Source: Paludisphaera soli (GTDB lineage: Bacteria; Planctomycetota; Planctomycetia; Isosphaerales; Isosphaeraceae). From it: a stretch of DNA of 64,000 nucleotides. A model generated the notes under the pieces. That model was not told where the DNA came from. It did not search any database and was given only the letters and a program-made list of their open reading frames with translations. Below, one piece after another: positions 1-64,000 of the stretch. The stretch covers positions 1-64,000 of the forward strand of contig NZ_JAALJI010000028.1 of assembly GCF_011064595.1 (NCBI RefSeq). The letters run 5' to 3'. The first letter of the stretch is position 1. The number at the start of each line of letters is the position of its first letter. Position numbers and translations under genes: made by a program.

Positions 1-632
1 AGGGAAATACTACCAGACCATCGCCGACCGTCAACAACCCACCGCGCGTGTTTTTGATTTTTGGTGCCCGCTTCGCTCCAAACTTCTGCGACACCTCGTT
101 TTTCAATCCGAAGGAATTCCTCGTGCCACCTGGTGACTGGGCCTCGGTGCAGCGTCCCTCCGACTCGGTTTGTCTTTTTCATGGTACTCGCCGCGTTTCC
201 TGAGATCCGATCCCCCGTTTCCCCTGTTTCAACCTACAGCCCCTTCCATACGGAAGCAGACTAAGGACCCGCGTGCGGTGGAACGCTCTTTTCTTGATTA
301 GGGAGCGCCTGATCGAGCGACGGGTCATCCATTCGGCGGGCCTTTGCGTTTTCGTCCTTCCATGGAGCTTCTTTCACATACGGTTCAGGACCTTGTCTTG
401 GTTCCAGTGGTATCGTACAAAGGAGTGTGTCGGACAGATGTTGAACGCCTTTGAGGCTGCGACATCTTTCCAGCTGATCCTCGGCTTAATCTCGGTTTTC
501 GCCCGCAACCGACTCCGTCACCCCGCCATCGCCCCCTCCTGGTCCACGCCTCGTTCGCCGCGACGATACGTGACGCCCTGTTCGCCGTCGCTTTCGGTCG
601 TCGCTCACTCGCCTTCGCAGGGTCGGGACGCC
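1..632. other. non-coding stretch at the left edge
   Basis: I see no supportable gene here. The sequence is visibly poorer in GC than the rest and lacks the strong third-position G/C bias of the neighbouring genes. A frame open from 273 runs into the cytochrome c gene, but its translation resembles no family and lies upstream of a good signal peptide. It is therefore treated as leader or promoter region of the gene starting at 633. Confidence 0.5.
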
Positions 633-2996
633 ATGAAGCTCTCCATCGGGATCTTGATCTCGCCTCCCTCGATGAGGTTCCTGGCCTTATTGGGGGTCCT
701 CGTTACATGCCTTGATCGGGCCTTCGCCGACGAACCCTCGCGGGGCCAGGCTCTCTACGCGAAGCAGTGCCTGTCCTGCCACGGCGCAGCCGGCGAGGGG
801 AGCGAGGACTACCCCTACGCCCTGGTGGGGGACAAGTCCGTCAAGGAGTTGTCCAGCTACATCACCAAGACGATGCCGGAGGACGACCCGGGAACCTGCG
901 TCGGAGAGGACGCCGAAGCGGTGGCGAGCTATATCCACGAGGCCTTCTATTCCAGCATCGCCCAGGCGCGGAACAAGCCGGCGCGGATCGAGCTTTCACG
1001 GCTGACGGTTCGCCAGTATCAGAACGCCCTCACCGACCTGATCGGCGGCTTTCGAGGGCCGATGGAGTGGGACGGTCCGAAGGGCTTGCAGGGCGTTTAT
1101 TCCAAGTCGCATCAGCACTGGAAGAAGGAAGATCGGATCATCGATCGGGTGGATCCGAGGATCCAGTTCGACTTCGGGGTGAATCTCCCCGACTCGCAGG
1201 AGGTGGGTCATCGCTTCTTCATCCGGTGGGAGGGGGGGGTCCTCGCTCCCGACACGGGGGATTACGAGTTCGTGGTCAGGACCGAGCACTCGACGCGGCT
1301 CTGGATCAACGACCTGGAGAAGCCGCTGATCGACCGCTGGGTGAAGTCGGGGAACGACACGGAGTTCCGCGAGACGATTCGACTGATCGGCGGGCGGGTG
1401 TACCCGATCCGGCTGGAGCTCTCGAAGGGGAAGCAGGGGGTCGACGACAGCAAGAAGGTGACGCCGGAGCCGACCAAGGCGAGCATCGCCCTGCTCTGGA
1501 AGCGGCCCAAGGCGGTCGTCGAGCCGATCACGGAGCGCCATCTCTCGCCGAAGCGGACGCCGGAGCTGTTCGTGCTCCAGACGCCCTTCCCCCCCGATGA
1601 TCGCAGCATGGGCTATGAGCGAGGGACGTCGGTCTCCAGGGCATGGGACGACGCGACGACCGACGCGGCTCTGGAGGCGGCGGCCTATGTGTCGAGCCGG
1701 CTCGACAAGCTCGCGCAGATGAAGCCGGACGCCCCCGATCGGGAGGCGAAGGTCCGGGAGTTCTGCGCGAAGTTCGTCGAGCGGGCCTTCCGTCGCCCGC
1801 TGACCGACGAGCAGAAGGCGGCGTACGTCGATCGCCGGTTCGGCGAGGGCGTGGATCTGGAGACCTCGGTCAAGAAGGTGGTGCTGGCGGCCCTGAAGTC
1901 GCCGAACTTCCTCTACCACGAGCCGAGCGGGACGCTCGACGCCTACGATGTCGCCGCGAGGCTGTCGTTCGGGCTCTGGGATTCGCTGCCCGACTCGACC
2001 TTGCTGGAAGCGGCGTCGCGCGACGACTTGAAGTCCCGCGAGAAGGTCGCAGAGCAGGCCGGGCGGATGGTGGAGGACCTGCGGACGAAGGCCAAGTTCC
2101 GGGAGTTCCTGCTCCAGTGGCTCAAGGTCGACCGCGTGACCGACCTGTCGAAGGACCCGAAGGTCTTCCCGGGCTTCGACGAGCAGATCGCGAGCGATCT
2201 GCGCACGTCGTTGGAAATGTTCCTGGAGGAGGTCTCGTGGTCGGAGGGGTCGGACTTCCGGCGCTTCCTCTCGGTCGACGAGATCCATCTGAACGGTCGG
2301 CTGGCCCAGTTCTACGGGGCCTCGCTGCCGGCGGACGCGCCTTTCCAGAAGGTCAAGCTCGGCGAGGAGCCTCGGGCGGGGCTGGTCACCCATCCTTATC
2401 TGATGGCGAGCAACGCCTACACCGCGACCAGTTCGCCGATCCATCGCGGGGTGTTCCTGACGCGGGGGGTCCTGGGTCGTTCGCTGATGCCGCCCCCCGA
2501 GGCGGTCGCGCCGCTGGCCCCCGACCTGCACGCGGGGCTCACCACGCGGGAGCGGGTGACCCTCCAGACGAGTCCCAAGGCGTGCCAGATGTGCCACACC
2601 ATGATCAACTCGGTCGGCTTCGCGCTGGAGAATTACGACGCCGTGGGCCGATTCCGCAAGGAAGAGAACGGCAAGCCGATCGACCCGACGGGCGAGTACC
2701 ACTCGCGATCGGGCGAGTCGGTCGTCTTCAACGGGCCCCAGGACCTGGCCAGGTATCTGGCCGAGACCGAGGAGTCTCACACCGCTTTCACCCAGCAGTT
2801 GTTCCATTATCTGGTGAAGCAGCCGATCAACGCGTTCGGACCCGAAGAGTTGAAGAAGCTGACCAAGGCGTTCGAGGAGCAGGGATTCAACATGCGACGC
2901 CTGATGGTGGACGCGATGGCGGCCTCGGCGTTGACCCCGCGGCGACCGTCGGACAACAATCAAGGGTCGGCCCCGGCCGTCGCGACGACCCCCTGA
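633..2996 (+). CDS. DUF1592/DUF1588/DUF1585 cytochrome c protein with PA14 domain
   Basis: Large exported haem protein of the planctomycete-type family (about 787 residues). Residues 14-32 form a hydrophobic signal peptide with likely cleavage after AFA. A c-type haem motif CLSCH lies at 46-50. A DUF1587-like segment begins near 117 and a PA14-like beta domain spans roughly 150-270. DUF1595 and DUF1592 regions follow, then DUF1588 with a second CxxCH (CQMCH, 651-655), and DUF1585 at the C terminus. Start 633 is chosen over the open extension to 273, which lacks coding character; ATG 672 is an alternative. The gene lies 80 bases upstream of a DUF1552 gene, a pairing typical of planctomycetes. 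A periplasmic redox role is inferred; the substrate is unknown. Confidence 0.92.
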   Translation: MKLSIGILISPPSMRFLALLGVLVTCLDRAFADEPSRGQALYAKQCLSCHGAAGEGSEDYPYALVGDKSVKELSSYITKTMPEDDPGTCVGEDAEAVASYIHEAFYSSIAQARNKPARIELSRLTVRQYQNALTDLIGGFRGPMEWDGPKGLQGVYSKSHQHWKKEDRIIDRVDPRIQFDFGVNLPDSQEVGHRFFIRWEGGVLAPDTGDYEFVVRTEHSTRLWINDLEKPLIDRWVKSGNDTEFRETIRLIGGRVYPIRLELSKGKQGVDDSKKVTPEPTKASIALLWKRPKAVVEPITERHLSPKRTPELFVLQTPFPPDDRSMGYERGTSVSRAWDDATTDAALEAAAYVSSRLDKLAQMKPDAPDREAKVREFCAKFVERAFRRPLTDEQKAAYVDRRFGEGVDLETSVKKVVLAALKSPNFLYHEPSGTLDAYDVAARLSFGLWDSLPDSTLLEAASRDDLKSREKVAEQAGRMVEDLRTKAKFREFLLQWLKVDRVTDLSKDPKVFPGFDEQIASDLRTSLEMFLEEVSWSEGSDFRRFLSVDEIHLNGRLAQFYGASLPADAPFQKVKLGEEPRAGLVTHPYLMASNAYTATSSPIHRGVFLTRGVLGRSLMPPPEAVAPLAPDLHAGLTTRERVTLQTSPKACQMCHTMINSVGFALENYDAVGRFRKEENGKPIDPTGEYHSRSGESVVFNGPQDLARYLAETEESHTAFTQQLFHYLVKQPINAFGPEELKKLTKAFEEQGFNMRRLMVDAMAASALTPRRPSDNNQGSAPAVATTP

Positions 2997-3076
2997 TTCG
3001 CCCCCGCCTCGCGTGACACGAATCGATCCGATCATCCCCCGGCGATGCGTCGCCACGTTCCCCACGGAGACGAAAC

Positions 3077-4399
3077 ATGGCCCGGACCCGAACACGAAGG
3101 ACGTTCCTACGAGACCTCGGCCTCAGCGCCGCGGCCCTGCCGTTCGTCCTGAACCTGCCGAGCCTGGGCTTCGCCGGGACGACCGCGCGGAAGAAGCGGC
3201 TGGTGGTCATGTTCAGCCCCAACGGCGTCATCCCGGACGCCTTCTGGCCGGACGAGGAAGGGGCCGACTTCAAACTGAAGGAGATCCTCACCCCGCTGGA
3301 GCCGTTCAAGGACAAGACGCTGATCCTCAACGGGGTCTGCGACAAGGTCCGGGGGGACGGCGACAATCACATGCGCGGGATGGGCTGCCTTCTGACGGGC
3401 ATCGAGCTGTTCCCGGGCAACATCCAGGGGGGGTCGGATACGCCGGCCGGCTGGGCGAGCGGCCTGTCGATCGACCAGGAGATCAAGAAGAAGTATCAGG
3501 CCGACGAGGCCACGCGGACGCGGTTCGGCTCGCTGGAGTTCGGCGTGATGGTCCCCGAGCGGGCCGACACCTGGACCCGCATGGTGTACGACGGGCCGAA
3601 CAAGCCGATCGCCCCGATCGACGACCCGTACCAGATGTTCTCGAAGCTCTACGGCCGGATGAAGGACCAGGAGAGCCTGAAGAGCATCCTCGACGACGTG
3701 AAGGGGGACCTCAAGAAGATCGAGTCCGCCGTGAGCGTCGAGGACCGCCGCATCCTGGAAGAGCACGCGACCTTCGTCCGCGAGATGGAGCAGGAGCTGA
3801 AGCACGACGACGGCGCCGGGCTTGATCATCCCGTGCCGGAGCTGGAGCCGGGCATCAAGACGGTCAACGACGAGATCCCCAAGATCAGCAAGACCCAGAT
3901 CGACCTGATGGTCCAGAGCTTCGCGGCCGACTTCTCGCGGATCGCGACGCTCCAGTACACGAACTCGGTCGGCATGGCGAAGATGAACTGGCTCGGCGTG
4001 TCGGAAGGCCACCACGAGCTGTCCCACAACCCGGACAGCGACGCGGCGTCAGTCGAGAAGCTGATCAAGATCAACAAGTGGTTCTGCGAGCAGTTGGCCT
4101 ACATGGCGAAGCGGCTCGCCGAGACGCCCGAGCCCGGCGGGCCCGGGTCGCTCCTGGACAACACCACGATCATCTGGACGAACGAGCTGGGCAAGGGGAA
4201 CTCCCACACGCTCAACGACATCCCGTTCGTCCTCGTGGGCAACGGCCTCGACTTCAAGATGGGGCGGTCGCTCAAGTACAAGAAGGTCGCCCACAACCGC
4301 CTGCTGCTCTCGATCGCCCACGGCATGGGCCACACCGAGCTTACGAAGTTCGGCAACCCCGACCATTGCGGCGACGGCCCGCTGAACGACCTGACCTGA
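3077..4399 (+). CDS. Tat-exported DUF1552 protein
   Basis: A 440-residue protein starting [15 protein letters not shown], a twin-arginine signal (RRTFLRD) followed by a hydrophobic stretch ending in GFA near residue 33. The body matches the DUF1552 family: an early [15 protein letters not shown] segment, a GMGCLLTG loop, and a late [13 protein letters not shown] region followed by NDIPFVLVG. The family is abundant in planctomycetes and almost always accompanies DUF1592-type cytochrome c genes, as here. It is probably folded in the cytoplasm with a cofactor or metal and then exported by Tat; the biochemical role is not established. It is followed by a strong hairpin at 4429-4476. Confidence 0.93.
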
Positions 4400-4428
4400 T
4401 CCTTGCCGACTCCCTCCGATCGATCGTC

Positions 4429-4476
4429 GGAAACGGCCAGGGAGGGGCTCCCAAAGCCCCCTCCCTGGCCGTTTCC
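4429..4476 (+). terminator. long hairpin after the DUF1592-DUF1552 pair
   Basis: Arms at 4429-4449 and 4455-4476 are complementary over 21 positions with a single bulged C, separated by a five-base loop. There is no T-run after the stem. The position 30 bases past the DUF1552 stop fits a transcription terminator or mRNA 3'-end stabiliser. Confidence 0.7.
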
Positions 4477-4650
4477 GCGCGCCCGTGGCGGTGGGTCGGC
4501 TCGTCGCCCGCGTCGAGATTGATCGGACGGCGAGGGAATTATGAAAAGCCCGTCAAGCCGGCGTCCGGCACGCGCCGGGAGTGTCGCCGCCTGCTACGAT
4601 GCGACCGGAGCGGCCGGCGAGTCGTTCGGCCGATGGCGAAGCGGAGCAAC

Positions 4651-7203
4651 ATGATGCGACGGATGATAAGGCTGGCGGTCTGTCTCGGGCTCGTGGGGCG
4701 GGCGGCGACGGTCGTGGGGCAGGTCGTCCCTGAGAAACCGGCGCGGGCCGTGGAAATCGTCTGGCCGGGCCTGAAGCCCTCGGGGTCCGTGCTCCTGCCG
4801 AACGGCTGGTCGCTGAAGCCGGTGGGCCGCCAGACGCCGCTCGGCGACTTCCCGATCCTGCTCGCCGAACACCCCTCCCGGCCGATCCTCGCCATCCTCC
4901 ACGCCGGCTACGGCGAGCACGAAGCCGTCACCCTCGACGCCCGCACGAGCCGCGTGATCGGGCGTGCGACGATCCCGGAAACCTATGGCGGGATGGCCTG
5001 GTCGGCCGACGGCGCGAAGCTGTTCGTGGGGGGCGGGTTCGACGACGTCGTCTACGCGTTCGACCACGCCGACGGCCTCCTCACGAACCGGCGCACGCTC
5101 TCGCTGCATGTGGGGGGCGCGCCGACCGTGGAAGACGCCACCACCCCCCTGCCCCGCTCGCGACGCGGCGCCGACGAGGCGAAGGGCGCGGTGGCCGGAC
5201 TCGCGCCGTCGAAGGACGGCTCGACGCTCTGGGTGGCCGACGCCTTCGCCCATCAGGTCGTCCAACTCGATCTGAACGCCGGAAAGGCCGTCGCGGAGAT
5301 CGCCCTGCCGAAAGACAGTTACCCTTACGGCCTGACGCTCGACGAGTCGCGTGGCAGACTCTACGTCAGCCTCTGGGGACGCGCCGAGGTCACCGTCCTC
5401 GAGACGGCCGGACGGATGGTCGTCGGGTCGTGGAAGACGGAGGAGCACCCGAACGAGATGCTCCTGACCAAGGGGGGCCGGTTCCTGTTCGTGGCGAACG
5501 CCAACCGCAACACGGTGAGCGTCTTCGACGCCGAGGCCGGACGACCGCTGGCGACGATCGGCACGGCGATCCACCCCAAGGCCCCTTCGGGGAGCACGCC
5601 GAACTCGCTGGCGACCACGCCCGAGGAGTCGATCCTGTTCGTGGCCAATGCCGACACCAACGACGTGGCGGTGGTCAACATCGCCGACCCCGCCCACAGC
5701 GCCCCGCTGGGTTTCATCCCCGCCGGGTGGTATCCGACCTCGGTGCGGTCGTCGCGCGACGGGAAGTCGCTCTGGATCGCCAACGGCAAGGGGACCACGT
5801 CCCGGGCCAATCGCGAAGGCCCCGCCCCGGGCGTCGCCACCCCTTCGATCCGCGAGTACATCGGCGGGCTCTTCAAGGGGACGCTCTCCACCCTCCCGAC
5901 GCCCACTCCCCAGCAGATGGCGGGGTACACCAAAACCGTCTACGAGTCCTGCCCGCTGGCCGCCGAGGGGGCGGCGACGGCGTCGGGGCCGAAGGCGCCG
6001 GCCGGCAACCCCATCCCCGGCAAGGTCGGCGACCCCTCGCCGATCAAGTACTGCATCTACATCATCAAGGAGAACCGCACCTACGACCAGGTCTTCGGCG
6101 ACATGCCCGAGGGGAACGGCGATCCCCAGCTCTGCCTCTTCCCCGAGGAGATCACGCCGAACCACCACGCCCTGGCCCGCGAGTTCGTCCTGCTCGACAA
6201 TTTCTACGTCGACGGCGAGGTGAGCGCCGACGGCCATGAATGGACGATGGGGGCCTACGCGACCGACTTCGTCGAGCGGACCTGGCCGCTCAGCTACCGC
6301 GGCGACCGCCGCGTCCCCTACCCCGCCGAGGGCAAGCTCGACATCGCCTTCCCCTCCGGCGGATATCTCTGGGACAAGGCCAAGGAGAAAGGCGTCTCCT
6401 ATCGCTCTTACGGCGAGTTCGTCTCCAAGGGCTCCGGGCCGGGCGCCGTCGCGACGACGAAGATCGAGTCGCTGAGGGGGAATTTCGACCCGGACTACCC
6501 TGTGTATGACCTGACGGTCCCCGATCAGGAACGAGCCGACCGCTTCCTCGTCGAGCTGAAGGCGTTCGAGGAGAAGGGCGAACTGCCGCGACTGATCGTG
6601 ATGCGCCTGCCGAACGACCACACGTCGGGCACCCGACCCGGCGTCCCGACCGTGCAGGCGATGGTCGCCGACAACGACCTGGCCCTCGGCCGGGTGGTCG
6701 AAGGGCTCAGTCATTCGAAGTTCTGGAATGAGATGGCGGTGTTCGTGGTCGAGGACGACGCCCAGAACGGGTCGGACCACGTCGACGCCCACCGCACGGT
6801 CGCGCTGGCGATCAGCCCGTACATCAAGCGGAAGTCCGTGGACTCCACGATGTACTCCACCTCGTCGATGCTCCGCACCATGGAGCTGATCCTGGGCCTC
6901 GACCCGATGAGCCAGTTCGACGCCGCCGCCCGGCCGATGTGGGCCTCTTTCACCGAGCAGCCCGACCTCGCCCCGTATCGGCACGTCCCCGCGCGGATCG
7001 ACATCAATCAGCGGAACGCCGCGGACGCCCCCGGCGCCGAGGCGTCGCTCAAGCTGGACCTGGACGAAGAAGATAAGGCCGACGACCTCGTGTTCAACGA
7101 GATCATCTGGAAGGCCGTCCGAGGGGCCGACTCCGTGATGCCGCCCCCCGTCCGCGCCGCCTTCGTCCTGCCCAAGCCCAAGCGCGACGACGACGACGAC
7201 TGA
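4651..7203 (+). CDS. YncE-like beta-propeller / phosphoesterase (alkaline phosphatase superfamily) fusion
   Basis: Exported protein of about 850 residues with two modules. The N-terminal half carries YVTN/YncE-type repeats (LFVANANRNTVSVFD, LFVANADTNDVAVVN and others), expected to form a seven-bladed propeller. The C-terminal half is a PF04185-like phosphoesterase opening with IKENRTYDQVFGDM near residue 471 and containing HEWTMGAYATDF, MRLPNDHT, VVEDDAQNGSDHVDAHR and LRTMELILGLDP. The signal peptide is MMRRMIRLAVCLGLVG with probable cleavage after VGQ. ATG 4651 is preferred because GGAG lies four bases upstream; ATG 4633 is possible. The acidic tail ends in five aspartates. The substrate is unknown; acid phosphatase or phospholipase C-like activity is typical of the family. 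Confidence 0.9.
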   Translation: MMRRMIRLAVCLGLVGRAATVVGQVVPEKPARAVEIVWPGLKPSGSVLLPNGWSLKPVGRQTPLGDFPILLAEHPSRPILAILHAGYGEHEAVTLDARTSRVIGRATIPETYGGMAWSADGAKLFVGGGFDDVVYAFDHADGLLTNRRTLSLHVGGAPTVEDATTPLPRSRRGADEAKGAVAGLAPSKDGSTLWVADAFAHQVVQLDLNAGKAVAEIALPKDSYPYGLTLDESRGRLYVSLWGRAEVTVLETAGRMVVGSWKTEEHPNEMLLTKGGRFLFVANANRNTVSVFDAEAGRPLATIGTAIHPKAPSGSTPNSLATTPEESILFVANADTNDVAVVNIADPAHSAPLGFIPAGWYPTSVRSSRDGKSLWIANGKGTTSRANREGPAPGVATPSIREYIGGLFKGTLSTLPTPTPQQMAGYTKTVYESCPLAAEGAATASGPKAPAGNPIPGKVGDPSPIKYCIYIIKENRTYDQVFGDMPEGNGDPQLCLFPEEITPNHHALAREFVLLDNFYVDGEVSADGHEWTMGAYATDFVERTWPLSYRGDRRVPYPAEGKLDIAFPSGGYLWDKAKEKGVSYRSYGEFVSKGSGPGAVATTKIESLRGNFDPDYPVYDLTVPDQERADRFLVELKAFEEKGELPRLIVMRLPNDHTSGTRPGVPTVQAMVADNDLALGRVVEGLSHSKFWNEMAVFVVEDDAQNGSDHVDAHRTVALAISPYIKRKSVDSTMYSTSSMLRTMELILGLDPMSQFDAAARPMWASFTEQPDLAPYRHVPARIDINQRNAADAPGAEASLKLDLDEEDKADDLVFNEIIWKAVRGADSVMPPPVRAAFVLPKPKRDDDDD

Positions 7204-7223
7204 ACGAGGCCAGGAACGGCCGG

Positions 7224-7246
7224 CGCGTCGGGATCTCCCCGGCGCG
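7224..7246. terminator. hairpin between convergent genes
   Basis: A nine-base GC-rich stem (7224-7232 with 7238-7246, one G-T wobble) sits in the 56-base gap between two converging genes. It would be read as a terminator from either side. There is no clear T-run. Confidence 0.45.
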
Positions 7247-7259
7247 GCGGCTCGTCGGT

Positions 7260-8996
7260 TCAGTCGGACGCCGGGGGAAGTCCCGCGGCCAGGTAGGTTT
7301 CCAGCGGCGGGCGTCGGCCCGCGTCGGCGACGGCGGCCTCGCAGGCGAGGGCCACGGCGAGCAGCGTCGACTCGTCATAGAGGCGGCCGGTCAGCGTGAT
7401 CGTGGAGGGCGAAGGGTGCCCGTCGCGGTCGCGGAGCGTGGCGGGGAAGATGACCGAAGGATGGCCGGTCAGGTTCGTGATCGTCAGGTCGGGTCCGCCC
7501 CAGCCGAGGAATACGTCGACCTGCTCGAAGACGCGGGCCATCTCCTCCATGAGGAGCGTCCGCACCCGCGCTGCGCGGAGGTATTCGACGGCCGGGGTGA
7601 GCTGGCCGACACGGAACGTCTCGGGCCACTCATTCAGGCCCTCGGTGACGTGTCGGCGCGTCAGGTCGTCGAACACGGCGGCGGCCTCGGTGCCCAGCAT
7701 GAGCGAGACGGCCCAGGGGGGATACTTCGTCGGCAGCTCGATGGGGACCAGTTCGAAGCCCAGCGCGCGGAGCGTCCGGGCCTCGGGTCGGTCTTCGGCG
7801 GGCTTGCCGTCGAGGCTCGGGACGCCGACCTTGATCCGGCCGACGTCGATCGTCGGCGGCCAGGCGAAGGGCCGGTCGACCGCCGTGGGGTCGAGGCCGT
7901 CGCGGCCGTGGATCGCGTCCAGGACGAGTGCGCAATCTTCGACCGATCGGGTGATGGGGCCGATCTTGTCCATCGTCCACGAGAGCGACATGCAGCCGTG
8001 GCGGCTGATCCGGCCGAAGGTCGGGCGGAGCCCCGTCGCGCCGCAGGCCCGGCACGGGGAGATGATGCTCCCCAGGGTCTCGCTGCCGATCGCGAAGCCG
8101 ACCAGCCCCGCCGCCGCCGCCGAGGCCGATCCGGCCGACGAGCCGCTCGATCCCCGGCGAGGGTCCCAGGGGCTTCGGGTCATGCCGCCGTGCCAGCGGT
8201 CCCCCATCGCCAGGGCGCCCATGCTGAGCTTGGCGACCATCACGGCCCCGGCCTCTTCGAGCCGGGCCGAGACCGTCGCCTTGACGTCGATCACGCGGTC
8301 CTGGAACTGCGGCGCGCCCCAGGTCGTCGGATAGCCGGGGTGGGCGATGAGGTCCTTCGCCCCCCAGGGGATCCCGTGCAAGGGTCCGCGATAACGCCCG
8401 GCGGCGATCTCGGCGTCGGCCCCGGCCGCCTGTTTCCGGGCCAGCTCTTCCGTGAGATTCACCACGCATTTCAGGATCGGGTCGAACCGCTTGAGCCGGC
8501 CGAGGTACAGATTCGTCAGCTCGACCGACGTGACCTGCCGCGTGCGGACCAGTTCGGCCAGGCGAGCGACCGGCAGGAAGGCCAGATCCTCTTCGGAAGC
8601 GGGACGGCCGATCGGGCCCGTCGCGATCGGCGCGGCCCGGTTGCGTTCCGCCGGCCCGGCGGGCGCCAGGCCTGGCGCGGGGTTGAACTGGAGGGCGGGG
8701 AGGACGTCGTAAGCGATCTCGACCTTGCGAAGGGCCTCGAAGCGGCGGAGGCTGGAGGCGGCCGATTCGGCCACCTGGGCTCGCTCGTCGTCGGTGAACG
8801 CGACTCCGGCGATCCACTCGGCCTGGCGGACCATCTCGGCGGTGACGGCGCCCTTCTCGGCCGCCTGGGCGGCGAGGGCGCGTCGGAAGACGGGGCCGCC
8901 GAAGCCGAGGGCGGCGAGCCCCCCGAGCACCGCGCGACGGCGGATCCCCGCCGCGTCTCGCGGCCCCGATCCGGGCTCGACGCATCCCTCGCTCAT
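7260..8996 (-). CDS. amidase signature family hydrolase, Tat-exported
   Basis: A 578-residue protein of the amidase signature family. The Ser-cisSer-Lys triad elements are present: GIPWGAKDLI supplies the lysine, GSSGSSAGSA the cis-serine, and SETLGSI the nucleophile serine. The N terminus has a twin-arginine-like IRRRAVLGGLAALGFGG stretch, suggesting export. About 100 residues between signal and catalytic core resemble the extra N-terminal region of other planctomycete amidases. Substrate cannot be told from sequence; the family covers amides, aspartyl-tRNA-type substrates and peptides, but GatA is unlikely given export and the absence of gatB/gatC nearby. The stop lies ten bases from the clpX stop side, and the same orientation suggests possible co-transcription downstream of clpX. 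Confidence 0.9.
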   Translation of the reverse strand: MSEGCVEPGSGPRDAAGIRRRAVLGGLAALGFGGPVFRRALAAQAAEKGAVTAEMVRQAEWIAGVAFTDDERAQVAESAASSLRRFEALRKVEIAYDVLPALQFNPAPGLAPAGPAERNRAAPIATGPIGRPASEEDLAFLPVARLAELVRTRQVTSVELTNLYLGRLKRFDPILKCVVNLTEELARKQAAGADAEIAAGRYRGPLHGIPWGAKDLIAHPGYPTTWGAPQFQDRVIDVKATVSARLEEAGAVMVAKLSMGALAMGDRWHGGMTRSPWDPRRGSSGSSAGSASAAAAGLVGFAIGSETLGSIISPCRACGATGLRPTFGRISRHGCMSLSWTMDKIGPITRSVEDCALVLDAIHGRDGLDPTAVDRPFAWPPTIDVGRIKVGVPSLDGKPAEDRPEARTLRALGFELVPIELPTKYPPWAVSLMLGTEAAAVFDDLTRRHVTEGLNEWPETFRVGQLTPAVEYLRAARVRTLLMEEMARVFEQVDVFLGWGGPDLTITNLTGHPSVIFPATLRDRDGHPSPSTITLTGRLYDESTLLAVALACEAAVADAGRRPPLETYLAAGLPPASD

Positions 8997-9006
8997 GGCG
9001 GCGACC

Positions 9007-10305
9007 TCAGGGCCTCGCGGCCGGTTCGAAGAGCTTCTCTTCCTTGCGGACGATCTTGTCGGTGATGGCGTAGATCTGGCCGGGCTCGCGCTCGGGCAGT
9101 TCGTACATCACTTCGAGCATCAGGTTTTCCATGATCGACCGCAGCGCCCGCGCGCCGGTGCCTCGGGCCTTGGCCAGCTCGGCGATGGCGTGGATGGCGC
9201 CTTCGGTGAATTCCAGCTTCGCCCCGTCCAGGTGGAACAGCACCTGATACTGCTTCGTCAGGGCGTCCTTCGGCTCGCGTAGGATGCGGGCGAGGTCGGC
9301 GATGGAGAGCTGGTCGAGGGTCGCGATGATCGGCAGCCGGCCGATCAGCTCGGGGATCATGCCGTAGCGTTCCAGGTCCTCAGGCGTGACCTGGGCGACC
9401 AGCTCGTTGCGCTCCAGCTCGCGGTCCTGCTGGGCCTCGCTCCCCCGGCCGAAGCCGATCATCTTGCGGCCCAGCCGCTTGCCGATGATCTCTTCCAGGC
9501 CGACGAACGTGCCGCCGCAGATGAAGAGGATGTTCGAGGTGTCGACCTGGAGGTACTGCTGCTCCGGGTGCTTGCGGCCCCCCTGGGGCGGGACGTTGGC
9601 GACGGTCCCTTCCAGGAGCTTGAGCATGGCCTGCTGGACGCCCTCGCCCGACACGTCGCGGGTGATCGAGACGTTCTGGCTGGTCTTGCCGATCTTGTCG
9701 ATCTCGTCGATGTAGATGATGCCCTTCTCGGCCGCGGCGATGTCGTAGTCGGCCGCCATGACGAGCTTGAGGATCAGGTTCTCGACGTCCTCGCCGACGT
9801 AACCGGCCTCGGTCAACGTGGTCGCGTCGCCGATGGCGAAGGGGACGTGCAGCCGTCGGGCGAGGGTCTGTGCCAGGGCCGTCTTGCCGCAGCCTGTGGG
9901 GCCGATCAGCAGGACGTTGCTCTTGGCGACCTCGACGTCCTGGAGGTCGGGGTCGGTGATCTCGCCGCCGAGCACGCGCTTGTAATGGTTGACGACGGCG
10001 ACGGCCAGCGTCTTCTTGACGTTCTCCTGGCCGATGATGTAATCGTCGAGGTGCGCGACCAGCTCGCGCGGGGTGGGGAGCTTCTCGATCTGGGCCTTGG
10101 CGCGCTGATGCTGCTGAAAGATCCCCTCGCACACGTCGACGCACTGGCTGCAGATGTGGGCGATCTCATGGCCCTGCGCGACGGCCTGGAGCGCCTTGCC
10201 CTCGATCATCGGGCCGGCCTCGGAACCGGGCCGTCCGCAGAAATCGCAGGCCATCGGGATCGGCCCGGCGGGCGTACTGCCTTCACTCATGATCTTCGAA
10301 CTCAT
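9007..10305 (-). CDS. clpX: ATP-dependent Clp protease ATP-binding subunit ClpX
   Basis: ClpX unfoldase, 432 residues, the usual length. The N-terminal zinc-binding domain has cysteines at 20, 23, 52 and 55. Walker A is GPTGCGKT at 135-142, the pore loop GYVG at 168-171, and Walker B ends DEID at 200-203. An MIGFG segment corresponds to the IGF loop that docks on ClpP. The protein unfolds tagged substrates and feeds them to ClpP. No clpP or tig gene is adjacent, so the common tig-clpP-clpX order is broken in this genome. The start may be residue 1 or Met6; neither changes the domain content. Confidence 0.97.
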
Positions 10306-10498
10306 CCCTTCGCGTGGTGGTCGAGCTTTTTCCGGGCGGTGATTGTCTCATAACGGGCCCGCTTCCTCCTAGAGGAACGATCCGGGCCGGCGTCCCCGAG
10401 GTTCCGTCCGACCTTCGACTTCCGCCTTATCGGCGAGCCGGCTCGGGGATCGTGAACCCGAGCGGCCCCCGCCCCGACCGCCAAGAGGGAGCATCCCC

Positions 10499-13030
10499 GT
10501 GCCTCGACGCGACGACACCGACCTGGCCGTGGGCCTCCGGGCGCTCCGCGAAGGCCTCGTCGACCAGGGGGCCCTGCTCGCGGCGTTCGAGACCTGGGAG
10601 CGAGAGCCCGAATCCACGCTGGTCGACGTGCTCCGCCGTCAGGGAAGCCTCGCCCCCGACGACGCGGCCCGACTGAGCGACGAGCCCCCCGCCGACCTGA
10701 CGATCGGCCTGCCCTCGGCGACGGTGGGCTACGCGGGGCCCCCCCCGGGCGACGGTGGAGGCGGTTCGACGGTCCCGCCGATGGACCGCTACCGGGTCCT
10801 CGGGCTGCACGCCCGGGGAGGCCTCGGCGAGATCTACACGGCGCTCGACACCGAACTCGACCGCCGGGTCGCCCTCAAGGAGCTTCAGCCCCGCCACGCC
10901 CACGACGAGATGAGCCAGCTCCGCTTCCTCCAGGAGGCCGAGATCACCGGCCGCCTCGAACACCCGGGGGTCGTGCCGGTCTACGGCCTGGGCCGACACC
11001 CCGACGGCCGGCCTTATTACGCCATGCGATTCATCGAGGGGGAGACGTTCCAGGCGGCCGTCGATCGGTTCCACCGCGGCGAAAAGGCCGCCCGTCCCGA
11101 GGAACGTGAGCTGAACTTCCGGCGGTTGCTGCGATCCGTCGTCGAGGTCGGCTTCGCGCTCGGCTACGCACACAGCCGGGGGGTGGTCCATCGCGACGTG
11201 AAGCCCGAGAACATCATGCTCGGGCGCTTCGGCGAGACCCTGCTGGTCGACTGGGGGATAGCCAAGTCGCTCGACTTCCCGGACCCCTCCCCCCTGCCCC
11301 TCTTCGACGGGCCGGCGCGCGAGGTCCCCTACATGACCCGTCCCGGCTCCGCGATCGGCACCCCGCAGTACATGAGCCCGGAACAGGCCGAAGGGGACGC
11401 CGACCGGATCGGCCCGGCGAGCGACGTGTACGGCCTGGGAGCGACGCTGTACTACCTGCTCGCCGGCCGGCCGCCGTTCGTCGGCACGGACGTCGAGGCG
11501 ATGCTGGTGCAGGTCCGGCGCGGCGTCTTCCCGTCCCCGCGACGCGTCCGCAAGACCGTCGACGCCGATCTGGAGGCGATCTGCCTCAAGGCCATGTCGG
11601 CCCGCCCGCAAGATCGCCACGCCTCCCCCCTGGAGCTGGCCGCGGCCCTGGAAGCCTGGCTGGCGGCCATCCGCTACCGGGACGAACAGCAGGCCGCCCT
11701 CGATCAGGTCCGCGAGTCGCAGGCGAGGCTGGCGCTGGAGCGGGCGTCGACGTGCTTCAACCGGGGCCGCGAAGGCGAGGGGATGCTCTGGCTGGCCCGG
11801 GCGCTGGAGCAAGGGGCGTCGGATCGCGAGCGAGGCATCCGCGCGAGCCTGGCGGCCTGGCACCGCCGCGACCGGACGCTGGAGCGGACGTTCGCCCACG
11901 CCGGCGAGGTCCGGACGATCCGGTTCAGTCCCGACGGCCGACGCCTGGCGACGGCCGCCGCCGACGGCGCGGTGCGGATCTGGGACGTATCGCAGGGGAC
12001 GCCTCTCGGGCCGACGATGCCCCACCCCCGCCCCGTCCGCGCGATGGGGTTCACGGCCGACGGCCGACGACTCCTCACGGGCTGCGAGGGGGGCGTCCTC
12101 AGGCGATGGGACGCCCTCACGGGCGAGTTGCTGGGCGAGTCGAAGGCCCTCGGCGCGGCGGTCGCGATGCTGCACCCGGCTTCCGACGGCTCGTTCCGGG
12201 CGATCCTCGATCGCGGCGCCCGGACTTGGCTCCACGACGCCGAGACGGGCGAGCCGCTCTCGTCGGGACCGACGCCGACGGGATTCGAAACCAGGACGGC
12301 GCTCGCCAGTGGCGGCGGGCTCGTCGCGTTCGCGACCGACGCGGGCGAGGTCCACTGCTGGGAGTCCGACGGCCCGCGTTGGAACGAGCCTCCTCGCCGC
12401 CATCCGGCCCCCTTGACCGCGATGGCGGTCCACCCGGCGGGCGATCGCATCCTGACGTGCTGCCGCGACGGGATGATTCGTCTCTGGGACGCGCGCGAAG
12501 CCTCGCCGGTCGCCGAGCGGCCGTATCACGACGAGATCGTCTGGGCGGGATTCAGCCCGAACGGCGAGGCGGCCGCCCTGGTCTCGAAGTTCGGCGAGGT
12601 CCGGATGCGGTCGGCCCGCGACGCTTCGACGCTGGGCGAGCCGTTCCAGCACGACGGCCGAGACGCCGCCCCCGTCTTCCATCCCGACGGCTCGCTGATC
12701 GCCACGCAGGGGCGCGACGGCCTCGCCCGGCTCTGGGACGCCGGCTCCGGCCTGGCCGTCGGCCCGCCGTTGGACCAGGGGGGGCGCGTCCAGGCCCTGG
12801 CGTTCTCGCCGGACGGCCGCCGCCTCGCCGCCGGTTGCGCCGACGGCTCGGTCCGGGCCTGGATGACCCCCGCGCCGGCGGTCGGCGACGTCGAGCGCAT
12901 CGGCTGCTGGGTGCGAGTCGCGGTCGATCTGGACGTGGACCCGAGCGACGTGGTACGCCCCCTGGACTCGCTGGCCGGATGGGAGATGCGGCGACGCCTC
13001 CACGAAATGGGCGGGCCGCCGGTCAAGTAG
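10499..13030 (+). CDS. Ser/Thr protein kinase with C-terminal WD40 propeller (GTG start)
   Basis: An 843-residue cytoplasmic kinase. The GTG start follows GAGGGAG by eight bases. A short N-terminal helical module (residues 5-60) is shared by planctomycete kinases. The catalytic domain spans about 98-385: glycine loop RGGLGEIY, VALK lysine, HRDVKPEN catalytic loop, DWG (251-253) replacing DFG, and GTPQYMSPEQ activation segment. A coiled linker (about 390-460) leads to WD40 repeats from 465 to 810 (RIWDV, RRWDA, RLWDA). No membrane span is visible, unlike the other kinases of this window. WD40 blades probably bind protein partners. It is divergent from clpX across a 193-base gap. Confidence 0.93.
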   Translation: MPRRDDTDLAVGLRALREGLVDQGALLAAFETWEREPESTLVDVLRRQGSLAPDDAARLSDEPPADLTIGLPSATVGYAGPPPGDGGGGSTVPPMDRYRVLGLHARGGLGEIYTALDTELDRRVALKELQPRHAHDEMSQLRFLQEAEITGRLEHPGVVPVYGLGRHPDGRPYYAMRFIEGETFQAAVDRFHRGEKAARPEERELNFRRLLRSVVEVGFALGYAHSRGVVHRDVKPENIMLGRFGETLLVDWGIAKSLDFPDPSPLPLFDGPAREVPYMTRPGSAIGTPQYMSPEQAEGDADRIGPASDVYGLGATLYYLLAGRPPFVGTDVEAMLVQVRRGVFPSPRRVRKTVDADLEAICLKAMSARPQDRHASPLELAAALEAWLAAIRYRDEQQAALDQVRESQARLALERASTCFNRGREGEGMLWLARALEQGASDRERGIRASLAAWHRRDRTLERTFAHAGEVRTIRFSPDGRRLATAAADGAVRIWDVSQGTPLGPTMPHPRPVRAMGFTADGRRLLTGCEGGVLRRWDALTGELLGESKALGAAVAMLHPASDGSFRAILDRGARTWLHDAETGEPLSSGPTPTGFETRTALASGGGLVAFATDAGEVHCWESDGPRWNEPPRRHPAPLTAMAVHPAGDRILTCCRDGMIRLWDAREASPVAERPYHDEIVWAGFSPNGEAAALVSKFGEVRMRSARDASTLGEPFQHDGRDAAPVFHPDGSLIATQGRDGLARLWDAGSGLAVGPPLDQGGRVQALAFSPDGRRLAAGCADGSVRAWMTPAPAVGDVERIGCWVRVAVDLDVDPSDVVRPLDSLAGWEMRRRLHEMGGPPVK

Positions 13031-13112
13031 GCGGGGCGGGCGGATATTCCGAACCGGCGGACGAACGTGTCCCGGGACGGCCCGAAGTCGCGACGTTTAC
13101 AGGAACGCCCCC

Positions 13113-13316
13113 ATGCAGATCGTCGAGGTCGGCACGCACATGGCTTACAGCATACCCTGGTTCGCCTGGATCGCGCTGGCGGCCATCGCCTGCGGCACCT
13201 TCAGCGGGGTCGTGAAGATGCTCATCATGCATCGCGAGCGGATGGCGATGATCCGGACCGGCATCGACCCGGACGCGCCGCATCGCAAGCCGGTCTTTGA
13301 CGACGTGGACGCCTGA
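13113..13316 (+). CDS. small single-span membrane protein
   Basis: A 67-residue protein with AGGA seven bases before the ATG. Residues 11-36 are hydrophobic (WFAWIALAAIACGTFSGVV), followed by a basic KMLIMHRERMAMIRTGIDP segment. This layout matches short planctomycete membrane proteins with a C-terminal cytoplasmic amphipathic tail that are often encoded near kinases or sigma factors. No function can be assigned. It lies 82 bases downstream of the kinase-WD40 gene on the same strand and may be co-transcribed. Confidence 0.75.
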   Translation: MQIVEVGTHMAYSIPWFAWIALAAIACGTFSGVVKMLIMHRERMAMIRTGIDPDAPHRKPVFDDVDA

Positions 13317-13324
13317 CGACCCCG

Positions 13325-13358
13325 GCCCGGCCCGCGACTTGCGTCGATCGGGCCGGGC
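13325..13358. terminator. hairpin between convergent genes
   Basis: A perfect nine-base GC stem (13325-13333 with 13350-13358) with a 16-base loop sits between a plus-strand and a minus-strand gene that converge, so it can terminate both. There is no T-run. Confidence 0.5.
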
Positions 13359-13371
13359 TGCCTTAACCGAC

Positions 13372-14229
13372 TCAACGCCGTCGCGAATCGGCCGCCTGAG
13401 AGGCGTCGGCCATGACGACGGGCCGGCCTTCGGAGGCGTCGGGGCGGCGGTTCATCGCCACGAGTTGGCGGAACTGGGCGCGGGTCTCCGGGGTGGCCTC
13501 GGGCTCCCGGCTGGCGACCTCGGTGGCCCAGTTGGGGTAGCTCACCACCAGCTTGCTCATCAGCGAGACGAACTGGCCGGCCTCTTTCACCTGGTCTTCC
13601 AGCAATCGCTCGACCACCGGCCGGAGGGTGCGTGCCAGGGTCTTCCAGCCCTTGGAATCGACCTTCACGAAGGCTTCCAGGTCGTGCTGGACGTAAGGCT
13701 CCTTGTTCACCTCGCGGTAGTACCCGGCGCGCACGACCAGGACGACCCGGGCGTCGATCCGGGTGTTGCCGCGTGGGCTCACGAAGTTCAGGTCGGCCAG
13801 CAGGACGTGGACCTTGGCCGAGCGGACGAGGAACTGCCATGCGGCCGAGGACCCCGAGCCGTCATCGCCCTGGTAGCTGTCCGGGCCGGTCCGCTTGATC
13901 CGCACCGGCGACTCGGCCAGATCTTTCCAGAGCGCCAGGGTGATGGCGGGCTCGTTCACGAGGGCCAGGTAGAGCGAGGGGTCGCACGGGAAGGCCTCGG
14001 CCTCCCCCCTGCGGTGAAACGTGTGGTCGCGGATGACCTCGCTGACCTGCTCGCGATATTCGGCCGGGATCTGTTCGAGCGGGACCACCTGAGCCGGGTC
14101 GATCTTCGACCAGCCGATCCCCGCCCCCGCCGGGGCGTGCGTGAGGCCGACGCAGAGCGCCAGCAGCAGCCCACGCCCCAGCGCCTTGCCGATTTCCGAG
14201 CGTGATCGGTGCATCCCAGGTCCGCTCAT
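13372..14229 (-). CDS. exported protein of unknown function
   Basis: A 285-residue protein with GAGGAG eight bases before the ATG. A signal peptide (GRGLLLALCVGLTHAPAGAG) with cleavage near residue 37 indicates export. The mature part alternates charged helices and beta strands (ARVVLVVRAGYYREV, KVHVLLADLNFV) and ends in a polar tail rich in R, D and S. I recognise no catalytic motif. It resembles conserved planctomycete hypothetical proteins. It is divergent from the HEAT-repeat gene across a hairpin-rich 479-base gap. Confidence 0.8.
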   Translation of the reverse strand: MSGPGMHRSRSEIGKALGRGLLLALCVGLTHAPAGAGIGWSKIDPAQVVPLEQIPAEYREQVSEVIRDHTFHRRGEAEAFPCDPSLYLALVNEPAITLALWKDLAESPVRIKRTGPDSYQGDDGSGSSAAWQFLVRSAKVHVLLADLNFVSPRGNTRIDARVVLVVRAGYYREVNKEPYVQHDLEAFVKVDSKGWKTLARTLRPVVERLLEDQVKEAGQFVSLMSKLVVSYPNWATEVASREPEATPETRAQFRQLVAMNRRPDASEGRPVVMADASQAADSRRR

Positions 14230-14708
14230 GTGCCGCGCTCCTCAAACTCGGACGCATCGGGCGCGACGCCTCCCCGGGACTCCTTCCCGAGACCACGCCC
14301 GACTCCCCTTGACTGGATTAGGAATCGGACTCTCGCCCGCGATTCCTGACCCTCTCCCGCGTAAAACGGGCAATTTCCGATCCCGGAGAAAAGACGGGCG
14401 ATCTGGGAAAACCCTGAGATCGGGCCTTTCCGGCCCCACGCGAGACCTGTCGGCAGGGGGCGTCGAAAACTGCAGTCGAATTCGAGATCGCTCTTGCCGG
14501 GTCGCCGAGACTCACTAAGATCCACCCCAAATCACGAGGACGCGCCGTCCGCCCCGGAAGGCGGGCGTCAAGTCGCGGACGCTCGTCCTTTCGATCGCCC
14601 TTCGCCGCTCGGCGAATCCTCCCGAGGTCGGCGGTTGAGACGGCAAGCGGCCGCGCCGTGGGCGCGGGAATCAAGGGAATGGGTTCCGAACAACGCAGGG
14701 AGGCCACC
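14230..14708. other. hairpin-rich intergenic region between divergent genes
   Basis: No gene is supported. Two clear inverted repeats stand out: 14320-14327 with 14340-14347 (eight bases, perfect), and 14399-14407 with 14412-14422 (stem interrupted by two bases, AAAA loop). Both divergent promoters must lie here. Some of these may be operator or leader structures. Confidence 0.5.
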
Positions 14709-15908
14709 ATGCCAGAGCGAGGTCGGGCGGGACTTTGGATCACGGGCGGCCTGGCCGTCGTCGCGGCCGGCGCGGGCTTGTACTGGGCGACGTCCGCCCG
14801 GCGGCCGGGGGCCGGAGCCAAGGCGACCGTCGAGACGGCTGCGGCCTACGGCGAATCCAGCACGACGGCCGAGCTGGTCCGGGGGCTGCGAGCCGGCGAC
14901 GCACGGGCCCTGGAGGTCGTCCACAAGCGTCTGACCGCCAAGCCCGAGGACGCGCCGAAGGTCGCCGCGACCGAGTCGGAGGCCGCCGAACTGCTGGAGA
15001 TCCTGACGGCCGTCCGCGCCGGCTTCCTGCAGTTCCAGGCCCCCGGCCGCGCCGCCTCGGCCGTCGTCGCCGCGGCGGTCCTCGAAAAGTTCGGCGTCGA
15101 CCCGGCCCCGCCCCGGTACATCGAGGCCCTCAAGCCGATCCACGACATCTATTCGGTCGCCCTCGCCGATCCCGACGCCGAGGTCCGCTTCGTCGCCCTG
15201 GGCGAGTCGCACCGGTTCTGGGCCTGGATCCCCGGCCGGACGCCGTCGGCCGACGAGGAGCGGACGATCGCCGACTGGAAGGAGGCGGTCCACCGCCCCG
15301 TCGTCCGCTGCCTGGCCAGCACCGACGTCCGCACCCGCGCCGCCGCGATCTACTCGCTGGGCTACCTGCTCATCGACTCGGCCGCCGCTCCGGCGATCGC
15401 CTACCTCGACGACCCCGCCGTGGAGGTTCGCCGCCAGGCCGTCGTCTCGTTCGCCGGCCGCCCGGGCCTGCTGACCGAGGACCTCCTGCTCAAGCGGCTG
15501 CACGACTCCGACGCCGCCATCCACGACGCGGCCGTGGCGACCCTCAAGCTCCGAGGCCTCAATCAGGAGTTGATCGGCCTCGGCGGCCTGATGACCAGCC
15601 CCCGCGCGGATCAGCGGGCCTCGGTGATCTCGCTGATCAAGGGTCGCACCGACATCGACCCGGTCGTCTGGCTCCTCCAGCTCTCCCACGACGCCGACGA
15701 GACCGTCCGCATCCACGCCGTCGAGGCCCTCGGTGCCCAGAAGACCGAGGACGTCTCCGTCAAGCGACGGATCGTCGAGATGGCCCAGTCCGACGCATCG
15801 CCGGAGGTCCGCGAGGCCGCCGTCAAGCTCATGCCCTCCGCCGAGGAGACCACGGCCTCGCTGCCGCCGCTCCCCGGATCGTCCCTCCTGAACCCGAAGG
15901 CGAACTGA
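14709..15908 (+). CDS. membrane-anchored HEAT-repeat protein
   Basis: A 399-residue protein. ATG 14709 is preferred over the in-frame 14658 because GGGAGG lies six bases upstream and the N terminus then reads as a short basic leader followed by a membrane anchor or signal (LWITGGLAVVAAGAGLYWAT, residues 9-28). From about residue 150 on, HEAT/Armadillo-like helical repeats recur (VRTRAAAIYSLGYLL, VEVRRQAVVSFAG, DAAIHDAAVATLKL, ETVRIHAVEALGA, PEVREAAVKLM). Such solenoids act as protein-binding scaffolds. No enzymatic motif is seen. It converges on the DUF1570 gene with a hairpin between. Confidence 0.85.
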   Translation: MPERGRAGLWITGGLAVVAAGAGLYWATSARRPGAGAKATVETAAAYGESSTTAELVRGLRAGDARALEVVHKRLTAKPEDAPKVAATESEAAELLEILTAVRAGFLQFQAPGRAASAVVAAAVLEKFGVDPAPPRYIEALKPIHDIYSVALADPDAEVRFVALGESHRFWAWIPGRTPSADEERTIADWKEAVHRPVVRCLASTDVRTRAAAIYSLGYLLIDSAAAPAIAYLDDPAVEVRRQAVVSFAGRPGLLTEDLLLKRLHDSDAAIHDAAVATLKLRGLNQELIGLGGLMTSPRADQRASVISLIKGRTDIDPVVWLLQLSHDADETVRIHAVEALGAQKTEDVSVKRRIVEMAQSDASPEVREAAVKLMPSAEETTASLPPLPGSSLLNPKAN

Positions 15909-15945
15909 GGCCGACCGGCCGAAGCGACCTCCGAACGAACCGAGT

Positions 15946-15980
15946 CGCGGGCGCGACGGGTCGAACCCGTTCCGCCCGCG
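15946..15980. terminator. long interrupted hairpin between convergent genes
   Basis: Eight outer pairs (15946-15953 with 15973-15980) and six inner pairs (15956-15961 with 15965-15970) flank a two-base mismatch on each side and a three-base loop. It lies in the 97-base gap between converging genes and likely ends transcripts from both sides. Confidence 0.6.
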
Positions 15981-16005
15981 TCGTCGTTTCGAAACATCGA
16001 CGCGA

Positions 16006-17004
16006 TCAGAGCGAGCGGACCAGCCGGACGGCGTAGGCCTGCAGCTCCCGATCCAGGTCGTCGAGGTCGCCCAGGTGCCGTTCCAGGTCGGCCCGGCGAT
16101 GCTCGGGCGTGGTCCGCGTCCGCGCGAGCTTCAGATAGTCGCGAAAGCCGGGGCGACGCTCCTTGTCGTTGAGCAGGTAGTGGACCAGGGCCCACGACTC
16201 GGCGTAGGCGAGCAGGACCCGGCCGAAGAGTCCCTGCCGCAGGATCGCGTCGTCCATCAGCAGGTCGCGGGCCGGGATCCAGGCGACCGTCCGGCGGAGC
16301 TTCGCCAGGTCGTCGACGCGCTGGACGTTCAGCCGGCCCAGGTCGCTCTCCCCGAGGACTTTGCGAGGCTCGCCATACGTCCCCAGGCCCTCGACGATGG
16401 CCAGCGAGACGTCGGCCTGCCGGTCCAGCAGCCCGGAGTTGAAGGTCAGCTGGTGGGTGCCCTCGTGCGAGACCGTCTGGACGTTCTTGTTCGACGCCCG
16501 GCTCGCCATCGGGACGTTCCGCCAGTCGAATACACTGAGCGTGTTCGCGACCTTGTCGTAGATCCCAACCGGCTGCGCGCCGCCCGTCGGCGGGATGCCG
16601 TGGTATCGGCCGAACGATCGCTCGTCGCGGAAGGCGACTACGAGGAGCGGACGCTCGGGTCGGCGGACCTCGAAACCCCGTTCCTCGAAATGCCGGAAGT
16701 AGGCGATGGAGAGCAGCTCGCAGTCGGTCAGGGTCGACCGCATGAACGACTCCGACGCATCGCCGAGCGCGAGGTAGTGGTTGGACCGCAGCCGTCCGGG
16801 TTCGCCCAGGCCGCATTCGCGGAGCTTTCGCCCGACCTCGGCCTCGTCGGCGTCGCGCGCAGGGGTCGGGGTCGCGCCGAGGCTCGCCGGAGCCTGGAAC
16901 TCGGCAAGAGCCCCGGACCAGGTCGAGGCCCCCAGGAGCCCGGCGGCGGTCGCGCCGAGCAGATCGCGACGGCGGAAGCCGCCTTCGGCCGTTCGGCCCT
17001 TCAT
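16006..17004 (-). CDS. exported DUF1570 protein, putative HExxH metallopeptidase
   Basis: A 332-residue protein. ATG 17004 is used rather than the longer open frame to 17127, because GAGGGA precedes it and the N terminus then starts with a Tat-like signal (GFRRRDLLGATAAGLLG). The central SHEGTHQLTFNSGLL segment contains HEGTH, which fits the HExxH zinc motif, and IVEGLGTYGE follows about 20 residues later. Both match DUF1570, which is related to peptidase MA-like proteins. The family is common in planctomycetes; no substrate is known. Export and a zinc site are inferred. Confidence 0.85.
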   Translation of the reverse strand: MKGRTAEGGFRRRDLLGATAAGLLGASTWSGALAEFQAPASLGATPTPARDADEAEVGRKLRECGLGEPGRLRSNHYLALGDASESFMRSTLTDCELLSIAYFRHFEERGFEVRRPERPLLVVAFRDERSFGRYHGIPPTGGAQPVGIYDKVANTLSVFDWRNVPMASRASNKNVQTVSHEGTHQLTFNSGLLDRQADVSLAIVEGLGTYGEPRKVLGESDLGRLNVQRVDDLAKLRRTVAWIPARDLLMDDAILRQGLFGRVLLAYAESWALVHYLLNDKERRPGFRDYLKLARTRTTPEHRRADLERHLGDLDDLDRELQAYAVRLVRSL

Positions 17005-17239
17005 GGTCGGTCCCTCACGACGGCCCAGCTTGTCCGGCCGCCGCGCGGCCGATCTTGAACGATTGTAGGACGCCGACCGGGCCGAGGCGCGACACACCGG
17101 CGATCGTCCCCCCGTATCTCGTCGCATTCCGGGCCCGTCGGCCGACTTCGGGTCGTCGCGCGGCGGTCGACCCCGACCGCGTTCGGGGATATGTTAGATT
17201 GTGCGCAGAGAACCACGCGGATCGAAGCAGGAGACGGCC

Positions 17240-17923
17240 ATGTCGACGTCGCTCGCCCGGACCCTCGGACTCGCGGCCTGCCTGGGCCTCGTCGCCGCGA
17301 GCCTCGCGGACGAGCCGCCCCCCGCCCCGAAGCCCCGGCCCCTGTTCGACGGCGCGACCCTCGACGGCTGGAAGAAGACGCCGTTCTACGGCGCCGACGC
17401 GATCGACGTGCGGGTCGACGACGGCGCGATCGTGCTGCCGGTGGGCAAGTCGATGTCGGGCGTGACCACGACGATCGAGGACCTCCCGAAGTCGGACTAC
17501 GAGCTGTCCTACGAAGCGATGCGGACCGAGGGGTCGGATTTCTTCGCCGCGGCCACGTTCCCGGCCAACGACGGCTTCCTCACGCTGGTCAACGGCGGCT
17601 GGGGGGGCAACATCACCGGGCTCTCCAGCCTGGACGGCGCCGACGCCTCCGAGAACGAGACGACCGTCGGTTTTAAGTATCGCGACCGGACCTGGTATCG
17701 CTTCCGCGTCCGCGTGACCGAGGCGGCCGTGCGCTGCTGGATCGACGACAAGGAGGTCGTGAAGGTCGACGTCCGGGGCCGCCGGCTCGGGACCCGGATC
17801 CAGGTCCGCGCGAGCCAGCCGCTCGGCTTCGCCACCTGGGAGTCCGCCGGTCTCGTCCGCAAGGTGGCGATCCGGCCTCTGACCCCGGCCGAGGTCGCCG
17901 AGAACGCCGTCGAGGCCCCGTGA
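17240..17923 (+). CDS. exported DUF1080-like protein (3-keto-disaccharide hydrolase domain family)
   Basis: A 227-residue secreted protein. ATG 17240 is chosen because CAGGAGA stands seven bases upstream and the signal peptide (ARTLGLAACLGLVAASLA) then begins at once. The mature part opens with RPLFDGATLDGWKK, the hallmark DUF1080 entry, followed by beta strands typical of the concanavalin-like fold (YELSYEAMRTEGSDFF, NGGWGGNITG, WYRFRVRVTEAAVRCWIDD, IQVRASQPLGFATW). DUF1080 domains bind or cleave carbohydrate in several planctomycete proteins. It lies 61 bases upstream of an ECF sigma gene on the same strand. Confidence 0.87.
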   Translation: MSTSLARTLGLAACLGLVAASLADEPPPAPKPRPLFDGATLDGWKKTPFYGADAIDVRVDDGAIVLPVGKSMSGVTTTIEDLPKSDYELSYEAMRTEGSDFFAAATFPANDGFLTLVNGGWGGNITGLSSLDGADASENETTVGFKYRDRTWYRFRVRVTEAAVRCWIDDKEVVKVDVRGRRLGTRIQVRASQPLGFATWESAGLVRKVAIRPLTPAEVAENAVEAP

Positions 17924-17984
17924 CCTCCCGGCGATCCGGGCGCGGTCGTGCAGCACTTCTTCGTCGGAGAGGCCGAGTCGAGCC

Positions 17985-18596
17985 ATGACCGTGGACGATC
18001 AAGGGTCGGTGACGCACTGGCTGGACGACCTCAAGGTCGGGGACCTGGCCGCCGCGCAACCCCTCTGGGAGCGCTACTTCAGCAAGCTCGTGGTGCTGGC
18101 CCGCGCCAAGCTACGAGGCCTGAACAAGGCCGGCGCCGACGAGGACGAGGAAGACGCGGCGATCTCCGCCTTCAACAGCTTCTGCACCGGCGCGGCCAAA
18201 GGCAAATTCCCCAAGCTCGACGACCGCGAGGACCTCTGGAAGCTCCTGGTCGTCATCACGGCCCGGAAGGCCTTCGCCCAGGCGGGGCGGGAACGCCGGC
18301 TCAAGCGGGGCGGCGGGCGCCGCGCGTCCGAGCCCGATCGCAACCCGAAGGGGCTGGACCTGCTCGCCGGGCCGGACCCCAGCCCCGAGTTCGCCGCGAT
18401 GGTCGCCGAGGAGTTCCAGCGCCTGCTCGACGCGCTGGGAGACGACGGGCTCCGCGAGGTGGCCGTCAGCCGGATGGAAGGCTACACCTGCGACGAGATC
18501 GCCGAGCGCCTCGGCTGCGCCCGCCGAACCGTCGCCCGCCGGCTCGACCTGATCCGCAAGACCTGGACGCACGGCGACGAGGCCCCTCCATGCTGA
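17985..18596 (+). CDS. ECF-type RNA polymerase sigma factor, planctomycete group
   Basis: A 203-residue sigma factor. Sigma-2 region features lie at about 20-100 (WERYFSKLVVLARAKLRG, AISAFNSFCTGAAKGKF, LWKLLVVITARKAFAQ), and sigma-4 helix-turn-helix at about 155-195 (VAVSRMEGYTCDEIAERLGCARRTVARRLDLIRKTW). The linker is longer than in ordinary ECF factors, as in the planctomycete kinase-linked groups. The stop codon overlaps the kinase start downstream (ATGCTGA, 18590-18596), so the two are translationally coupled. It probably transmits a signal from that kinase to gene expression. Confidence 0.92.
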   Translation: MTVDDQGSVTHWLDDLKVGDLAAAQPLWERYFSKLVVLARAKLRGLNKAGADEDEEDAAISAFNSFCTGAAKGKFPKLDDREDLWKLLVVITARKAFAQAGRERRLKRGGGRRASEPDRNPKGLDLLAGPDPSPEFAAMVAEEFQRLLDALGDDGLREVAVSRMEGYTCDEIAERLGCARRTVARRLDLIRKTWTHGDEAPPC

Positions 18597-20428
18597 ACGG
18601 ACCGGAGGCCCTGTCGAAGACCGAAGGCCCGGGCCCCGGCCCCGAGTCGCTGGCGGTCGCGCGGCGGATCCATCATGCGTGCGAGCGATTCGAGGCCGAT
18701 TGGCGGGCGCGCAAGCAGCCCCGCGTCGAGGACTATCTCGGCCACGCCGACGACCCGGCCCGCCCCCGACTCCTGGAAGAACTGGCCGGGCTGGAGATCG
18801 AACTGAGGACCGCCGCCGGCGAGCGGCCGACCGCCGACGAGTACCACTCACGGTTCCCGAGCCATCCGGAAGTCATCGTCCGGCTGTTCGAGGCCCTCCA
18901 CGCCGCCGGGGGCCTCGCGGCGACCGAAGTCTGGCCGCCGCCGACCCGGGAGGGCGGGACCGCCGAGGAGCGTCGGCCCTCGTCCCTGTCTTCCTCCGCC
19001 CCCCCCGCCCAGGGCCAGCGGCTCGGCAAGTATGAGCTGATCGCCGAGCTGGCGCGCGGCGGGATGGGGGTCGTCTACAAGGCGCGCGACACGGCCCTGA
19101 ATCGGGTCGTGGCGATCAAGATGATCCTCAGCGGCGCGATGGCCACCGAGTCCGAGCGCGAGCGGTTCCGCCGCGAGGCCGCGCTGGCGGCGAAGCTCGA
19201 CCACCCCAACGTCGTGCCGATCTACGAGGTCGGCGAGCTGGACGGGTTCCTCTACTTCACCATGAGGCTCGTCGAGGGGGGGAGCCTGGCGAGCCGCATG
19301 GACCGCTATCGCGACGACGCCATGGCCGCCGCCGGGCTGATCGAGGTCCTCGCGCGGGCCGTCCAGTACGCCAACGAGCAGGGCTTCATCCACTGCGACC
19401 TGAAGCCGTCGAACATCCTCATCGACCGCGACGGCGTCCCGCAGATCACCGACTTCGGGCTGGCCCGCCAGGCCTCGCGCGACGACTCGATCAACGCGTC
19501 CGGGGCCGTCCTGGGCACGCCGAGCTACATGGCGCCCGAGCAGGCCTCGGGCGAGCGCGACGCCATCGGCCCGGCCACCGACGTCCACGGCCTGGGGGCG
19601 ATCCTCTACGAACTGCTGGCCGGCCGGCCGCCGTTCCGCATGGCGACGACGATGGAAACCGTCATGCAGGCCATCTACTGCGACCCGATCCCCCCGCGCG
19701 AGCTTCGCCCGCAGGTCCCGCGCGAGCTGGAGCATATCTGCCTGAAGTGCCTGGAGAAGGCCCCGAAGGACCGCTACGCGACCGCCGACCAGCTCTCCGA
19801 GGAACTCTCCCGCTTCCTGCAAGGCGACGCGATCGGAGCCACCGGCCCGCTGCAGAAGCTGAAGCGATGGAGCCGTCGCGAGCCGGAGATCGTCGCCAGG
19901 CTCTCGGGCCTGGCCCTCGTCAGCTTGCTGACGGAGCTAAATTACCGCGTCCTCTCCCCCGCTCCCGACGCGCTGGCCCACCGCTCGGTCCAGATGGTGC
20001 TGGGCCTCTGGGCCGCTCTGACGCTCCTCTTCCAGCAATTGCAAAAACGAGGCTGGGGGTCCGACCCGCTCCGGGGATTCTGGATCTTCGGCGACATGGC
20101 CTGCTTGACGCTCCTGCTCTGGATCATGGAGGAGCTCGATACGCCGCTGCTGATCGGCTACCCGCTGATGATCGCCGCGTCGGGCCTGTGGTTCCGCGAG
20201 GGCGTCGTCTGGTTCACGACCGGCCTGGCGGTCGTCGGCTACCTGGCGCTCTTCGGATACGCGGCCGTCGACTGGAGCCGGACGCACGCCGGCTGGATGA
20301 AACCGGGGATCCTCCCCTATGGCAACATCTTCGTCGTCTGCCTGCTGCTCACCGGCTTCGTGGTGGCGCGGCTGGTCAAGCGGATCCGGGTCATCAGCCG
20401 GTATTACGAGGTCCGCCGCCTGGGCTGA
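18590..20428 (+). CDS. Ser/Thr protein kinase with multi-span membrane C terminus
   Basis: A 612-residue kinase. An N-terminal module (about 20-105: CERFEADWRARKQPRVEDYL to EYHSRFPSHPEVI) recurs in other sigma-linked kinases. The catalytic domain spans about 147-410: RGGMGVVY glycine loop, VAIKMI lysine, DFGLAR, GTPSYMAPEQ. The catalytic loop reads HCDLKPSN (H268-C269-D270), so this is a non-RD kinase. The C terminus (about 440-600) has roughly six hydrophobic spans, a membrane sensor-like bundle with no known domain, ending in a basic tail. The ATG overlaps the sigma stop by seven bases. It probably senses a membrane or small-molecule cue. Confidence 0.92.
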   Translation: MLNGPEALSKTEGPGPGPESLAVARRIHHACERFEADWRARKQPRVEDYLGHADDPARPRLLEELAGLEIELRTAAGERPTADEYHSRFPSHPEVIVRLFEALHAAGGLAATEVWPPPTREGGTAEERRPSSLSSSAPPAQGQRLGKYELIAELARGGMGVVYKARDTALNRVVAIKMILSGAMATESERERFRREAALAAKLDHPNVVPIYEVGELDGFLYFTMRLVEGGSLASRMDRYRDDAMAAAGLIEVLARAVQYANEQGFIHCDLKPSNILIDRDGVPQITDFGLARQASRDDSINASGAVLGTPSYMAPEQASGERDAIGPATDVHGLGAILYELLAGRPPFRMATTMETVMQAIYCDPIPPRELRPQVPRELEHICLKCLEKAPKDRYATADQLSEELSRFLQGDAIGATGPLQKLKRWSRREPEIVARLSGLALVSLLTELNYRVLSPAPDALAHRSVQMVLGLWAALTLLFQQLQKRGWGSDPLRGFWIFGDMACLTLLLWIMEELDTPLLIGYPLMIAASGLWFREGVVWFTTGLAVVGYLALFGYAAVDWSRTHAGWMKPGILPYGNIFVVCLLLTGFVVARLVKRIRVISRYYEVRRLG

Positions 20429-20443
20429 CCCGCCCCGCCGGCT

Positions 20444-21394
20444 TCATCCCGACGCGGCGATCCGGCTCGCGTCCTCGACGTCGCGGGCGATCTGCTCCAG
20501 CAGGTCGTCCAGGCCGGCGAACGCCCGGGTGGGGCGCAGGCGTTCGAGGAAGTCGATCTCGATCGACCGGCCGTACAGGTCGCCTCGGAAGCCGATCAGG
20601 TGGGCCTCGACCTTGTACTGCTGCTCGCCGAACGTGGGGTTCGGGCCGATGTTGCACGCGGCCGGCCAGGACGCGGACGGCGACCCGGGCTCCGCGCCGG
20701 GGACGATCACGCGGGCGGCGTAGACGCCGGGGGCCGGGACCAGGACGTCGATCGCGTCGAGGTTGGCCGTGGGGACGCCGATCCCCGCCCCACGCCCCGC
20801 GCCGTGGGTGACGATCCCTCGGATCCGATGCGGCCGCCCGAGAAGCTCCCGCGCCTCAGCGACGTCCCCCTCGACGAGGCAGCGGCGAATCCGCGAGGAC
20901 GAGATCATCCGGCCGTCGTCGGTCATCAGGGGCTCGGCGACGTGCAGGACCACGCCCGCCTCGTCGCACCATCGGCCGAGGATCTCGACGTTGCCCCGGC
21001 GGTCCCGGCCGAAGAAGAAGTTCGGCCCTTCCACCATCCCCTTCGCGGCGAACTGGCCGAGGACGACCTGCTCGAAGAACTCGCGGGCGGAAAGCTCCAG
21101 CAGCCACGGGCCGGTGTGGAAGACGGCGACGTCGGTCACGCCGGTGGCCGTCAGCAGCTCGATCTCGCGCTCCAGCCGGACGAGGGGCTCCGGGGCCTGC
21201 TCGGGACGGAGGAGCGCCGCGGGTCGGGGGTGGAACGTCACCGCGAGGGCCGGGACGCCGGCATGCTCGGCCCGACGGACCAGCTCGGCCATCAGGCGCG
21301 CGTGCCCGCGATGGACGCCGTCGAAGTTGCCGATCGTGACGTACGCGCCGCGAGCCCGGGCCGGCAAGTCTCGGACGTTCTCGATCGTGATCAC
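20444..21394 (-). CDS. ribF: bifunctional riboflavin kinase / FAD synthetase RibF
   Basis: RibF of 316 residues converts riboflavin to FMN and then FAD. The nucleotidyltransferase motif GNFDGVHRGH is at 22-31 and ISSSRIR lies at about 160. The riboflavin kinase half has GAGIGVPTANL and later the NIGPNPTF and EIDFLERLRP signatures. GTG 21394 is chosen: GAGGA lies nine bases upstream and the protein starts ITIENVRDLP as in other RibF proteins, whereas the open frame to 21487 adds a proline-rich, unconserved extension. It converges with the upstream kinase gene, with 15 bases between stops. Confidence 0.95.
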   Translation of the reverse strand: MITIENVRDLPARARGAYVTIGNFDGVHRGHARLMAELVRRAEHAGVPALAVTFHPRPAALLRPEQAPEPLVRLEREIELLTATGVTDVAVFHTGPWLLELSAREFFEQVVLGQFAAKGMVEGPNFFFGRDRRGNVEILGRWCDEAGVVLHVAEPLMTDDGRMISSSRIRRCLVEGDVAEARELLGRPHRIRGIVTHGAGRGAGIGVPTANLDAIDVLVPAPGVYAARVIVPGAEPGSPSASWPAACNIGPNPTFGEQQYKVEAHLIGFRGDLYGRSIEIDFLERLRPTRAFAGLDDLLEQIARDVEDASRIAASG

Positions 21395-21539
21395 CGACGC
21401 GTGTCCTCGCAACCTCGGGCCCGGCGCCGGACGCAGCCTTGAATCCCCCGATACGCCGGGCCATGCTGGATGGATTATCGCCGGCACGACCGGGCGCGGT
21501 CAATGCGGCCCGATCACGGCGAGGGGGCTGGGGCGGGCG

Positions 21540-22661
21540 ATGCGGATTGCAGTCATCGGCGACGGCGAGGCCGAAAGGGCGTGGGCGAGCTGGATCCGCG
21601 GCGGTCCCGATCACGTCCTGGCCGCGACGGGCGACCTTGAGGAGAGCCTGGCCGCCCCCGGCCTCGACGCGGCGATCGTCGGCGGCCGCATGTCCGACCG
21701 GGGCGAGGCGTTGCGTCGCGCCTCGGCCGAGAGGCTGGTCCTCGTCGCCCTCCACCCGCCGGGCCCGGACGCCTTCGCCTACGACCAGGCCGCCGCGATC
21801 GCCGAGACCGCCGGCGCCGTGATCGTCCCCGACCTCCCCTTGCGCCTCCACCCGGGCGTCGCGCGACTGCGGTCCGCGATCGCCGACGGCCCGCCGGGCG
21901 CTTACCTTTCCGTCCGCCATGAGGTCCCGCTCGTCGCGGGCGAGGACCTTGCCCGCGTGACTTTCGCTCGCGCCGTCGACGTGCTCCGCGACCTGCTCGG
22001 CGAGTTCGAAGGCCTGACCGCATCCGGCGACTCCGAAGGGGCGGAGCCCGTCCACGACCTCCTCGTCCGCCTCCGCGCCCGGGGGGGCCGCCTGGCCGAG
22101 CTTCGCGTCGCGTCCGCGGCCGACGACCTCGCCCGCCTCATCGTGATCGGGACCGAGGGATCAGTCGCCCTGGAGTACGACCCGGGGCATGAACGAGGCG
22201 CCCGCCTCGTGATTCGTCGCGGCGTCTCGACGCCCGTCGTCGAAGAGGTCGCGGGCCCATTCGACCCGCGCGAAGCCATCCTCGATGCGCCCCGGCGGCC
22301 GCACGGGCCGTCGCTCCTGGACGGAATCCGGGCGATGGAACTGGCCGAAGCCGTCGTGCGAAGCCTTAGAAGAGGCCGGACGATCGACCTTCACGCCGAG
22401 CCGAGGGGAGTGGAGGCCCGATTCAAGTCCTCGATGATCGCGACCGGCTGCCTCACCCTGGTCGGGGCCCTGGCGCTATACATCCTGGCGGCGGTCGGCC
22501 GGGCGATGGGCTTCGAACCGGCGGCTTATCTCGCCTACCTGATCCCGCCGCTCCTGGCCGGCTTCCTGGCGGTGCAGCTCGTTCGGCCGGCCGGGCGTCC
22601 CGAGGAAGGCTCGCTCGGAGAGGCTCTTCCCGGGCGAGCGGGTCAGAGATCCCGGATGTAG
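21540..22661 (+). CDS. Gfo/Idh/MocA-like protein with C-terminal membrane anchor
   Basis: A 373-residue protein. It begins MRIAVIGDGEAERAWASWI, a Rossmann opening in which the glycine motif is degenerate. GLDAAIVGG, ERLVLVALHPPGP and VIVPDLPLRLHPGV follow the pattern of Gfo/Idh/MocA oxidoreductase N-terminal domains, and VIGTEGSVALEYDP fits the C-terminal domain. About residues 300-350 form two hydrophobic spans (MIATGCLTLVGALALYILAA and YLIPPLLAGFLAVQL). The weak nucleotide-binding motif and the anchor suggest a non-catalytic or specialised role. The frame open from 20763 is not used, since it is antisense to ribF. Its stop overlaps the converging neighbour by 19 bases. Confidence 0.72.
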   Translation: MRIAVIGDGEAERAWASWIRGGPDHVLAATGDLEESLAAPGLDAAIVGGRMSDRGEALRRASAERLVLVALHPPGPDAFAYDQAAAIAETAGAVIVPDLPLRLHPGVARLRSAIADGPPGAYLSVRHEVPLVAGEDLARVTFARAVDVLRDLLGEFEGLTASGDSEGAEPVHDLLVRLRARGGRLAELRVASAADDLARLIVIGTEGSVALEYDPGHERGARLVIRRGVSTPVVEEVAGPFDPREAILDAPRRPHGPSLLDGIRAMELAEAVVRSLRRGRTIDLHAEPRGVEARFKSSMIATGCLTLVGALALYILAAVGRAMGFEPAAYLAYLIPPLLAGFLAVQLVRPAGRPEEGSLGEALPGRAGQRSRM

Positions 22662-24493
22662 TCGGCGGCGTAGGTGCGGACGTGCTTGCCGTTGAGAACG
22701 TGGAAGGTTCGCAGACGCTCGATCATCGCGCCGCTGAAGCGTTTCAGCGGCAGGTGGACGATCTTGCGGCCGTAGGCTCGGGCCAGCCTCCGCCAGGCGG
22801 CCGAGGGGGGGCCGGGGCTGACGACGGCGACGTGGCGATCGCGGCTGTGGGCGAACGCGGCGGCGAGCAGCCGCTCCTCCAGCGTATCGTGGCGGTCGAA
22901 GCGAGGGTCGCTCCAGATCTCGGGGATCGGCCGGGGCGGGTAGAGGAACAGGGCCCCGCCGTACTGCGCCTGGGCGATCCCGGGCCCTACCATGTTGCGG
23001 AACGGGTCGGTGGCGTAGAAGGCCAGGGTCGATTCCTCGGAGTGCTCGGCGTACCAGGTGGCGCGGTTCGTGAAGAGCTTGGGGTCGGCCGGAACCTCGA
23101 ACAGGAAGACGACGACCTCGATGGAGCCGCGCCCGGGGGGGAGCACCTTCACGTAGACGTCGCCGGTGTGCCAGTTGCGCAGGGTCTCGCGGATGTCCAG
23201 GCCGTCGCGGACGCTCGTGGTGAACTTCTCGGAGCGGGCGAGGTCCGCGCCCAGGATGGCCCGCGCCTGCTCCTTGACGTGGCGGTGGAAGCTCTCGATC
23301 CGGTCGTCCTCGGGGGGCCACGAGCACATCCCGTAGGGATCCCAGCGCTGGAGCCAGCGCTTGCGCTCCGGCTCCTTGGGGCGGGGGCGGAGTTTGAACG
23401 TCCGCCAGGACATCGCCTGGCCCGGCAGCCGGCTGACCATCCGCGCGTGTCCCCAGCCGGGGACGTCGCCGCGGCCCAGGCCCATCCTGAGATTGCTGGG
23501 CTCGTCCTCGCCCTCGGGCTCCCGGGCGTAGGTGTACGAGCGGGCCGTCTCGGCGACCGCCAGCGCGAAGTCGTCGCCGGCCGTCTGCTTCGCGGCGGTC
23601 ACCAGCGTGAACAGGTCGGGGGTCAGCCGGCGGTCGATCAGGGCGAGGTTGCGGACGTACCGGAAGAGGGTCGACAGGAGCGAAGGCGTGATCCGCTGCG
23701 CGATCCGGGGGCGATCGGCCCGGAGCGCCTCGCGAGCCTGCAGGACCAGTTCCTTCACGCCGTCGACCGACAGGTTGTCGTCCGGCGTCAGCTCGCGGCG
23801 GCCGCGCTCGTAAAGCGCGGTGACGAACGGCAGTTCGCCCAGGAAGAACGCCAGCGTCTCGGGGTCGACGCGGAAGGTCGAGGTGGGCTCATAGACCGGC
23901 TCGGGCTCGGGGGGCTCGACCCGGCGGTGGTAAGCCTCGCGGATCCAGGGCCAGTCGAGGATCGAGCAGACCAGGAGCGTCAGCTTGCGACGCTTCGCCA
24001 ACTCGCGTAGCCTCGCCGCCATCCAGGCGATCCGGTCGGCGTGGAATCCCGCCGCCGGTCGCGGGATGGCGGAGAGCAAGGTCGCCGAGAAGCGCTCGAC
24101 CGACACCCGCTTGAGCGCGTAGGGGTCGGGGAAGACGCCGTGGACCGCATGAAACCGAGGGACGTCCAGGTCGATGAACTCGCGAGGGATGCGGTCGCCT
24201 ATTGCCGTCCGCAGGGCCGCGACGACCCCCTGGCAGGGGTCGATGGGGACGTAGCTGAACCCCTCGCCGTCGTCGACGTCGCGGCGGACGACCGCCGAGA
24301 TCGCCGGCAGCCGCTCGACGGCCGCCTCGACGTCCTCCTGGAACGACGGCGGCAGCGGCACGGCCAGGCAGTCGTAGGGCCGCGACAGCAGCTCCTCGCG
24401 GGCCTGGAGCGCGAAGTCGCCGGAGCCGTGCACGATCGGCAGGACGCGGATCCCCGGGGCGATGGTCAGGAAGTCGTCCGCGACGTTCGGCAT
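22643..24493 (-). CDS. 616-residue protein of unknown function, possibly TraB/ChaN/EreA-like N terminus
   Basis: Clearly coding by GC pattern and length. The N terminus (VLPIVHGSGDFALQAREELLS, then YDCLAVPLPPSF) and the segment DRIAWMAARLRELAKRRKLTLLVCSILDWPW near 170 resemble the pattern of the TraB/ChaN/EreA and DUF5682 proteins, in which a basic MA..L helix precedes a LVVC..xH strand. That similarity is by eye only, and the usual histidine is replaced by D. The C-terminal half (WPPEDDRIESFHRHVKEQAR, VVVFLFEVPADPKLFTNRATW, FYATDPFRNMVGPGIAQAQYGGALFLYPPRP) is unrecognised. No signal peptide or membrane span is seen. Confidence 0.75.
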   Translation of the reverse strand: MPNVADDFLTIAPGIRVLPIVHGSGDFALQAREELLSRPYDCLAVPLPPSFQEDVEAAVERLPAISAVVRRDVDDGEGFSYVPIDPCQGVVAALRTAIGDRIPREFIDLDVPRFHAVHGVFPDPYALKRVSVERFSATLLSAIPRPAAGFHADRIAWMAARLRELAKRRKLTLLVCSILDWPWIREAYHRRVEPPEPEPVYEPTSTFRVDPETLAFFLGELPFVTALYERGRRELTPDDNLSVDGVKELVLQAREALRADRPRIAQRITPSLLSTLFRYVRNLALIDRRLTPDLFTLVTAAKQTAGDDFALAVAETARSYTYAREPEGEDEPSNLRMGLGRGDVPGWGHARMVSRLPGQAMSWRTFKLRPRPKEPERKRWLQRWDPYGMCSWPPEDDRIESFHRHVKEQARAILGADLARSEKFTTSVRDGLDIRETLRNWHTGDVYVKVLPPGRGSIEVVVFLFEVPADPKLFTNRATWYAEHSEESTLAFYATDPFRNMVGPGIAQAQYGGALFLYPPRPIPEIWSDPRFDRHDTLEERLLAAAFAHSRDRHVAVVSPGPPSAAWRRLARAYGRKIVHLPLKRFSGAMIERLRTFHVLNGKHVRTYAADYIRDL

Positions 24494-24949
24494 GCGGCCC
24501 CTCGTGGTTCATCCGGGTGGATCCCCGCCTCCGCTCTCGGCGATCCAGGCGCGACCCCAGTCTACCAGAGCCGGGGGTCGGCGGCGAAGCGGCTCGGGCG
24601 TCCTCCCCACGCCTCCCAAGAAATTGCGAACCGGCCGGGACGACCGGCCGGGGGATGTCGCCTAGGAAGTGTGTGAGCCGGACGTGGCGCCGCGAGCGAC
24701 GCCGCTGGGGCCACTGCAAACGTCCCGCCCCTCCGGGGGGCCGCCCGGCGATCGGCCGGCGCGGGCTCTCGTGTCGAAGAACGACGCAACATCCCGGCGA
24801 GCGAGCCCGTGCGCCCCCGATCCGTTCCACCGTGTCCGCCCCGGACGCCCGGACGCCCGGCGGCCCGTCGTCGCCCTGCGCGCCGGGCGTCCTCGATCGT
24901 CCTCCGGGCTTCGAACGCCGCATAGCGACCCCAGCGGGAGTGCCTGGCG
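24494..24949. other. intergenic region between divergent genes
   Basis: No gene is supported. Open frames here are GC-driven and show no family resemblance. Promoters for the 616-residue protein (leftward) and the STAS-FHA-STAS protein (rightward) must lie within it; I cannot place them. Confidence 0.5.
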
Positions 24950-26518
24950 ATGGCTCAAGGTGAATTGACCCTGGCGACCGGCGACGCGACCGCGACGCGG
25001 AAGCCGCGAAGCGTGAGCCTGACCGCCCCGGTCGACGGCCCGAAGAACGACCGTCGGCTGGAAGACTGGATCGCGGTGAACCTCGACCCCGAGGTCGAGC
25101 GGCCGGCGACCAACCTCTGGACGCAGCTCGTCGGGGCACTCCCCGCGGCCCGAAGGCCGTCCCGACCGGGCGATCGCGCCGACAAGGGGCACAAGTCCCG
25201 AGGCTGCTGGGAGCGCTTCAGCGTCGTCTACAAGCGCGGGGTGACGATCGTCCGGCTCACCGACCGCTCGCTCGTGCAGCAGGCGGACATCAACGAGCTG
25301 GCGGACGACCTGCGCGACCTGATCGACGCCGGCAACCACCGGATCGTCCTGAACTTCGCCAAGGTCGAGCGGCTGGGGAGCTGGATCGTCGCGGCGGCCG
25401 TCGAGGCCCACCGCCGCTGCGAGTCGGCCGAAGGGGGCCGGCTCAAGCTCTGCGGCCTGGAGCCCCAGCTCGCCGCGATCTTCCGCCTGATCGACGTGGG
25501 ACGCCGGATCGTCGCCTGCGCCGACGAGGCCCAGGCCGTCGACGGCCCCTGGCCCGGCTCGGCCCCGCCTCGGCTGCTCCCGGTCGACATCCTGGCGGCG
25601 CTCGTCGACGCCTCGTCCCTGCCTCCGCTCTGCGGGGGCTCCCCCGAACGGGGGCCCTCGCGGGACGTCTCCCGCCCGCCGCGATCGGCCGACGACCTCC
25701 GGGGCAAGGTCTGGCTCCGCGTCGAGTACGCGGGGTCCGAAGGCCGGATGATCCCCATCGCCAGGCGCCGGTTCGTCATCGGCCGGGATCACGGCAGCCA
25801 CCTGCGGCTGGGGTCGGCGAAGGTCAGCAAGCGGCACGCGACGATCGAGATCCGCGGCGGCCGCGTGTTCCTCCGCGACCTGGGGAGCACGAACGGGACC
25901 CAGCTCAACGGCGAGACCCTCCGGGACGCCGAGGCCGAGCTGCACACCCAGGACCGCGTGGTCGTCGGCCCGGCCCACTGCCGCATCTGGGTCGACGTCG
26001 ACCGCGACGAGATGGAGCGCCTCGGAGCGATCGAGCCCTCGTCCTGGGACGCGCCCGATATCCCGGTCGACGAGCCCCGAGGCCCCGAGGTCGAGGCCCC
26101 CGCCACGGCCGAACTCGCGACCTACGACCCGGATGAGGAGAGCCCCGCCGCGAGGATCAAGCACGAGGTGGTCCAGGGGGTCCTGGTGGTCACCCCGGTC
26201 CTGACCGATCTGGAATGCGACGAGGCCAACGAGGCGCTCCGACTCCGGCTGATCGATCTGGCCGAGCAGCCGCTGCCGCGTCAAGTGGTGCTGGACCTGG
26301 AGTTCGTCGGCCGGCTCTCGCGGCGGACGATCGGCGTGGTGCTGGCGCATCACCTGCGGCTCGAACAGGCCGGCGGCGGCGTCCGCCTGTGCGAGATCCA
26401 CCCCCGCATCATGGCCCTGCTGGACCAGGTGCGGCTCACCATGCTCGTCGACTGCTACCCCTGCCTCGACGAGGCCGTCCTCGCCTCGTGGGACGCCCCG
26501 ACGCGGGCCGCGACCTGA
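24950..26518 (+). CDS. STAS-FHA-STAS signalling protein
   Basis: A 522-residue cytoplasmic protein with three modules. STAS 1 covers about 90-190 (RGVTIVRLTDRSLVQQADINELADDL, NFAKVERLGSWIVAAAVEAH). A forkhead-associated domain covers about 260-345 (FVIGRD at 275-280, then SKRHATIEI and LRDLGSTNGTQLNG), with the R, S, H and N residues needed to bind phosphothreonine. STAS 2 covers about 390-505 (QGVLVVTPVLTDLECDEANEAL, LEFVGRLSRRTIGVVL). The usual DxS of anti-sigma antagonist STAS domains reads RLGS and GRLS, retaining a serine. Likely role: link kinase-made phosphothreonine to a partner-switching output. It converges with a MoxR gene, 18 bases between stops. Confidence 0.88.
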   Translation: MAQGELTLATGDATATRKPRSVSLTAPVDGPKNDRRLEDWIAVNLDPEVERPATNLWTQLVGALPAARRPSRPGDRADKGHKSRGCWERFSVVYKRGVTIVRLTDRSLVQQADINELADDLRDLIDAGNHRIVLNFAKVERLGSWIVAAAVEAHRRCESAEGGRLKLCGLEPQLAAIFRLIDVGRRIVACADEAQAVDGPWPGSAPPRLLPVDILAALVDASSLPPLCGGSPERGPSRDVSRPPRSADDLRGKVWLRVEYAGSEGRMIPIARRRFVIGRDHGSHLRLGSAKVSKRHATIEIRGGRVFLRDLGSTNGTQLNGETLRDAEAELHTQDRVVVGPAHCRIWVDVDRDEMERLGAIEPSSWDAPDIPVDEPRGPEVEAPATAELATYDPDEESPAARIKHEVVQGVLVVTPVLTDLECDEANEALRLRLIDLAEQPLPRQVVLDLEFVGRLSRRTIGVVLAHHLRLEQAGGGVRLCEIHPRIMALLDQVRLTMLVDCYPCLDEAVLASWDAPTRAAT

Positions 26519-26536
26519 GCCCGAGACTCGTCGGGA

Positions 26537-27502
26537 TCACTCGTCGTCGTCTTCCTCGTCTTCCAGGGCGTCGGGGTGGAGCGGGTCCTCCGGGTCGAAG
26601 AACAGGTCGCCGAGGCCGAAGGGGGCGTGCTGGCCCCCCATCGACCGCCGCTTGCTGCGGGCGAGTGAGTCCAGGTCGGTCGCCTCGTCGCCGAGCACCT
26701 TGGCGAGCGACTCCCGCCAGGCGGCGTCGCGGCCGAGTGGGTGTTCCGGGTCCTGCGCCATGCGCTTCAGGGCGTAGCGGACGATGTTGATGCCGTCGCG
26801 CGGCGAGAAGTCCAGCTTGAGCGAGTGCGCCTGCTGGAGGAACTCGACGGTCAGGGTCAGCAGCTCGGGCTCGGCGAACGGCAGGTGGTACTGGAGGATC
26901 GCCATCTCGTCGTCGCGGTCGGGGAAGCCCAGCTCCAGCGTGGGCTGGAGCCGCGAGAGGATGTAATCCGGGACCTCGTAGGTCGATTCGTCCTCGTTCA
27001 TCGTCACGCAGACGCGGAATTCCGGGTCGGCGGGGATCGAAATGCCGGCGACGAGGCTCTCGACGTACCGGCGATGGTCGAGCAAGGGGGCGAGGCTCGC
27101 CCACGACTTCTCGTTCATCCGGTTCCCCTCGTCGAGCACGCAGACGCCGCCGACGAGCATGGCCGTCACCAGCGGCGAGGCGTGGTAGGCGATCTTGCCG
27201 TTCTCGGCCAGGACCGGGGTGACGATGAGGTCCTCTGGGCGGGTGTCGGCCGTGCACTGGGCGATGAACAGCGGCCTCCGCCGGAGCTTGGCGGCGGCCG
27301 TCGCCAGCGTCGTCTTGCCGATGCCCGGCGGGCCGATCAGCCGGGGCGAGAGGGGCCGGTCCCGAGGGTCGACCGTCAGCCAGCAGGCCGAGAGCTGCTT
27401 GAGCACCTCGTCCTGGCCGATCCACCCCTGGTCGGCCGCGACGGGCTCGCTCAGGTGGAGCGTCACGCCGCCGATCATCCGGGTCTTGCCGACTTCGCCC
27501 AT
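26537..27502 (-). CDS. MoxR-family AAA ATPase
   Basis: A 321-residue AAA+ ATPase. Walker A is GPPGIGKT (57-64) and Walker B is [10 protein letters not shown] (D124, E125). [20 protein letters not shown] segment matches sensor 1 and the arginine-finger region of MoxR proteins. The C terminus ends in a strongly acidic tail (EDEEDDDE). ATG 27502 is taken; the longer frame to 27652 overlaps the divergent hydrolase gene. MoxR proteins usually act as chaperones with von Willebrand A partners; none is adjacent here. The unclassified 616-residue gene and the STAS-FHA-STAS gene are its nearest neighbours. Confidence 0.88.
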
Positions 27503-27597
27503 CGTGATGCCTCTCCGAAACACGCCGCCCGCGGGCCGGGTATCGACTTCCCGTCGGCCCTTGCCCCGCGGACGTACGCCCCGGATAAGATACTCGC

Positions 27598-28557
27598 ATG
27601 GACGAACCCGAGCCAAGCCCGACACCCGTGGAGCCCGCCCCTCCACACACACGACGACGCCCCGGACGTCGGCTCCGCCGCGGGGCGGCCGCCGCCGGCC
27701 TGCTCGTCGCGGCCTGGATGGCGATCTCGTTCGCCGTGGCCTACCGGCTCACGAGCCGTCACCATGCGCCGTATCCGGAGCCCCCGCCCCGGGTGTCTTG
27801 GGGGACGATGGAAGGGCTTCGCCTCGTCTCGGTCGACGGCCTGGGGATCGGAGCCTGGTTCGCCGAGGGCCGGGCCGAGGCCCCGTCGGTCCTCTTCCTC
27901 CACGGCAACGGCGGCGATCGCCACCACTGTTTGGAACGGGCCGAGATCCTGGCCTCCGAGCTGGGATGCGCCGCGATGTTCATCACGCTCCGGGCGCACG
28001 GGGACTCCGACGGCGACTTCAACGACATCGGCTACAGCGCCCGGCGCGACGTCGCGGCGGCCGTCGATTTCCTGAGAGGGCGACGCCCTAACCGGCCCGT
28101 GATCGTCTTCGGCGTCTCGCTCGGCTCGGCGGCCGCCGCGTTCGCGGCCGAGGAGCTGGGCGGAAAGGTCGCGGGCTACGTCCTGGAGAGCCCCTACGGC
28201 GACCTGAAGACCGCCGTCTGGAACCGCACGAAGGCCGCGCTGCCGACCCCCCTCGACCGGGTCGCCTACCTGGGCCTCCGCCTCTCCGCGCTCGTCCTGC
28301 TGCCGCAACTGGACGTGATCTCCCCCGTCCGCGCGATCGGGGGCGTCCCCGAGGACGTGCCCGTCCTGATCCTCGCGGGGGGCTCAGACGACCTCGCGAC
28401 GGCGGCCGAGGCGCGGGCCATCTTCGATCGGGTCCGCACTCACGGGACGCTGGAAGTCTTCCCCAAGGCGAGGCACAACGACCTCGCCTCGGTTGAACCC
28501 GACCGCTACCGGCGGATCATCCTGGACTTCATCGCGGGCGTCACGGCGCCCCGGTGA
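27598..28557 (+). CDS. membrane-anchored alpha/beta hydrolase
   Basis: A 319-residue serine hydrolase of the alpha/beta fold. An N-terminal membrane span lies at about 28-50 ([22 protein letters not shown]). [12 protein letters not shown] gives the oxyanion-hole [14 protein letters not shown] the nucleophile elbow (GxSxG), AGGSDDLAT the acid and KARHNDL the histidine, so the triad looks complete. The BAAT/dienelactone-like layout fits the FrsA/YqkD-type hydrolases. The substrate is unknown. It is divergent from the MoxR gene, with 95 bases between starts. Confidence 0.87.
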
Positions 28558-28567
28558 ACCGTCTCGG

Positions 28568-28860
28568 TCAGGCGACGGCCTCGCCACGCTTCCGCAGGTA
28601 GGCCTTCGCCGAGTCCGCCATGGTGACGAGCGCCGACCCCATCCTGATCGCGTCCTTCAGGACCAGCGTCCCCGCGCCGCTCGGGTAGGGGAAGCCGTGG
28701 CGGGGGTCGCCCAGATCCGGCACCCAGCAGTCGGGCGTCGTGATCACGAACGAGAGCGTCACGAACGACATCACGAAGATGAGGAAGCTCCCCGCGGCCG
28801 CCGCCTGGGGGAGCCTGGGGTGCAGGCACAGCAGGAGGCCGTCGAGCACGATCAATCGAC
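28568..28860 (-). pseudogene. 3' remnant of a ykgB/rclC (DUF417) membrane protein gene
   Basis: The last 95 or so codons of a DUF417 protein persist in frame: hydrophobic span, then TLSFVITTP, WVPDLGD, HGFPYPSGAG, LVLKD and MADSAK. These match the conserved C-terminal half of YkgB/RclC (about 197 residues in E. coli, where RclC belongs to reactive chlorine resistance). The N-terminal half, with its first membrane spans, is missing: upstream of about 28855 the open frame to 29182 reads as low-complexity R/S/G sequence without homology. No good start codon precedes the remnant. Probably a decaying deletion product. Confidence 0.82.
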
Positions 28861-29161
28861 CTCGGCCCGAACTCTTGACGGGCGGCGTCGACCGCGACGC
28901 TCCCCGACCCCGATCCGGGCCGATAGACGGCGAACCGATTCGTCCGGGCCGGCTCGCTAGACTCGCCGTCCAGGTGAAACGGCCGGTCGAGGAGGACTCT
29001 TCGCCGCGTCGCGAATCGTACATCCCGGCTTCCGATCTCGTCATCGCCACGGAGGACTCCTCACGTCGGTCCCTGGAACCATCCTCCCGCTTGAGCGAGC
29101 CGCCCCCGCGGGCGAGAATGCGGCCCTTGCGACCAGATCGACCACGCAGCCGGAGGCGTTC
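28861..29161. other. non-coding region upstream of the ykgB remnant
   Basis: No gene is supported. The stretch replaces the lost 5' half of the DUF417 gene and carries the Shine-Dalgarno GGAGG of the small downstream membrane protein at 29151-29155. Confidence 0.5.
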
Positions 29162-29506
29162 TTGGCACTCTCCCCATCTCAACGCAGGTACTTGACCCGG
29201 CTCCGCGAGGCGAGAAGCCGGCCGAGGTCCGTCGGCTCGATGCTCAGGCCTGCTCTCCCTTGGCTTTTGATCCTTATCGCGCTGGTGACGGTGCTGGCGC
29301 TAAGCTCCCCGGCGTGGCTCGCCTGCTTTTTCGGAGGCTTCGCCGCGGGGGGCGTCACCCGCCACGTCGCGATGGTCATCCAGAGCCGTCGAGTGCTCCC
29401 GTTGATGCTCGACGTCATCGACTGGCCGAAGGTCGACCGCCTGCTGGACGGCGTCGAAACGTCGGATCCCCGAGACGCGCCGGCGGCGAACGAAATCCCC
29501 GACTGA
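29162..29506 (+). CDS. small two-span membrane protein (TTG start)
   Basis: A 114-residue protein starting at TTG 29162, with GGAGG six bases upstream. ALSPSQRRYLTRLREARSRPRSVGS is a basic leader, followed by two adjacent hydrophobic segments (PWLLILIALVTVLALSS, WLACFFGGFAAGGV), then MLDVIDWPKVDRLLD and an acidic tail. ATG 29240 is an alternative that would drop the basic leader. No family is recognised with a known function; it resembles conserved planctomycete membrane proteins. Confidence 0.75.
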   Translation: MALSPSQRRYLTRLREARSRPRSVGSMLRPALPWLLILIALVTVLALSSPAWLACFFGGFAAGGVTRHVAMVIQSRRVLPLMLDVIDWPKVDRLLDGVETSDPRDAPAANEIPD

Positions 29507-29726
29507 CCGGACGGAGAACTCTCCGCGACCGCTCCCGACCGCCACGGACGGACGACCGTCGAAATCCTCGCGGGGGCCCGTCGGGCGGCTCGATGATCCC
29601 TTTACAAGGCTCTCCCCCCTGCCCCACAATACGGTCTTGCCGTGCGCCCGGCCGGACCCGGCGGCCCCCGCCGAACCCCGAGGCGCCCGAAGTCTCCCCC
29701 CTTTGCAACCCGGGTCGGAATCACCA

Positions 29727-30539
29727 ATGAGTGGCACGCAAGCCGCGTCGGACGCCTCCAAGCAGAAGTTCGACAACAACGGCCAGTACAGCCGGACCTC
29801 GATCCTCCGTTACGAGAAGATCTTCGGCGACAACTACATCAGCACCGGCGGCGCGGAGACGACCGACAACCTGACCTCGCGGCTCGTCGGCTTCCTCAAG
29901 CCGGGCGTCCGGGTCATCGACGTCGGCAGCGGCATCGGCGGCGCGGCGTTCCACCTGGTCGAGAAGTACGGGGCGCAGGTGGTCGGCATCGACCTGGCCG
30001 AGGAGATGGTCGCCATCGGCCACGACCGCGCCAAGGCGGCCGGGATGTCCGACAAGGTCGAGTTCATCCTCGGCGACGTGCTCGAGACCGACTTCCCCGA
30101 GAAGTTCGACCTGGTCTGGAGCCGCGACGCCTTCATGCACATCCCGGACAAGGCCCGGCTGTTCGCCAAGCTGTACAGCCTGCTCGCCCCCGGCGGCAAG
30201 ATCATCATCACCGACTACGCCCGCGGCAAGACCCCCGGCTCCCCTGAGTTCGAGGAATACATCAAGAAGACCGGCTACAGCGTCATCGAGCCGGAGCAGT
30301 ACGGCAAGGTCCTGGAAGCGGCCGGCTTCACCGACGTCGTGGTCGACGACGCCACGGCCACCTTCATCGACATCCTCCAGCGCGAGGAAGGCCGGCTCGT
30401 GAACGAGCGCCAGCACTTCCTGGCCCACTTCTCCGAGGAAGACCTCAACTACCTCGTCGACCGCTGGAATATGAAGATCGGCTTCTGCCAGGCCGGCGAC
30501 ATGAAGTGGGGCATCTACGTCGGCACCCGCCCCGCCTGA
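29727..30539 (+). CDS. phosphoethanolamine N-methyltransferase homologue (PMT type)
   Basis: A 270-residue SAM-dependent methyltransferase. ENNQY-like NNGQYSRTSILRYE, then FGDNYISTGG (33-42), are the signature of the eukaryotic-type phosphoethanolamine methyltransferases of Plasmodium, nematodes and plants. SAM motif I is DVGSGIGG (65-72), and SRDAFMH (132-138) corresponds to the catalytic SRDAxLH segment. ITDYARG and a C-terminal KWGIYVGTRP complete the match. PMT makes phosphocholine by three methylations. ATG 29727 is chosen since the extension to 29637 has no homology. It is first in a collinear set with an amine permease and phosphatidylcholine synthase. A glycine-type methyltransferase is a less likely alternative. 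Confidence 0.85.
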   Translation: MSGTQAASDASKQKFDNNGQYSRTSILRYEKIFGDNYISTGGAETTDNLTSRLVGFLKPGVRVIDVGSGIGGAAFHLVEKYGAQVVGIDLAEEMVAIGHDRAKAAGMSDKVEFILGDVLETDFPEKFDLVWSRDAFMHIPDKARLFAKLYSLLAPGGKIIITDYARGKTPGSPEFEEYIKKTGYSVIEPEQYGKVLEAAGFTDVVVDDATATFIDILQREEGRLVNERQHFLAHFSEEDLNYLVDRWNMKIGFCQAGDMKWGIYVGTRPA

Positions 30540-30559
30540 CCCGACATCCCGAAGCGGCC

Positions 30560-30590
30560 CCGGCCCGTCCCGAGAGATGAGACGAGCCGG
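30560..30590 (+). terminator. candidate attenuating hairpin between PMT and permease genes
   Basis: Ten-base arms (30560-30569 and 30581-30590) pair with one mismatch around an 11-base loop, in the 98-base gap after the methyltransferase stop. There is no T-run, so it may reduce rather than stop read-through. Confidence 0.35.
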
Positions 30591-30637
30591 GGGATTCATG
30601 CACGCGCAAGTCATCGTTATGGGGAGGCGAAGGCCGC

Positions 30638-32263
30638 ATGCCGGGTAGCGCGAGCGACGACGTCCGTGACCTGGCCGGTTTCGGGTACAAGCAGGAGCTG
30701 GACCGCTCGCTGGGGAGCTTCTCCTCGTTCGCGGCCGGCTTCTCGTACATCTCGATCCTGACCGGCGTCTTCCAGATGTTCTATCTGGGATACGCCTCCG
30801 GCGGCCCGGCGTTCTTCTGGACGTGGCCGATGGTCTTCCTGGGCCAGTTCCTGGTGGCCCTCTGCTTCGCCGAAGTGGCCTCCGCCTACCCGCTCTCGGG
30901 GGGGGTGTACCAGTGGTCCAAGAAGGTCGGCACGCCGCTGGGCGGCTGGCTGACCGGCTGGATCTACCTCGCCTGCTCGATCCTCTCGCTGGCGGCCGTG
31001 GCGCTGGCGCTCCAGAACACGATGCCGCAGATTTCGGCGTGGTTCCAGGTGGTCGGGGACGGCTCGAATCCCGTGGACCAGGCCAAGAACGCCGTGCTGC
31101 TGGGCTGCACGCTGATCGCCCTGACAACGATCATCAACGCCGTGGGCGTCCGCCTGATGGCGGTCGTCAACAACGTGGGGGTGTGCGCCGAACTGGCCGG
31201 GGTGATCCTGCTGATCGTCCTGCTGGGCCTGAACGCGACCCGAGGGCCGGCGATCCTCCTGGAGACCCAGGGCCGGGGCGAGGGCCAGCCCGGCGGCTAC
31301 TTCGCGGCCTTCCTGGCGGCGGCGGTGATGGCGTCGTACGTCCTCTACGGCTTCGACACGGCCGGGACCCTGGCCGAGGAGACCTCCGACCCCCGCCGAC
31401 GCGCCCCCCGGGCCATCCTCCGGGCGCTCGCCGCGGCCGGGATCGCGGGGGGCCTGCTGATCCTCGTCGGCCTGCTGGCGATGCCGAACCCCGCCGACCC
31501 GGCGATGGGCCAGGTCTCGGGCGGCCTGCCGATGGTGGTGAAGTCGGTCCTGGGGCCGAAGGTCGGGACGGTCTTCCTGATCGAGGTGGTCTTCGCGGTG
31601 GCCGTCTGCGCCCTGGCGGTGCACGCCGGGACGGTGCGCCTGATCTTCGCCATGGCCCGCGACAACAGCCTGCCGTTCGCCGAGTCGCTGGCCCGGGTGA
31701 CCGGCGAGACCCGCACGCCGATCGCGCCGGCGATCGTGACCGGGCTGCTGGCCTCGGCGATCCTCCTGGTCAACGTCAACGCGCCGAGGATCATCGAGCG
31801 GCTCTGCTCGGTGGCCCTGGTCTGGGCGAACCTCGCCTACCTGATGGTCACCCTGCCGATGCTCCTGGGCCGCCTCCGCGATCGCCGCCGTCGCGTCGAG
31901 GACGACGCGGGACTGGAGGATGAGGCGGACGAGGCCGGGCCGATCCCGACTCGCGAGCGGTTCAGCCTGGGGCGTTGGGGCCTGCCCGTGAACGCCGCGG
32001 CGTCGGCCTGGGGCCTGTTCGTGATCGTCAACATGGGCTGGCCCCGGCCCGAGATCTACGGGGACGACCCCGTCGGCCGCTACACCGCCCTGCTGGCGAC
32101 CCTCGCGCTGACGGCCGTGGGCGCGACCTATTACCTGGCGGTCGGCCGGCTCCGCGCCGGGGTCCTCCCCGAGCACGCGGCCCACGTCGAGGCCCCGTCG
32201 GTCGGGCTCGGCTTCGACGACCCGTCGATGATCGACCTGCTCGCGCCCGGCGAGTCGTCCTGA
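30638..32263 (+). CDS. APC superfamily permease, amino acid/choline transporter branch
   Basis: A 541-residue permease with about twelve hydrophobic spans. GGGGAGG stands before the ATG at 30638. The opening LAGFGYKQELDRSLGSFSSFAAGFSYISI and the AEVASAYPLSGGVYQWSKK segment are typical of the amino acid/choline transporter branch that includes yeast Hnm1 (choline) and Uga4 (GABA). A later GFDTAGTLAEETSDPRRRAPRAI is the conserved helix-6 region. An acidic hydrophilic insert precedes the last spans. Its position between PMT and phosphatidylcholine synthase, 20 bases from the latter, suggests choline or ethanolamine import, but the specificity is inferred from context. Confidence 0.87.
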   Translation: MPGSASDDVRDLAGFGYKQELDRSLGSFSSFAAGFSYISILTGVFQMFYLGYASGGPAFFWTWPMVFLGQFLVALCFAEVASAYPLSGGVYQWSKKVGTPLGGWLTGWIYLACSILSLAAVALALQNTMPQISAWFQVVGDGSNPVDQAKNAVLLGCTLIALTTIINAVGVRLMAVVNNVGVCAELAGVILLIVLLGLNATRGPAILLETQGRGEGQPGGYFAAFLAAAVMASYVLYGFDTAGTLAEETSDPRRRAPRAILRALAAAGIAGGLLILVGLLAMPNPADPAMGQVSGGLPMVVKSVLGPKVGTVFLIEVVFAVAVCALAVHAGTVRLIFAMARDNSLPFAESLARVTGETRTPIAPAIVTGLLASAILLVNVNAPRIIERLCSVALVWANLAYLMVTLPMLLGRLRDRRRRVEDDAGLEDEADEAGPIPTRERFSLGRWGLPVNAAASAWGLFVIVNMGWPRPEIYGDDPVGRYTALLATLALTAVGATYYLAVGRLRAGVLPEHAAHVEAPSVGLGFDDPSMIDLLAPGESS

Positions 32264-32283
32264 AGAACCGAGGAACGCCCGCG

Positions 32284-33099
32284 ATGGTGGAAACCCTGGC
32301 CTCTCCCGCCCCCCCCGCCGCCCACGCCGGCGCGCCGAGCCCGCTCCGTCGCTTCCTCGGCTGGTGCGTCCACGCCTTCACGGCCTCGGGGATCGCGATC
32401 GCCGCGGTGATCCTGGCGCTCCTGGTCCGGGGGGGTCCGGACGCCTTCCGCTGGTCGTTCCTGCTGATGCTCGTCGCCACCCTGGTCGACGCGGTCGACG
32501 GGACCTTCGCCCGCGCGGTGCGGATCAAGGAGGCCGTCCCCAGCTTCGACGGCCGGCGGCTGGACGACATCACCGACTTCCTGACCTACACCTGCCTGCC
32601 GCTCATGCTCGTCTGGCGCGCGGGGCTCGTCCCGGCGGGATACGAGGCCTGGCTGATCGCGCCGCTGCTGGCCAGCGCCTACGGCTTCTGCCAGGTCGAC
32701 ATCAAAACCCACGACGGCTACTTCCTGGGCTTCCCGTCGCTCTGGAACATCGTCGCGCTCTACCTCTACGTCCTGCCCATACCTCCCTGGCCGGCGCTCT
32801 CCATCCTGCTGGTGCTGGCGTTCCTGACGTTCGTCCCGGTGAAGCACCTGTATCCGTCGCAGCCGGGACGGCTGAATCGCTTCGCGACGATCACCGGGGT
32901 CTTCTGGGGCATCCTGGTCGTCTGGCTCGTCTGGGTCCTGCCCACGTCGTCGAACCCGGAGTTCACGGACTCAACCCGGACCCTGGCCTACGTCACGCTG
33001 ATCTACCCGGCGTTCTACATGGGGACGTCGTGGTATCTCACTCTCCGGGGGTGGCTGGGACCGCGGCCGGAGTCGGCGACGCCGGCGACCCCTCGCTGA
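32284..33099 (+). CDS. pcs: phosphatidylcholine synthase (CDP-alcohol phosphotransferase)
   Basis: A 271-residue membrane enzyme that joins choline to CDP-diacylglycerol. GAGGAA lies eight bases before the ATG. HAFTASGIAIAA (30-41) matches the Pcs N terminus. The CDP-alcohol phosphotransferase motif reads D69-A-V-D72-G-T-F-A-R77, then after the long spacer typical of Pcs, G90-x3-D94-x3-D98. KTHDGYFLGFPSLWN near 140-155 is characteristic of Pcs rather than PgsA or PssA. About seven further hydrophobic spans follow. It overlaps the converging MFS gene by 62 bases. It completes a choline-lipid set with the two genes upstream. Confidence 0.92.
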   Translation: MVETLASPAPPAAHAGAPSPLRRFLGWCVHAFTASGIAIAAVILALLVRGGPDAFRWSFLLMLVATLVDAVDGTFARAVRIKEAVPSFDGRRLDDITDFLTYTCLPLMLVWRAGLVPAGYEAWLIAPLLASAYGFCQVDIKTHDGYFLGFPSLWNIVALYLYVLPIPPWPALSILLVLAFLTFVPVKHLYPSQPGRLNRFATITGVFWGILVVWLVWVLPTSSNPEFTDSTRTLAYVTLIYPAFYMGTSWYLTLRGWLGPRPESATPATPR

Positions 33100-34456
33100 G
33101 GTCCCACTCCCTGGCCTGACGCTGGCCCTCCTCGACGTCGACCAGCATCAGCAGCAGGCCGCCGACGAGGAAGAAGCCGATCACGCCCAGGATCGCGCCC
33201 CGGCTCGATCCCGTCGCGACGTTGATGATCGCGAACATGGCCGGGCCGAAGATCCCCGCGAACTTCTCCACGACGGCGAAGAAGCCGAAGAACTCGCCCG
33301 ACTTGGACCTGGGGATCAGGCTGGCGAACAGCGACCGCGAGAGCGCCTGCGTCCCCCCCTGCACCACGCCGACCAGCACCGCCAGGATCAGGAAGTCGCG
33401 ATTGGTCTTCATGGAGTAGCCGACCAGGCAGATCAGGGTGTAGACCCCCAGCCCCAGCAGGATCGACCGCTTGACGCCGAGCACCCCGGCCAGCGACCCG
33501 AACAGGAACGAGCACGGGATCCCCACGAACTGCACCAGCAGGATCGACGCGATCATCACCGTCGAGTCGATCCTCAGCTCGGTGCCGTAGATCGTCGCCA
33601 TCCGGATGATCGTGCCGATGCCGTCGTTGTAGATGAGGAAGGCCAGGAGCATCAGGAAGCCCTGTCGGCATCGCCTCAGCTCCCGGCCGGTCTCGCCGAG
33701 CCGGCCGAAGGCGGCCCGCACCGGGCTCATCCCGGCCCAGCGTTCGCCGCCGGAGACGGGCGGCTCGGGGACGCGGCGGAACAGCGGGATCGAGAAGACC
33801 AGCCACCAGACGGCCACCGACACGAAGGCGAGCCGCGCCGGGAGCGTCGCCTGCGACTCGCTCAGCCCCGGCCCCGAGGGGAGCCCGAACCAGGCCGGGA
33901 ACTGGATCCAGGCCAGGTTGAGAGCCAGCAGCAGGCCGCCGCCGACGTAGCCCAGGGCGTAGCCCGCCGTCGAGACCCGGTCGATCTCGTCGTCGGAGGC
34001 GATGTGGGGCAGCAGCGCGTCGTAGAAGACGAAGCTGGCGTTGGCCCCGATGTTCGCCAGGATGAAGAGGGCCGAGGCCAGGATCCAGTCGCCGGTGTGG
34101 ATGAAGAACATGGAGGCGGTCGAGGCCAGGCCCAGCGACAGGAACCACCCCAGCAACCGCTTCTTGCTCGCGGTGTGGTCGGCGTACGCACCCAGGATCG
34201 GCGACATCAAGGCGACGATCACCATGCCGAACGTCGTCGCCATCGCATAGCGACCCGAGGCGACCTTGGGGTCGAGCCCGGCGCAGGCGACCTCGGAATA
34301 GTAGATCGGGAAGACGGCCGTGATGATGGTGCAGACCATGGCCGAGTTGGCCCAGTCGTACAACGCCCAGGCCCGCAACTCGGGTCGGTCCAGGCCGAGC
34401 CGGCGCAGCAGGCCGACGCCGCCCCCCGCGCGGGCCGCACGATGTTCCTCGGCCAT
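33038..34456 (-). CDS. MFS transporter of the UMF1 type
   Basis: A 472-residue transporter. LRAWALYDWANSAM near residue 28 is the hallmark of the UMF1/Atg22-like branch of the major facilitator superfamily. About twelve hydrophobic spans follow, with GAYADHTASKKRLLGWF as the loop 2-3 motif and NDGIGTIIRMATIYG opening the second half. GGGGAGG precedes the start. The substrate is unknown; related proteins export amino acids or unknown solutes. Its 3' end overlaps that of pcs by 62 bases on opposite strands, so the two transcripts are antisense there. Confidence 0.9.
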   Translation of the reverse strand: MAEEHRAARAGGGVGLLRRLGLDRPELRAWALYDWANSAMVCTIITAVFPIYYSEVACAGLDPKVASGRYAMATTFGMVIVALMSPILGAYADHTASKKRLLGWFLSLGLASTASMFFIHTGDWILASALFILANIGANASFVFYDALLPHIASDDEIDRVSTAGYALGYVGGGLLLALNLAWIQFPAWFGLPSGPGLSESQATLPARLAFVSVAVWWLVFSIPLFRRVPEPPVSGGERWAGMSPVRAAFGRLGETGRELRRCRQGFLMLLAFLIYNDGIGTIIRMATIYGTELRIDSTVMIASILLVQFVGIPCSFLFGSLAGVLGVKRSILLGLGVYTLICLVGYSMKTNRDFLILAVLVGVVQGGTQALSRSLFASLIPRSKSGEFFGFFAVVEKFAGIFGPAMFAIINVATGSSRGAILGVIGFFLVGGLLLMLVDVEEGQRQAREWDLSEGSPASPTPAAVPATPGE

Positions 34457-34925
34457 CTTCCCCGCCCCTCCCCTAAGAAGCCTTCCAGGCCGGACGGCCC
34501 GTCGAGCGAGCGAGGCTCGCCCCCCTGGTTCTAAGGCAGATCCCCCGGCTTGACCAGGCCATCTTCCCGGAAGGCTTCGACCCTGCGGCTCGAGACGGCC
34601 AGGGCGTTAAAAGCGGTTAACAATCCGAAATGGCGGTGGACAACGCCGGTGTGCGGCGCGGATAGTATTGAGGAGTCGAATACTGGGTCGTCCGACTTAT
34701 GCTGGCGGCCGATGCAGGGTCTCGGATCGAACGCACCGTAAGACGGTCCGCGTCGAATCCAGGGGTTGCGAGCCTCCCACCGCGCCCCTCCCTGAAGACT
34801 TCCGACCGTGCGTCGGCCGCGCGCTCCCAGCGTGTCGGACTTCGCGTTCCGGATGAGGCGTCGTCGCATCGCCGCGACGCGCCGATCGCAGGCCGCCGAG
34901 GCCCCACGAACCGCATCGAGGAACC
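34457..34925. other. intergenic region with a dyad upstream of the RND efflux genes
   Basis: No gene is supported. AGTATT at 34664-34669 and AATACT at 34679-34684 form a six-base dyad with a nine-base spacer, in a locally AT-richer stretch about 250 bases upstream of the adaptor start. The shape suits a dimeric repressor operator, but no metal regulator gene is adjacent. Confidence 0.4.
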
Positions 34926-36596
34926 ATGACACGACGTATCCCCCTCGGTTTGACGTCGCGCAAGACCTTGTCCCTGGGCGGGGTGATCCTCGCGGTCGCC
35001 GTCGGCCTGGCCGCGTGGAAGTACATGGGCGCCGCACCGACCTCCGAGGCGAACCTCGACCACGCCGAGGCCGCGACGAAGCCGGCCGCCGCGACGCAGC
35101 CCGACGCGGAAGTCGGCCGCGATCGGATCGTCCGGATCAGCGCCGATCAGCAGAAGCTGATCGGCGTGGAGGTCGAAACCGTGAAGCTCGAGCCCGAGAC
35201 CATCCTGGTCCGGGTGCCGGGGCGGATCGCGCCGGACGAGAACCGCTTCGCGTTCATCACGCCGAGGGCGCCGGGCATCGTGCGGAGCGTCGCGGTGCGG
35301 ATCGGCCAGGACGTGAAGGCCGGCGACGTGCTGGCGACCATCGAGAGCGCGGCCGTCGGCCAGGCCCGGCTCGACCTCCTGATGAACCTGCAGTCGCTCG
35401 ACATCGCGCTGACGCAGGCCCGCTGGCAGGAGACGATCCTCAAGAACACCCTGGAGTTGATCGAGCGGCTCAAGGCCGAGGACACGCCCGAGCAGATCAA
35501 CGCCAGGTTCCTCGACAAGCCGGTGGGGACCAACCGCGAGCGCCTGATGACGGCCTACACGGCCCACCGCCTCGCCAAGGCCAACCTCAGCCGCAAGAAC
35601 GCCCTGTACGACGAGGAGATCATCCGGGGCCAGCTGATGGAGGAGAGCAAGGCCCGGTTCGACGCCGACCTCGCCGCCTACCAGACCCTGCTGGACCAGA
35701 TGGGCTACGAGACGAACCTGGCGAACACCCGCGCCCAGCAGGCGCTCCGCCAGGCGGAGACCTCCGTCCTCGTCGCCCGCGAGAAGCTCCAGGTCCTGGG
35801 CGTCGACCCCGACGACGACGAATACATCCCCAAGACGCTCCGCCAGCAGAACGCCCTGACGGCCGACGTGCCGGCCGTGAAGACCCCCGGCCCCGCCGAC
35901 CCGGCCGGCGACAAGTCGTCGATCCTGGGGGTCGCCGAGGCGATGTCGCTGGGGACCCGCCCGGCCACCGGCGCCGAGCCCAAGCCGCTCCCCGAGGAGC
36001 CGGCCAGCCTCTACAAGCTCAAGGCCCCGTTCGCCGGCACGATCCTCGACCGCGAGCTGGTCGTGCCGGGCGTGGCCGTCGACGTCACCCACCGGATCTT
36101 CACGCTGGCGAACCTGGAGAACGTCTGGGTTGAGGCCAACATCAACCCCAGCAATCTCCCCTACATCCACGACGACGCGAACGTGTCGATCACGTTCAGC
36201 TCCGACGCCTACCCCGAGAAGCAGTTCCAGGCGCGGCTGCTCTACACCGGCGACCTGGTCGTCGAGAAGACACAGACCCTCACCCTGCTGGCCCGGGCCG
36301 AGAACGCGGACCGGTTCCTCAAGCCGGGGATGTACATCGACGTCGCCCTGGCGGTCAAGTCGACCGAACAGATGCCGTCGGTGCCCAGCTCCGCGCTGCT
36401 GTCCGACGACGAGCGCTGGGTGGCCTTCGTGCGGACCGGGCCCGAGGAGTTCGAGATGCGCGAGGTCAAGACCCGGGGCCCCGGCGAGGACCGGACGGCC
36501 GTCTTCTCCGGCCTGCGGCCGGGCGAGGAGGTCGTCACCCGCGGAGCCTTCAAGCTCAAGTCGGAGTGGATCCGCCTGGCCTCCTCCGACTCCTGA
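34926..36596 (+). CDS. RND efflux periplasmic adaptor subunit (CusB/CzcB-like)
   Basis: A 556-residue membrane fusion protein. GAGGA precedes the ATG. A signal anchor (KTLSLGGVILAVAVGLAAW) is followed by a barrel-sandwich segment (VRVPGRIAPDENRFAFITPRAPG, IGQDVKAGDVLATI), a long helical hairpin (about 140-300), the second lipoyl half (LKAPFAGTILDREL), beta-barrel (NLENVWVEANI) and a C-terminal domain (PSSALLSDDERWVAFV). The helical region has an unusually long insert (about 280-355) rich in acidic and proline residues. It connects the downstream CusA-like pump to an outer-membrane factor that is not encoded in this cluster. Confidence 0.92.
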   Translation: MTRRIPLGLTSRKTLSLGGVILAVAVGLAAWKYMGAAPTSEANLDHAEAATKPAAATQPDAEVGRDRIVRISADQQKLIGVEVETVKLEPETILVRVPGRIAPDENRFAFITPRAPGIVRSVAVRIGQDVKAGDVLATIESAAVGQARLDLLMNLQSLDIALTQARWQETILKNTLELIERLKAEDTPEQINARFLDKPVGTNRERLMTAYTAHRLAKANLSRKNALYDEEIIRGQLMEESKARFDADLAAYQTLLDQMGYETNLANTRAQQALRQAETSVLVAREKLQVLGVDPDDDEYIPKTLRQQNALTADVPAVKTPGPADPAGDKSSILGVAEAMSLGTRPATGAEPKPLPEEPASLYKLKAPFAGTILDRELVVPGVAVDVTHRIFTLANLENVWVEANINPSNLPYIHDDANVSITFSSDAYPEKQFQARLLYTGDLVVEKTQTLTLLARAENADRFLKPGMYIDVALAVKSTEQMPSVPSSALLSDDERWVAFVRTGPEEFEMREVKTRGPGEDRTAVFSGLRPGEEVVTRGAFKLKSEWIRLASSDS

Positions 36597-36689
36597 CCCG
36601 TCGTCTCAAGGCGTCCGAGCGAGCGGACCTCGGCGGGGCGCGTGCCCACCGAGGTCCACGCCTCCCCCCAACCCCCGCCGAACCGACCC

Positions 36690-39600
36690 ATGTTCGACCG
36701 CCTCATCGATTGGGCGTTGCGCAGCCGCCCCATGGTCCTGCTGCTCCTCGTCGGCCTGGTGCTGTGGGGGGTGCGGTCGCTCGTCAAGCTGCCGATCGAC
36801 GCCCAGCCCGACATCACCAACGTCCAGGTGCTGGCCCTCACCAGCTCGCCGGGGCTGGGGCCCGTCGAGGTCGAACAGTTCATCACGATCCCGGTCGAGA
36901 ACGCGATGAACGGGATCCCCAAGATCCAGGAGGTCCGCTCGTTCTCGCAGTTCGGCCTCTCGGGCGTGACGATCGTGTTCGAGGAGGGGTCCGACATCTA
37001 CTGGGCCCGACAGCAGGTGGGCGAGCGCCTGGCGGAGGTCCGATCGTCGATCCCTCCGGAGTTCGGCCAGCCCGAAATGGGGCCGATCTCGACCGGCCTC
37101 GGCGAGATCTTCCAGTTCGAGGTGAAGAATGCGCCGGACGCGTCGCGTCCGCGGTCGCTGATGGAGCTGCGGACGATCCTGGATTGGGAGGTCGCCCGGC
37201 CGCTGAAGAGCGTCCCCGGCGTCGTCGAGGTCAACGCCTTCGGCGGCGAGCTGAAGACCTATGAAGTCCGGCTCGACCCGGAGCGGCTGATGGCCCGCAA
37301 CATCTCGGTCAACCGGGTCTTCGAGGCCATCCGCGAGAACAACAGCAACGCCGGCGGCGGCTACCTCGAACGTCTGGGCGAGCAGCGCGTCATCCGCGCC
37401 GTCGGCCTGGTGAGCACCCTCGACGACCTCGCCGACATCGTCCTCGCCACCACGCCGACCGGCACGCCGGTGTACATCCGAGACGTCGCCGACGTCCGCT
37501 TCGCCCCCCTCATTCGGAACGGGGCGGTGACCCGAGACGGCGAGGGGGAGATCGTGACCGCGACCGCCATGATGCTGGCGGGCGAGAATTCCCGGGCCGT
37601 CGTCGACCGGATCAAGGCCAAGCTGGACGAGATCCGGCCCCGGCTCCCCGAAGGGGTCGTGGTCGAGCCCTTCTACGACCGCGCCGTGCTCATCAGCCGG
37701 ACCATCACCACGGTCGCCTCGAACCTGGCCGAAGGCGGCATCCTCGTGGTCGCGGTCCTGCTGGCGATGCTCGGCAACCTGAAGGCGGGCCTGGTCGTCG
37801 CCCTGGCCATCCCGCTGTCGATGCTCTTCGCCATCAACATGATGGTCTACTACGGCATCGCCGGCAGCCTCATGAGCCTGGGGGCGATCGACTTCGGCCT
37901 CATCGTCGACAGCTCGGTCATCATGATGGAGAACTGCGTGAGCCACCTGGCCCACGCCGACAAGCGGCGGTCGGCCGTCGACGTGGTGCGGGAGGCGGCC
38001 TTCGAGGTCCGCAAGCCGGTCGTGTTCGGCGTGGCCATCATCACCATCGTCCACCTGCCGCTACTGGCCCTGGAAGGGGTCGAGGGGAAGATGTTCCGGC
38101 CGATGGCCCTGACGGTCGTCTTCGCCCTGATCGGCTCGCTGATCCTCAGCCTGACGGCCACCCCCGTCCTCGCCTCGCTGATCCTCAAGCCCGGCACCTC
38201 GGAAGTCGAGACCCTGCCGGTCCGGATCGGCAAGCGGATCTACCGGCCGTTCCTGAAGTTCTCGCTCGACCACCCGGTGACCGTCGTCGCCGTCTCGCTC
38301 GCGGCCTTCCTCGCGACCATGCCGGTGGCGATGAGTTTGGGCGGCGAGTTCATCCCCCGTCTCGACGAGGGGGACGTCCTCATCGTCGTCACCCGCCCCC
38401 CCAGCGCCTCGCTCTCCGAGAGCCTCGAGGACTCGACGCGGATCGAGAAGGCCCTCCTCGCCGCCCTCCCCGAGCACATCGACTCGATCGTCTGCCGGAC
38501 CGGCCGCCCGGAGATCGGCATCGACCCGGCCGGCGTCAACCAGACCGACGTCTTCGTTTACCTGAAGAAGCCGAAGGAGACCTACGTCGACCTGGCCCTC
38601 AAGCCGATCCACCCGCTCATCGCCCTGTTCGACGGCGGGGATCACGGGCCGTCCAAGGCGGACCTGATCGTGGAGATGGAGAAGATCTGCCGCCGCGAGC
38701 TGCCCGGCGCGTTCTTCAACTTCGGCCAGCCGATCGAGGTCCGCTTCAACGAGATGCTCGCCGGCGTCCGCGCCGACCTGGGCATCGGCCTCTACGGCGA
38801 CGACCTGGACGTCCTCCAGGAGAAGGTCAACGCGATCGCCGCCGCCGTCGAGGACATCCCCGGCGCGGCCGACGTCCGGGCCCAGGTGCTCGGCGGCCTG
38901 CCGTTCCTCCGGGTCCAGATCAACCGCGACGACATCGCCCGCTACGGCATCAACGCCTCGTCGATCCTCGACGTCGTCTCGGCGCTGGGGGGCAGGGTCG
39001 TCGGCCAGGTCATCGAGGGCCAGCGCACCTTCGACCTCCAGGTACGCTTCGACCCCACCGCACGCGACGACATCGATTCGATCAAGCGGCTCAAGATCGC
39101 CGACGTCAACGGACGGATGATCCCCCTCTCGGAGCTGGCCGATTTCCACCAGGAAGACGGTGCCTATGAGATCTGGCGGAAGGACCGCCAGCGCCGGGCC
39201 ATGGTGCAGGCCAACGTCCGCAACCGGGACCTGGCGACGTTCGTCGCCGAGGCCCAGCAGCGGGTCCTCGCCGAGGTCGACATCCCCCGCGGCTACTTCC
39301 TGGAATGGGGCGGGACGTTCCAGAACATGCAGTCGGCCACCCAGCGGCTGACGATCGTCGTGCCGGTGGCCCTCGTGCTGATCTTCCTGCTGCTCTACGG
39401 CACGTTCCAGTCGGTCAAGCTCGGCACCCTGATCTTCCTCTCGGTCCCGCTCGGGGCGATGGGGGGCATCCTGGCGCTCTGGCTGCGGGACATGAACCTG
39501 AGCATCTCGGCGGGGGTCGGCTTCATCGCCCTCTCGGGGGTCGCCGTGCTCGACGGCCTGGTCATCGTCTCGGCGATCCGCCAGCGGGTCGAGAGCGGCG

Positions 39601-39887
39601 AGCCGATGCGGCAGGCGGTTGCGGGGGCCTCGATGAGCCGGCTCCGTCCGGTGCTGATGACCGCCCTCGTGGCCAGCCTCGGCTTCATCCCGATGGCCTT
39701 CTCCACCGGCTCGGGCGCCGACGTCCAGCGCCCCCTCGCCACGGTCGTGATCGGCGGCCTGATCACCAGCACCGGCCTGAAGCTCCTGGTGATCCCCGCC
39801 ACCTACGCCTGGTTCGATCCGGGCCGCGGCCAGCGGGCCTCCGACGTCGACTCGCTCCTCGAGCCCGACGACGATCTCGAAAGCTGA
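36690..39887 (+). CDS. CusA/CzcA-family heavy-metal RND efflux pump
   Basis: A 1065-residue inner-membrane proton-driven pump. ATG 36690 is preferred (MFDRLIDWALRSRPM); GTG 36642 would add 16 unconserved residues. The KLPIDAQPDITNVQV segment, the GAIDFGLIVDSSVIMMEN helix 4 with its proton-relay aspartates, and NPxGxN-like repeats of periplasmic domains identify the HME branch that exports Cu/Ag or Zn/Co/Cd. The second half repeats the fold (LSVPLGAMGGILALWL, GFIALSGVAVLDGLVIVSAI). Metal specificity cannot be set by eye. It forms an operon with the adaptor 93 bases upstream; no TolC-like gene follows. Confidence 0.94.
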   Translation: MFDRLIDWALRSRPMVLLLLVGLVLWGVRSLVKLPIDAQPDITNVQVLALTSSPGLGPVEVEQFITIPVENAMNGIPKIQEVRSFSQFGLSGVTIVFEEGSDIYWARQQVGERLAEVRSSIPPEFGQPEMGPISTGLGEIFQFEVKNAPDASRPRSLMELRTILDWEVARPLKSVPGVVEVNAFGGELKTYEVRLDPERLMARNISVNRVFEAIRENNSNAGGGYLERLGEQRVIRAVGLVSTLDDLADIVLATTPTGTPVYIRDVADVRFAPLIRNGAVTRDGEGEIVTATAMMLAGENSRAVVDRIKAKLDEIRPRLPEGVVVEPFYDRAVLISRTITTVASNLAEGGILVVAVLLAMLGNLKAGLVVALAIPLSMLFAINMMVYYGIAGSLMSLGAIDFGLIVDSSVIMMENCVSHLAHADKRRSAVDVVREAAFEVRKPVVFGVAIITIVHLPLLALEGVEGKMFRPMALTVVFALIGSLILSLTATPVLASLILKPGTSEVETLPVRIGKRIYRPFLKFSLDHPVTVVAVSLAAFLATMPVAMSLGGEFIPRLDEGDVLIVVTRPPSASLSESLEDSTRIEKALLAALPEHIDSIVCRTGRPEIGIDPAGVNQTDVFVYLKKPKETYVDLALKPIHPLIALFDGGDHGPSKADLIVEMEKICRRELPGAFFNFGQPIEVRFNEMLAGVRADLGIGLYGDDLDVLQEKVNAIAAAVEDIPGAADVRAQVLGGLPFLRVQINRDDIARYGINASSILDVVSALGGRVVGQVIEGQRTFDLQVRFDPTARDDIDSIKRLKIADVNGRMIPLSELADFHQEDGAYEIWRKDRQRRAMVQANVRNRDLATFVAEAQQRVLAEVDIPRGYFLEWGGTFQNMQSATQRLTIVVPVALVLIFLLLYGTFQSVKLGTLIFLSVPLGAMGGILALWLRDMNLSISAGVGFIALSGVAVLDGLVIVSAIRQRVESGEPMRQAVAGASMSRLRPVLMTALVASLGFIPMAFSTGSGADVQRPLATVVIGGLITSTGLKLLVIPATYAWFDPGRGQRASDVDSLLEPDDDLES

Positions 39888-39911
39888 CCCATCGCCCGAC
39901 CCGGGCCCCTG

Positions 39912-39937
39912 CCCCCCGACGCGGCCGCGACGGGGGG
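39912..39937 (+). terminator. GC hairpin after the RND pump
   Basis: A seven-base perfect GC stem (39912-39918 with 39931-39937) about 25 bases after the pump stop, with a self-complementary GC-rich loop. There is no T-run. Confidence 0.4.
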
Positions 39938-40086
39938 TGGGGGCGTCTCGACCCGACCGACGGCGACGGGCCGCGCCACCCGGGCCTCGCTTGTGGACGA
40001 TCGCGCGCGGGTGCTAAACTACGGTCCGGCGTCGCCTCGCGCGACCGAAAGGCCCGGACCCCTCGCCCTGGGATCCCCACGCCGCC

Positions 40087-43000
40087 ATGTCGACCAGCGC
40101 GCCCCAGAACGAGTCCCACCGACGACGTCGCGCCGCCTGCGAGCGGCTCAAGGAGCGGATCCGGTCCGAACGCTCTACGCGCGTCGAGCACCTGCTGGCC
40201 GAGGACCCCGAACTCGCCCGCGACGACGACGCGCTGCTCGAGTTGATCCTGGCGGAGACGGACACCCGCCGCGAGCTGGGCGAGACGGCAACGGTCGCCG
40301 AGTGGGAAGAGCGGATCCGCGGGATGATCCCCGACCCGCACCGTCGACGGTCGATCCAGGCCCTCCTGTCGACCGAGATGGTGACCCTCTCGGAGTCGAC
40401 CCTGACGAAGGAGGCGCGGGCCGCGATCCCGGTCGCCCCCCGCGGCCGGGTCGGCCGGTATCACATCCTTGAAGAGGTGGGCCGGGGGGGCATGGGGGTC
40501 GTCTACAAGGCCCGCCAGCTGAGCCCCCGGCGGATCGTCGCGATCAAGATGATCCTGGCCGGCGACCATGCCAACGCCCGCGAGCGCGCCCGGCTCCGCA
40601 CCGAGGCCGAGGCCGCCGCCAAGCTCACGCACCCCAACATCGTCCAGATCATCGAGGCCGACTACCACGAGGGGCTCCCCTTCCTGGCGATGGAGTTCGT
40701 CGACGGCGGCAACCTGGCGCGGATGCTCCGGGCGATGCCCCAGCCGATCCGCTGGTCGGCCCGGATGATCGAGACCCTGGCCCGGGCGATCCACGAGGCC
40801 CACGAGTCGGACATCGTCCACCGCGACCTCAACCCCTCCAACATCCTGATGACCCAGGACGGGGTCCCCAAGATCGGCGACTTCGGCCTGGCCAAGTTCC
40901 TCATGACCGACGAGGGGACCTCGCAATCCGGCCGGCTCCTGGGGACGCCGTCGTACATGGCCCCGGAACAGCTCGGCGACGGCGGCCGGGGGGTGAGCCG
41001 GCGGACCGACGTCTACGGCCTCGGGGCCATCCTCTACGAGATGCTCACCGGCTCGCCGCCGTTCCGCGGCCTGACCCCGATGGAGACCCTCTGCCAGGTG
41101 GCCGAGGGGGACGTCGTGCCCCCGTCCCGGCTCCGCCACGGCCTGCCCCAGGATTTGGAGACCATCTGCCTGAAGTGCCTGGATCGGAACCCCTCGGCTC
41201 GTTACGTCGACGCCCGCGAGCTGGCCGACGACCTGCGGCGGTTCCAGGACCGCGAGCCCATCCACGCGCGCCGCACCCCCCGATTGCGACGCGCCCTGCA
41301 GTGGGCCAGCCGCGAGCCCGTGGCCTCGGGGCTGCTGATCCTCAGCTTCCTGCTCCTCCTCTCGCTGCTCTCCGTCGCCTCGGTCTACAGCATCTGGCTC
41401 ACCACGGCCCAGTACGAGCTCGAGTCGCGCTACAAGCAGCTCGCCGAGGTGGACTACTCGAGCCAGATCACCAAGGTCCTGACGGAGCGGAGCGTCGAGG
41501 ACGCGAGGCGCGAGCGCTACGGCTACGAGCTGGGCCGGATCCACGACCACGCCCTCCGAAATCAGACCGAGCTGGCCGTCGAGGCGTTCGACATCCTCCG
41601 TCGCACGGCCCCGCGGAAGCTCGGCTTCGAGTGGGCCTACGTCGACCGCCTGATCCACCGTTCGGCGCGGATCCTGGGGGGCGAGGCGGGCCACATGGCC
41701 CCGGTCGGGTTCCTCTGCCCCTCGCGAGACGGCCGGACCCTCGTCTCGGGGGACGAGGGGGGGAAGGTCCTCGAATGGGACCTCGCGTCCCGGTCGCCCA
41801 AGGCGCTCGCCCCGATCAGCGGCGAGATCCCGGTTCGCGGGCTCGCGACGGCCGGCGACGCGACGGGCCGGACCGCCGTGGTCGCGGCCGTCCAGGTCGA
41901 GGAGGACCGGGCGTTCGTCAATCTCTGGGACCTCCGGGACGCCGAGGGCCCCTGGAGCTTCCAGGAGTCGACGCGCGAGGTGGCCGAGGTCGGCTTCGCC
42001 CGCGGCGGCTCCCTGCTCGCGGTCCGCTGCCGCGAGGGCCCGGGCGCCGCCTGGCGGACGATCTTCTTCGCCGAGGCCGAGGGGTCCTGGTCCCGCGAGG
42101 CGGCGGAACTGGCCGACGTCTCCTGCGCCGCGTTCGCGCCGGACGCCGGCGCCATGGCGCTCGGCCGGGGCGACGGCTCGATCCTGGTCCGGGGCCGGGC
42201 CGACGGCGAGGACCTCGCCCTCCTCCCCCGGGAGCCCTCGCGGCCCGTCTCGCTGGCCTTCTCTTCGGACGGCGCGTGGCTCGCCTGCGGCTGGGAGGAC
42301 GGCCGGGTGATCGTGTGGGATGTCCGGACGGGCGACCCGGCGAGCATGCTGGACTGCGTCGACGGACCGCCGACCGAGCTGGCGTTCTGCCTCGGCGGCC
42401 GCGGCCTGGTGATCCGCGAGGGCCCGCAAACGCTGGCCCTGCACGACCTCCGGGGCGACGGGTCGCGGCGGGTCCTCGAAGGCCCGGACGCGATCCCGAC
42501 CAGCCTGGGCGTGTCGCCCGACGGCGATTCGCTCGTCGCGGCGTACGAGTCGCGGCCGGTCCGGATCTGGGACCTGGCCGACCGCTCAGCCACCCCGGCC
42601 GAACTCCTCGAGCTGGGGTCCCCGAGCCGCCTGAGGTTCTCGCCCGCCGACCGGACGCTCTTCATGAACTTCAACCACGAGTCGATCCTCCTGTGGACGC
42701 TGCCCGCGGCCCCCCACCCGCGGACCAGCCTGGGGGGGCACCAGAAGGAGGCCTGGTCGCTCGCCTTCTCCCCCGACGGCTCGATCCTGGCCTCGGGGGC
42801 CGACGACCATCAGATCCGGCTCTGGAACGTCGCCGACGGTTCCGACCTGGGGGCGATCGAGGCCCACTCGCAGACCGTCACGGGGCTGTCCTTCTCGCCC
42901 GACGGCGAGGAGCTCGCGAGCGTCAGCCTCGACGGCTCCTGGAAGATCTGGCGGCTCGTCCGCGACGCCCCGGAGCCCCCGCACGTCCGACTGGAACACG

Positions 43001-43650
43001 CCCGCACGCTCCGCGAGCCCGGCCGCAGCCAGCTCCGCTGCGTCGCCCATTCGCTCGACGGCGGCCTGATCGCGGCCTCCGGCCTGACGCCGGACATCCT
43101 GATCTACGACACGACGTCCTACGCCGCCCCGAAGGTGATCGCCGGGGCCCACTCCGAGATGATCACGGCCCTGGCCTTCTCCTACTCCCGGCCCAGCATG
43201 CTCGCCAGCGCCGGCTGCGACCGTCGCCTCCGGCTCTGGGACCCCCAGGTCGGCGATCGGATCAGCGACCTCCCCGTGAACGGCCCGCTGATGACCCTGG
43301 CGTACTCCCCGGTCAGCCGTTCCGACAACGCGCTGCTCGCGGCCAGCGGCGACCAGCGGCTGGTCTCGGTCTGGGACGTGGGGATGCGAAACGCGCTCAA
43401 ACCCGTGCGCGGCCACCCGGCCGCGATCCGCTCGCTCGCCTTCACGCACGACGGCGTGAGCCTGGCCACCGGCTGCGACGACGGCGCCGTGCGGATCTGC
43501 GACGCCGAGACGCGCCAGGTCGTCCTGGTCCTGGAGGGCCACCACGGGCGGATCAACGCCGTCGCCTTCTCGCCCGACGACCAGACGCTCGCCTCTTGCA
43601 GCCACAGCGGGGAGGTCTTCCTCTGGCGGGCCGGCCCCGCCTCGCGGTGA
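40087..43650 (+). CDS. Ser/Thr protein kinase with membrane span and long WD40 propeller region
   Basis: A 1187-residue kinase. The catalytic domain begins at Y125 (YHILEEVGRGGMGVVYKA) and runs to about 390: VAIKMIL lysine, DFGLAKF and GTPSYMAPEQ are normal, but the catalytic loop reads HRDLNPSN, with N249 (codon at 40831) in place of lysine. A transmembrane span at about 412-440 follows. The C-terminal 700 residues hold at least ten WD40-type blades (RLWNVADGS, KIWRLV, RLWDPQVG, SVWDVGM). The span places kinase and propeller on opposite sides of a membrane. Its stop overlaps the GTG start of the next gene. Confidence 0.93.
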   Translation: MSTSAPQNESHRRRRAACERLKERIRSERSTRVEHLLAEDPELARDDDALLELILAETDTRRELGETATVAEWEERIRGMIPDPHRRRSIQALLSTEMVTLSESTLTKEARAAIPVAPRGRVGRYHILEEVGRGGMGVVYKARQLSPRRIVAIKMILAGDHANARERARLRTEAEAAAKLTHPNIVQIIEADYHEGLPFLAMEFVDGGNLARMLRAMPQPIRWSARMIETLARAIHEAHESDIVHRDLNPSNILMTQDGVPKIGDFGLAKFLMTDEGTSQSGRLLGTPSYMAPEQLGDGGRGVSRRTDVYGLGAILYEMLTGSPPFRGLTPMETLCQVAEGDVVPPSRLRHGLPQDLETICLKCLDRNPSARYVDARELADDLRRFQDREPIHARRTPRLRRALQWASREPVASGLLILSFLLLLSLLSVASVYSIWLTTAQYELESRYKQLAEVDYSSQITKVLTERSVEDARRERYGYELGRIHDHALRNQTELAVEAFDILRRTAPRKLGFEWAYVDRLIHRSARILGGEAGHMAPVGFLCPSRDGRTLVSGDEGGKVLEWDLASRSPKALAPISGEIPVRGLATAGDATGRTAVVAAVQVEEDRAFVNLWDLRDAEGPWSFQESTREVAEVGFARGGSLLAVRCREGPGAAWRTIFFAEAEGSWSREAAELADVSCAAFAPDAGAMALGRGDGSILVRGRADGEDLALLPREPSRPVSLAFSSDGAWLACGWEDGRVIVWDVRTGDPASMLDCVDGPPTELAFCLGGRGLVIREGPQTLALHDLRGDGSRRVLEGPDAIPTSLGVSPDGDSLVAAYESRPVRIWDLADRSATPAELLELGSPSRLRFSPADRTLFMNFNHESILLWTLPAAPHPRTSLGGHQKEAWSLAFSPDGSILASGADDHQIRLWNVADGSDLGAIEAHSQTVTGLSFSPDGEELASVSLDGSWKIWRLVRDAPEPPHVRLEHARTLREPGRSQLRCVAHSLDGGLIAASGLTPDILIYDTTSYAAPKVIAGAHSEMITALAFSYSRPSMLASAGCDRRLRLWDPQVGDRISDLPVNGPLMTLAYSPVSRSDNALLAASGDQRLVSVWDVGMRNALKPVRGHPAAIRSLAFTHDGVSLATGCDDGAVRICDAETRQVVLVLEGHHGRINAVAFSPDDQTLASCSHSGEVFLWRAGPASR
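43647..43650 (+). promoter_or_regulatory. GTGA start/stop overlap coupling two genes
   Basis: The kinase stop TGA (43648-43650) and the GTG start of the FG-GAP gene (43647-43649) share bases, a classic translational coupling arrangement that decides the downstream start. Confidence 0.8.
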
Positions 43651-45368
43651 GCCGGCCCCGGGCGGCTGCGTTGACGCTGCTCGCGGCCCTCGCCTTCGGC
43701 CCCGAGGCGGCCGCGCAGGCGATCCGTTTCGAGGACGTCGCCGCCGCGTCGGGCGTCGACTTCCGGTTCACCGACGGGTCGCGGGGCCGCCGCGACCTCC
43801 CCGAGATCATGGGGGGCGGCGTCGCCCTTTTCGACGCCGACGGCGACGGCCGCCTCGACCTGTTCTTGTGCAACGGCGGCCCGATCGCGGCCGACGCCCC
43901 GGGGCCCGATCCCCCCTGCCGACTCTTCGTCAACCGGGGCGGCGGGCGGTTCGAGGACCGCACCGAGGCCGCCGGCGCGCCCGGCCCGAGCTACGCGATG
44001 GGCGCGGCGGCCGGCGACTTCGACGGCGACGGCCGCGTCGACCTGCTCGTCACCGGATGGCGGGGCCTCCGCCTCTACCGCAACCTGGGCGACGCCCGGT
44101 TCGGGGACGTCACCGAGGATTCGGGGCTCGCCTCCGACGACTGGTCCACGGGCGCCGCCTGGGCCGACCTCGACGGCGACGGCGACCTCGACCTCTACGT
44201 CGCCTGCTACCTCGACTACGACCCCGACGCCGCGCCCTACTGCGCCGCGCCCGACGGCGCGCGCGACTACTGCGCGCCGGAGGACTTCGAGGCCCAGGCC
44301 GATCGGCTCTATCGCAACGACGGCGGCCGATTCCACGAGGTCTCCCCCACGACCGGGCCGCCGCTCCGGCGCGAGCGAGGGCTGGGCGTGCTGATCGCCG
44401 ACTTCGACGGCGACCGCCGGCCCGACGTCTTCGTCGCCAACGACGGCGGCCGTTGCCGACTCCTGGCCAACCGCGGCGGCCTCCGTTTCGAAGACGTCGC
44501 CGAGGAGGCCGGCGTCGCCCGCGACCGCCTGGGGAGGCCGCTCGCCGGGATGGGGGTCGCCCGGGCGGACCTGGACGGCGACGGGCTCCCCGACCTTGCG
44601 GTCACGAACTTCCTCGGCCGGTCGACCGTCGGCTTCCGCGCCCTCGTCGCGCGCGGCGGCTTCGTCGACGATTCCGAGCGCCTGGGACTGGCCCAGGCCA
44701 CCCGCCGCGTCCTGGGATTCGGGATCGTCGCCGCCGACTTCGACGGCGACGGCCGCGTCGATCTCCTCCAGGCCGACGGTCACGTCCTGGAGCGAGCACG
44801 GCTCGGGGTTCCGTTCGCCATGCGTCCGCTCCTGCTGAAGGGACGCCGGGGAGGCTTCGAGGACGCGTCCGACCGCGCCGGGCCGTGGTTCGACCGGCCC
44901 GCCCTGGGGAGGGGCCTGGCCGTGGGCGACGTCGACGGCGACGGCCGGCTCGACGTCGCGGCGGCCGCCCTGGACGTCCCCTTCGCCCTGCTCCTGAACC
45001 GCTCCGGGGGGGCCCCCCTAGCGAGCCTGGAGTTGATCGATCGTCACGGCCTCCCCGCCTTCGGGGCGCGGGCCCGCGCGACGATCGCCGGCCGAGTGAT
45101 CGTCCAGGACCTCGCCGGCGGCGGCAGCTACCTGTCGAGTTCCCCCCCCCGGCTGGCCTTCGGGCTCGGAGACGCCCCCCAGATCGACTCGCTGGAGGTG
45201 TCCTGGCCGTGGGGAGGAGTCGAGACCTGGCGCAACCTGCCGCTGCCGCCGGGGGGGCCGATCCTCCTCCGCGAGGGGGCTTCGATGCCCCCCGCTCCCG
45301 AAGTCGGAGGCCCGATCCCGGTCACTCCCGCCGGCGAGCCTCGTTATACTTCGTCCCCTCTCCCGTGA
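43647..45368 (+). CDS. secreted FG-GAP/VCBS repeat protein with UnbV-ASPIC domain (CRTAC1-like)
   Basis: A 573-residue exported protein. The GTG start overlaps the kinase stop. The signal peptide ([20 protein letters not shown]) has cleavage near residue 23. Seven calcium-type DxDGDG motifs ([63 protein letters not shown]) mark FG-GAP blades of an integrin-like propeller. The C terminus ([32 protein letters not shown]) is the ASPIC/UnbV domain. Such proteins bind ligands or matrix outside the cytoplasm. Coupling to a membrane kinase suggests a shared sensing system. The end overlaps the converging HTH gene by 47 bases. Confidence 0.92.
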
Positions 45369-45591
45369 GCAGCCAGTTCGAATTGGCCCCGGTCAGCTCG
45401 AGGAATCGGAGGAGATCCTGGGCGGGCATCGAGGCCCCGGCTTCATAGAACGCCCATCGGCGGAAGGGGATCTTGAGCTCGGCGGCCAGGATCGGCCCGC
45501 CGTTCTCCCCGTAAAGCTCGAGGCGGATCTCCCGCAATCGTTGGGAGAGCCCCTCCTTGATCGCCTGCCAATCGGATTCTGGATCGTGCAT
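45322..45591 (-). CDS. XRE-like helix-turn-helix protein, 89 residues
   Basis: A small DNA-binding-type protein. ATG 45591 gives [19 protein letters not shown], which aligns with planctomycete relatives as remembered; the longer open frame to TTG 45780 is not conserved. The HTH lies around [21 protein letters not shown], and the ending [17 protein letters not shown] is typical of phage-repressor-like (XRE/CI) N-terminal domains. No C-terminal effector domain is present. It is divergent from the 231-residue gene, 303 bases between starts, and may regulate it. Confidence 0.78.
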
Positions 45592-45894
45592 CTCGATCGT
45601 CCCGACGACTTGGCCGGCCGCCACGAGGGATCCGACCCCCGGCAAGCCTGAGGTCTCCGAGGCCCATTTCGGTCGCACCGCCCTCTCGGAGGCAGCGGGG
45701 ACCACAGTCGCGACGCCACCCAAGTCTACCAGGGTCGCGCCCCCGACGATCAAGGCCGGTCGGGGAAATCCGACAGCCAATCCCGCGGCCGGCGTCGTCG
45801 AAACACCGACTCCCCGCGGCGACGGGCGCTCTTTGCAAATTTCGGAAAAAGCATGACGCGGGCCGGCCTGGATTACGGTGCCTAGTGACGAGGG
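45592..45894. other. divergent intergenic region upstream of the HTH gene
   Basis: A 303-base gap between divergent starts. The 45592-45780 part is open in the HTH frame but uncharacteristic of coding sequence. The AT-richer stretch near 45830-45890 probably holds promoters. Confidence 0.4.
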
Positions 45895-46590
45895 ATGAAG
45901 GAGGGGAAACCCGCACCCCCTCCTCCGCCTTCGAAATCAACCATATCCGTCACCGAGACCGTGGAAATCAGGGGCCGGGCCGTGTCACTAGCCAGTCAGG
46001 AAGAGCTCGATCGTCTGGCCGGGCGGATTCGGGTCGCCTACGACCGCCGGGGCGTGCGCTGGAACGACGGCCGTTCGACGTCGCGCGTCTGGACGGCGGC
46101 CGCGATGACCCTCTGGCAGTGCCACGTCGACGACCCCGCGGTCCCGATCGATCCCGAACTGTTCGTGGCCTCGCAGCGCTTCCGGCCGGCCGAGGCCGAC
46201 CCCTGGACCGACCTCGCCTCCGCTCGGGCCGCCGAGGCCTACCGCGTCCGGGTCCGCCGAATCGTCCGTCAGCTCCGCTCCGAGCTCGGCCGCGAGATCC
46301 GACTCGCCGAGCGACTGGTCCTCCAGGGACGCTCGCTCGGCACCGTGCTGTGCGACCGGAACTCCCGGCTCTCGCCGATGGGCCGCTACATCGTCGCCCG
46401 TCGCGCCGCCCGGCCCGACCTGGCTGAGCGTTGGCATCACGACGCCTTCGTCCAGCATGAATGCTGTCCGCTCTACCGCCACGCCAGCCTTGAGTATCTG
46501 TCGAACGAGGAATATCCCTCGGGAAGGAAACTCGACGGGTCGCCCAAGCTGGTCTCCCCGCCGACTCTCCTGTCGACGTCCCGGAATTAA
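45895..46590 (+). CDS. hypothetical protein, 231 residues
   Basis: Soluble, arginine-rich protein without a recognised domain. Helices such as [23 protein letters not shown] and [34 protein letters not shown] dominate; [22 protein letters not shown] and an [18 protein letters not shown] segment with clustered His and Cys follow. The latter could bind metal, but that is speculative. The start is uncertain: ATG 45895 abuts GAGGG without spacing, and GTG codons near 45950-45985 are alternatives. Its position opposite a small HTH regulator is the only context. Confidence 0.65.
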
Positions 46591-46838
46591 CCGCCTGATG
46601 AACCGCGTCGGTGCCCGTCGGGACAATTCGGCCCCAGAAAACTTGATTTTCGACACGGATTGATTCGATCGATTTCACAAACGCCCCGCAAGCGTCGGCG
46701 ACGACCCGGCCCCCGTCCGGCCACCAGTCGACCCCGCGTCCAGGAGCGTCGCCCCCCCGCCAGTCGCTCACAGCTCCACTCTCCACGCCATAACTCGATT
46801 CAACTAACTCCTAAATCATCCATTCAAGGAGTCGTCCC

Positions 46839-47075
46839 ATGCGTACGCGCCGCGCCTTCCGCCCCAGCCTGGAAACTATGCCCCGTCGCGACGTCCCGAG
46901 CTCGATCGTGGTCACCGATCCGCTGGCGCCGATCATGGTTCCGACCCAACCGCGGCCCAATTACCTCCTCCCCACCGATCCTTATCACATCACCAACCCC
47001 TTCCCGCAGGAAGATCCCTACGCCGGCCCGGACGCCCCCGATACGACCGACCCGACCGCAACGCTCCCGTGCTGA
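46839..47075 (+). CDS. small proline-rich protein, 78 residues
   Basis: AAGGAG lies eight bases before the ATG, a good ribosome site. The protein is hydrophilic and proline-rich (LAPIMVPTQPRPNYLLPTDPYHITNPFPQEDPY) with an acidic C terminus, no signal peptide and no hydrophobic span, and is probably disordered. No function is known. It sits alone in an AT-richer stretch and is followed by a hairpin with a T-run. Confidence 0.62.
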   Translation: MRTRRAFRPSLETMPRRDVPSSIVVTDPLAPIMVPTQPRPNYLLPTDPYHITNPFPQEDPYAGPDAPDTTDPTATLPC

Positions 47076-47444
47076 TGCGTTGTCTGGCGACACCGCCCCA
47101 GCCGGCCACCGAATCTCACCTCTCTTCCGTTACCGTTCGCCGAGGGCGATGTTGATGCAAATCAACATTCCCTCCTTTTTTTTTGGCATCTTGCGAACAT
47201 CTTTGCCAATCCGGCCATTTATAAGATTTCATTTCGTGGTTTTTCCGCTCCAGGCCGACTTCCTGTAATAAGGAGCCTCGCATCCTTCGGGATCTTGTGG
47301 GTACACTTCCCTTGTTGGACCTGATGCCAGGATGGAGAATTCGACGAGGGGAGGCGCGGGAGGCCCAACGATCGCCGGATCGGACACGATTGGATCGCCG
47401 AGGTCTTCCGACGAGGCTTCCCAATTGAGAATGGGAGGCGACTA
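47076..47444. other. AT-rich intergenic region before the second ECF sigma gene
   Basis: No gene is supported. The stretch 47160-47250 is clearly poorer in GC than its surroundings. It contains the hairpin and T-run at 47149-47184, and GGGAGG precedes the sigma start at 47445. The sigma promoter probably lies between 47200 and 47430. Confidence 0.5.
47149..47184 (+). terminator. hairpin with GCAA loop and T-run
   Basis: A perfect eight-base stem (47149-47156 with 47161-47168) closes a GCAA tetraloop and is followed after seven bases by nine T residues. It lies 74 bases after the small proline-rich gene, so it is a plausible intrinsic terminator despite the gap between stem and T-run. Confidence 0.6.
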
Positions 47445-48038
47445 ATGACTGCGTTGTCGAATCGCGGGATCGACGACGAGCTGACGAGAATCCTCAAGAA
47501 CGCTCAAGAAGGCGATCAACTAGCCTGGGAGAGGCTCTTCCGAGAGTATTATCCCAAGGTGCGCCGCGTCGTGCGCCGCAAGCTCGGCACATCCATGCGC
47601 TCGCTTTACGACTCGACCGACTTCGCGAGCGACGTGATGAAGAGCCTGGCGGCCAACTTGAGCCAGCTGGACTTCGCCTCTTCCGAGCATCTGGTCGCGT
47701 TCCTGGCGAAGGTCGCCGAGCAGAAGGTGATCGACGAGCACCGCCGTCAGCGGACTTTGAAGCGGGATGTGACACGGGAGCGTCCCCTGGAAGGGACGGC
47801 GGGGTCGACCCCCTTTCAGCTCGCCTCGCCCGACCCGACCGCGAGCCAGCTCGCCCAGGCCAAGGAGGCGGCCGACCGGCTGCTCGACCGCCGGGACGCG
47901 ACCGAGGAACTGATCGTCCAGATGCGCCAGGACGGCCACGACAACAGCGACATCGCCGGCCACATCGGCTGGAACATCCGCAAGGTGCAGCGGTTCCTCA
48001 AGAATCTCCAGGACTCGTTCGGCGGCGAGAGGCGATGA
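47445..48038 (+). CDS. ECF-type RNA polymerase sigma factor
   Basis: A 197-residue sigma factor with GGGAGG before the ATG. Sigma-2: AWERLFREYYPKVRRVVRRKLG, STDFASDVMKSLAANL, LVAFLAKVAEQKVIDEHRR. Sigma-4: DRRDATEELIVQMRQDGHDNSDIAGHIGWNIRKVQRFLKNL, with the helix-turn-helix at about 165-190. It resembles the planctomycete ECF groups linked to Ser/Thr kinases. The kinase start follows one base after its stop (48036-48040), so the two are one transcript. Confidence 0.92.
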   Translation: MTALSNRGIDDELTRILKNAQEGDQLAWERLFREYYPKVRRVVRRKLGTSMRSLYDSTDFASDVMKSLAANLSQLDFASSEHLVAFLAKVAEQKVIDEHRRQRTLKRDVTRERPLEGTAGSTPFQLASPDPTASQLAQAKEAADRLLDRRDATEELIVQMRQDGHDNSDIAGHIGWNIRKVQRFLKNLQDSFGGERR

Positions 48039-48039
48039 C

Positions 48040-50619
48040 ATGGAATTCGCCGACCCGGACGGTTTAGACCAGGACGCGTTGGCGCGCGTCGGCCGCGAAA
48101 TCCACCGTTTCGAGCGCCTCGCCGAGGGGCGTCGCGATCTCGCGCTCCGCCCCTACTGGAGCGAACGCGAGCCGCACGCCTCCCTGAGCCCGCTGGAGCG
48201 GCTGGTCTGCCTCAGCGGCCTCATCAAGGCCGACCTGAGACGCCGCTTCGAACTCGGCGAGCCCGTCGCCGTGTCCGCCTACCTCGACCAGTTCCCCCAG
48301 CTCCGCGCCGCCGACAGCCGGGTGGTCAGCCTGGTCTACGAGGAGTTCTGCCTCCGCGAAGAGCGCGGCGAGGTCCTCGACGTCGACTCCTTCTGCGACC
48401 GGTATCCCGACTGGAAGGATTCCCTCGTCTCTCAGCTCGGCTATCACCGGATTCTCAGCCTGGCCGCCGGGCTGGCCCCGCCAAAGCCCAATTTTCCGGA
48501 TGTGGGCGACGAATTCGAGGAATTCTCCCTGCTTGCGCAGATCGGCAAGGGGGGATACTCCCGGGTCTTCCTCGCGGCCGACCGCTCGCTCGGCGGCAAG
48601 CGCGTGGTCCTGAAGGTCTCGATCGACCGCGGCCAGGAGGCCGAGACCCAGGGCGCTCTTGACCATCCGCACATCGTCCCGGTCAACGCGGTCGTGTATC
48701 AGCCCGCTCAGAAGCTCCGCGGCCTCTCGATGCCCTACCGGCCCGGCCTGCCGCTCGACGAGGTGATCCAGCGCGTTCGGCGACCGGGCGCGCATCCTCC
48801 CTCGGCTCGATCGCTCTGGGAGGCCCTCGTCGAGGGCGTCCGCGAAGGCTCGGCAACCGCCCCCCTCGACGACGACCTGGCGGCCGCCCTGAAGGCCGGT
48901 CCGGTCAGCGACGGTTGGCGCGGCTTCCCGCTCCAGGGCTCGTTCGCGCAGGGCGTGGCCTGGATCGGACTGGTCATCGCCCGGGCCCTCGCGTACGCCC
49001 ACGATCGCAAGACGTATCATCGCGACGTGAAGCCCGGCAACGTCCTGCTCACCATCCAGCACGGGCCCCAACTCCTGGACTTCAACCTCGCCCAGTCCCC
49101 GCACGCCCCCTCCGAGGCGGGATCGGCCTTCCAGGGGGGGACCTTGCCTTACATGGCCCCCGAGCAGATCGAGGCCTTCCTCAACCCCGACCGCTGGGAC
49201 GACGTCGCCGCCGCGGCCGACATCTACTCGCTCGGCCTGGTCCTCCGCGAGTTGCTGACCGGCCAGGCCCTCGACATGCCCGACTCCAAGCTGCCGCCTC
49301 CCCGGGCCCTCTGCGAGCTACTGGATCGCCGGCTGTGCCTCTCGGCGGACGTGCGGCTGTACAACCGCGAGGTGCCCTATGCCCTGGAGGCGATCGTCCA
49401 GAAGTGCTTGCGCCACGACCCCGCCGAGCGTTACGCGAGCGGGGCCGATCTCGCGGAGGACCTGGAGCGCCTCCTCCAGCATCGGCCCATGGCCTACGCC
49501 GAGAATCCCTCGAAGACCGAGCGGGCCCGGAACTGGGCGACGCGCCACCGCCGCCTCGTGGCGGTTAACGTCTTCTACCTGACGGTGCTCGCGCTGATCT
49601 CGCCGATGCTGATCGAACGCATCGGGCTGCTGCTCCTGCCGCCCCTGAAAGAGCGCGAAGAATACCGACTGGGGGTCGCGGCGGTGGACGACGGCCGATA
49701 TGCCGCCGCAATCGGCCTCTTCACGAAACTCGAGAAGGATTATCCCGACTCGCCCCTGCCCTCCGCTTATCTGAGCATCGCACACGTCGGGATCAACACC
49801 CAGCCGGAGGACGACGCGCAGCGTCATTATCTCGCGGCGATGCATAAGCCGGGTGCGGACGGCGAGTTGCGCGAGTGGGCCAGGAGCCACCCCCGATTCC
49901 TAAAGCAGCTTGCCATGCTGGGGACCAATCGCCTCGACCGGGCGAAAGCCCCACTGACGGAGAACGCCCGCGACGAAACGGTCCGGGACGACAAGGCCGC
50001 GATGTTTGACCGCATCTACCAGGTCGCGAACCACGCCCTGACTTACGTCCTGGAATCCGACGACTCGTCTATCGCGGCCCTGCACGGCCTGGCGACGACG
50101 GCCGAGCATCGCAAGGAGTTCGAGCTGGCGCGAGACTTCCTCTGCCGGCTCATCCAGCGGGCTGAGAACGGCGAGATCGAGGTCCGGGGCCCTCTCCTGG
50201 TCTCCTGGCGGATCCAACGGGCGCGGGTCGTCACCGGTCTCGGCAGACAGGTCGCGGAGCCGGGCCCGGTCAGGCCCGCCGATCCTCACCGAGCGATGGA
50301 CCTCGTCAACGATGCTCTCAAGGACCTGGAAATCTGCTCGCGACGGTCCATCTCCAAGTTTCAGCTACCCCACTACTACTCCGTCAAAGCGGAAGTGCTG
50401 CTGACGCGCGGCGAGTTGCACTGCCAGGCCGGATCGATCCAACTCGCCCAGGCCGACTGCCGCGACGCCAAGGCGCCGATGGAGATGTGGTTCGATCTGA
50501 CCAGGGCCGCCGGCGAGTTCGTGCCCGAGGATTTCGAGTCCAAGTACAGGACTCGATTCCGCAAACTCCAGGAACGCATCGGCGTCAGCCAGGCCGCGTC
50601 CGACGCCGACGGGGATTGA
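48040..50619 (+). CDS. Ser/Thr protein kinase with membrane span, DFN variant
   Basis: An 859-residue kinase one base downstream of an ECF sigma gene. The N-terminal module (about 45-135: LERLVCLSGLIKADLRRRFELGE, SAYLDQFPQLRA, DSFCDRYPDWKDSL) is shared with the other sigma-linked kinases. The catalytic domain (about 165-480) has GKGGYSRVF, VVLKVS and YHRDVKPGN, but DFG is replaced by D347-F348-N349. A large insert (about 240-310) separates the lobes. A transmembrane span lies near 510-530. The C-terminal 300 residues look helical and TPR-like (YAAAIGLFTKLEKDYPDSPLPSAYLSI) and would be outside the cytoplasm. Confidence 0.92.
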   Translation: MEFADPDGLDQDALARVGREIHRFERLAEGRRDLALRPYWSEREPHASLSPLERLVCLSGLIKADLRRRFELGEPVAVSAYLDQFPQLRAADSRVVSLVYEEFCLREERGEVLDVDSFCDRYPDWKDSLVSQLGYHRILSLAAGLAPPKPNFPDVGDEFEEFSLLAQIGKGGYSRVFLAADRSLGGKRVVLKVSIDRGQEAETQGALDHPHIVPVNAVVYQPAQKLRGLSMPYRPGLPLDEVIQRVRRPGAHPPSARSLWEALVEGVREGSATAPLDDDLAAALKAGPVSDGWRGFPLQGSFAQGVAWIGLVIARALAYAHDRKTYHRDVKPGNVLLTIQHGPQLLDFNLAQSPHAPSEAGSAFQGGTLPYMAPEQIEAFLNPDRWDDVAAAADIYSLGLVLRELLTGQALDMPDSKLPPPRALCELLDRRLCLSADVRLYNREVPYALEAIVQKCLRHDPAERYASGADLAEDLERLLQHRPMAYAENPSKTERARNWATRHRRLVAVNVFYLTVLALISPMLIERIGLLLLPPLKEREEYRLGVAAVDDGRYAAAIGLFTKLEKDYPDSPLPSAYLSIAHVGINTQPEDDAQRHYLAAMHKPGADGELREWARSHPRFLKQLAMLGTNRLDRAKAPLTENARDETVRDDKAAMFDRIYQVANHALTYVLESDDSSIAALHGLATTAEHRKEFELARDFLCRLIQRAENGEIEVRGPLLVSWRIQRARVVTGLGRQVAEPGPVRPADPHRAMDLVNDALKDLEICSRRSISKFQLPHYYSVKAEVLLTRGELHCQAGSIQLAQADCRDAKAPMEMWFDLTRAAGEFVPEDFESKYRTRFRKLQERIGVSQAASDADGD

Positions 50620-50625
50620 ATCGAT

Positions 50626-51564
50626 TCATGTCGACGAGGAGTCTGGGGCCGACCGGGGATGGAACCGGGCGTGGACCTGGCGGAGTCGGCTGAGTTCCAC
50701 GCGCGTGTAGACCTGCGTCGTCGCGATCGAGGAATGGCCCAGCATCTCCTGCACGGCGCGGAGGTCGGCCCCGCCGGCGAGCAGGTGGGTGGCGAAGCTG
50801 TGCCGCAGGGTGTGCGGGCTGACGTCGGCGTGGAGGCCGGCCGCCATCGCGTGCTGCTTCACGATCCGCCACAGCCCGACGCGCGAGAGAGCCTTCCCCG
50901 CCCGGGTCACGAACACCGTCGGCGTGTCCGGATAGCGGGCGATCAGGGCGGGCCGATCGTCCCTTAGGTAGGCGGCCAGCGCGTCGCGGGCCCGCGAGCC
51001 GATGGGGACCCAGCGCTCCTTGTCCCCCTTGCCGATGCAGCGCGCCAGGCCGGCCTCCAGGTCCAGGTCGCCTGGCCGAAGGCCGACGACTTCCGAGGCG
51101 CGGCAGCCGGTGGCGTAGAGGGTCTCCAGCGCCGCCCGGTCGCGACGGCCCAGCCGGGTGGTCGTGGTGGGAGCGGCCAGCAGCTTCTCCACCGCGGCCG
51201 GGCCCAGGACGACCGGCAGCCGATCCCAGACCGCCGGCGCCGTGAGAAGCTTGGCGACGTTGTCCGTCAGCTTGCCTTCCAGCACCAGGTAGCGGAAGAA
51301 CGTCGACAGGCTCGCCAGATGCCGCGCCACGCTGCTCGGCGCCAGGCCGGACTCCACCAGGACGTCGACGTACCCGCGCAGGACCGCCACGTCCAGCTCG
51401 CCGATCGGCCCGGGAGCATGCACCTTCCGCCAGCCCAGGAACCGCATCAGGTCCGACCGATACGCCGCAAGAGTGTGCGACGAGACCCCGCATTCCGACA
51501 TCAGATAGTGCAGGAACGGACCCACCGGATCCTGCTGGCGGCCGGGACGATAGGCGGATTTCAC
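50626..51564 (-). CDS. tyrosine recombinase XerC/XerD
   Basis: A 312-residue tyrosine recombinase. The N-terminal SAM-like domain (GPFLHYLMSECGVSSHTLAAYRSDL) is normal for Xer proteins. Catalytic residues are complete: R155 (GCRASE), K182 (GKGDKE), H251 and R254 (HTLRHSF), H277 (LGHSSI) and Y286 (TTQVYTRV). Length and motif fit chromosome-dimer resolvases acting with FtsK at dif, rather than phage integrases, which are usually longer. No attachment site, cargo or second recombinase is nearby. It converges with the kinase gene, six bases between stops. Confidence 0.9.
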   Translation of the reverse strand: MKSAYRPGRQQDPVGPFLHYLMSECGVSSHTLAAYRSDLMRFLGWRKVHAPGPIGELDVAVLRGYVDVLVESGLAPSSVARHLASLSTFFRYLVLEGKLTDNVAKLLTAPAVWDRLPVVLGPAAVEKLLAAPTTTTRLGRRDRAALETLYATGCRASEVVGLRPGDLDLEAGLARCIGKGDKERWVPIGSRARDALAAYLRDDRPALIARYPDTPTVFVTRAGKALSRVGLWRIVKQHAMAAGLHADVSPHTLRHSFATHLLAGGADLRAVQEMLGHSSIATTQVYTRVELSRLRQVHARFHPRSAPDSSST

Positions 51565-52353
51565 GAGGCGCTCCGCTTCGGTGGGAGGTCGATCCGGGGG
51601 ACGTGTCAGATCGCCCGCGTCCGGAGGGACCGGGTGACCCTCCTCACTCCAGGATCGGCCGTCCGACTCGGCGACTTCAGAGGGGCCCCTCCCGGCGTCC
51701 GGATCGGGTCGAGACGGATGGAGCGAGGTCGTCGGAATTCCTCCGATTTCGGCGTCGGTATTCGACGAACCCGGCCCATGGTGATCCTTGAGGGATTCCG
51801 CGGGTCACCGGCCGTCGGTTCGTGCCGGTGAGGAAATGGCTCGGTCGCCTCGTCGCTCCTCGCGGGATGCCAGGGGACAGGGGCCGTCGAAGGGCGAGGG
51901 TCGAATGACCGGAATTCTCCCAACCTGGAGATCGATCGTCGGCCTCGTCCCAGGACCTCGTCGAGGTCTCGATTCGTCGCGATTCCGCGAAAATCCTGGT
52001 CGTTTCGCGCCGAACGAACCCAATCTCCGAAGCCGATTTACCTCAACAAGCCGTTTACCCCTAAGATCTTGCGTCCGATGGGTTCGTTTCCGGAGAGCGT
52101 CGAACGAAGCCGATCCCGGGGACCGCCCGGGAACGACGAGATTTCGAGGTCGACCCGGCCCTTTTGGCCAGCGATGGCACGGGTGAAGCGGGTGGCCTCG
52201 ACGTATCTAATGCGGCCGGTCGCCCGCGATCCCCAGGGTCCAACTCGGGAGTCGAAGCCGCGGAGCGTCAGGTCTCGTCAGGCGAGGGCCCGGCCGGGTA
52301 TAACTCAGGATCGATCTCCGCGCGATTATCACCGACGAGGCTATTTTTTAAAG
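51565..52353. other. 789-base intergenic region with short inverted and direct repeats
   Basis: No gene is supported. Within 52012-52114 a ten-base sequence AACGAACCCA recurs inverted (52013-52022 and 52079-52088), and CGAAGCCGAT recurs directly (52028-52037 and 52105-52114). The translated frames read like the NEPN/RTNP low-complexity products that I remember as spurious ORFs in planctomycete genomes. An AT-rich stretch near 52320-52353 immediately precedes the MFS start and probably holds its promoter. Confidence 0.45.
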
Positions 52354-53760
52354 ATGTCGTCCCCAGCATCCGAGCCGGCGGGCTCCGCGTCCACGCGCCA
52401 GCGCACCCTCCCCACGATCGGCGGCCCCCTCTTCGCGCTGGCCGTGCTCTTCGGGATGAACCTGCTCAACTACATCGACCGCTACTCGTTCTTCGCGGTG
52501 GGTGTGGACATCAAGAAGTCGTTCGAGATCGACGACTTCTGGTACGGCATCCTGGGCGTGGCCTTCATGGTGGTCTACACCGTGGTCTCGCCGCTGATGG
52601 GCTGGCTGGGCGACCGCTACGACCGCCGGATGCTGCTGGCGGGGGGCGTGGCCCTCTGGAGCTTCGCGACGGTCGGCTCGGCGTTCTCGCTGGACTACCG
52701 CCACATGTTCTTCTGGCGGGCCCTGCTGGGGGTCGGCGAGGCGAGCTACGGCGTCATCGCCCCGACCCTGATCGCGGACCTGTTCCCGGTCGCGAAGCGA
52801 GGCCGGGCGATGGGCCTGTACTACCTCGCGCTGCCGCTCGGCGGCGCGCTGGGATACGGCCTGGGGGGCTGGATCGGGGATCACTGGGGATGGTCGAACG
52901 CCTTCCTGGTGGTCGGGCTCCCGGGGCTCCTGTTCGCGGCCGCCGGGCTGCTGATCCACGACCCCGGTCGCGGGGCGTCCGAGGGGAAGCAGTACGCGGG
53001 CAAGGCGGATCGGCCGAAGATGGGCGACTACCTCAGGCTCTTCACGATCCCGACCTACGTCCTGAACACGATCGGGATGGCGGCCGTGACGTTCGCCACC
53101 GGGGCCTACGCGGTCTACGGCGCCAACTTCTTCCAGACCGTTCGCGGGATGTCGATGACCAACGCGACGTTCTGGATCGGCATCCTGACGGCCATCGCCG
53201 GGCTGCTGGGGATCGCGCTGGGCTCGGGCCTGGCGGATTACACCTACCGGTTCACGAAGCGGGCCTACCTGTTGCTGGCGGCCCTGGTGACGGCGGCGGC
53301 GGTCCCGTTGGGGCTGTTCGCGATCCTGGAGCCGAAGGTCGCCTTTTCGATGGCGATGCTGTTCGGCGCGATGATCCTGCTGTCGATGGTGCTGGGGCCG
53401 TGCAACACGGTGATCGCCAACGTCGTGCCGGCGAACAAGCGGGCGTCGGGATACGCCCTCTACATCTTCCTGATCCACGTCTTCGGCGACATCAGCTCGC
53501 CGATCATCCTGGGCTGGATCTCGACGTTCTTCGGCCGGCCGGGCGTGGCGAACTCCTGGATTGGCCAGTTCTTCAGCTCGATCGGAGCCTCCCCCGTCGG
53601 CGAGGAGAACCTGACCGTCGCCATGCTGCTGGTGGCCCCGGTGCTGGCCGTCGGCGCGTTCTTCTTCCTGCTGGGGTCGCGGTATCTTCCCGAGGATCAG
53701 CGGCGAGTCTCGGAAGGCCAGGCGGTCGGCGCGGAGACCGTGGCGGGCTCCTTCCACTGA
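52354..53760 (+). CDS. Spinster-like MFS transporter
   Basis: A 468-residue transporter with about twelve spans. NYIDRYSFFAVGVDIKKSFEI in span 1 is characteristic of the Spinster branch (sphingosine phosphate or lysolipid transporters in animals), and GWLGDRYDRRMLL is the loop 2-3 motif. GVGEASYGVIAPTLIADLFP in span 4-5 is also typical. ATG 52354 is used; the open frame to 52069 upstream runs into AT-rich repeats. No clear Shine-Dalgarno is seen. The bacterial substrate is unknown. Confidence 0.9.
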   Translation: MSSPASEPAGSASTRQRTLPTIGGPLFALAVLFGMNLLNYIDRYSFFAVGVDIKKSFEIDDFWYGILGVAFMVVYTVVSPLMGWLGDRYDRRMLLAGGVALWSFATVGSAFSLDYRHMFFWRALLGVGEASYGVIAPTLIADLFPVAKRGRAMGLYYLALPLGGALGYGLGGWIGDHWGWSNAFLVVGLPGLLFAAAGLLIHDPGRGASEGKQYAGKADRPKMGDYLRLFTIPTYVLNTIGMAAVTFATGAYAVYGANFFQTVRGMSMTNATFWIGILTAIAGLLGIALGSGLADYTYRFTKRAYLLLAALVTAAAVPLGLFAILEPKVAFSMAMLFGAMILLSMVLGPCNTVIANVVPANKRASGYALYIFLIHVFGDISSPIILGWISTFFGRPGVANSWIGQFFSSIGASPVGEENLTVAMLLVAPVLAVGAFFFLLGSRYLPEDQRRVSEGQAVGAETVAGSFH

Positions 53761-53788
53761 CCGACGGCCAAACCGGCGGGGAGCCGGA

Positions 53789-54901
53789 TCACCCGGGCGT
53801 CCGTTCGACGCGGACGCTCCGGGCCTTGATGATCATCCAGACCGGCCGTCCGGGCGCGAGGGCGAGGACGTCGGGGGTCGACGCGAGCGTGCCGACCAGC
53901 CACCGCAGCTCGCCCGTGCGGACGACGACCTCGGCTTCCCGGCCGTGGACGGCGATCGCCTCCGCCCGCCCCTCGATCTGGTTGCGGGCGCTCAGGCCCT
54001 GCACCGGCCCGGCGGCCAGGAGCACGTCGTCGCCGTCGACCTCGACGCCGACCCGGGCCCCGGGCGGCTCATCGACGTAGGCGACCGTCAGCGCGGGGCC
54101 GCCGTCGAGGTCCAGCCGGGTCCACTCGCGGCCCTCGCCATGCCCGGCGACCCGCGCCGAGAAGACGTTGCGGACCCCTTCCAGATGCCGGAACTCGGCG
54201 CGTCGTTCGTCGGCGAGGATCTCGGCCGGGGCCCCTTCGGCGACGACCCGGCCCGTTTCGAGCAGGAACAGGCGGGTCCCCAGCGTGACGGCCTCGGCCG
54301 GGCTGTGGGTCACATAGAGGATCGGCACCCTCTCGGCGCGCTGGACGCCCCGCAGGCGATCCAGGAGCGTCCGCCGCCCGGGGAGGTCCAGGGCCGAGAC
54401 CGGCTCGTCGCAGAGCAGGAGCATTGGACGGGGGGCGAGGGCCCGCGCCAGGCCGACCCGCTGACGCTCCCCTCCGGATAGCGTCTCGATGCGCCGGTCC
54501 ATCAGCCCGGTGATCCCGCAGGATGCGGCGACCTCCTCCAGCCGTCCGTCCCGCTCCGCTCGGGAGGCCCCGCGCAGGCCGAACGCCACGTTCCCCGCCA
54601 CATCCAGGTGGGGGAACAGCAGGTCGTCCTGGAAGATCATGCCGACGCGTCGCCGACGCAGCGGGACGTCGACCCCGAGATCGGCGTCGAACAGCGACGC
54701 GCCGGCCAGGATGACGCGGCCGGCGTCGGGCCGGGCGAGGCCGGCGAGGAGCCGGAGCAGGGTCGACTTGCCGGCCCCGGACGCCCCGAACAGGACGCCG
54801 ATCTCGTCTCCCAGCCGGATCGTCGCGTCGATCGTCAGCCCCGGATGGACGCGGTGCACGACATGGGCGTCCAGGATCGAAGGGGGTACGGTGTCGTTCA
54901 C
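53789..54901 (-). CDS. modC: molybdate ABC transporter ATP-binding protein ModC
   Basis: A 370-residue ATPase of the molybdate importer. Walker A is GASGAGKS, the ABC signature is LSGGERQRVGLARAL, and Walker B is MLLLCDEPVSALD, with H in YVTHSPAEA. The C-terminal Mop/TOBE region (RNQIEGRAEAIAVHG, WLVGTLAS, WMIIKARSV) binds molybdate and regulates transport. The GTG start at 54901 overlaps the modB stop (GTGA), and the longer open frame upstream is the shadow of modB. It closes a modABC operon. Confidence 0.94.
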   Translation of the reverse strand: MNDTVPPSILDAHVVHRVHPGLTIDATIRLGDEIGVLFGASGAGKSTLLRLLAGLARPDAGRVILAGASLFDADLGVDVPLRRRRVGMIFQDDLLFPHLDVAGNVAFGLRGASRAERDGRLEEVAASCGITGLMDRRIETLSGGERQRVGLARALAPRPMLLLCDEPVSALDLPGRRTLLDRLRGVQRAERVPILYVTHSPAEAVTLGTRLFLLETGRVVAEGAPAEILADERRAEFRHLEGVRNVFSARVAGHGEGREWTRLDLDGGPALTVAYVDEPPGARVGVEVDGDDVLLAAGPVQGLSARNQIEGRAEAIAVHGREAEVVVRTGELRWLVGTLASTPDVLALAPGRPVWMIIKARSVRVERTPG

Positions 54902-55575
54902 GGCCGCCCCGCCCGCGTGGGGAGCGTGCGCTGGACGAAGGTCAGGGCCGCGACGGCGATTGAGGCGATGCCCAGCGAGAGCCAGGCGGCCCGCGAGGAG
55001 TCGCCCGCCTGCACGGCGTCGTAGATCGCCAGCGAGGCGGTCTGGGTCAGGCCGGGGATGTCGCCGGCCACCATCATCGTCGCCCCGAAGTCGCCGAGGG
55101 CCCGGGCGAAGGCCAGCGCCAGACCGGCCGCCAGGCCCCGCCAGGCCAGGGGGAGCGTCACGGTCAGGAAGACCGAGGCCTCGCCCCTGCCCAGGAGCCG
55201 CGCCGCGTCCTCCAGGCGGGGGTCGACGGCCTCGAAGGCGCCCCGCGCCGGCAGCAAAAAGAGCGGGAAGGCCGCCACCGCCGACGCCAGGACCGCCCCC
55301 GACCAGTGGAAGACCACCACGAGCCCGAGCTGAGACTCGAGCCAGGCCCCGAGCCAGGCCCGCCGGCCGAACGCCCGGAGCAGCAGGTACCCCAGCACGG
55401 TGGGGGGCAGGACCAGGGGGGAGACCAGCACTCCCGCCGCCAGGCCTTTCCCGGGGAAGCTCCGTCGCGCCAGAAGGAGCGAGGCCGGCAGGCCCGCGAG
55501 CGCCACGACGCAGGTCGCGGCCGTCGCCACCTTCAGGGACAGCCAAAGCGGGCCGACGTCGGGGATCTCGATCAC
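54898..55575 (-). CDS. modB: molybdate ABC transporter permease ModB
   Basis: A 225-residue permease with about five spans. LWLSLKVATAATCVVALAGLPASLLLARR opens as in ModB, and EDAARLLGRGEASVFLTVTLPLAWRGLAAG is the EAA loop that contacts ModC. FARALGDFGATMMVAGDIPG is diagnostic of ModB. It overlaps modC by four bases and lies 34 bases downstream of modA. Confidence 0.94.
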   Translation of the reverse strand: MIEIPDVGPLWLSLKVATAATCVVALAGLPASLLLARRSFPGKGLAAGVLVSPLVLPPTVLGYLLLRAFGRRAWLGAWLESQLGLVVVFHWSGAVLASAVAAFPLFLLPARGAFEAVDPRLEDAARLLGRGEASVFLTVTLPLAWRGLAAGLALAFARALGDFGATMMVAGDIPGLTQTASLAIYDAVQAGDSSRAAWLSLGIASIAVAALTFVQRTLPTRAGRP

Positions 55576-55609
55576 GCGGGGGACCTTCGCTCGGAGGACG
55601 ATGGTTCGG

Positions 55610-56401
55610 TCAAGGGCCCGGAAAGCCGAAGCCGTGCTCGCCCAGGATCCGCCGCCCCTCGGGCCCCAGGAGGAAGGCCGCGAATCGTGAGGCCCGATCC
55701 TTCCGAGGGGATCGCGTCAGGATCCCCAACGCCTGGATCCGGGGCGGATAGAGCGCCGGGTCGATCTCGACGACGCGCGAGCCCGCCCCGGCGACGAGCG
55801 ACCGGCTCACCAGGGCGGCGTCGGCGTCCCCTCGCTCGACGTGCAGCAGGGCCTGCGAGACCGAGGCCGTCGGGACGATCTTCGGGCCGAGGTCGGCCCA
55901 AAGTCCCGCGTTCTCCAACGCCTCCCTGGCCGCCTTCCCGTAGGGGGCGGCGTCGGGGTTGGCGATGGCGATCGTGCGGACCTCGGGCCTGGTCAGGTCG
56001 CCGAGGCTGGCGACCGTGCCGGCGGCCTCGGGGTGCACCAGGAGGACGATCGAGCCCTGGGCGTAGGGGGCGACCGACCCGGCGACGACGTGCCCCTCGC
56101 CTTCCAGTTCCCTGGGCAACTCGAGGTCGGCCGACAGGAAAACGTCGAACGGGGCCCCGCCTCGGATCTGCTCGGCCAGGTTTCCCGAGGCCCCGAAGGT
56201 CGGCGGGACCACCGGGCCGTCGCGGCCTTCATAAGCTTCGAGGAGCTTGGGAAGTACCCGCTGGAGGTCCGCCGCCGCCGCGATCCGCAAGGGCTCGACG
56301 CCCCCGACGTACTCTTTGGACGCATCGCAACCAAGGGAGAAGGCGAGGATCGCCAGGGCGAGCAGCCCCCGGGGCGACGCCGGACTGGTTCCGCGGCTCA
56401 T
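55610..56401 (-). CDS. modA: molybdate-binding lipoprotein ModA
   Basis: A 263-residue substrate-binding protein. ATG 56401 opens a signal (RGLLALAILAFSLGC) with a lipobox-like LGC at about residues 23-25, so it is probably membrane-tethered. LRIAAAADLQRVLPKLLEAYE, TFGASGNLAEQIRGGAPFDVFLSAD and NPDAAPYGKAAREALE match the ModA ligand-contact regions. FAAFLLGPEGRRILGEHGFG is the usual C terminus. It is the first gene of modABC. Confidence 0.93.
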   Translation of the reverse strand: MSRGTSPASPRGLLALAILAFSLGCDASKEYVGGVEPLRIAAAADLQRVLPKLLEAYEGRDGPVVPPTFGASGNLAEQIRGGAPFDVFLSADLELPRELEGEGHVVAGSVAPYAQGSIVLLVHPEAAGTVASLGDLTRPEVRTIAIANPDAAPYGKAAREALENAGLWADLGPKIVPTASVSQALLHVERGDADAALVSRSLVAGAGSRVVEIDPALYPPRIQALGILTRSPRKDRASRFAAFLLGPEGRRILGEHGFGFPGP

Positions 56402-56772
56402 GATCCAACGAGATCCTCGGAGGGGGCTCGATCGTTCGCGACGGCGCATCCTACGGGGGGCCGCGTCGCCCCGTCAATCTCGAGCCCGGAGCCCCGGAGC
56501 CTCCCGCTGAGATTGCGATGCGCGGGCGAATCGGGTAAGACCGAGCGATGCGCCGTCCTTCCGCCCGGCCGGGCCCGCGAGCGTCCCCCGGGGCGCCTTG
56601 CGGCCCTCCCTCCGCCTCGACTTGATCCCGCGCCGGGGGCTGGAAGAGAATCGTCCATGCGACGGCGAACGAGCGTTGCCCGGCGTCGCGACGGACGCGG
56701 CCGTCGTTCTCCTCCCGAGGCGGAGGGACGACGCGCAGGCCGTCTTTTCTTTGAGGAAAGGCCCCGCCAAGG
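56402..56772. other. intergenic region between divergent modA and the KAP-like gene
   Basis: No gene is supported. A molybdate-responsive ModE site might be expected here, but I see no convincing ModE-like dyad. GAGGAAAGG at 56752-56760 lies about 12 bases before the KAP-like start. Confidence 0.4.
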
Positions 56773-58242
56773 ATGAAGACGGAACAGTTTCTCGACCACC
56801 ACGGCATCAAGGGCAATCCGTTCAGCGAGGAGGACGCCCAGACCGACACCGTCTTCAAGCGGCGGTGCCTCTCCACGATCCACCACCCTGCCTGGAGCAA
56901 GGTCTTCGGCCAGCCCGAGAACCCCTCCACCGCCCTGGTGTTCGGCGAGAAAGGGAGCGGCAAGACGGCCCTGCGCCTCCAGATCACTTCGGAGATCGAG
57001 GACTACAACCAGGCGAACCCGTCGGATCGGGTCTTCGTCATCTCGTACGATGACTTCAACCCGTACCTCGACAACTTCCGGTCCGCGATCCGGGCCACGG
57101 ACACGAACCAGGTCCTGAAGCGCTGGCAGCTCTCGGACCACATGGACGCCGTCCTCTCGCTGGGCGTCACGCAGCTCGTCGACCTGCTGACGTCGGAGAA
57201 GGTGGACCTCTCGGTCCTCAGCCTGGATCAGCGCCGCGACCTCTTGCTCCTGGCGGCGCTCTACGACGCCTCGACGGGCGAGCCGATCGAGCGTCGGTGG
57301 AGCCGGCTCCGCCGCCGCTCGGGCTTCCGCCCGCTCTGGAGCCGTCGCGACCTGCAGATCGGCTTCGGCACGACCCTCGCGGTCGTCGCGCTCGTCTTCC
57401 TGTTCCCGGGCCTGCGGTCCTGGTCGCTGCTCCCCTGGCTGCTCGTGCCGCTGGTGGCCGGCTGGGTCTACTGGGCCTGGCGGATCGCCCGCGCCGAGTG
57501 GTACTCGCGAGACATCCGCAAGGGCCTGAAGGTCCTCGACCGCGACCCCTCCGCCCTGCGGTGGGAGCTGCTCTGGTTCCGCCCCAGCGAGCTGGGGGGC
57601 CAGCCGATGCCCACCGCCAGCCGCGGCCGCGCCGAGGAGCGCTACGAGCTGCTCCGCAAGTTCCAGGGCGTCCTCAAGACGCTGGGTTACGGGGGCGTCG
57701 TGGTCCTCATCGACCGGGTCGACGAACCCCAGCAGATCGAGGGCGATCCGCGCAAGATGCGCGCCCTGATGTGGCCCTTGCTCGACCACAAGTTTCTGCG
57801 GCACCCGGGGATCGGCATGAAGCTGCTGCTGCCGATCGAGCTGGCGTACTACCTGGAGAAGGAAGACAAGGAGTTTTACGACCGCGCCCGGCCCGACAAG
57901 CTCAACATGATCAAGCCTCTGCGCTGGACGGGCCCGTCGCTCTACGACCTCGCCAGCGACCGGCTCCGGGCCTGCCAGGTCCCTTCCGCCAACGGCGACG
58001 GGGTCCGGCTCCGGGCCTTCATCGACGAGACGGTCAGCGACGACTACCTCAAGGAGTCGCTCGGCAACCTCCGCACGCCCCGGCACCTGTTCAAATTCCT
58101 GCACAGGCTGATCGAGGAGCACTGCCACCGGCACACCGAGGACCAGCCCCGCTGGACCATCGACTACGACACCTTCCGCACCACGCTGGCGTCCTACATG
58201 CGCGATCTCGACGCCTTCGACCGGGGCTACGGCCACGGTTGA
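56773..58242 (+). CDS. KAP-like P-loop NTPase with inserted membrane hairpin
   Basis: A 489-residue NTPase. Walker A is GEKGSGKT (58-65) and Walker B is VVVLIDRVDE (309-318). Between them, residues 197-235 form two membrane spans (LAVVALVFLFPGL, LLPWLLVPLVAGWVYWAW). A membrane insert between the Walker motifs is the defining feature of the KAP family. Flanking helices are charged, and the C-terminal part includes LRTPRHLFKFLHRLIEEHC. KAP proteins occur in animals and bacteria, some in phage-defence neighbourhoods; the function here is unknown. It stands alone on its strand, divergent from modABC. Confidence 0.8.
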   Translation: MKTEQFLDHHGIKGNPFSEEDAQTDTVFKRRCLSTIHHPAWSKVFGQPENPSTALVFGEKGSGKTALRLQITSEIEDYNQANPSDRVFVISYDDFNPYLDNFRSAIRATDTNQVLKRWQLSDHMDAVLSLGVTQLVDLLTSEKVDLSVLSLDQRRDLLLLAALYDASTGEPIERRWSRLRRRSGFRPLWSRRDLQIGFGTTLAVVALVFLFPGLRSWSLLPWLLVPLVAGWVYWAWRIARAEWYSRDIRKGLKVLDRDPSALRWELLWFRPSELGGQPMPTASRGRAEERYELLRKFQGVLKTLGYGGVVVLIDRVDEPQQIEGDPRKMRALMWPLLDHKFLRHPGIGMKLLLPIELAYYLEKEDKEFYDRARPDKLNMIKPLRWTGPSLYDLASDRLRACQVPSANGDGVRLRAFIDETVSDDYLKESLGNLRTPRHLFKFLHRLIEEHCHRHTEDQPRWTIDYDTFRTTLASYMRDLDAFDRGYGHG

Positions 58243-58267
58243 CGCACGGCGATCCTCGGATCACGAC

Positions 58268-58297
58268 GGGCCGCCTCGTCCCCGGCGCGGGCGGCCC
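58268..58297. terminator. hairpin between convergent genes
   Basis: A perfect eight-base GC stem (58268-58275 with 58290-58297) with a 14-base loop in the 70-base gap between two converging genes. There is no T-run. Confidence 0.4.
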
Positions 58298-58312
58298 GCT
58301 GTCGGCCTCACC

Positions 58313-59599
58313 TCAGGCCTCGCCCGGGGTCCGGAGCGGCTCGGGCCGGGGCGTCTCGGCGGCGGGATGCGAGGCCAGGCTGGGCATCATGATCGGCTTG
58401 AGGAGCACCTGGTCCGGGTTGCTCGACAGGGCCATCCAGCGGCCGTCGACCGAGAAATCCAGCGTCCGGACCCAGCCCAGATTCTCCTCGAACGATCCGG
58501 CCGCCCGGCCCGTCTCCGCGTTCCAGAAGCGGATGCGGAAGTCGGAGCCCGACGACGCGAGCATCCCCCCGCTCCGCGAGAACTCCAGGGCGTGGGCCGC
58601 CGCATCCCCATCCCCGCAGTACCGCTTGAGCACGCCCTTCGGGACGTCCCAGATCTCGATCCGCTGCGACGGGACGTGGAACCGGCTGAGGGCCAGGACG
58701 TCCCCTTCCGGGGCCAGGGCGAACGTCAGGATCGGATGCCTGGCGTCCTCCAGCCCACGGAAGCGCGAGGATTCGCGGCCCTCGGGGATCGACCAGGACT
58801 TGAGCGAGCCGTCGAAGCTGAGCGAGATCAGGCTCCGCGAATCCGGCGTGAAGGCGAGCTTCCGGACGACGTCCCGATGCCCCTTCAGCGAGGTCGTCAC
58901 CTTCCCCGCTCCCACGTCGATGAGCCGAATCAGGTGGTCGAAACCGCCCAGCGCCAGGGTGCGGCCGTCCGGAGAGAACGTCAAGGCGCGGCTTGGCCCG
59001 ACGCCCTCCAGGCTCCTGACCGGCACAGAGGCGTCCCGCCAATCCCAGAAGGTCACGCCGTCGATCCCCGCGATCGCGACCGTCGAGCCGTCCGGCGATA
59101 GCCCGGCCGCGTAGATTTCGGTGTCCACCCGCAGACGAGCCAGCTCCTGGCCGAACTCCTCGGCCGGACCATGCTCGACGTCCCAGATCCGCACCGTCTT
59201 ATCCCATCCCAGGCTCAGCAGGGTCTTGCCGTCGGGGGAGAACCGGATCGACTCGACGAGCCCGAGGTGCCCCGCCAGGGCGAGAGCCTCCTCGCTCCCG
59301 ACCGGGGGCACCGGCTCCTCCTCCACCAGCGCCGCCGCGATTGCCAGCGTCCCAACCACCACCGCCAGGCTTTGCCAGGTGAAGAAACCGAGCCGCACCC
59401 CTCGGCCCCGGAACCGATCCTCCGAGGATTCCTCGAAGAGTTCCGACTCATCGACGTCCACCGCCCATCCGCGTTGCACTGACCACCTCCTCTGGCCCGA
59501 CGGGTCGCCGGGAGCCTCCTCGAAACCGACGGCGCGCGACGGGGCGGCGACACCCGTCGGGTGCCCTGCTGACCGACCTGCCTCGGGCCGTTCGGTCAT
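58313..59599 (-). CDS. membrane-anchored WD40 repeat protein
   Basis: A 428-residue protein. ATG 59599 (MTERPEAGRSAGHPTG) is preferred over the longer frame to 59686. A hydrophilic N terminus of about 70 residues is followed by one membrane span (FTWQSLAVVVGTLAIAAALV) and then seven or so WD40 blades (GHLGLVESIRFSPDGKTLLS, VRIWDVEHG, FDHLIRLIDVG, GSLKSWSIPEG, IRFWNAETG). No kinase domain is attached, but the propeller resembles those of the two kinase-WD40 proteins in this window. It could be a partner or a degenerate relative of them. Confidence 0.85.
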   Translation of the reverse strand: MTERPEAGRSAGHPTGVAAPSRAVGFEEAPGDPSGQRRWSVQRGWAVDVDESELFEESSEDRFRGRGVRLGFFTWQSLAVVVGTLAIAAALVEEEPVPPVGSEEALALAGHLGLVESIRFSPDGKTLLSLGWDKTVRIWDVEHGPAEEFGQELARLRVDTEIYAAGLSPDGSTVAIAGIDGVTFWDWRDASVPVRSLEGVGPSRALTFSPDGRTLALGGFDHLIRLIDVGAGKVTTSLKGHRDVVRKLAFTPDSRSLISLSFDGSLKSWSIPEGRESSRFRGLEDARHPILTFALAPEGDVLALSRFHVPSQRIEIWDVPKGVLKRYCGDGDAAAHALEFSRSGGMLASSGSDFRIRFWNAETGRAAGSFEENLGWVRTLDFSVDGRWMALSSNPDQVLLKPIMMPSLASHPAAETPRPEPLRTPGEA

Positions 59600-60151
59600 C
59601 GATCCCGATCTGCTATCGGGAAAGCCCCAGCGGGCGGTCTCCCTCGCCGGGCAAGGGCCGACTCCGGCGTCCCCTCGCCCACTCAACCTTGCACGACTTC
59701 CGGCCGGGTGGCCGAAACCCTGACGAGCCTGCGGCTCACCAGACTCTTAATTTCTACGGAGTTTCCAAATTATCGGAGGTTGGCGACAATCGTCAAGTTC
59801 GGTGAAAATCATCCAACCTTCTGATGCAAAGCCTACGCCGGGGATCTTCGGATGCGGACGCCCCGACCTAAATCGGCAGTCGCATTGACTCCACTCGAAC
59901 CCATGCCATTTTGACACAACCGGGCAACAGAGACTGCCAATTTCCATCAAGCCTTGTGTGACCATTTAGACAAAACATCCCCGCAAACCTATTTCCTCGT
60001 ACGACTTGCGGTTTCTAATCGACTTTGGCACCCCGAGTGCCTATAGGATAACACGAAGGCGTCGACCGGTGAACGACGCCGGCAGCGACGATACTATCGC
60101 GTCATCCCAGGGCGGGATCGCGACGATTCTTAGCACGGGGAGAGTTGATCC
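59600..60151. other. AT-richer intergenic region upstream of hsp20
   Basis: A 552-base gap between divergent genes. From about 59755 to 60060 the GC content falls visibly. A 72-codon minus-strand open frame (59747-59965) has no family resemblance and no coding bias, so it is not called. The hsp20 promoter must lie in the right part. Confidence 0.5.
60026..60040 (+). promoter_or_regulatory. candidate sigma-54 type -24/-12 promoter for hsp20
   Basis: TGGCAC at 60026-60031, five bases, then GTGC at 60037-60040. The GG and GC pairs are 12 bases apart, as needed for sigma-54, although the -12 element has G in place of the first T of TTGC. It lies about 110 bases upstream of the hsp20 start. No activator site was identified. 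Confidence 0.35.
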
Positions 60152-60604
60152 ATGTCAACGTCGATGAGGAATCGGTCGGGTTTGGCAGTCAACGGTCTCG
60201 GGCGATTCGATACGCCGCTGGACGCTCTGTTCGGCCAGCTGTTCGGCGAAGGGGCGGAGACGAAGCGAGCCGTACGCCCTGCCGTCGAGCCGTTGCCGCT
60301 CTCCCTCTGGGCCGATGAGGGCCACTTCCACATCGAGGTGGACCTGCCGGGCGTCGCCCTCCCGGACCTGGAGGTGACGATCCACGAGGACGTGCTGACG
60401 ATCAAGGCTCGGCGTCAGGTCGAGGAAGGTCGCCAGTACGCCTACAACGGCCGGACGTTCGGCCAGTTCGAGCGTTCGCTGCGTCTCCCCGAGTCCGTCG
60501 AGGCCGACTCGGTCGACGCCCGACTCGCGAGCGGCGTCCTGCATCTGACGCTCCGGAAGCGGGCCGAGGCGCAGATCAAGAAGATCGAGGTCCGCCAGGA
60601 CTGA
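60152..60604 (+). CDS. Hsp20/alpha-crystallin small heat shock protein
   Basis: A 150-residue holdase chaperone. GGGGAGAG lies ahead of the ATG. The N-terminal arm (about 1-48) ends at LPLSLWADEGHFHIEVDLPGV, the start of the alpha-crystallin domain. VTIHEDVLTIKARRQ, FGQFERSLRLPESVEADSVDARLASGVLHLTLRK is the diagnostic core. It ends in IKKIEV, containing the I-x-I/V type tail that docks neighbouring subunits. It binds unfolding proteins under stress. It is monocistronic, followed by a strong terminator. Confidence 0.95.
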   Translation: MSTSMRNRSGLAVNGLGRFDTPLDALFGQLFGEGAETKRAVRPAVEPLPLSLWADEGHFHIEVDLPGVALPDLEVTIHEDVLTIKARRQVEEGRQYAYNGRTFGQFERSLRLPESVEADSVDARLASGVLHLTLRKRAEAQIKKIEVRQD

Positions 60605-60640
60605 ACGGAGCAAAGCCCCCAGCCTTGCCGGCTGGGATCG

Positions 60641-60678
60641 AGGCCGGCCCGTCGCCCGACGGGCCGGCCTTTTCGTTC
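60641..60678 (+). terminator. intrinsic terminator of hsp20
   Basis: A perfect 13-base stem (60641-60653 with 60658-60670) with a GCCC loop, running into TTTTCGTT. It lies 37 bases after the hsp20 stop. This is the best rho-independent terminator in the window. Confidence 0.85.
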
Positions 60679-60689
60679 CCAGGCACCTT

Positions 60690-63656
60690 TCAGGCCCCGC
60701 TCGACCCGGCCGCGGGCTGGGCCTTTGTCGTCCCTTCGCCGGGATCGCGCTCGACCGGCAGGGGAGGTCGGGAGGTCCTGGGGATCTCCACCCGGCGCGA
60801 GGGGAGCCCGAACCAGGGGCTGGCGAGGACCTCTGCGATCGTGGAAGGGGAAGGGGAAGGCGGCGCGGGGTCGGACGCACCGCGGGGCGCCTCGCCCATC
60901 AGGGCGCGGGCCTCGGCGAGGAAGCGGAGCAGTTCCAGGTCGTTGGGACGCTCCCGGAGCCGATATTCCTCCGACCGCCGATACCAGTCCTGGGCTTCGT
61001 CCTTGCGGCCGAGCCGCCAGAGGGCCATCGCCAGGCCGAAGCCGTCGAACGCCTTGTCGTCGGCGTTGAGTTCGAGCGAGCGTTCGAACGCGGCGCGGGC
61101 GCCGTCCCAGTCGCCGTTCCGATACCGGGCGACCCCCAGCGTGTTCCAGCAGGCCCAGGCTTCCGGGGCGTTCGCCACGACCAGTTCGGCCATCTCGACG
61201 GCCCTGGCGGGATTTCGCGAGGAGAGGTCGGGCGTTGTCACGAGATACCAGGCGATGTTGTTGAGCCGGATCTGCTCGAACGCCTCGCGCTTGGGGTCCA
61301 GCGCGTAGGCTTTCTTGAGAACGGCCTCGGAATCCTCCGGCCGGTCGGTCTCCCAGTACGCTCGACTCAAGGATTCGTAGAGCCGGGCCAGGTCGCGCTT
61401 GTAGCGGGGCACGCGAGGGTAGTCCGCGATCAGGCTTTCCAGCACGGCGACGCTCGCCTCCAGCGACTCGAGCGCCTCCGGATGGCGTCGGGACTCCAGC
61501 AGCAGGTCGCCCAGCCGGGCCTGGCAGCGGGCCAGGGACTCGCGGCCGGCCGGCTGGGAGAGGGTCGCGGATCGGAACTCCTCCACCTGCTCCAGCCCTT
61601 TCCGATAGGCCTCCTCGGCCTCGCCCCGGCGGCGGGCGAGCTGGAGCCAGGTCCCCATCCCGGTGTAAATGGCGGCCAGCTCGTTCTTGAGGTCGATCGC
61701 GGGCGGGAAGGCCGATCCCGCGGAGGACTGGAGCCCGACGAGGAGGCCGAGCGCCTCGTTCGAATCGGCCAGGGCCTTCTCGACGCGCCCGGTCTCGCCC
61801 TCGATGTGCGCCTTCAGGTTCAGGGCCTGCGCGAGGGCGAAGCGACGGTTGCGGTCGTCGGGCGACGGCGGGATCTTGCGGAAGAGCTGGATCGACTGGT
61901 CGACGGCCCATTCGCCCGGGCCGTACACCGCCTGCCGCCGCAGGAGGTCGGCGTACTTCCGGAGAACGGCGGCGAGCTGGAACGCCCCCTGATCGTCGCC
62001 GCCTCGCTCCTGGAGCGAGAGCATCACCTGCAGGGCCCGACGGTAGGCGTCCTCCGCCTCATAGATCTGCCCCAGGGTCAGCCGGATGTCGCCGATCCGG
62101 CCGTAGGCGCTGAAGGTGCGTTGCACGACCCGGGCGTCGGCATCGTTCCGCGCGGCGATCCGCTCGTAGAACTCCAACGCGGTGCGGAGGAGGTCCACGT
62201 CGCGGCGGCTGTCGCCCGGCCCCCGGGGAAACCACGATTCGGCCGAGTCCAGGTAGAGTTCGAGCGCGCGGTGGGCCACCTCCAGGTTCACCTCGGCCCG
62301 TTCGAGCTGGATGCGGCGGGCGTCGGACTCGCTCTGGATGCGCGACTTGGCGTTCCAGATGACCAGGGTGCTGATCGCCAGGCAGACCGTCGCGAGGACG
62401 AGGACCGCCCCCAGCGCCGCCGCGATCGGCCGATGCCGGCGCGTCCAGCGGACCGCCCGCTCGCCCAGGGTCGGCCGGCGGGCGAGGATCGCCTGGTCGT
62501 CGAGGAAGCGGCGGAGGTCCTCGGCCATCTCGCGGGCCGAGGCGTAACGGCCCCCAGCGTCCTTGGCCATCGCCTTCAGGATGATCGTCTCCAGGTCGCG
62601 CGGAAGCTGGGGCGTGTGCCGCGAGGGGGGGGCGGGCTCCTCGTCGCTGATCCGCTGGACGAGAGCGGCCATGTCGCCCCCCGGGAAGGCCGCCTCAAGG
62701 GCCACCAGTTCATAGAGCGTCACGCCGAGGGAGTACAGGTCGGTGCGATGGTCGACGACGCCGCGATCGGCGATGACCTGCTCGGGGCTCATGTAGCGCA
62801 GGGTGCCCACGAGGTCGCCGGTCGCCGTCAGCCCGGAGGCCCCATGCAGGCGGGCCAGGCCGAAGTCGGCGACCCACAGGTCCCCCTGCTCGTCGATCAG
62901 GAGGTTGCCCGGCTTGACGTCGCGATGGATCACGCCCAGCGAGTGCGCGTGCTCCAGGGCGTCGGCGGCCTGGAGCCCGAGCCTCGCCACCCCTCGGAAG
63001 AACCCGGTTCCGGGACGCGACGAGCGGTTCTCGCGCGATTCCGGCGAGCCCGAGTCTCGGGACGAAGGTTCCCAGGCGGGGAGCGAGCCCGGCCTCGCCT
63101 CGCGCTCGCGACGCAGGTCGTCGATCAGGGCGGAGAGGGGCCGGCCGGCGACGTACTGCATGCTGTAGTAGTGGACGCCCGCGTCGCAGCCCACGGCGTA
63201 GATCGGCACGATGTTCGGGTGCCGAAGGTGGGCGGCCGCCTGGACCTCGAGCTGGAACCGCTGGACGTGGCGCGGGTCCATCGCGGCGGTGGACGGCAGC
63301 AGCTTCAGGGCGACGCGGCGGCCGAGCGACGCCTGCTCCGCCTCGTAGACGATGCCCATCCCGCCCCGGCCCAGCTCGCGGATGATCCGGTAGTCGCCGA
63401 GCCGCTCCGGGGGCATCGGCACGTCCCCCTGGAACCAGACGCCGGCCCCCCGCAGGCGTTCGAGCCCCTCCAGGCACTCTTCCAGCTCGCCCGCGATCTC
63501 GTGGTGCTCGCGCAGGAAGGCCGAGCGGAGCGGGCGCTCGCCGCGGGCGCAGGCCGCCTCGTACGCGTCGAGCGCCCGGGCGAGCCGGGGGTCCTCGGCG
63601 TCGCCGTCGTCGCGCGACAGGAGCTCGGTCGCGTCGTCCGGGCGATCAAGCCCCAT
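60690..63656 (-). CDS. Ser/Thr protein kinase with membrane span and TPR region
   Basis: A 988-residue kinase. The N terminus (about 25-80) has a short helical module (ALDAYEAACARGERPLRSAFLREH) akin to those of other sigma-linked kinases. The catalytic domain (about 89-385) is canonical: GRGGMGIVYEA, VALKLL, HRDVKPGN, DFGLARLH, GTLRYMSPEQ. A membrane span lies at about 410-435 (AALGAVLVLATVCLAISTLVIW). The remaining 550 residues are TPR-like (AYRRALQVMLSLQERG, AYRKGLEQVEEF, ARAAFERSLELNADDKAFDGF). It starts 11 bases inside the ECF sigma gene, so the pair is translationally coupled. Confidence 0.94.
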   Translation of the reverse strand: MGLDRPDDATELLSRDDGDAEDPRLARALDAYEAACARGERPLRSAFLREHHEIAGELEECLEGLERLRGAGVWFQGDVPMPPERLGDYRIIRELGRGGMGIVYEAEQASLGRRVALKLLPSTAAMDPRHVQRFQLEVQAAAHLRHPNIVPIYAVGCDAGVHYYSMQYVAGRPLSALIDDLRREREARPGSLPAWEPSSRDSGSPESRENRSSRPGTGFFRGVARLGLQAADALEHAHSLGVIHRDVKPGNLLIDEQGDLWVADFGLARLHGASGLTATGDLVGTLRYMSPEQVIADRGVVDHRTDLYSLGVTLYELVALEAAFPGGDMAALVQRISDEEPAPPSRHTPQLPRDLETIILKAMAKDAGGRYASAREMAEDLRRFLDDQAILARRPTLGERAVRWTRRHRPIAAALGAVLVLATVCLAISTLVIWNAKSRIQSESDARRIQLERAEVNLEVAHRALELYLDSAESWFPRGPGDSRRDVDLLRTALEFYERIAARNDADARVVQRTFSAYGRIGDIRLTLGQIYEAEDAYRRALQVMLSLQERGGDDQGAFQLAAVLRKYADLLRRQAVYGPGEWAVDQSIQLFRKIPPSPDDRNRRFALAQALNLKAHIEGETGRVEKALADSNEALGLLVGLQSSAGSAFPPAIDLKNELAAIYTGMGTWLQLARRRGEAEEAYRKGLEQVEEFRSATLSQPAGRESLARCQARLGDLLLESRRHPEALESLEASVAVLESLIADYPRVPRYKRDLARLYESLSRAYWETDRPEDSEAVLKKAYALDPKREAFEQIRLNNIAWYLVTTPDLSSRNPARAVEMAELVVANAPEAWACWNTLGVARYRNGDWDGARAAFERSLELNADDKAFDGFGLAMALWRLGRKDEAQDWYRRSEEYRLRERPNDLELLRFLAEARALMGEAPRGASDPAPPSPSPSTIAEVLASPWFGLPSRRVEIPRTSRPPLPVERDPGEGTTKAQPAAGSSGA

Positions 63657-64000
63657 CGAGGGCCTCCAATCCGCGTCGGAGCTTGGCGAGGGCGCGCGCC
63701 CAGAGGTTCTTGACGCTGTCCTGGGTCCGCCCCATCCGATCGGCGACCTCGGGGAAGCTGAGGCCTTCGAGCTGGCGGAGGATGATGACCTCGCGATAGT
63801 CGGGCGAGAGGCCGTCGATGGCGTCGGCGAGCAGGACCGCCTGCTCCCGTCGCGACGCCTGCGCGCTCGGCGAGCTTCCCGCGGCGGCCAGGGGCCCGGC
63901 CATGGCGCGCGAGGAGCGGTCCAGGTCCTCCCCCAGGTCGCGCTCCAGGCGGACGTCTCGCCGCTTGGCGCCGAAGTAGCGCCGAAGTTGGTTCGCCAGG
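63646..64000 (-). CDS. ECF-type RNA polymerase sigma factor, cut by the window edge
   Basis: The 5' part lies beyond position 64000. In the same frame upstream of the ATG at 63903 the sequence reads ANQLRRYFGAKRRDVRLERDL, a segment typical of planctomycete ECF factors, so the gene is longer than the internal ATG suggests. Sigma-4 is complete: LADAIDGLSPDYREVIILRQ, then LSFPEVADRMGRTQDSVKNL and WARALAKLRRGLE. It overlaps the kinase gene by 11 bases (63646-63656). Confidence 0.9.
   Translation of the reverse strand, partial: LANQLRRYFGAKRRDVRLERDLGEDLDRSSRAMAGPLAAAGSSPSAQASRREQAVLLADAIDGLSPDYREVIILRQLEGLSFPEVADRMGRTQDSVKNLWARALAKLRRGLEALDGA

Follow-up and report, generated by a model that had tools for sequence, protein, structure and literature searches.

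Phosphoethanolamine N-methyltransferases (PMTs) have been studied as drug targets, and plants make choline by the combined action of a PMT and a phosphocholine phosphatase. Isosphaeraceae are bacteria of soil and peat. In nematodes the product of the PMT enters the Kennedy pathway, as described in a section of PMC10269165. The phosphatidylcholine synthase (Pcs) of Brucella and Rhizobium depends on outside choline, and in Brucella this is supplied through ChoXWV, according to a section of PMC8371380. Here we describe a locus of Paludisphaera soli, on a stretch of 64,000 nucleotides (the window), in which homologues of a PMT, an APC-superfamily permease and Pcs are encoded next to each other. 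We propose, as a rather probable reading, that the block is a phosphatidylcholine (PC) module in which Pcs would be fed both from inside the cell, by way of phosphocholine and choline, and from outside, by uptake through the permease.

Results

Organization of the locus

The sequence-only reading had described three collinear genes and the motifs FGDNYISTGG, DVGSGIGG and SRDAFMH; the three open reading frames indeed share the forward strand (Table 1) and all three motifs are found in the PMT translation. The start of the PMT homologue was taken as the ATG at 29727, the list of open reading frames having begun at a TTG at 29637. For Pcs the ATG at 32284, 20 bp past the APC stop codon, is a credible start, and the list began at a TTG at 31975.

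Table 1. Features of the PMT-APC-Pcs locus (positions in the window).
Feature	Position	Strand	Basis or remark
PMT homologue, single-domain phospho-base N-methyltransferase type, 270 aa	29727..30539	+	phmmer, fold, conserved catalytic columns
Thr182 codon	30270..30272	+	aligns with the Plasmodium falciparum PMT Arg179 column
Arg246 codon	30462..30464	+	Gly here in eukaryotic PMTs; 4 residues ahead of conserved Lys250
APC-superfamily permease, 541 aa	30638..32263	+	PF13520 152.4 bits; TIGR03428 490.7 bits; adjoins Pcs in relatives
Pcs homologue, 271 aa	32284..33099	+	five PhCholSyn models below cut-offs; DG..AR(12)G...D...D signature

The methyltransferase and its active site

With phmmer the protein gave an E-value of 4.4e-75 against Arabidopsis PMT2, in its C-terminal domain, and values between 2.1e-51 and 7.3e-46 against the PMTs of Plasmodium and nematodes with solved structures; 11 distinct PMT sequences were matched between 4.4e-75 and 7.3e-46, and the next protein was MitM at 2.1e-22. 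Identity was 43.0% to the Arabidopsis PMT2 C domain and 38.5-38.7% to two Plasmodium enzymes. In the fold comparison, based on a predicted model with a poor N-terminal lid (residues 1-15 and 17-42 at pLDDT below 50), the first 15 rows were PMTs only, with Z of 29.2-30.3, followed by a Z of 27.1. The proposed grouping of the methyltransferase with the PMTs, and not with the sarcosine methyltransferases, thus held by sequence and by fold. Identity as a sarcosine/dimethylglycine methyltransferase was ruled out, the model reaching 76.8 bits against a cut-off of 550.

Tyr19, Asp128 and His132, which we take to be the catalytic residues, are kept in 25/25 Isosphaeraceae and in 6/6 eukaryotic domains, and the Y19F, D128A and H132A mutant structure entries present among the fold matches agree with this role. 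The window protein retains 13 of the 14 columns that we take to form the active site. The column of P. falciparum Arg179, presumably a phosphate contact, holds Thr in 25/25 Isosphaeraceae whereas it holds Arg in 6/6 eukaryotic PMT domains, and position 246 is Arg in 25/25 as against Gly in 6/6. The other presumed phosphate ligands, Gln18, Tyr160, Tyr181 and Lys247, are retained in 25/25, with Lys247 presumably equivalent to Lys250 of the window protein. Arg246 and Lys250 share a predicted helix (237-255), and from the alignment the new Arg near the Lys looks like a moved charge that would offset the lost Arg179. Since Arg179 is replaced in every Isosphaeraceae member, another substrate is possible, and because of Thr182 in its place and the new Arg246 we call the protein a PMT homologue and not a proven PMT; phosphoethanolamine as its substrate, and the number of methylations, are putative.

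The loss of Arg179 may mark such a change in substrate, with free ethanolamine, or its methylated forms, methylated straight to choline and the phosphatase made dispensable. The uniform Thr speaks for this, whereas the four retained ligands and the Arg gained near the Lys speak against it, and we consider it fairly unlikely. The enzyme could also perform the last methylations only, like nematode PMT-2, or act on another small amine as a side activity, with PC made from imported choline, which we judge somewhat less probable still. Late methylation is consistent with the closest solved relatives: the Arabidopsis C-terminal domain comes first, and for the most divergent member nematode PMT-2 comes next. 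As far as the same section of PMC10269165 describes the enzymes, nematode PMT2 performs later steps only, but the Plasmodium PMT, which is single-domain, performs all three; nematode PMTs have also been tried there for rescue of a yeast mutant that requires choline because PEM1 and PEM2 are deleted.

Conservation and gene order in Isosphaeraceae

We surveyed 45 Isosphaeraceae genomes, including that of the window (G000), and called genes in 44 loci with a self-trained gene caller; L007, which repeats L036, was left out of the linkage counts. PMT was found in 25 genomes, and Pcs is present in all of these compared with 5 of the 20 without PMT (Fisher p of 4.5e-8 by genome and 4.4e-5 by genus, uncorrected for kinship). 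In 18/25 PMT is followed on its own strand by Pcs within about 2 kb, 16 of these having APC in between, so the genes are conserved as neighbours in related genomes, as had been anticipated; in the other 7 Pcs is found away from PMT. In one genome the PMT/APC and APC/Pcs junctions both have 4-bp overlaps.

APC adjoins Pcs in 26 of the 30 Pcs genomes, PMT-less ones included. The APC-Pcs pairs of G017, G039, G040 and G041 occur without PMT and favour PC synthesis from imported choline, whereas in two genomes, one of them with a kinase at the head, Pcs comes immediately after PMT and the 14-kb locus is free of APC, which argues against it.

The constant company of Pcs also bears on whether phosphocholine or choline is made for a purpose other than PC, such as glycine betaine or the decoration of a surface polymer. 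Choline made by plant PMTs feeds betaine, and relatives of choline dehydrogenase are present (the highest score is 453.9 bits, in G005, and a single 576-aa frame of G000 contains two pieces scoring 251 and 140.7 bits). However, TIGR01810 (choline dehydrogenase) exceeded its cut-off of 732.1 in 0/45 genomes, with weaker matches in 19, and we regard a use outside PC as very improbable.

The Pcs homologue and the permease

The Pcs protein matched all five listed NCBIfam phosphatidylcholine-synthase models, with 150.6, 136.7, 129.1, 110.6 and 101.9 bits against cut-offs of 440, 300, 400, 400 and 350, and we name it a Pcs homologue because no curated model passed its cut-off. The signature DG(x)2AR(x)12G(x)3D(x)3D is found in the window protein and in 29/30 Isosphaeraceae Pcs, the miss (L159) having DW for DG. 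We take the 12-residue spacing to be Pcs-specific; of three other CDP-alcohol proteins in the window genome, two have a spacing of 8 and one has no signature match; the PgsA-like protein of this genome has 8 residues as against 12 in Pcs.

The best model for the permease was TIGR03428 (permease of a urea carboxylase system), at a score below the cut-off of 740.45 bits. TIGR00907 (amino-acid/choline permease), presumably the branch with the yeast choline carrier, reached 159.8 bits, below 598.3. Of the earlier description as an APC permease of the yeast choline carrier branch, the superfamily therefore stands and the branch is weakly supported; the overall interpretation fared alike, with the PMT grouping and the conserved neighbours upheld and this label in doubt. 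The permease is probably an importer of choline, ethanolamine or both, a putative function.

Proposed pathway and supply of phosphoethanolamine

From these gene families we infer a pathway in which a kinase of the choline/ethanolamine family, present in some relatives, would convert ethanolamine to phosphoethanolamine, the PMT homologue would use SAM to turn this, or methylated derivatives of it, into phosphocholine, and a putative phosphatase would release choline. Pcs would then form PC from choline and CDP-diacylglycerol, and the permease would take up choline and perhaps ethanolamine too. The genes and their families, conserved linkage, co-occurrence and catalytic residues are computed results, as is the absence of PS synthases above cut-off; what the enzymes act on, which way the pathway runs and its dephosphorylation step are inferred.

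A gene for such a kinase lies directly upstream of PMT in five genomes of four genera, with gaps of 185-305 bp, which argues against free ethanolamine as the methyl acceptor. Close orthologs occur in 11/25 PMT genomes as against 1/20 others, and PF01633 was over cut-off in 18 genomes, 17 of them PMT-bearing. The PMT-neighbouring kinases of G011, G037 and G038 scored 85.8, 78.7 and 77.3 bits against a gathering threshold of 29, and those of G026 and G002 were also above it. The best NCBIfam model for the kinase was GntI (189.9 and 199.6 bits, below the cut-off of 357), and choline or ethanolamine is its putative substrate. Conversely, 14/25 PMT genomes have no close ortholog and eight of these have no match at 1e-8, the window genome included, which also gave no PF01633 match at 1e-3; these absences are in favour of free ethanolamine.

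Neither a phosphatase nor a cytidylyltransferase was found among the scanned neighbour proteins from relatives' loci, a scan covering part of the neighbours (10 proteins, with three kinases and one window ORF, a further 10, and 7, of which four were the Psd cluster). The matches were to PrmC, disaccharide hydrolase, reverse transcriptase, TIM barrel, CN hydrolase, DHDPS, DUF1559, choloylglycine hydrolase, AAA, RloB, DUF4349, amidohydrolase, M24 and Calx-beta, and some proteins were matchless. The PHOSPHO1-type family PF06888, which we take to be that of the plant phosphocholine phosphatase, was found in 0/25 PMT genomes and in 5/45 overall, all without PMT. Both results would suit de novo choline synthesis by a PMT relative with a rebuilt phosphate site, perhaps acting on free ethanolamine, which would give PC without phosphatidylethanolamine (PE), outside choline or a phosphatase; we hold this to be a doubtful proposal, and favour the route through phosphocholine.

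Phosphatidylcholine and phosphatidylethanolamine in Isosphaeraceae

The occurrence of PC in Isosphaeraceae, which had been put forward in the sequence-only reading, is supported for Singulisphaera acidiphila, for which part of PMC12493201 gives TMOL, PC, PG and PA as major lipid classes and describes an OlsH gene-deficient mutant. This species is G037 of our survey (100% identity over two plasmid stretches) and has kinase-PMT and APC-Pcs pairs.

PC could instead arise by PmtA-type methylation of PE, the block being a minor salvage route. PS synthases of both known types (TIGR00473 and NF006946) were over cut-off in 0/45 Isosphaeraceae, with matches below cut-off at 1e-3 in 44/45 and 11/45, respectively, and a divergent enzyme is possible. 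As these models never exceeded their cut-offs, methylation of PE is an unlikely source of PC. A Psd-family protein is encoded in 10/25 PMT genomes, that of the window among them, which is in line with a PE-based route, but 15/25 lack it, and among the 18 PMT genomes with a completeness of 95% or more 9 lack it; P. borealis has PMT-APC-Pcs and no Psd match. Moreover, the cluster that contains the Psd-family gene of S. acidiphila also encodes a class-III aminotransferase and a GMC oxidoreductase. A figure legend in PMC7828035 lists PE, MMPE and DMPE among chromatogram lipids of four planctomycetes, including S. acidiphila and S. rosea, with the strain unspecified. Methylated PE, if present in S. 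acidiphila, would fit the PmtA route or Pcs using methylated ethanolamines. On balance we find a PmtA-type origin of PC highly unlikely.

Distribution beyond Isosphaeraceae

A search of Planctomycetota, with six candidates scored per listed genome, gave 2/392 at E<=1e-35, both of them Isosphaeraceae. Among plasmid records 861 matched PMT, all below 60% identity, the highest among the best 25 of 861 being 32.7%; 18 phage records matched, none with 80% coverage, and the PMT search of viral contigs gave none. An exact-pattern scan of genome contigs, which is blind to distant relatives and leaves room for other phyla, found three close planctomycete loci. In the PMT tree, with long branches flagged, the 25 Isosphaeraceae fall on one side (85/66) and the six eukaryotic domains on another (93/88), and we draw no direction of transfer from it. 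A literature search of open-licence PMC articles returned no paper on a bacterial PMT.

Discussion

If the PMT-Pcs module is true, it would be a further route to bacterial PC, and it would account for PC as a major planctomycete lipid despite PS synthase models staying below cut-off. Isosphaeraceae may thus produce their own choline independently of their surroundings. The altered phosphate site of this bacterial clade also offers a natural experiment on how PMTs select their substrates.

Some relatives share a choline/ethanolamine-family kinase with the LicA/LicC CDP-choline routes, but the scanned neighbours contain no cytidylyltransferase. As in plant choline synthesis, a soluble phospho-base would be methylated and then dephosphorylated, although the 25 PMT genomes are devoid of PF06888. 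The PmtA route likewise builds a trimethylammonium head through SAM-dependent methylation, whereas Isosphaeraceae, with no PS synthase over cut-off, would methylate a soluble phospho-base and not the lipid. The PMTs of Plasmodium, nematodes and plants have a common predicted fold with the Isosphaeraceae protein (Z of about 30) and the catalytic Tyr, Asp and His, but the latter is bacterial, has Thr for Arg179 and Arg246 for Gly in 25/25, and is encoded beside Pcs, whereas the nematode product is passed to the Kennedy pathway. A Pcs homologue with a linked transporter gene is shared with the Pcs pathway of Brucella and Rhizobium, from which the Isosphaeraceae differ in that they seem to encode an internal source of choline.

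Gene arrangement in the window

Translation of the open reading frames confirmed the three collinear genes of the sequence-only reading, a phosphoethanolamine N-methyltransferase homologue (PMT, 270 aa), an APC-superfamily permease (APC) and a phosphatidylcholine synthase homologue (Pcs), all on the forward strand, with intergenic gaps of 98 bp (PMT/APC) and 20 bp (APC/Pcs). The P. soli assembly is split over 197 contigs that total 7.97 Mb, with a completeness of 99.97. Paludisphaera borealis and Planctomyces sp. SH-PL62 are among the genomes of the same genus, and Singulisphaera acidiphila belongs to the same family, Isosphaeraceae. The alpha/beta hydrolase gene 5' of PMT is kept in four of five same-genus relatives and absent there in P. 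borealis. The Atg22-like MFS gene often adjoins Pcs in relatives, even where PMT is missing or elsewhere (loci L149, L158, L159 and L099), and the putative membrane-fusion/RND pair keeps its synteny within the genus.

Features of the block and its surroundings in the window
Feature	Position	Strand	Basis or context
Alpha/beta hydrolase	27598-28557	+	upstream of PMT block
PMT	29727-30539	+	ORF translation
APC	30638-32263	+	ORF translation
Pcs	ATG 32284, end 33099	+	ORF translation
Atg22-like MFS protein	33038-34456	-	downstream of block, convergent with Pcs
Two long ORFs, membrane-fusion-protein-like and RND-type efflux-pump-like	34926-39887	+	sequence appearance

The methyltransferase

PMTs rank first by sequence and by fold, which bears out the proposed kinship of the methyltransferase. 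Eleven different PMT sequences with solved structures headed the sequence search (4.4e-75 to 7.3e-46), ahead of the first non-PMT protein at 2.1e-22. In the structural alignment of an AlphaFold model (four sequences as input, mean pLDDT 74.4, residues 1-42 poor), rows 1-15 were all PMTs (Z 29.2-30.3), the next match being a putative sarcosine dimethylglycine methyltransferase of Galdieria (Z 27.1). Of 14 active-site columns of the Plasmodium falciparum PMT, the window protein keeps 13; the sole changed one, Arg179, is Arg in 6/6 eukaryotic PMT domains and Thr182 in 25/25 Isosphaeraceae proteins. Position 246 displays the reverse change, Arg in 25/25 Isosphaeraceae and Gly in 6/6 eukaryotic domains. 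Since Arg246 sits four residues before Lys250 (P. falciparum Lys247) on the same predicted helix, we may fairly infer that the positive charge has moved from the Arg179 column to position 246.

Distribution and linkage

PMT (E<=1e-30) is carried by 25 of the 45 Isosphaeraceae genomes compared, in 12 of 21 genera, and by 2 of 392 genomes in a phylum-wide sample, both Isosphaeraceae. Pcs was found in 30 of the 45 at E<=4.0e-82 (33 at 1e-3, the three additional ones weak), comprising all 25 PMT genomes and five of the 20 lacking PMT (G016, G017, G039, G040 and G041); by genus, the co-occurrence table is 12, 0, 1, 8 (Fisher p 4.4e-5, in a test that ignores kinship).

Relatives conserve the neighbourhood in most cases: a same-strand Pcs lies within ~2 kb downstream of PMT in 18 of the 25 PMT genomes, but not in seven loci (L040, L041, L052, L053, L055, L056 and L057), and APC lies between the two in 16 of the 25. 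APC adjoins Pcs in 26 of the 30 Pcs genomes; the pair is missing in G005, which has a PMT-Pcs arrangement, G011 and G012, and the G016 locus ends at a contig edge. Because the pair persists with PMT elsewhere or absent (ten of these 26), APC-Pcs is the core of the module and PMT a frequent addition. For linking the permease to choline, this adjacency is a better guide than the family scores. One Pcs (L159:4561-5367, reverse strand) has DW replacing DG of the CDP-alcohol motif, either a real change or a draft-genome error.

In five genomes of four genera (G002, G011, G026, G037 and G038), the gene immediately upstream of PMT, 185-305 bp away, encodes a choline/ethanolamine-kinase-family protein, and each of the five passes the Pfam cut-off; the G011 locus reads kinase-PMT-Pcs, with APC absent. 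Close orthologs (52-57% identity to the G011 kinase) occur in 12 of the 45 genomes, 11 of these with PMT. Of the remaining PMT genomes, six carry just a weaker paralog (32-40%), and the other eight, among them that of the window, gave no kinase match at 1e-8. A second, weaker kinase-like protein (L160:4700-5638; 32-40% identity to the PMT-adjoining kinase) has matches in G028-G032, G001 and G002 and is absent from the window's genome.

Choline supply and lipids

According to passages in PMC10434233 and PMC11409717, the Pcs substrate must be free choline. As the sequence-only reading had remarked, no obvious phosphatase is adjacent: none was seen among the scanned neighbours of the loci, and the PHOSPHO1-type family PF06888 was found in 0/25 PMT genomes. 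Either choline is freed by an unlinked phosphatase or the PMT homologue works on free ethanolamine.

Two phosphatidylserine (PS) synthase models scored over cut-off in 0/45 Isosphaeraceae genomes; the best score of one was 36.0 bits (cut-off 107), on G026 Pcs, and that of the other 25.5 bits (cut-off 314). PS decarboxylase-family (Psd) proteins occur in 13 of the 45 and in 10 of the 25 PMT genomes. For PS synthase and Psd, gene content gives little sign of a phosphatidylethanolamine (PE) route to phosphatidylcholine (PC) in Isosphaeraceae; against a low likelihood of this route counts a figure legend in PMC7828035, covering four planctomycetes including Singulisphaera acidiphila, strain unspecified, which names PE and its mono- and dimethyl forms. 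That Isosphaeraceae contain PC agrees with a passage in PMC12493201, which gives trimethylornithine lipid, PC, PG and PA as major lipid classes of S. acidiphila.

In S. acidiphila the Psd-family gene clusters with genes for a GMC oxidoreductase, a 618-aa protein lacking a Pfam match and a class-III aminotransferase (L183, G037:C1, 5137000-5147000); the ORFs at L182 (G000:C137, in the window's own genome) and L184 resemble those of this cluster in size and order. As PS synthase passes its cut-off nowhere in the family, the Psd-like enzyme of such clusters may act on a substrate other than PS.

Taken together, the genes present, their linkage and the conserved residues are consistent with a proposed phospho-base route that would feed Pcs, and the reading of the block as such a route to PC is partly supported. 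These families combined in a bacterium were not found in the literature searched; the individual families are already known.
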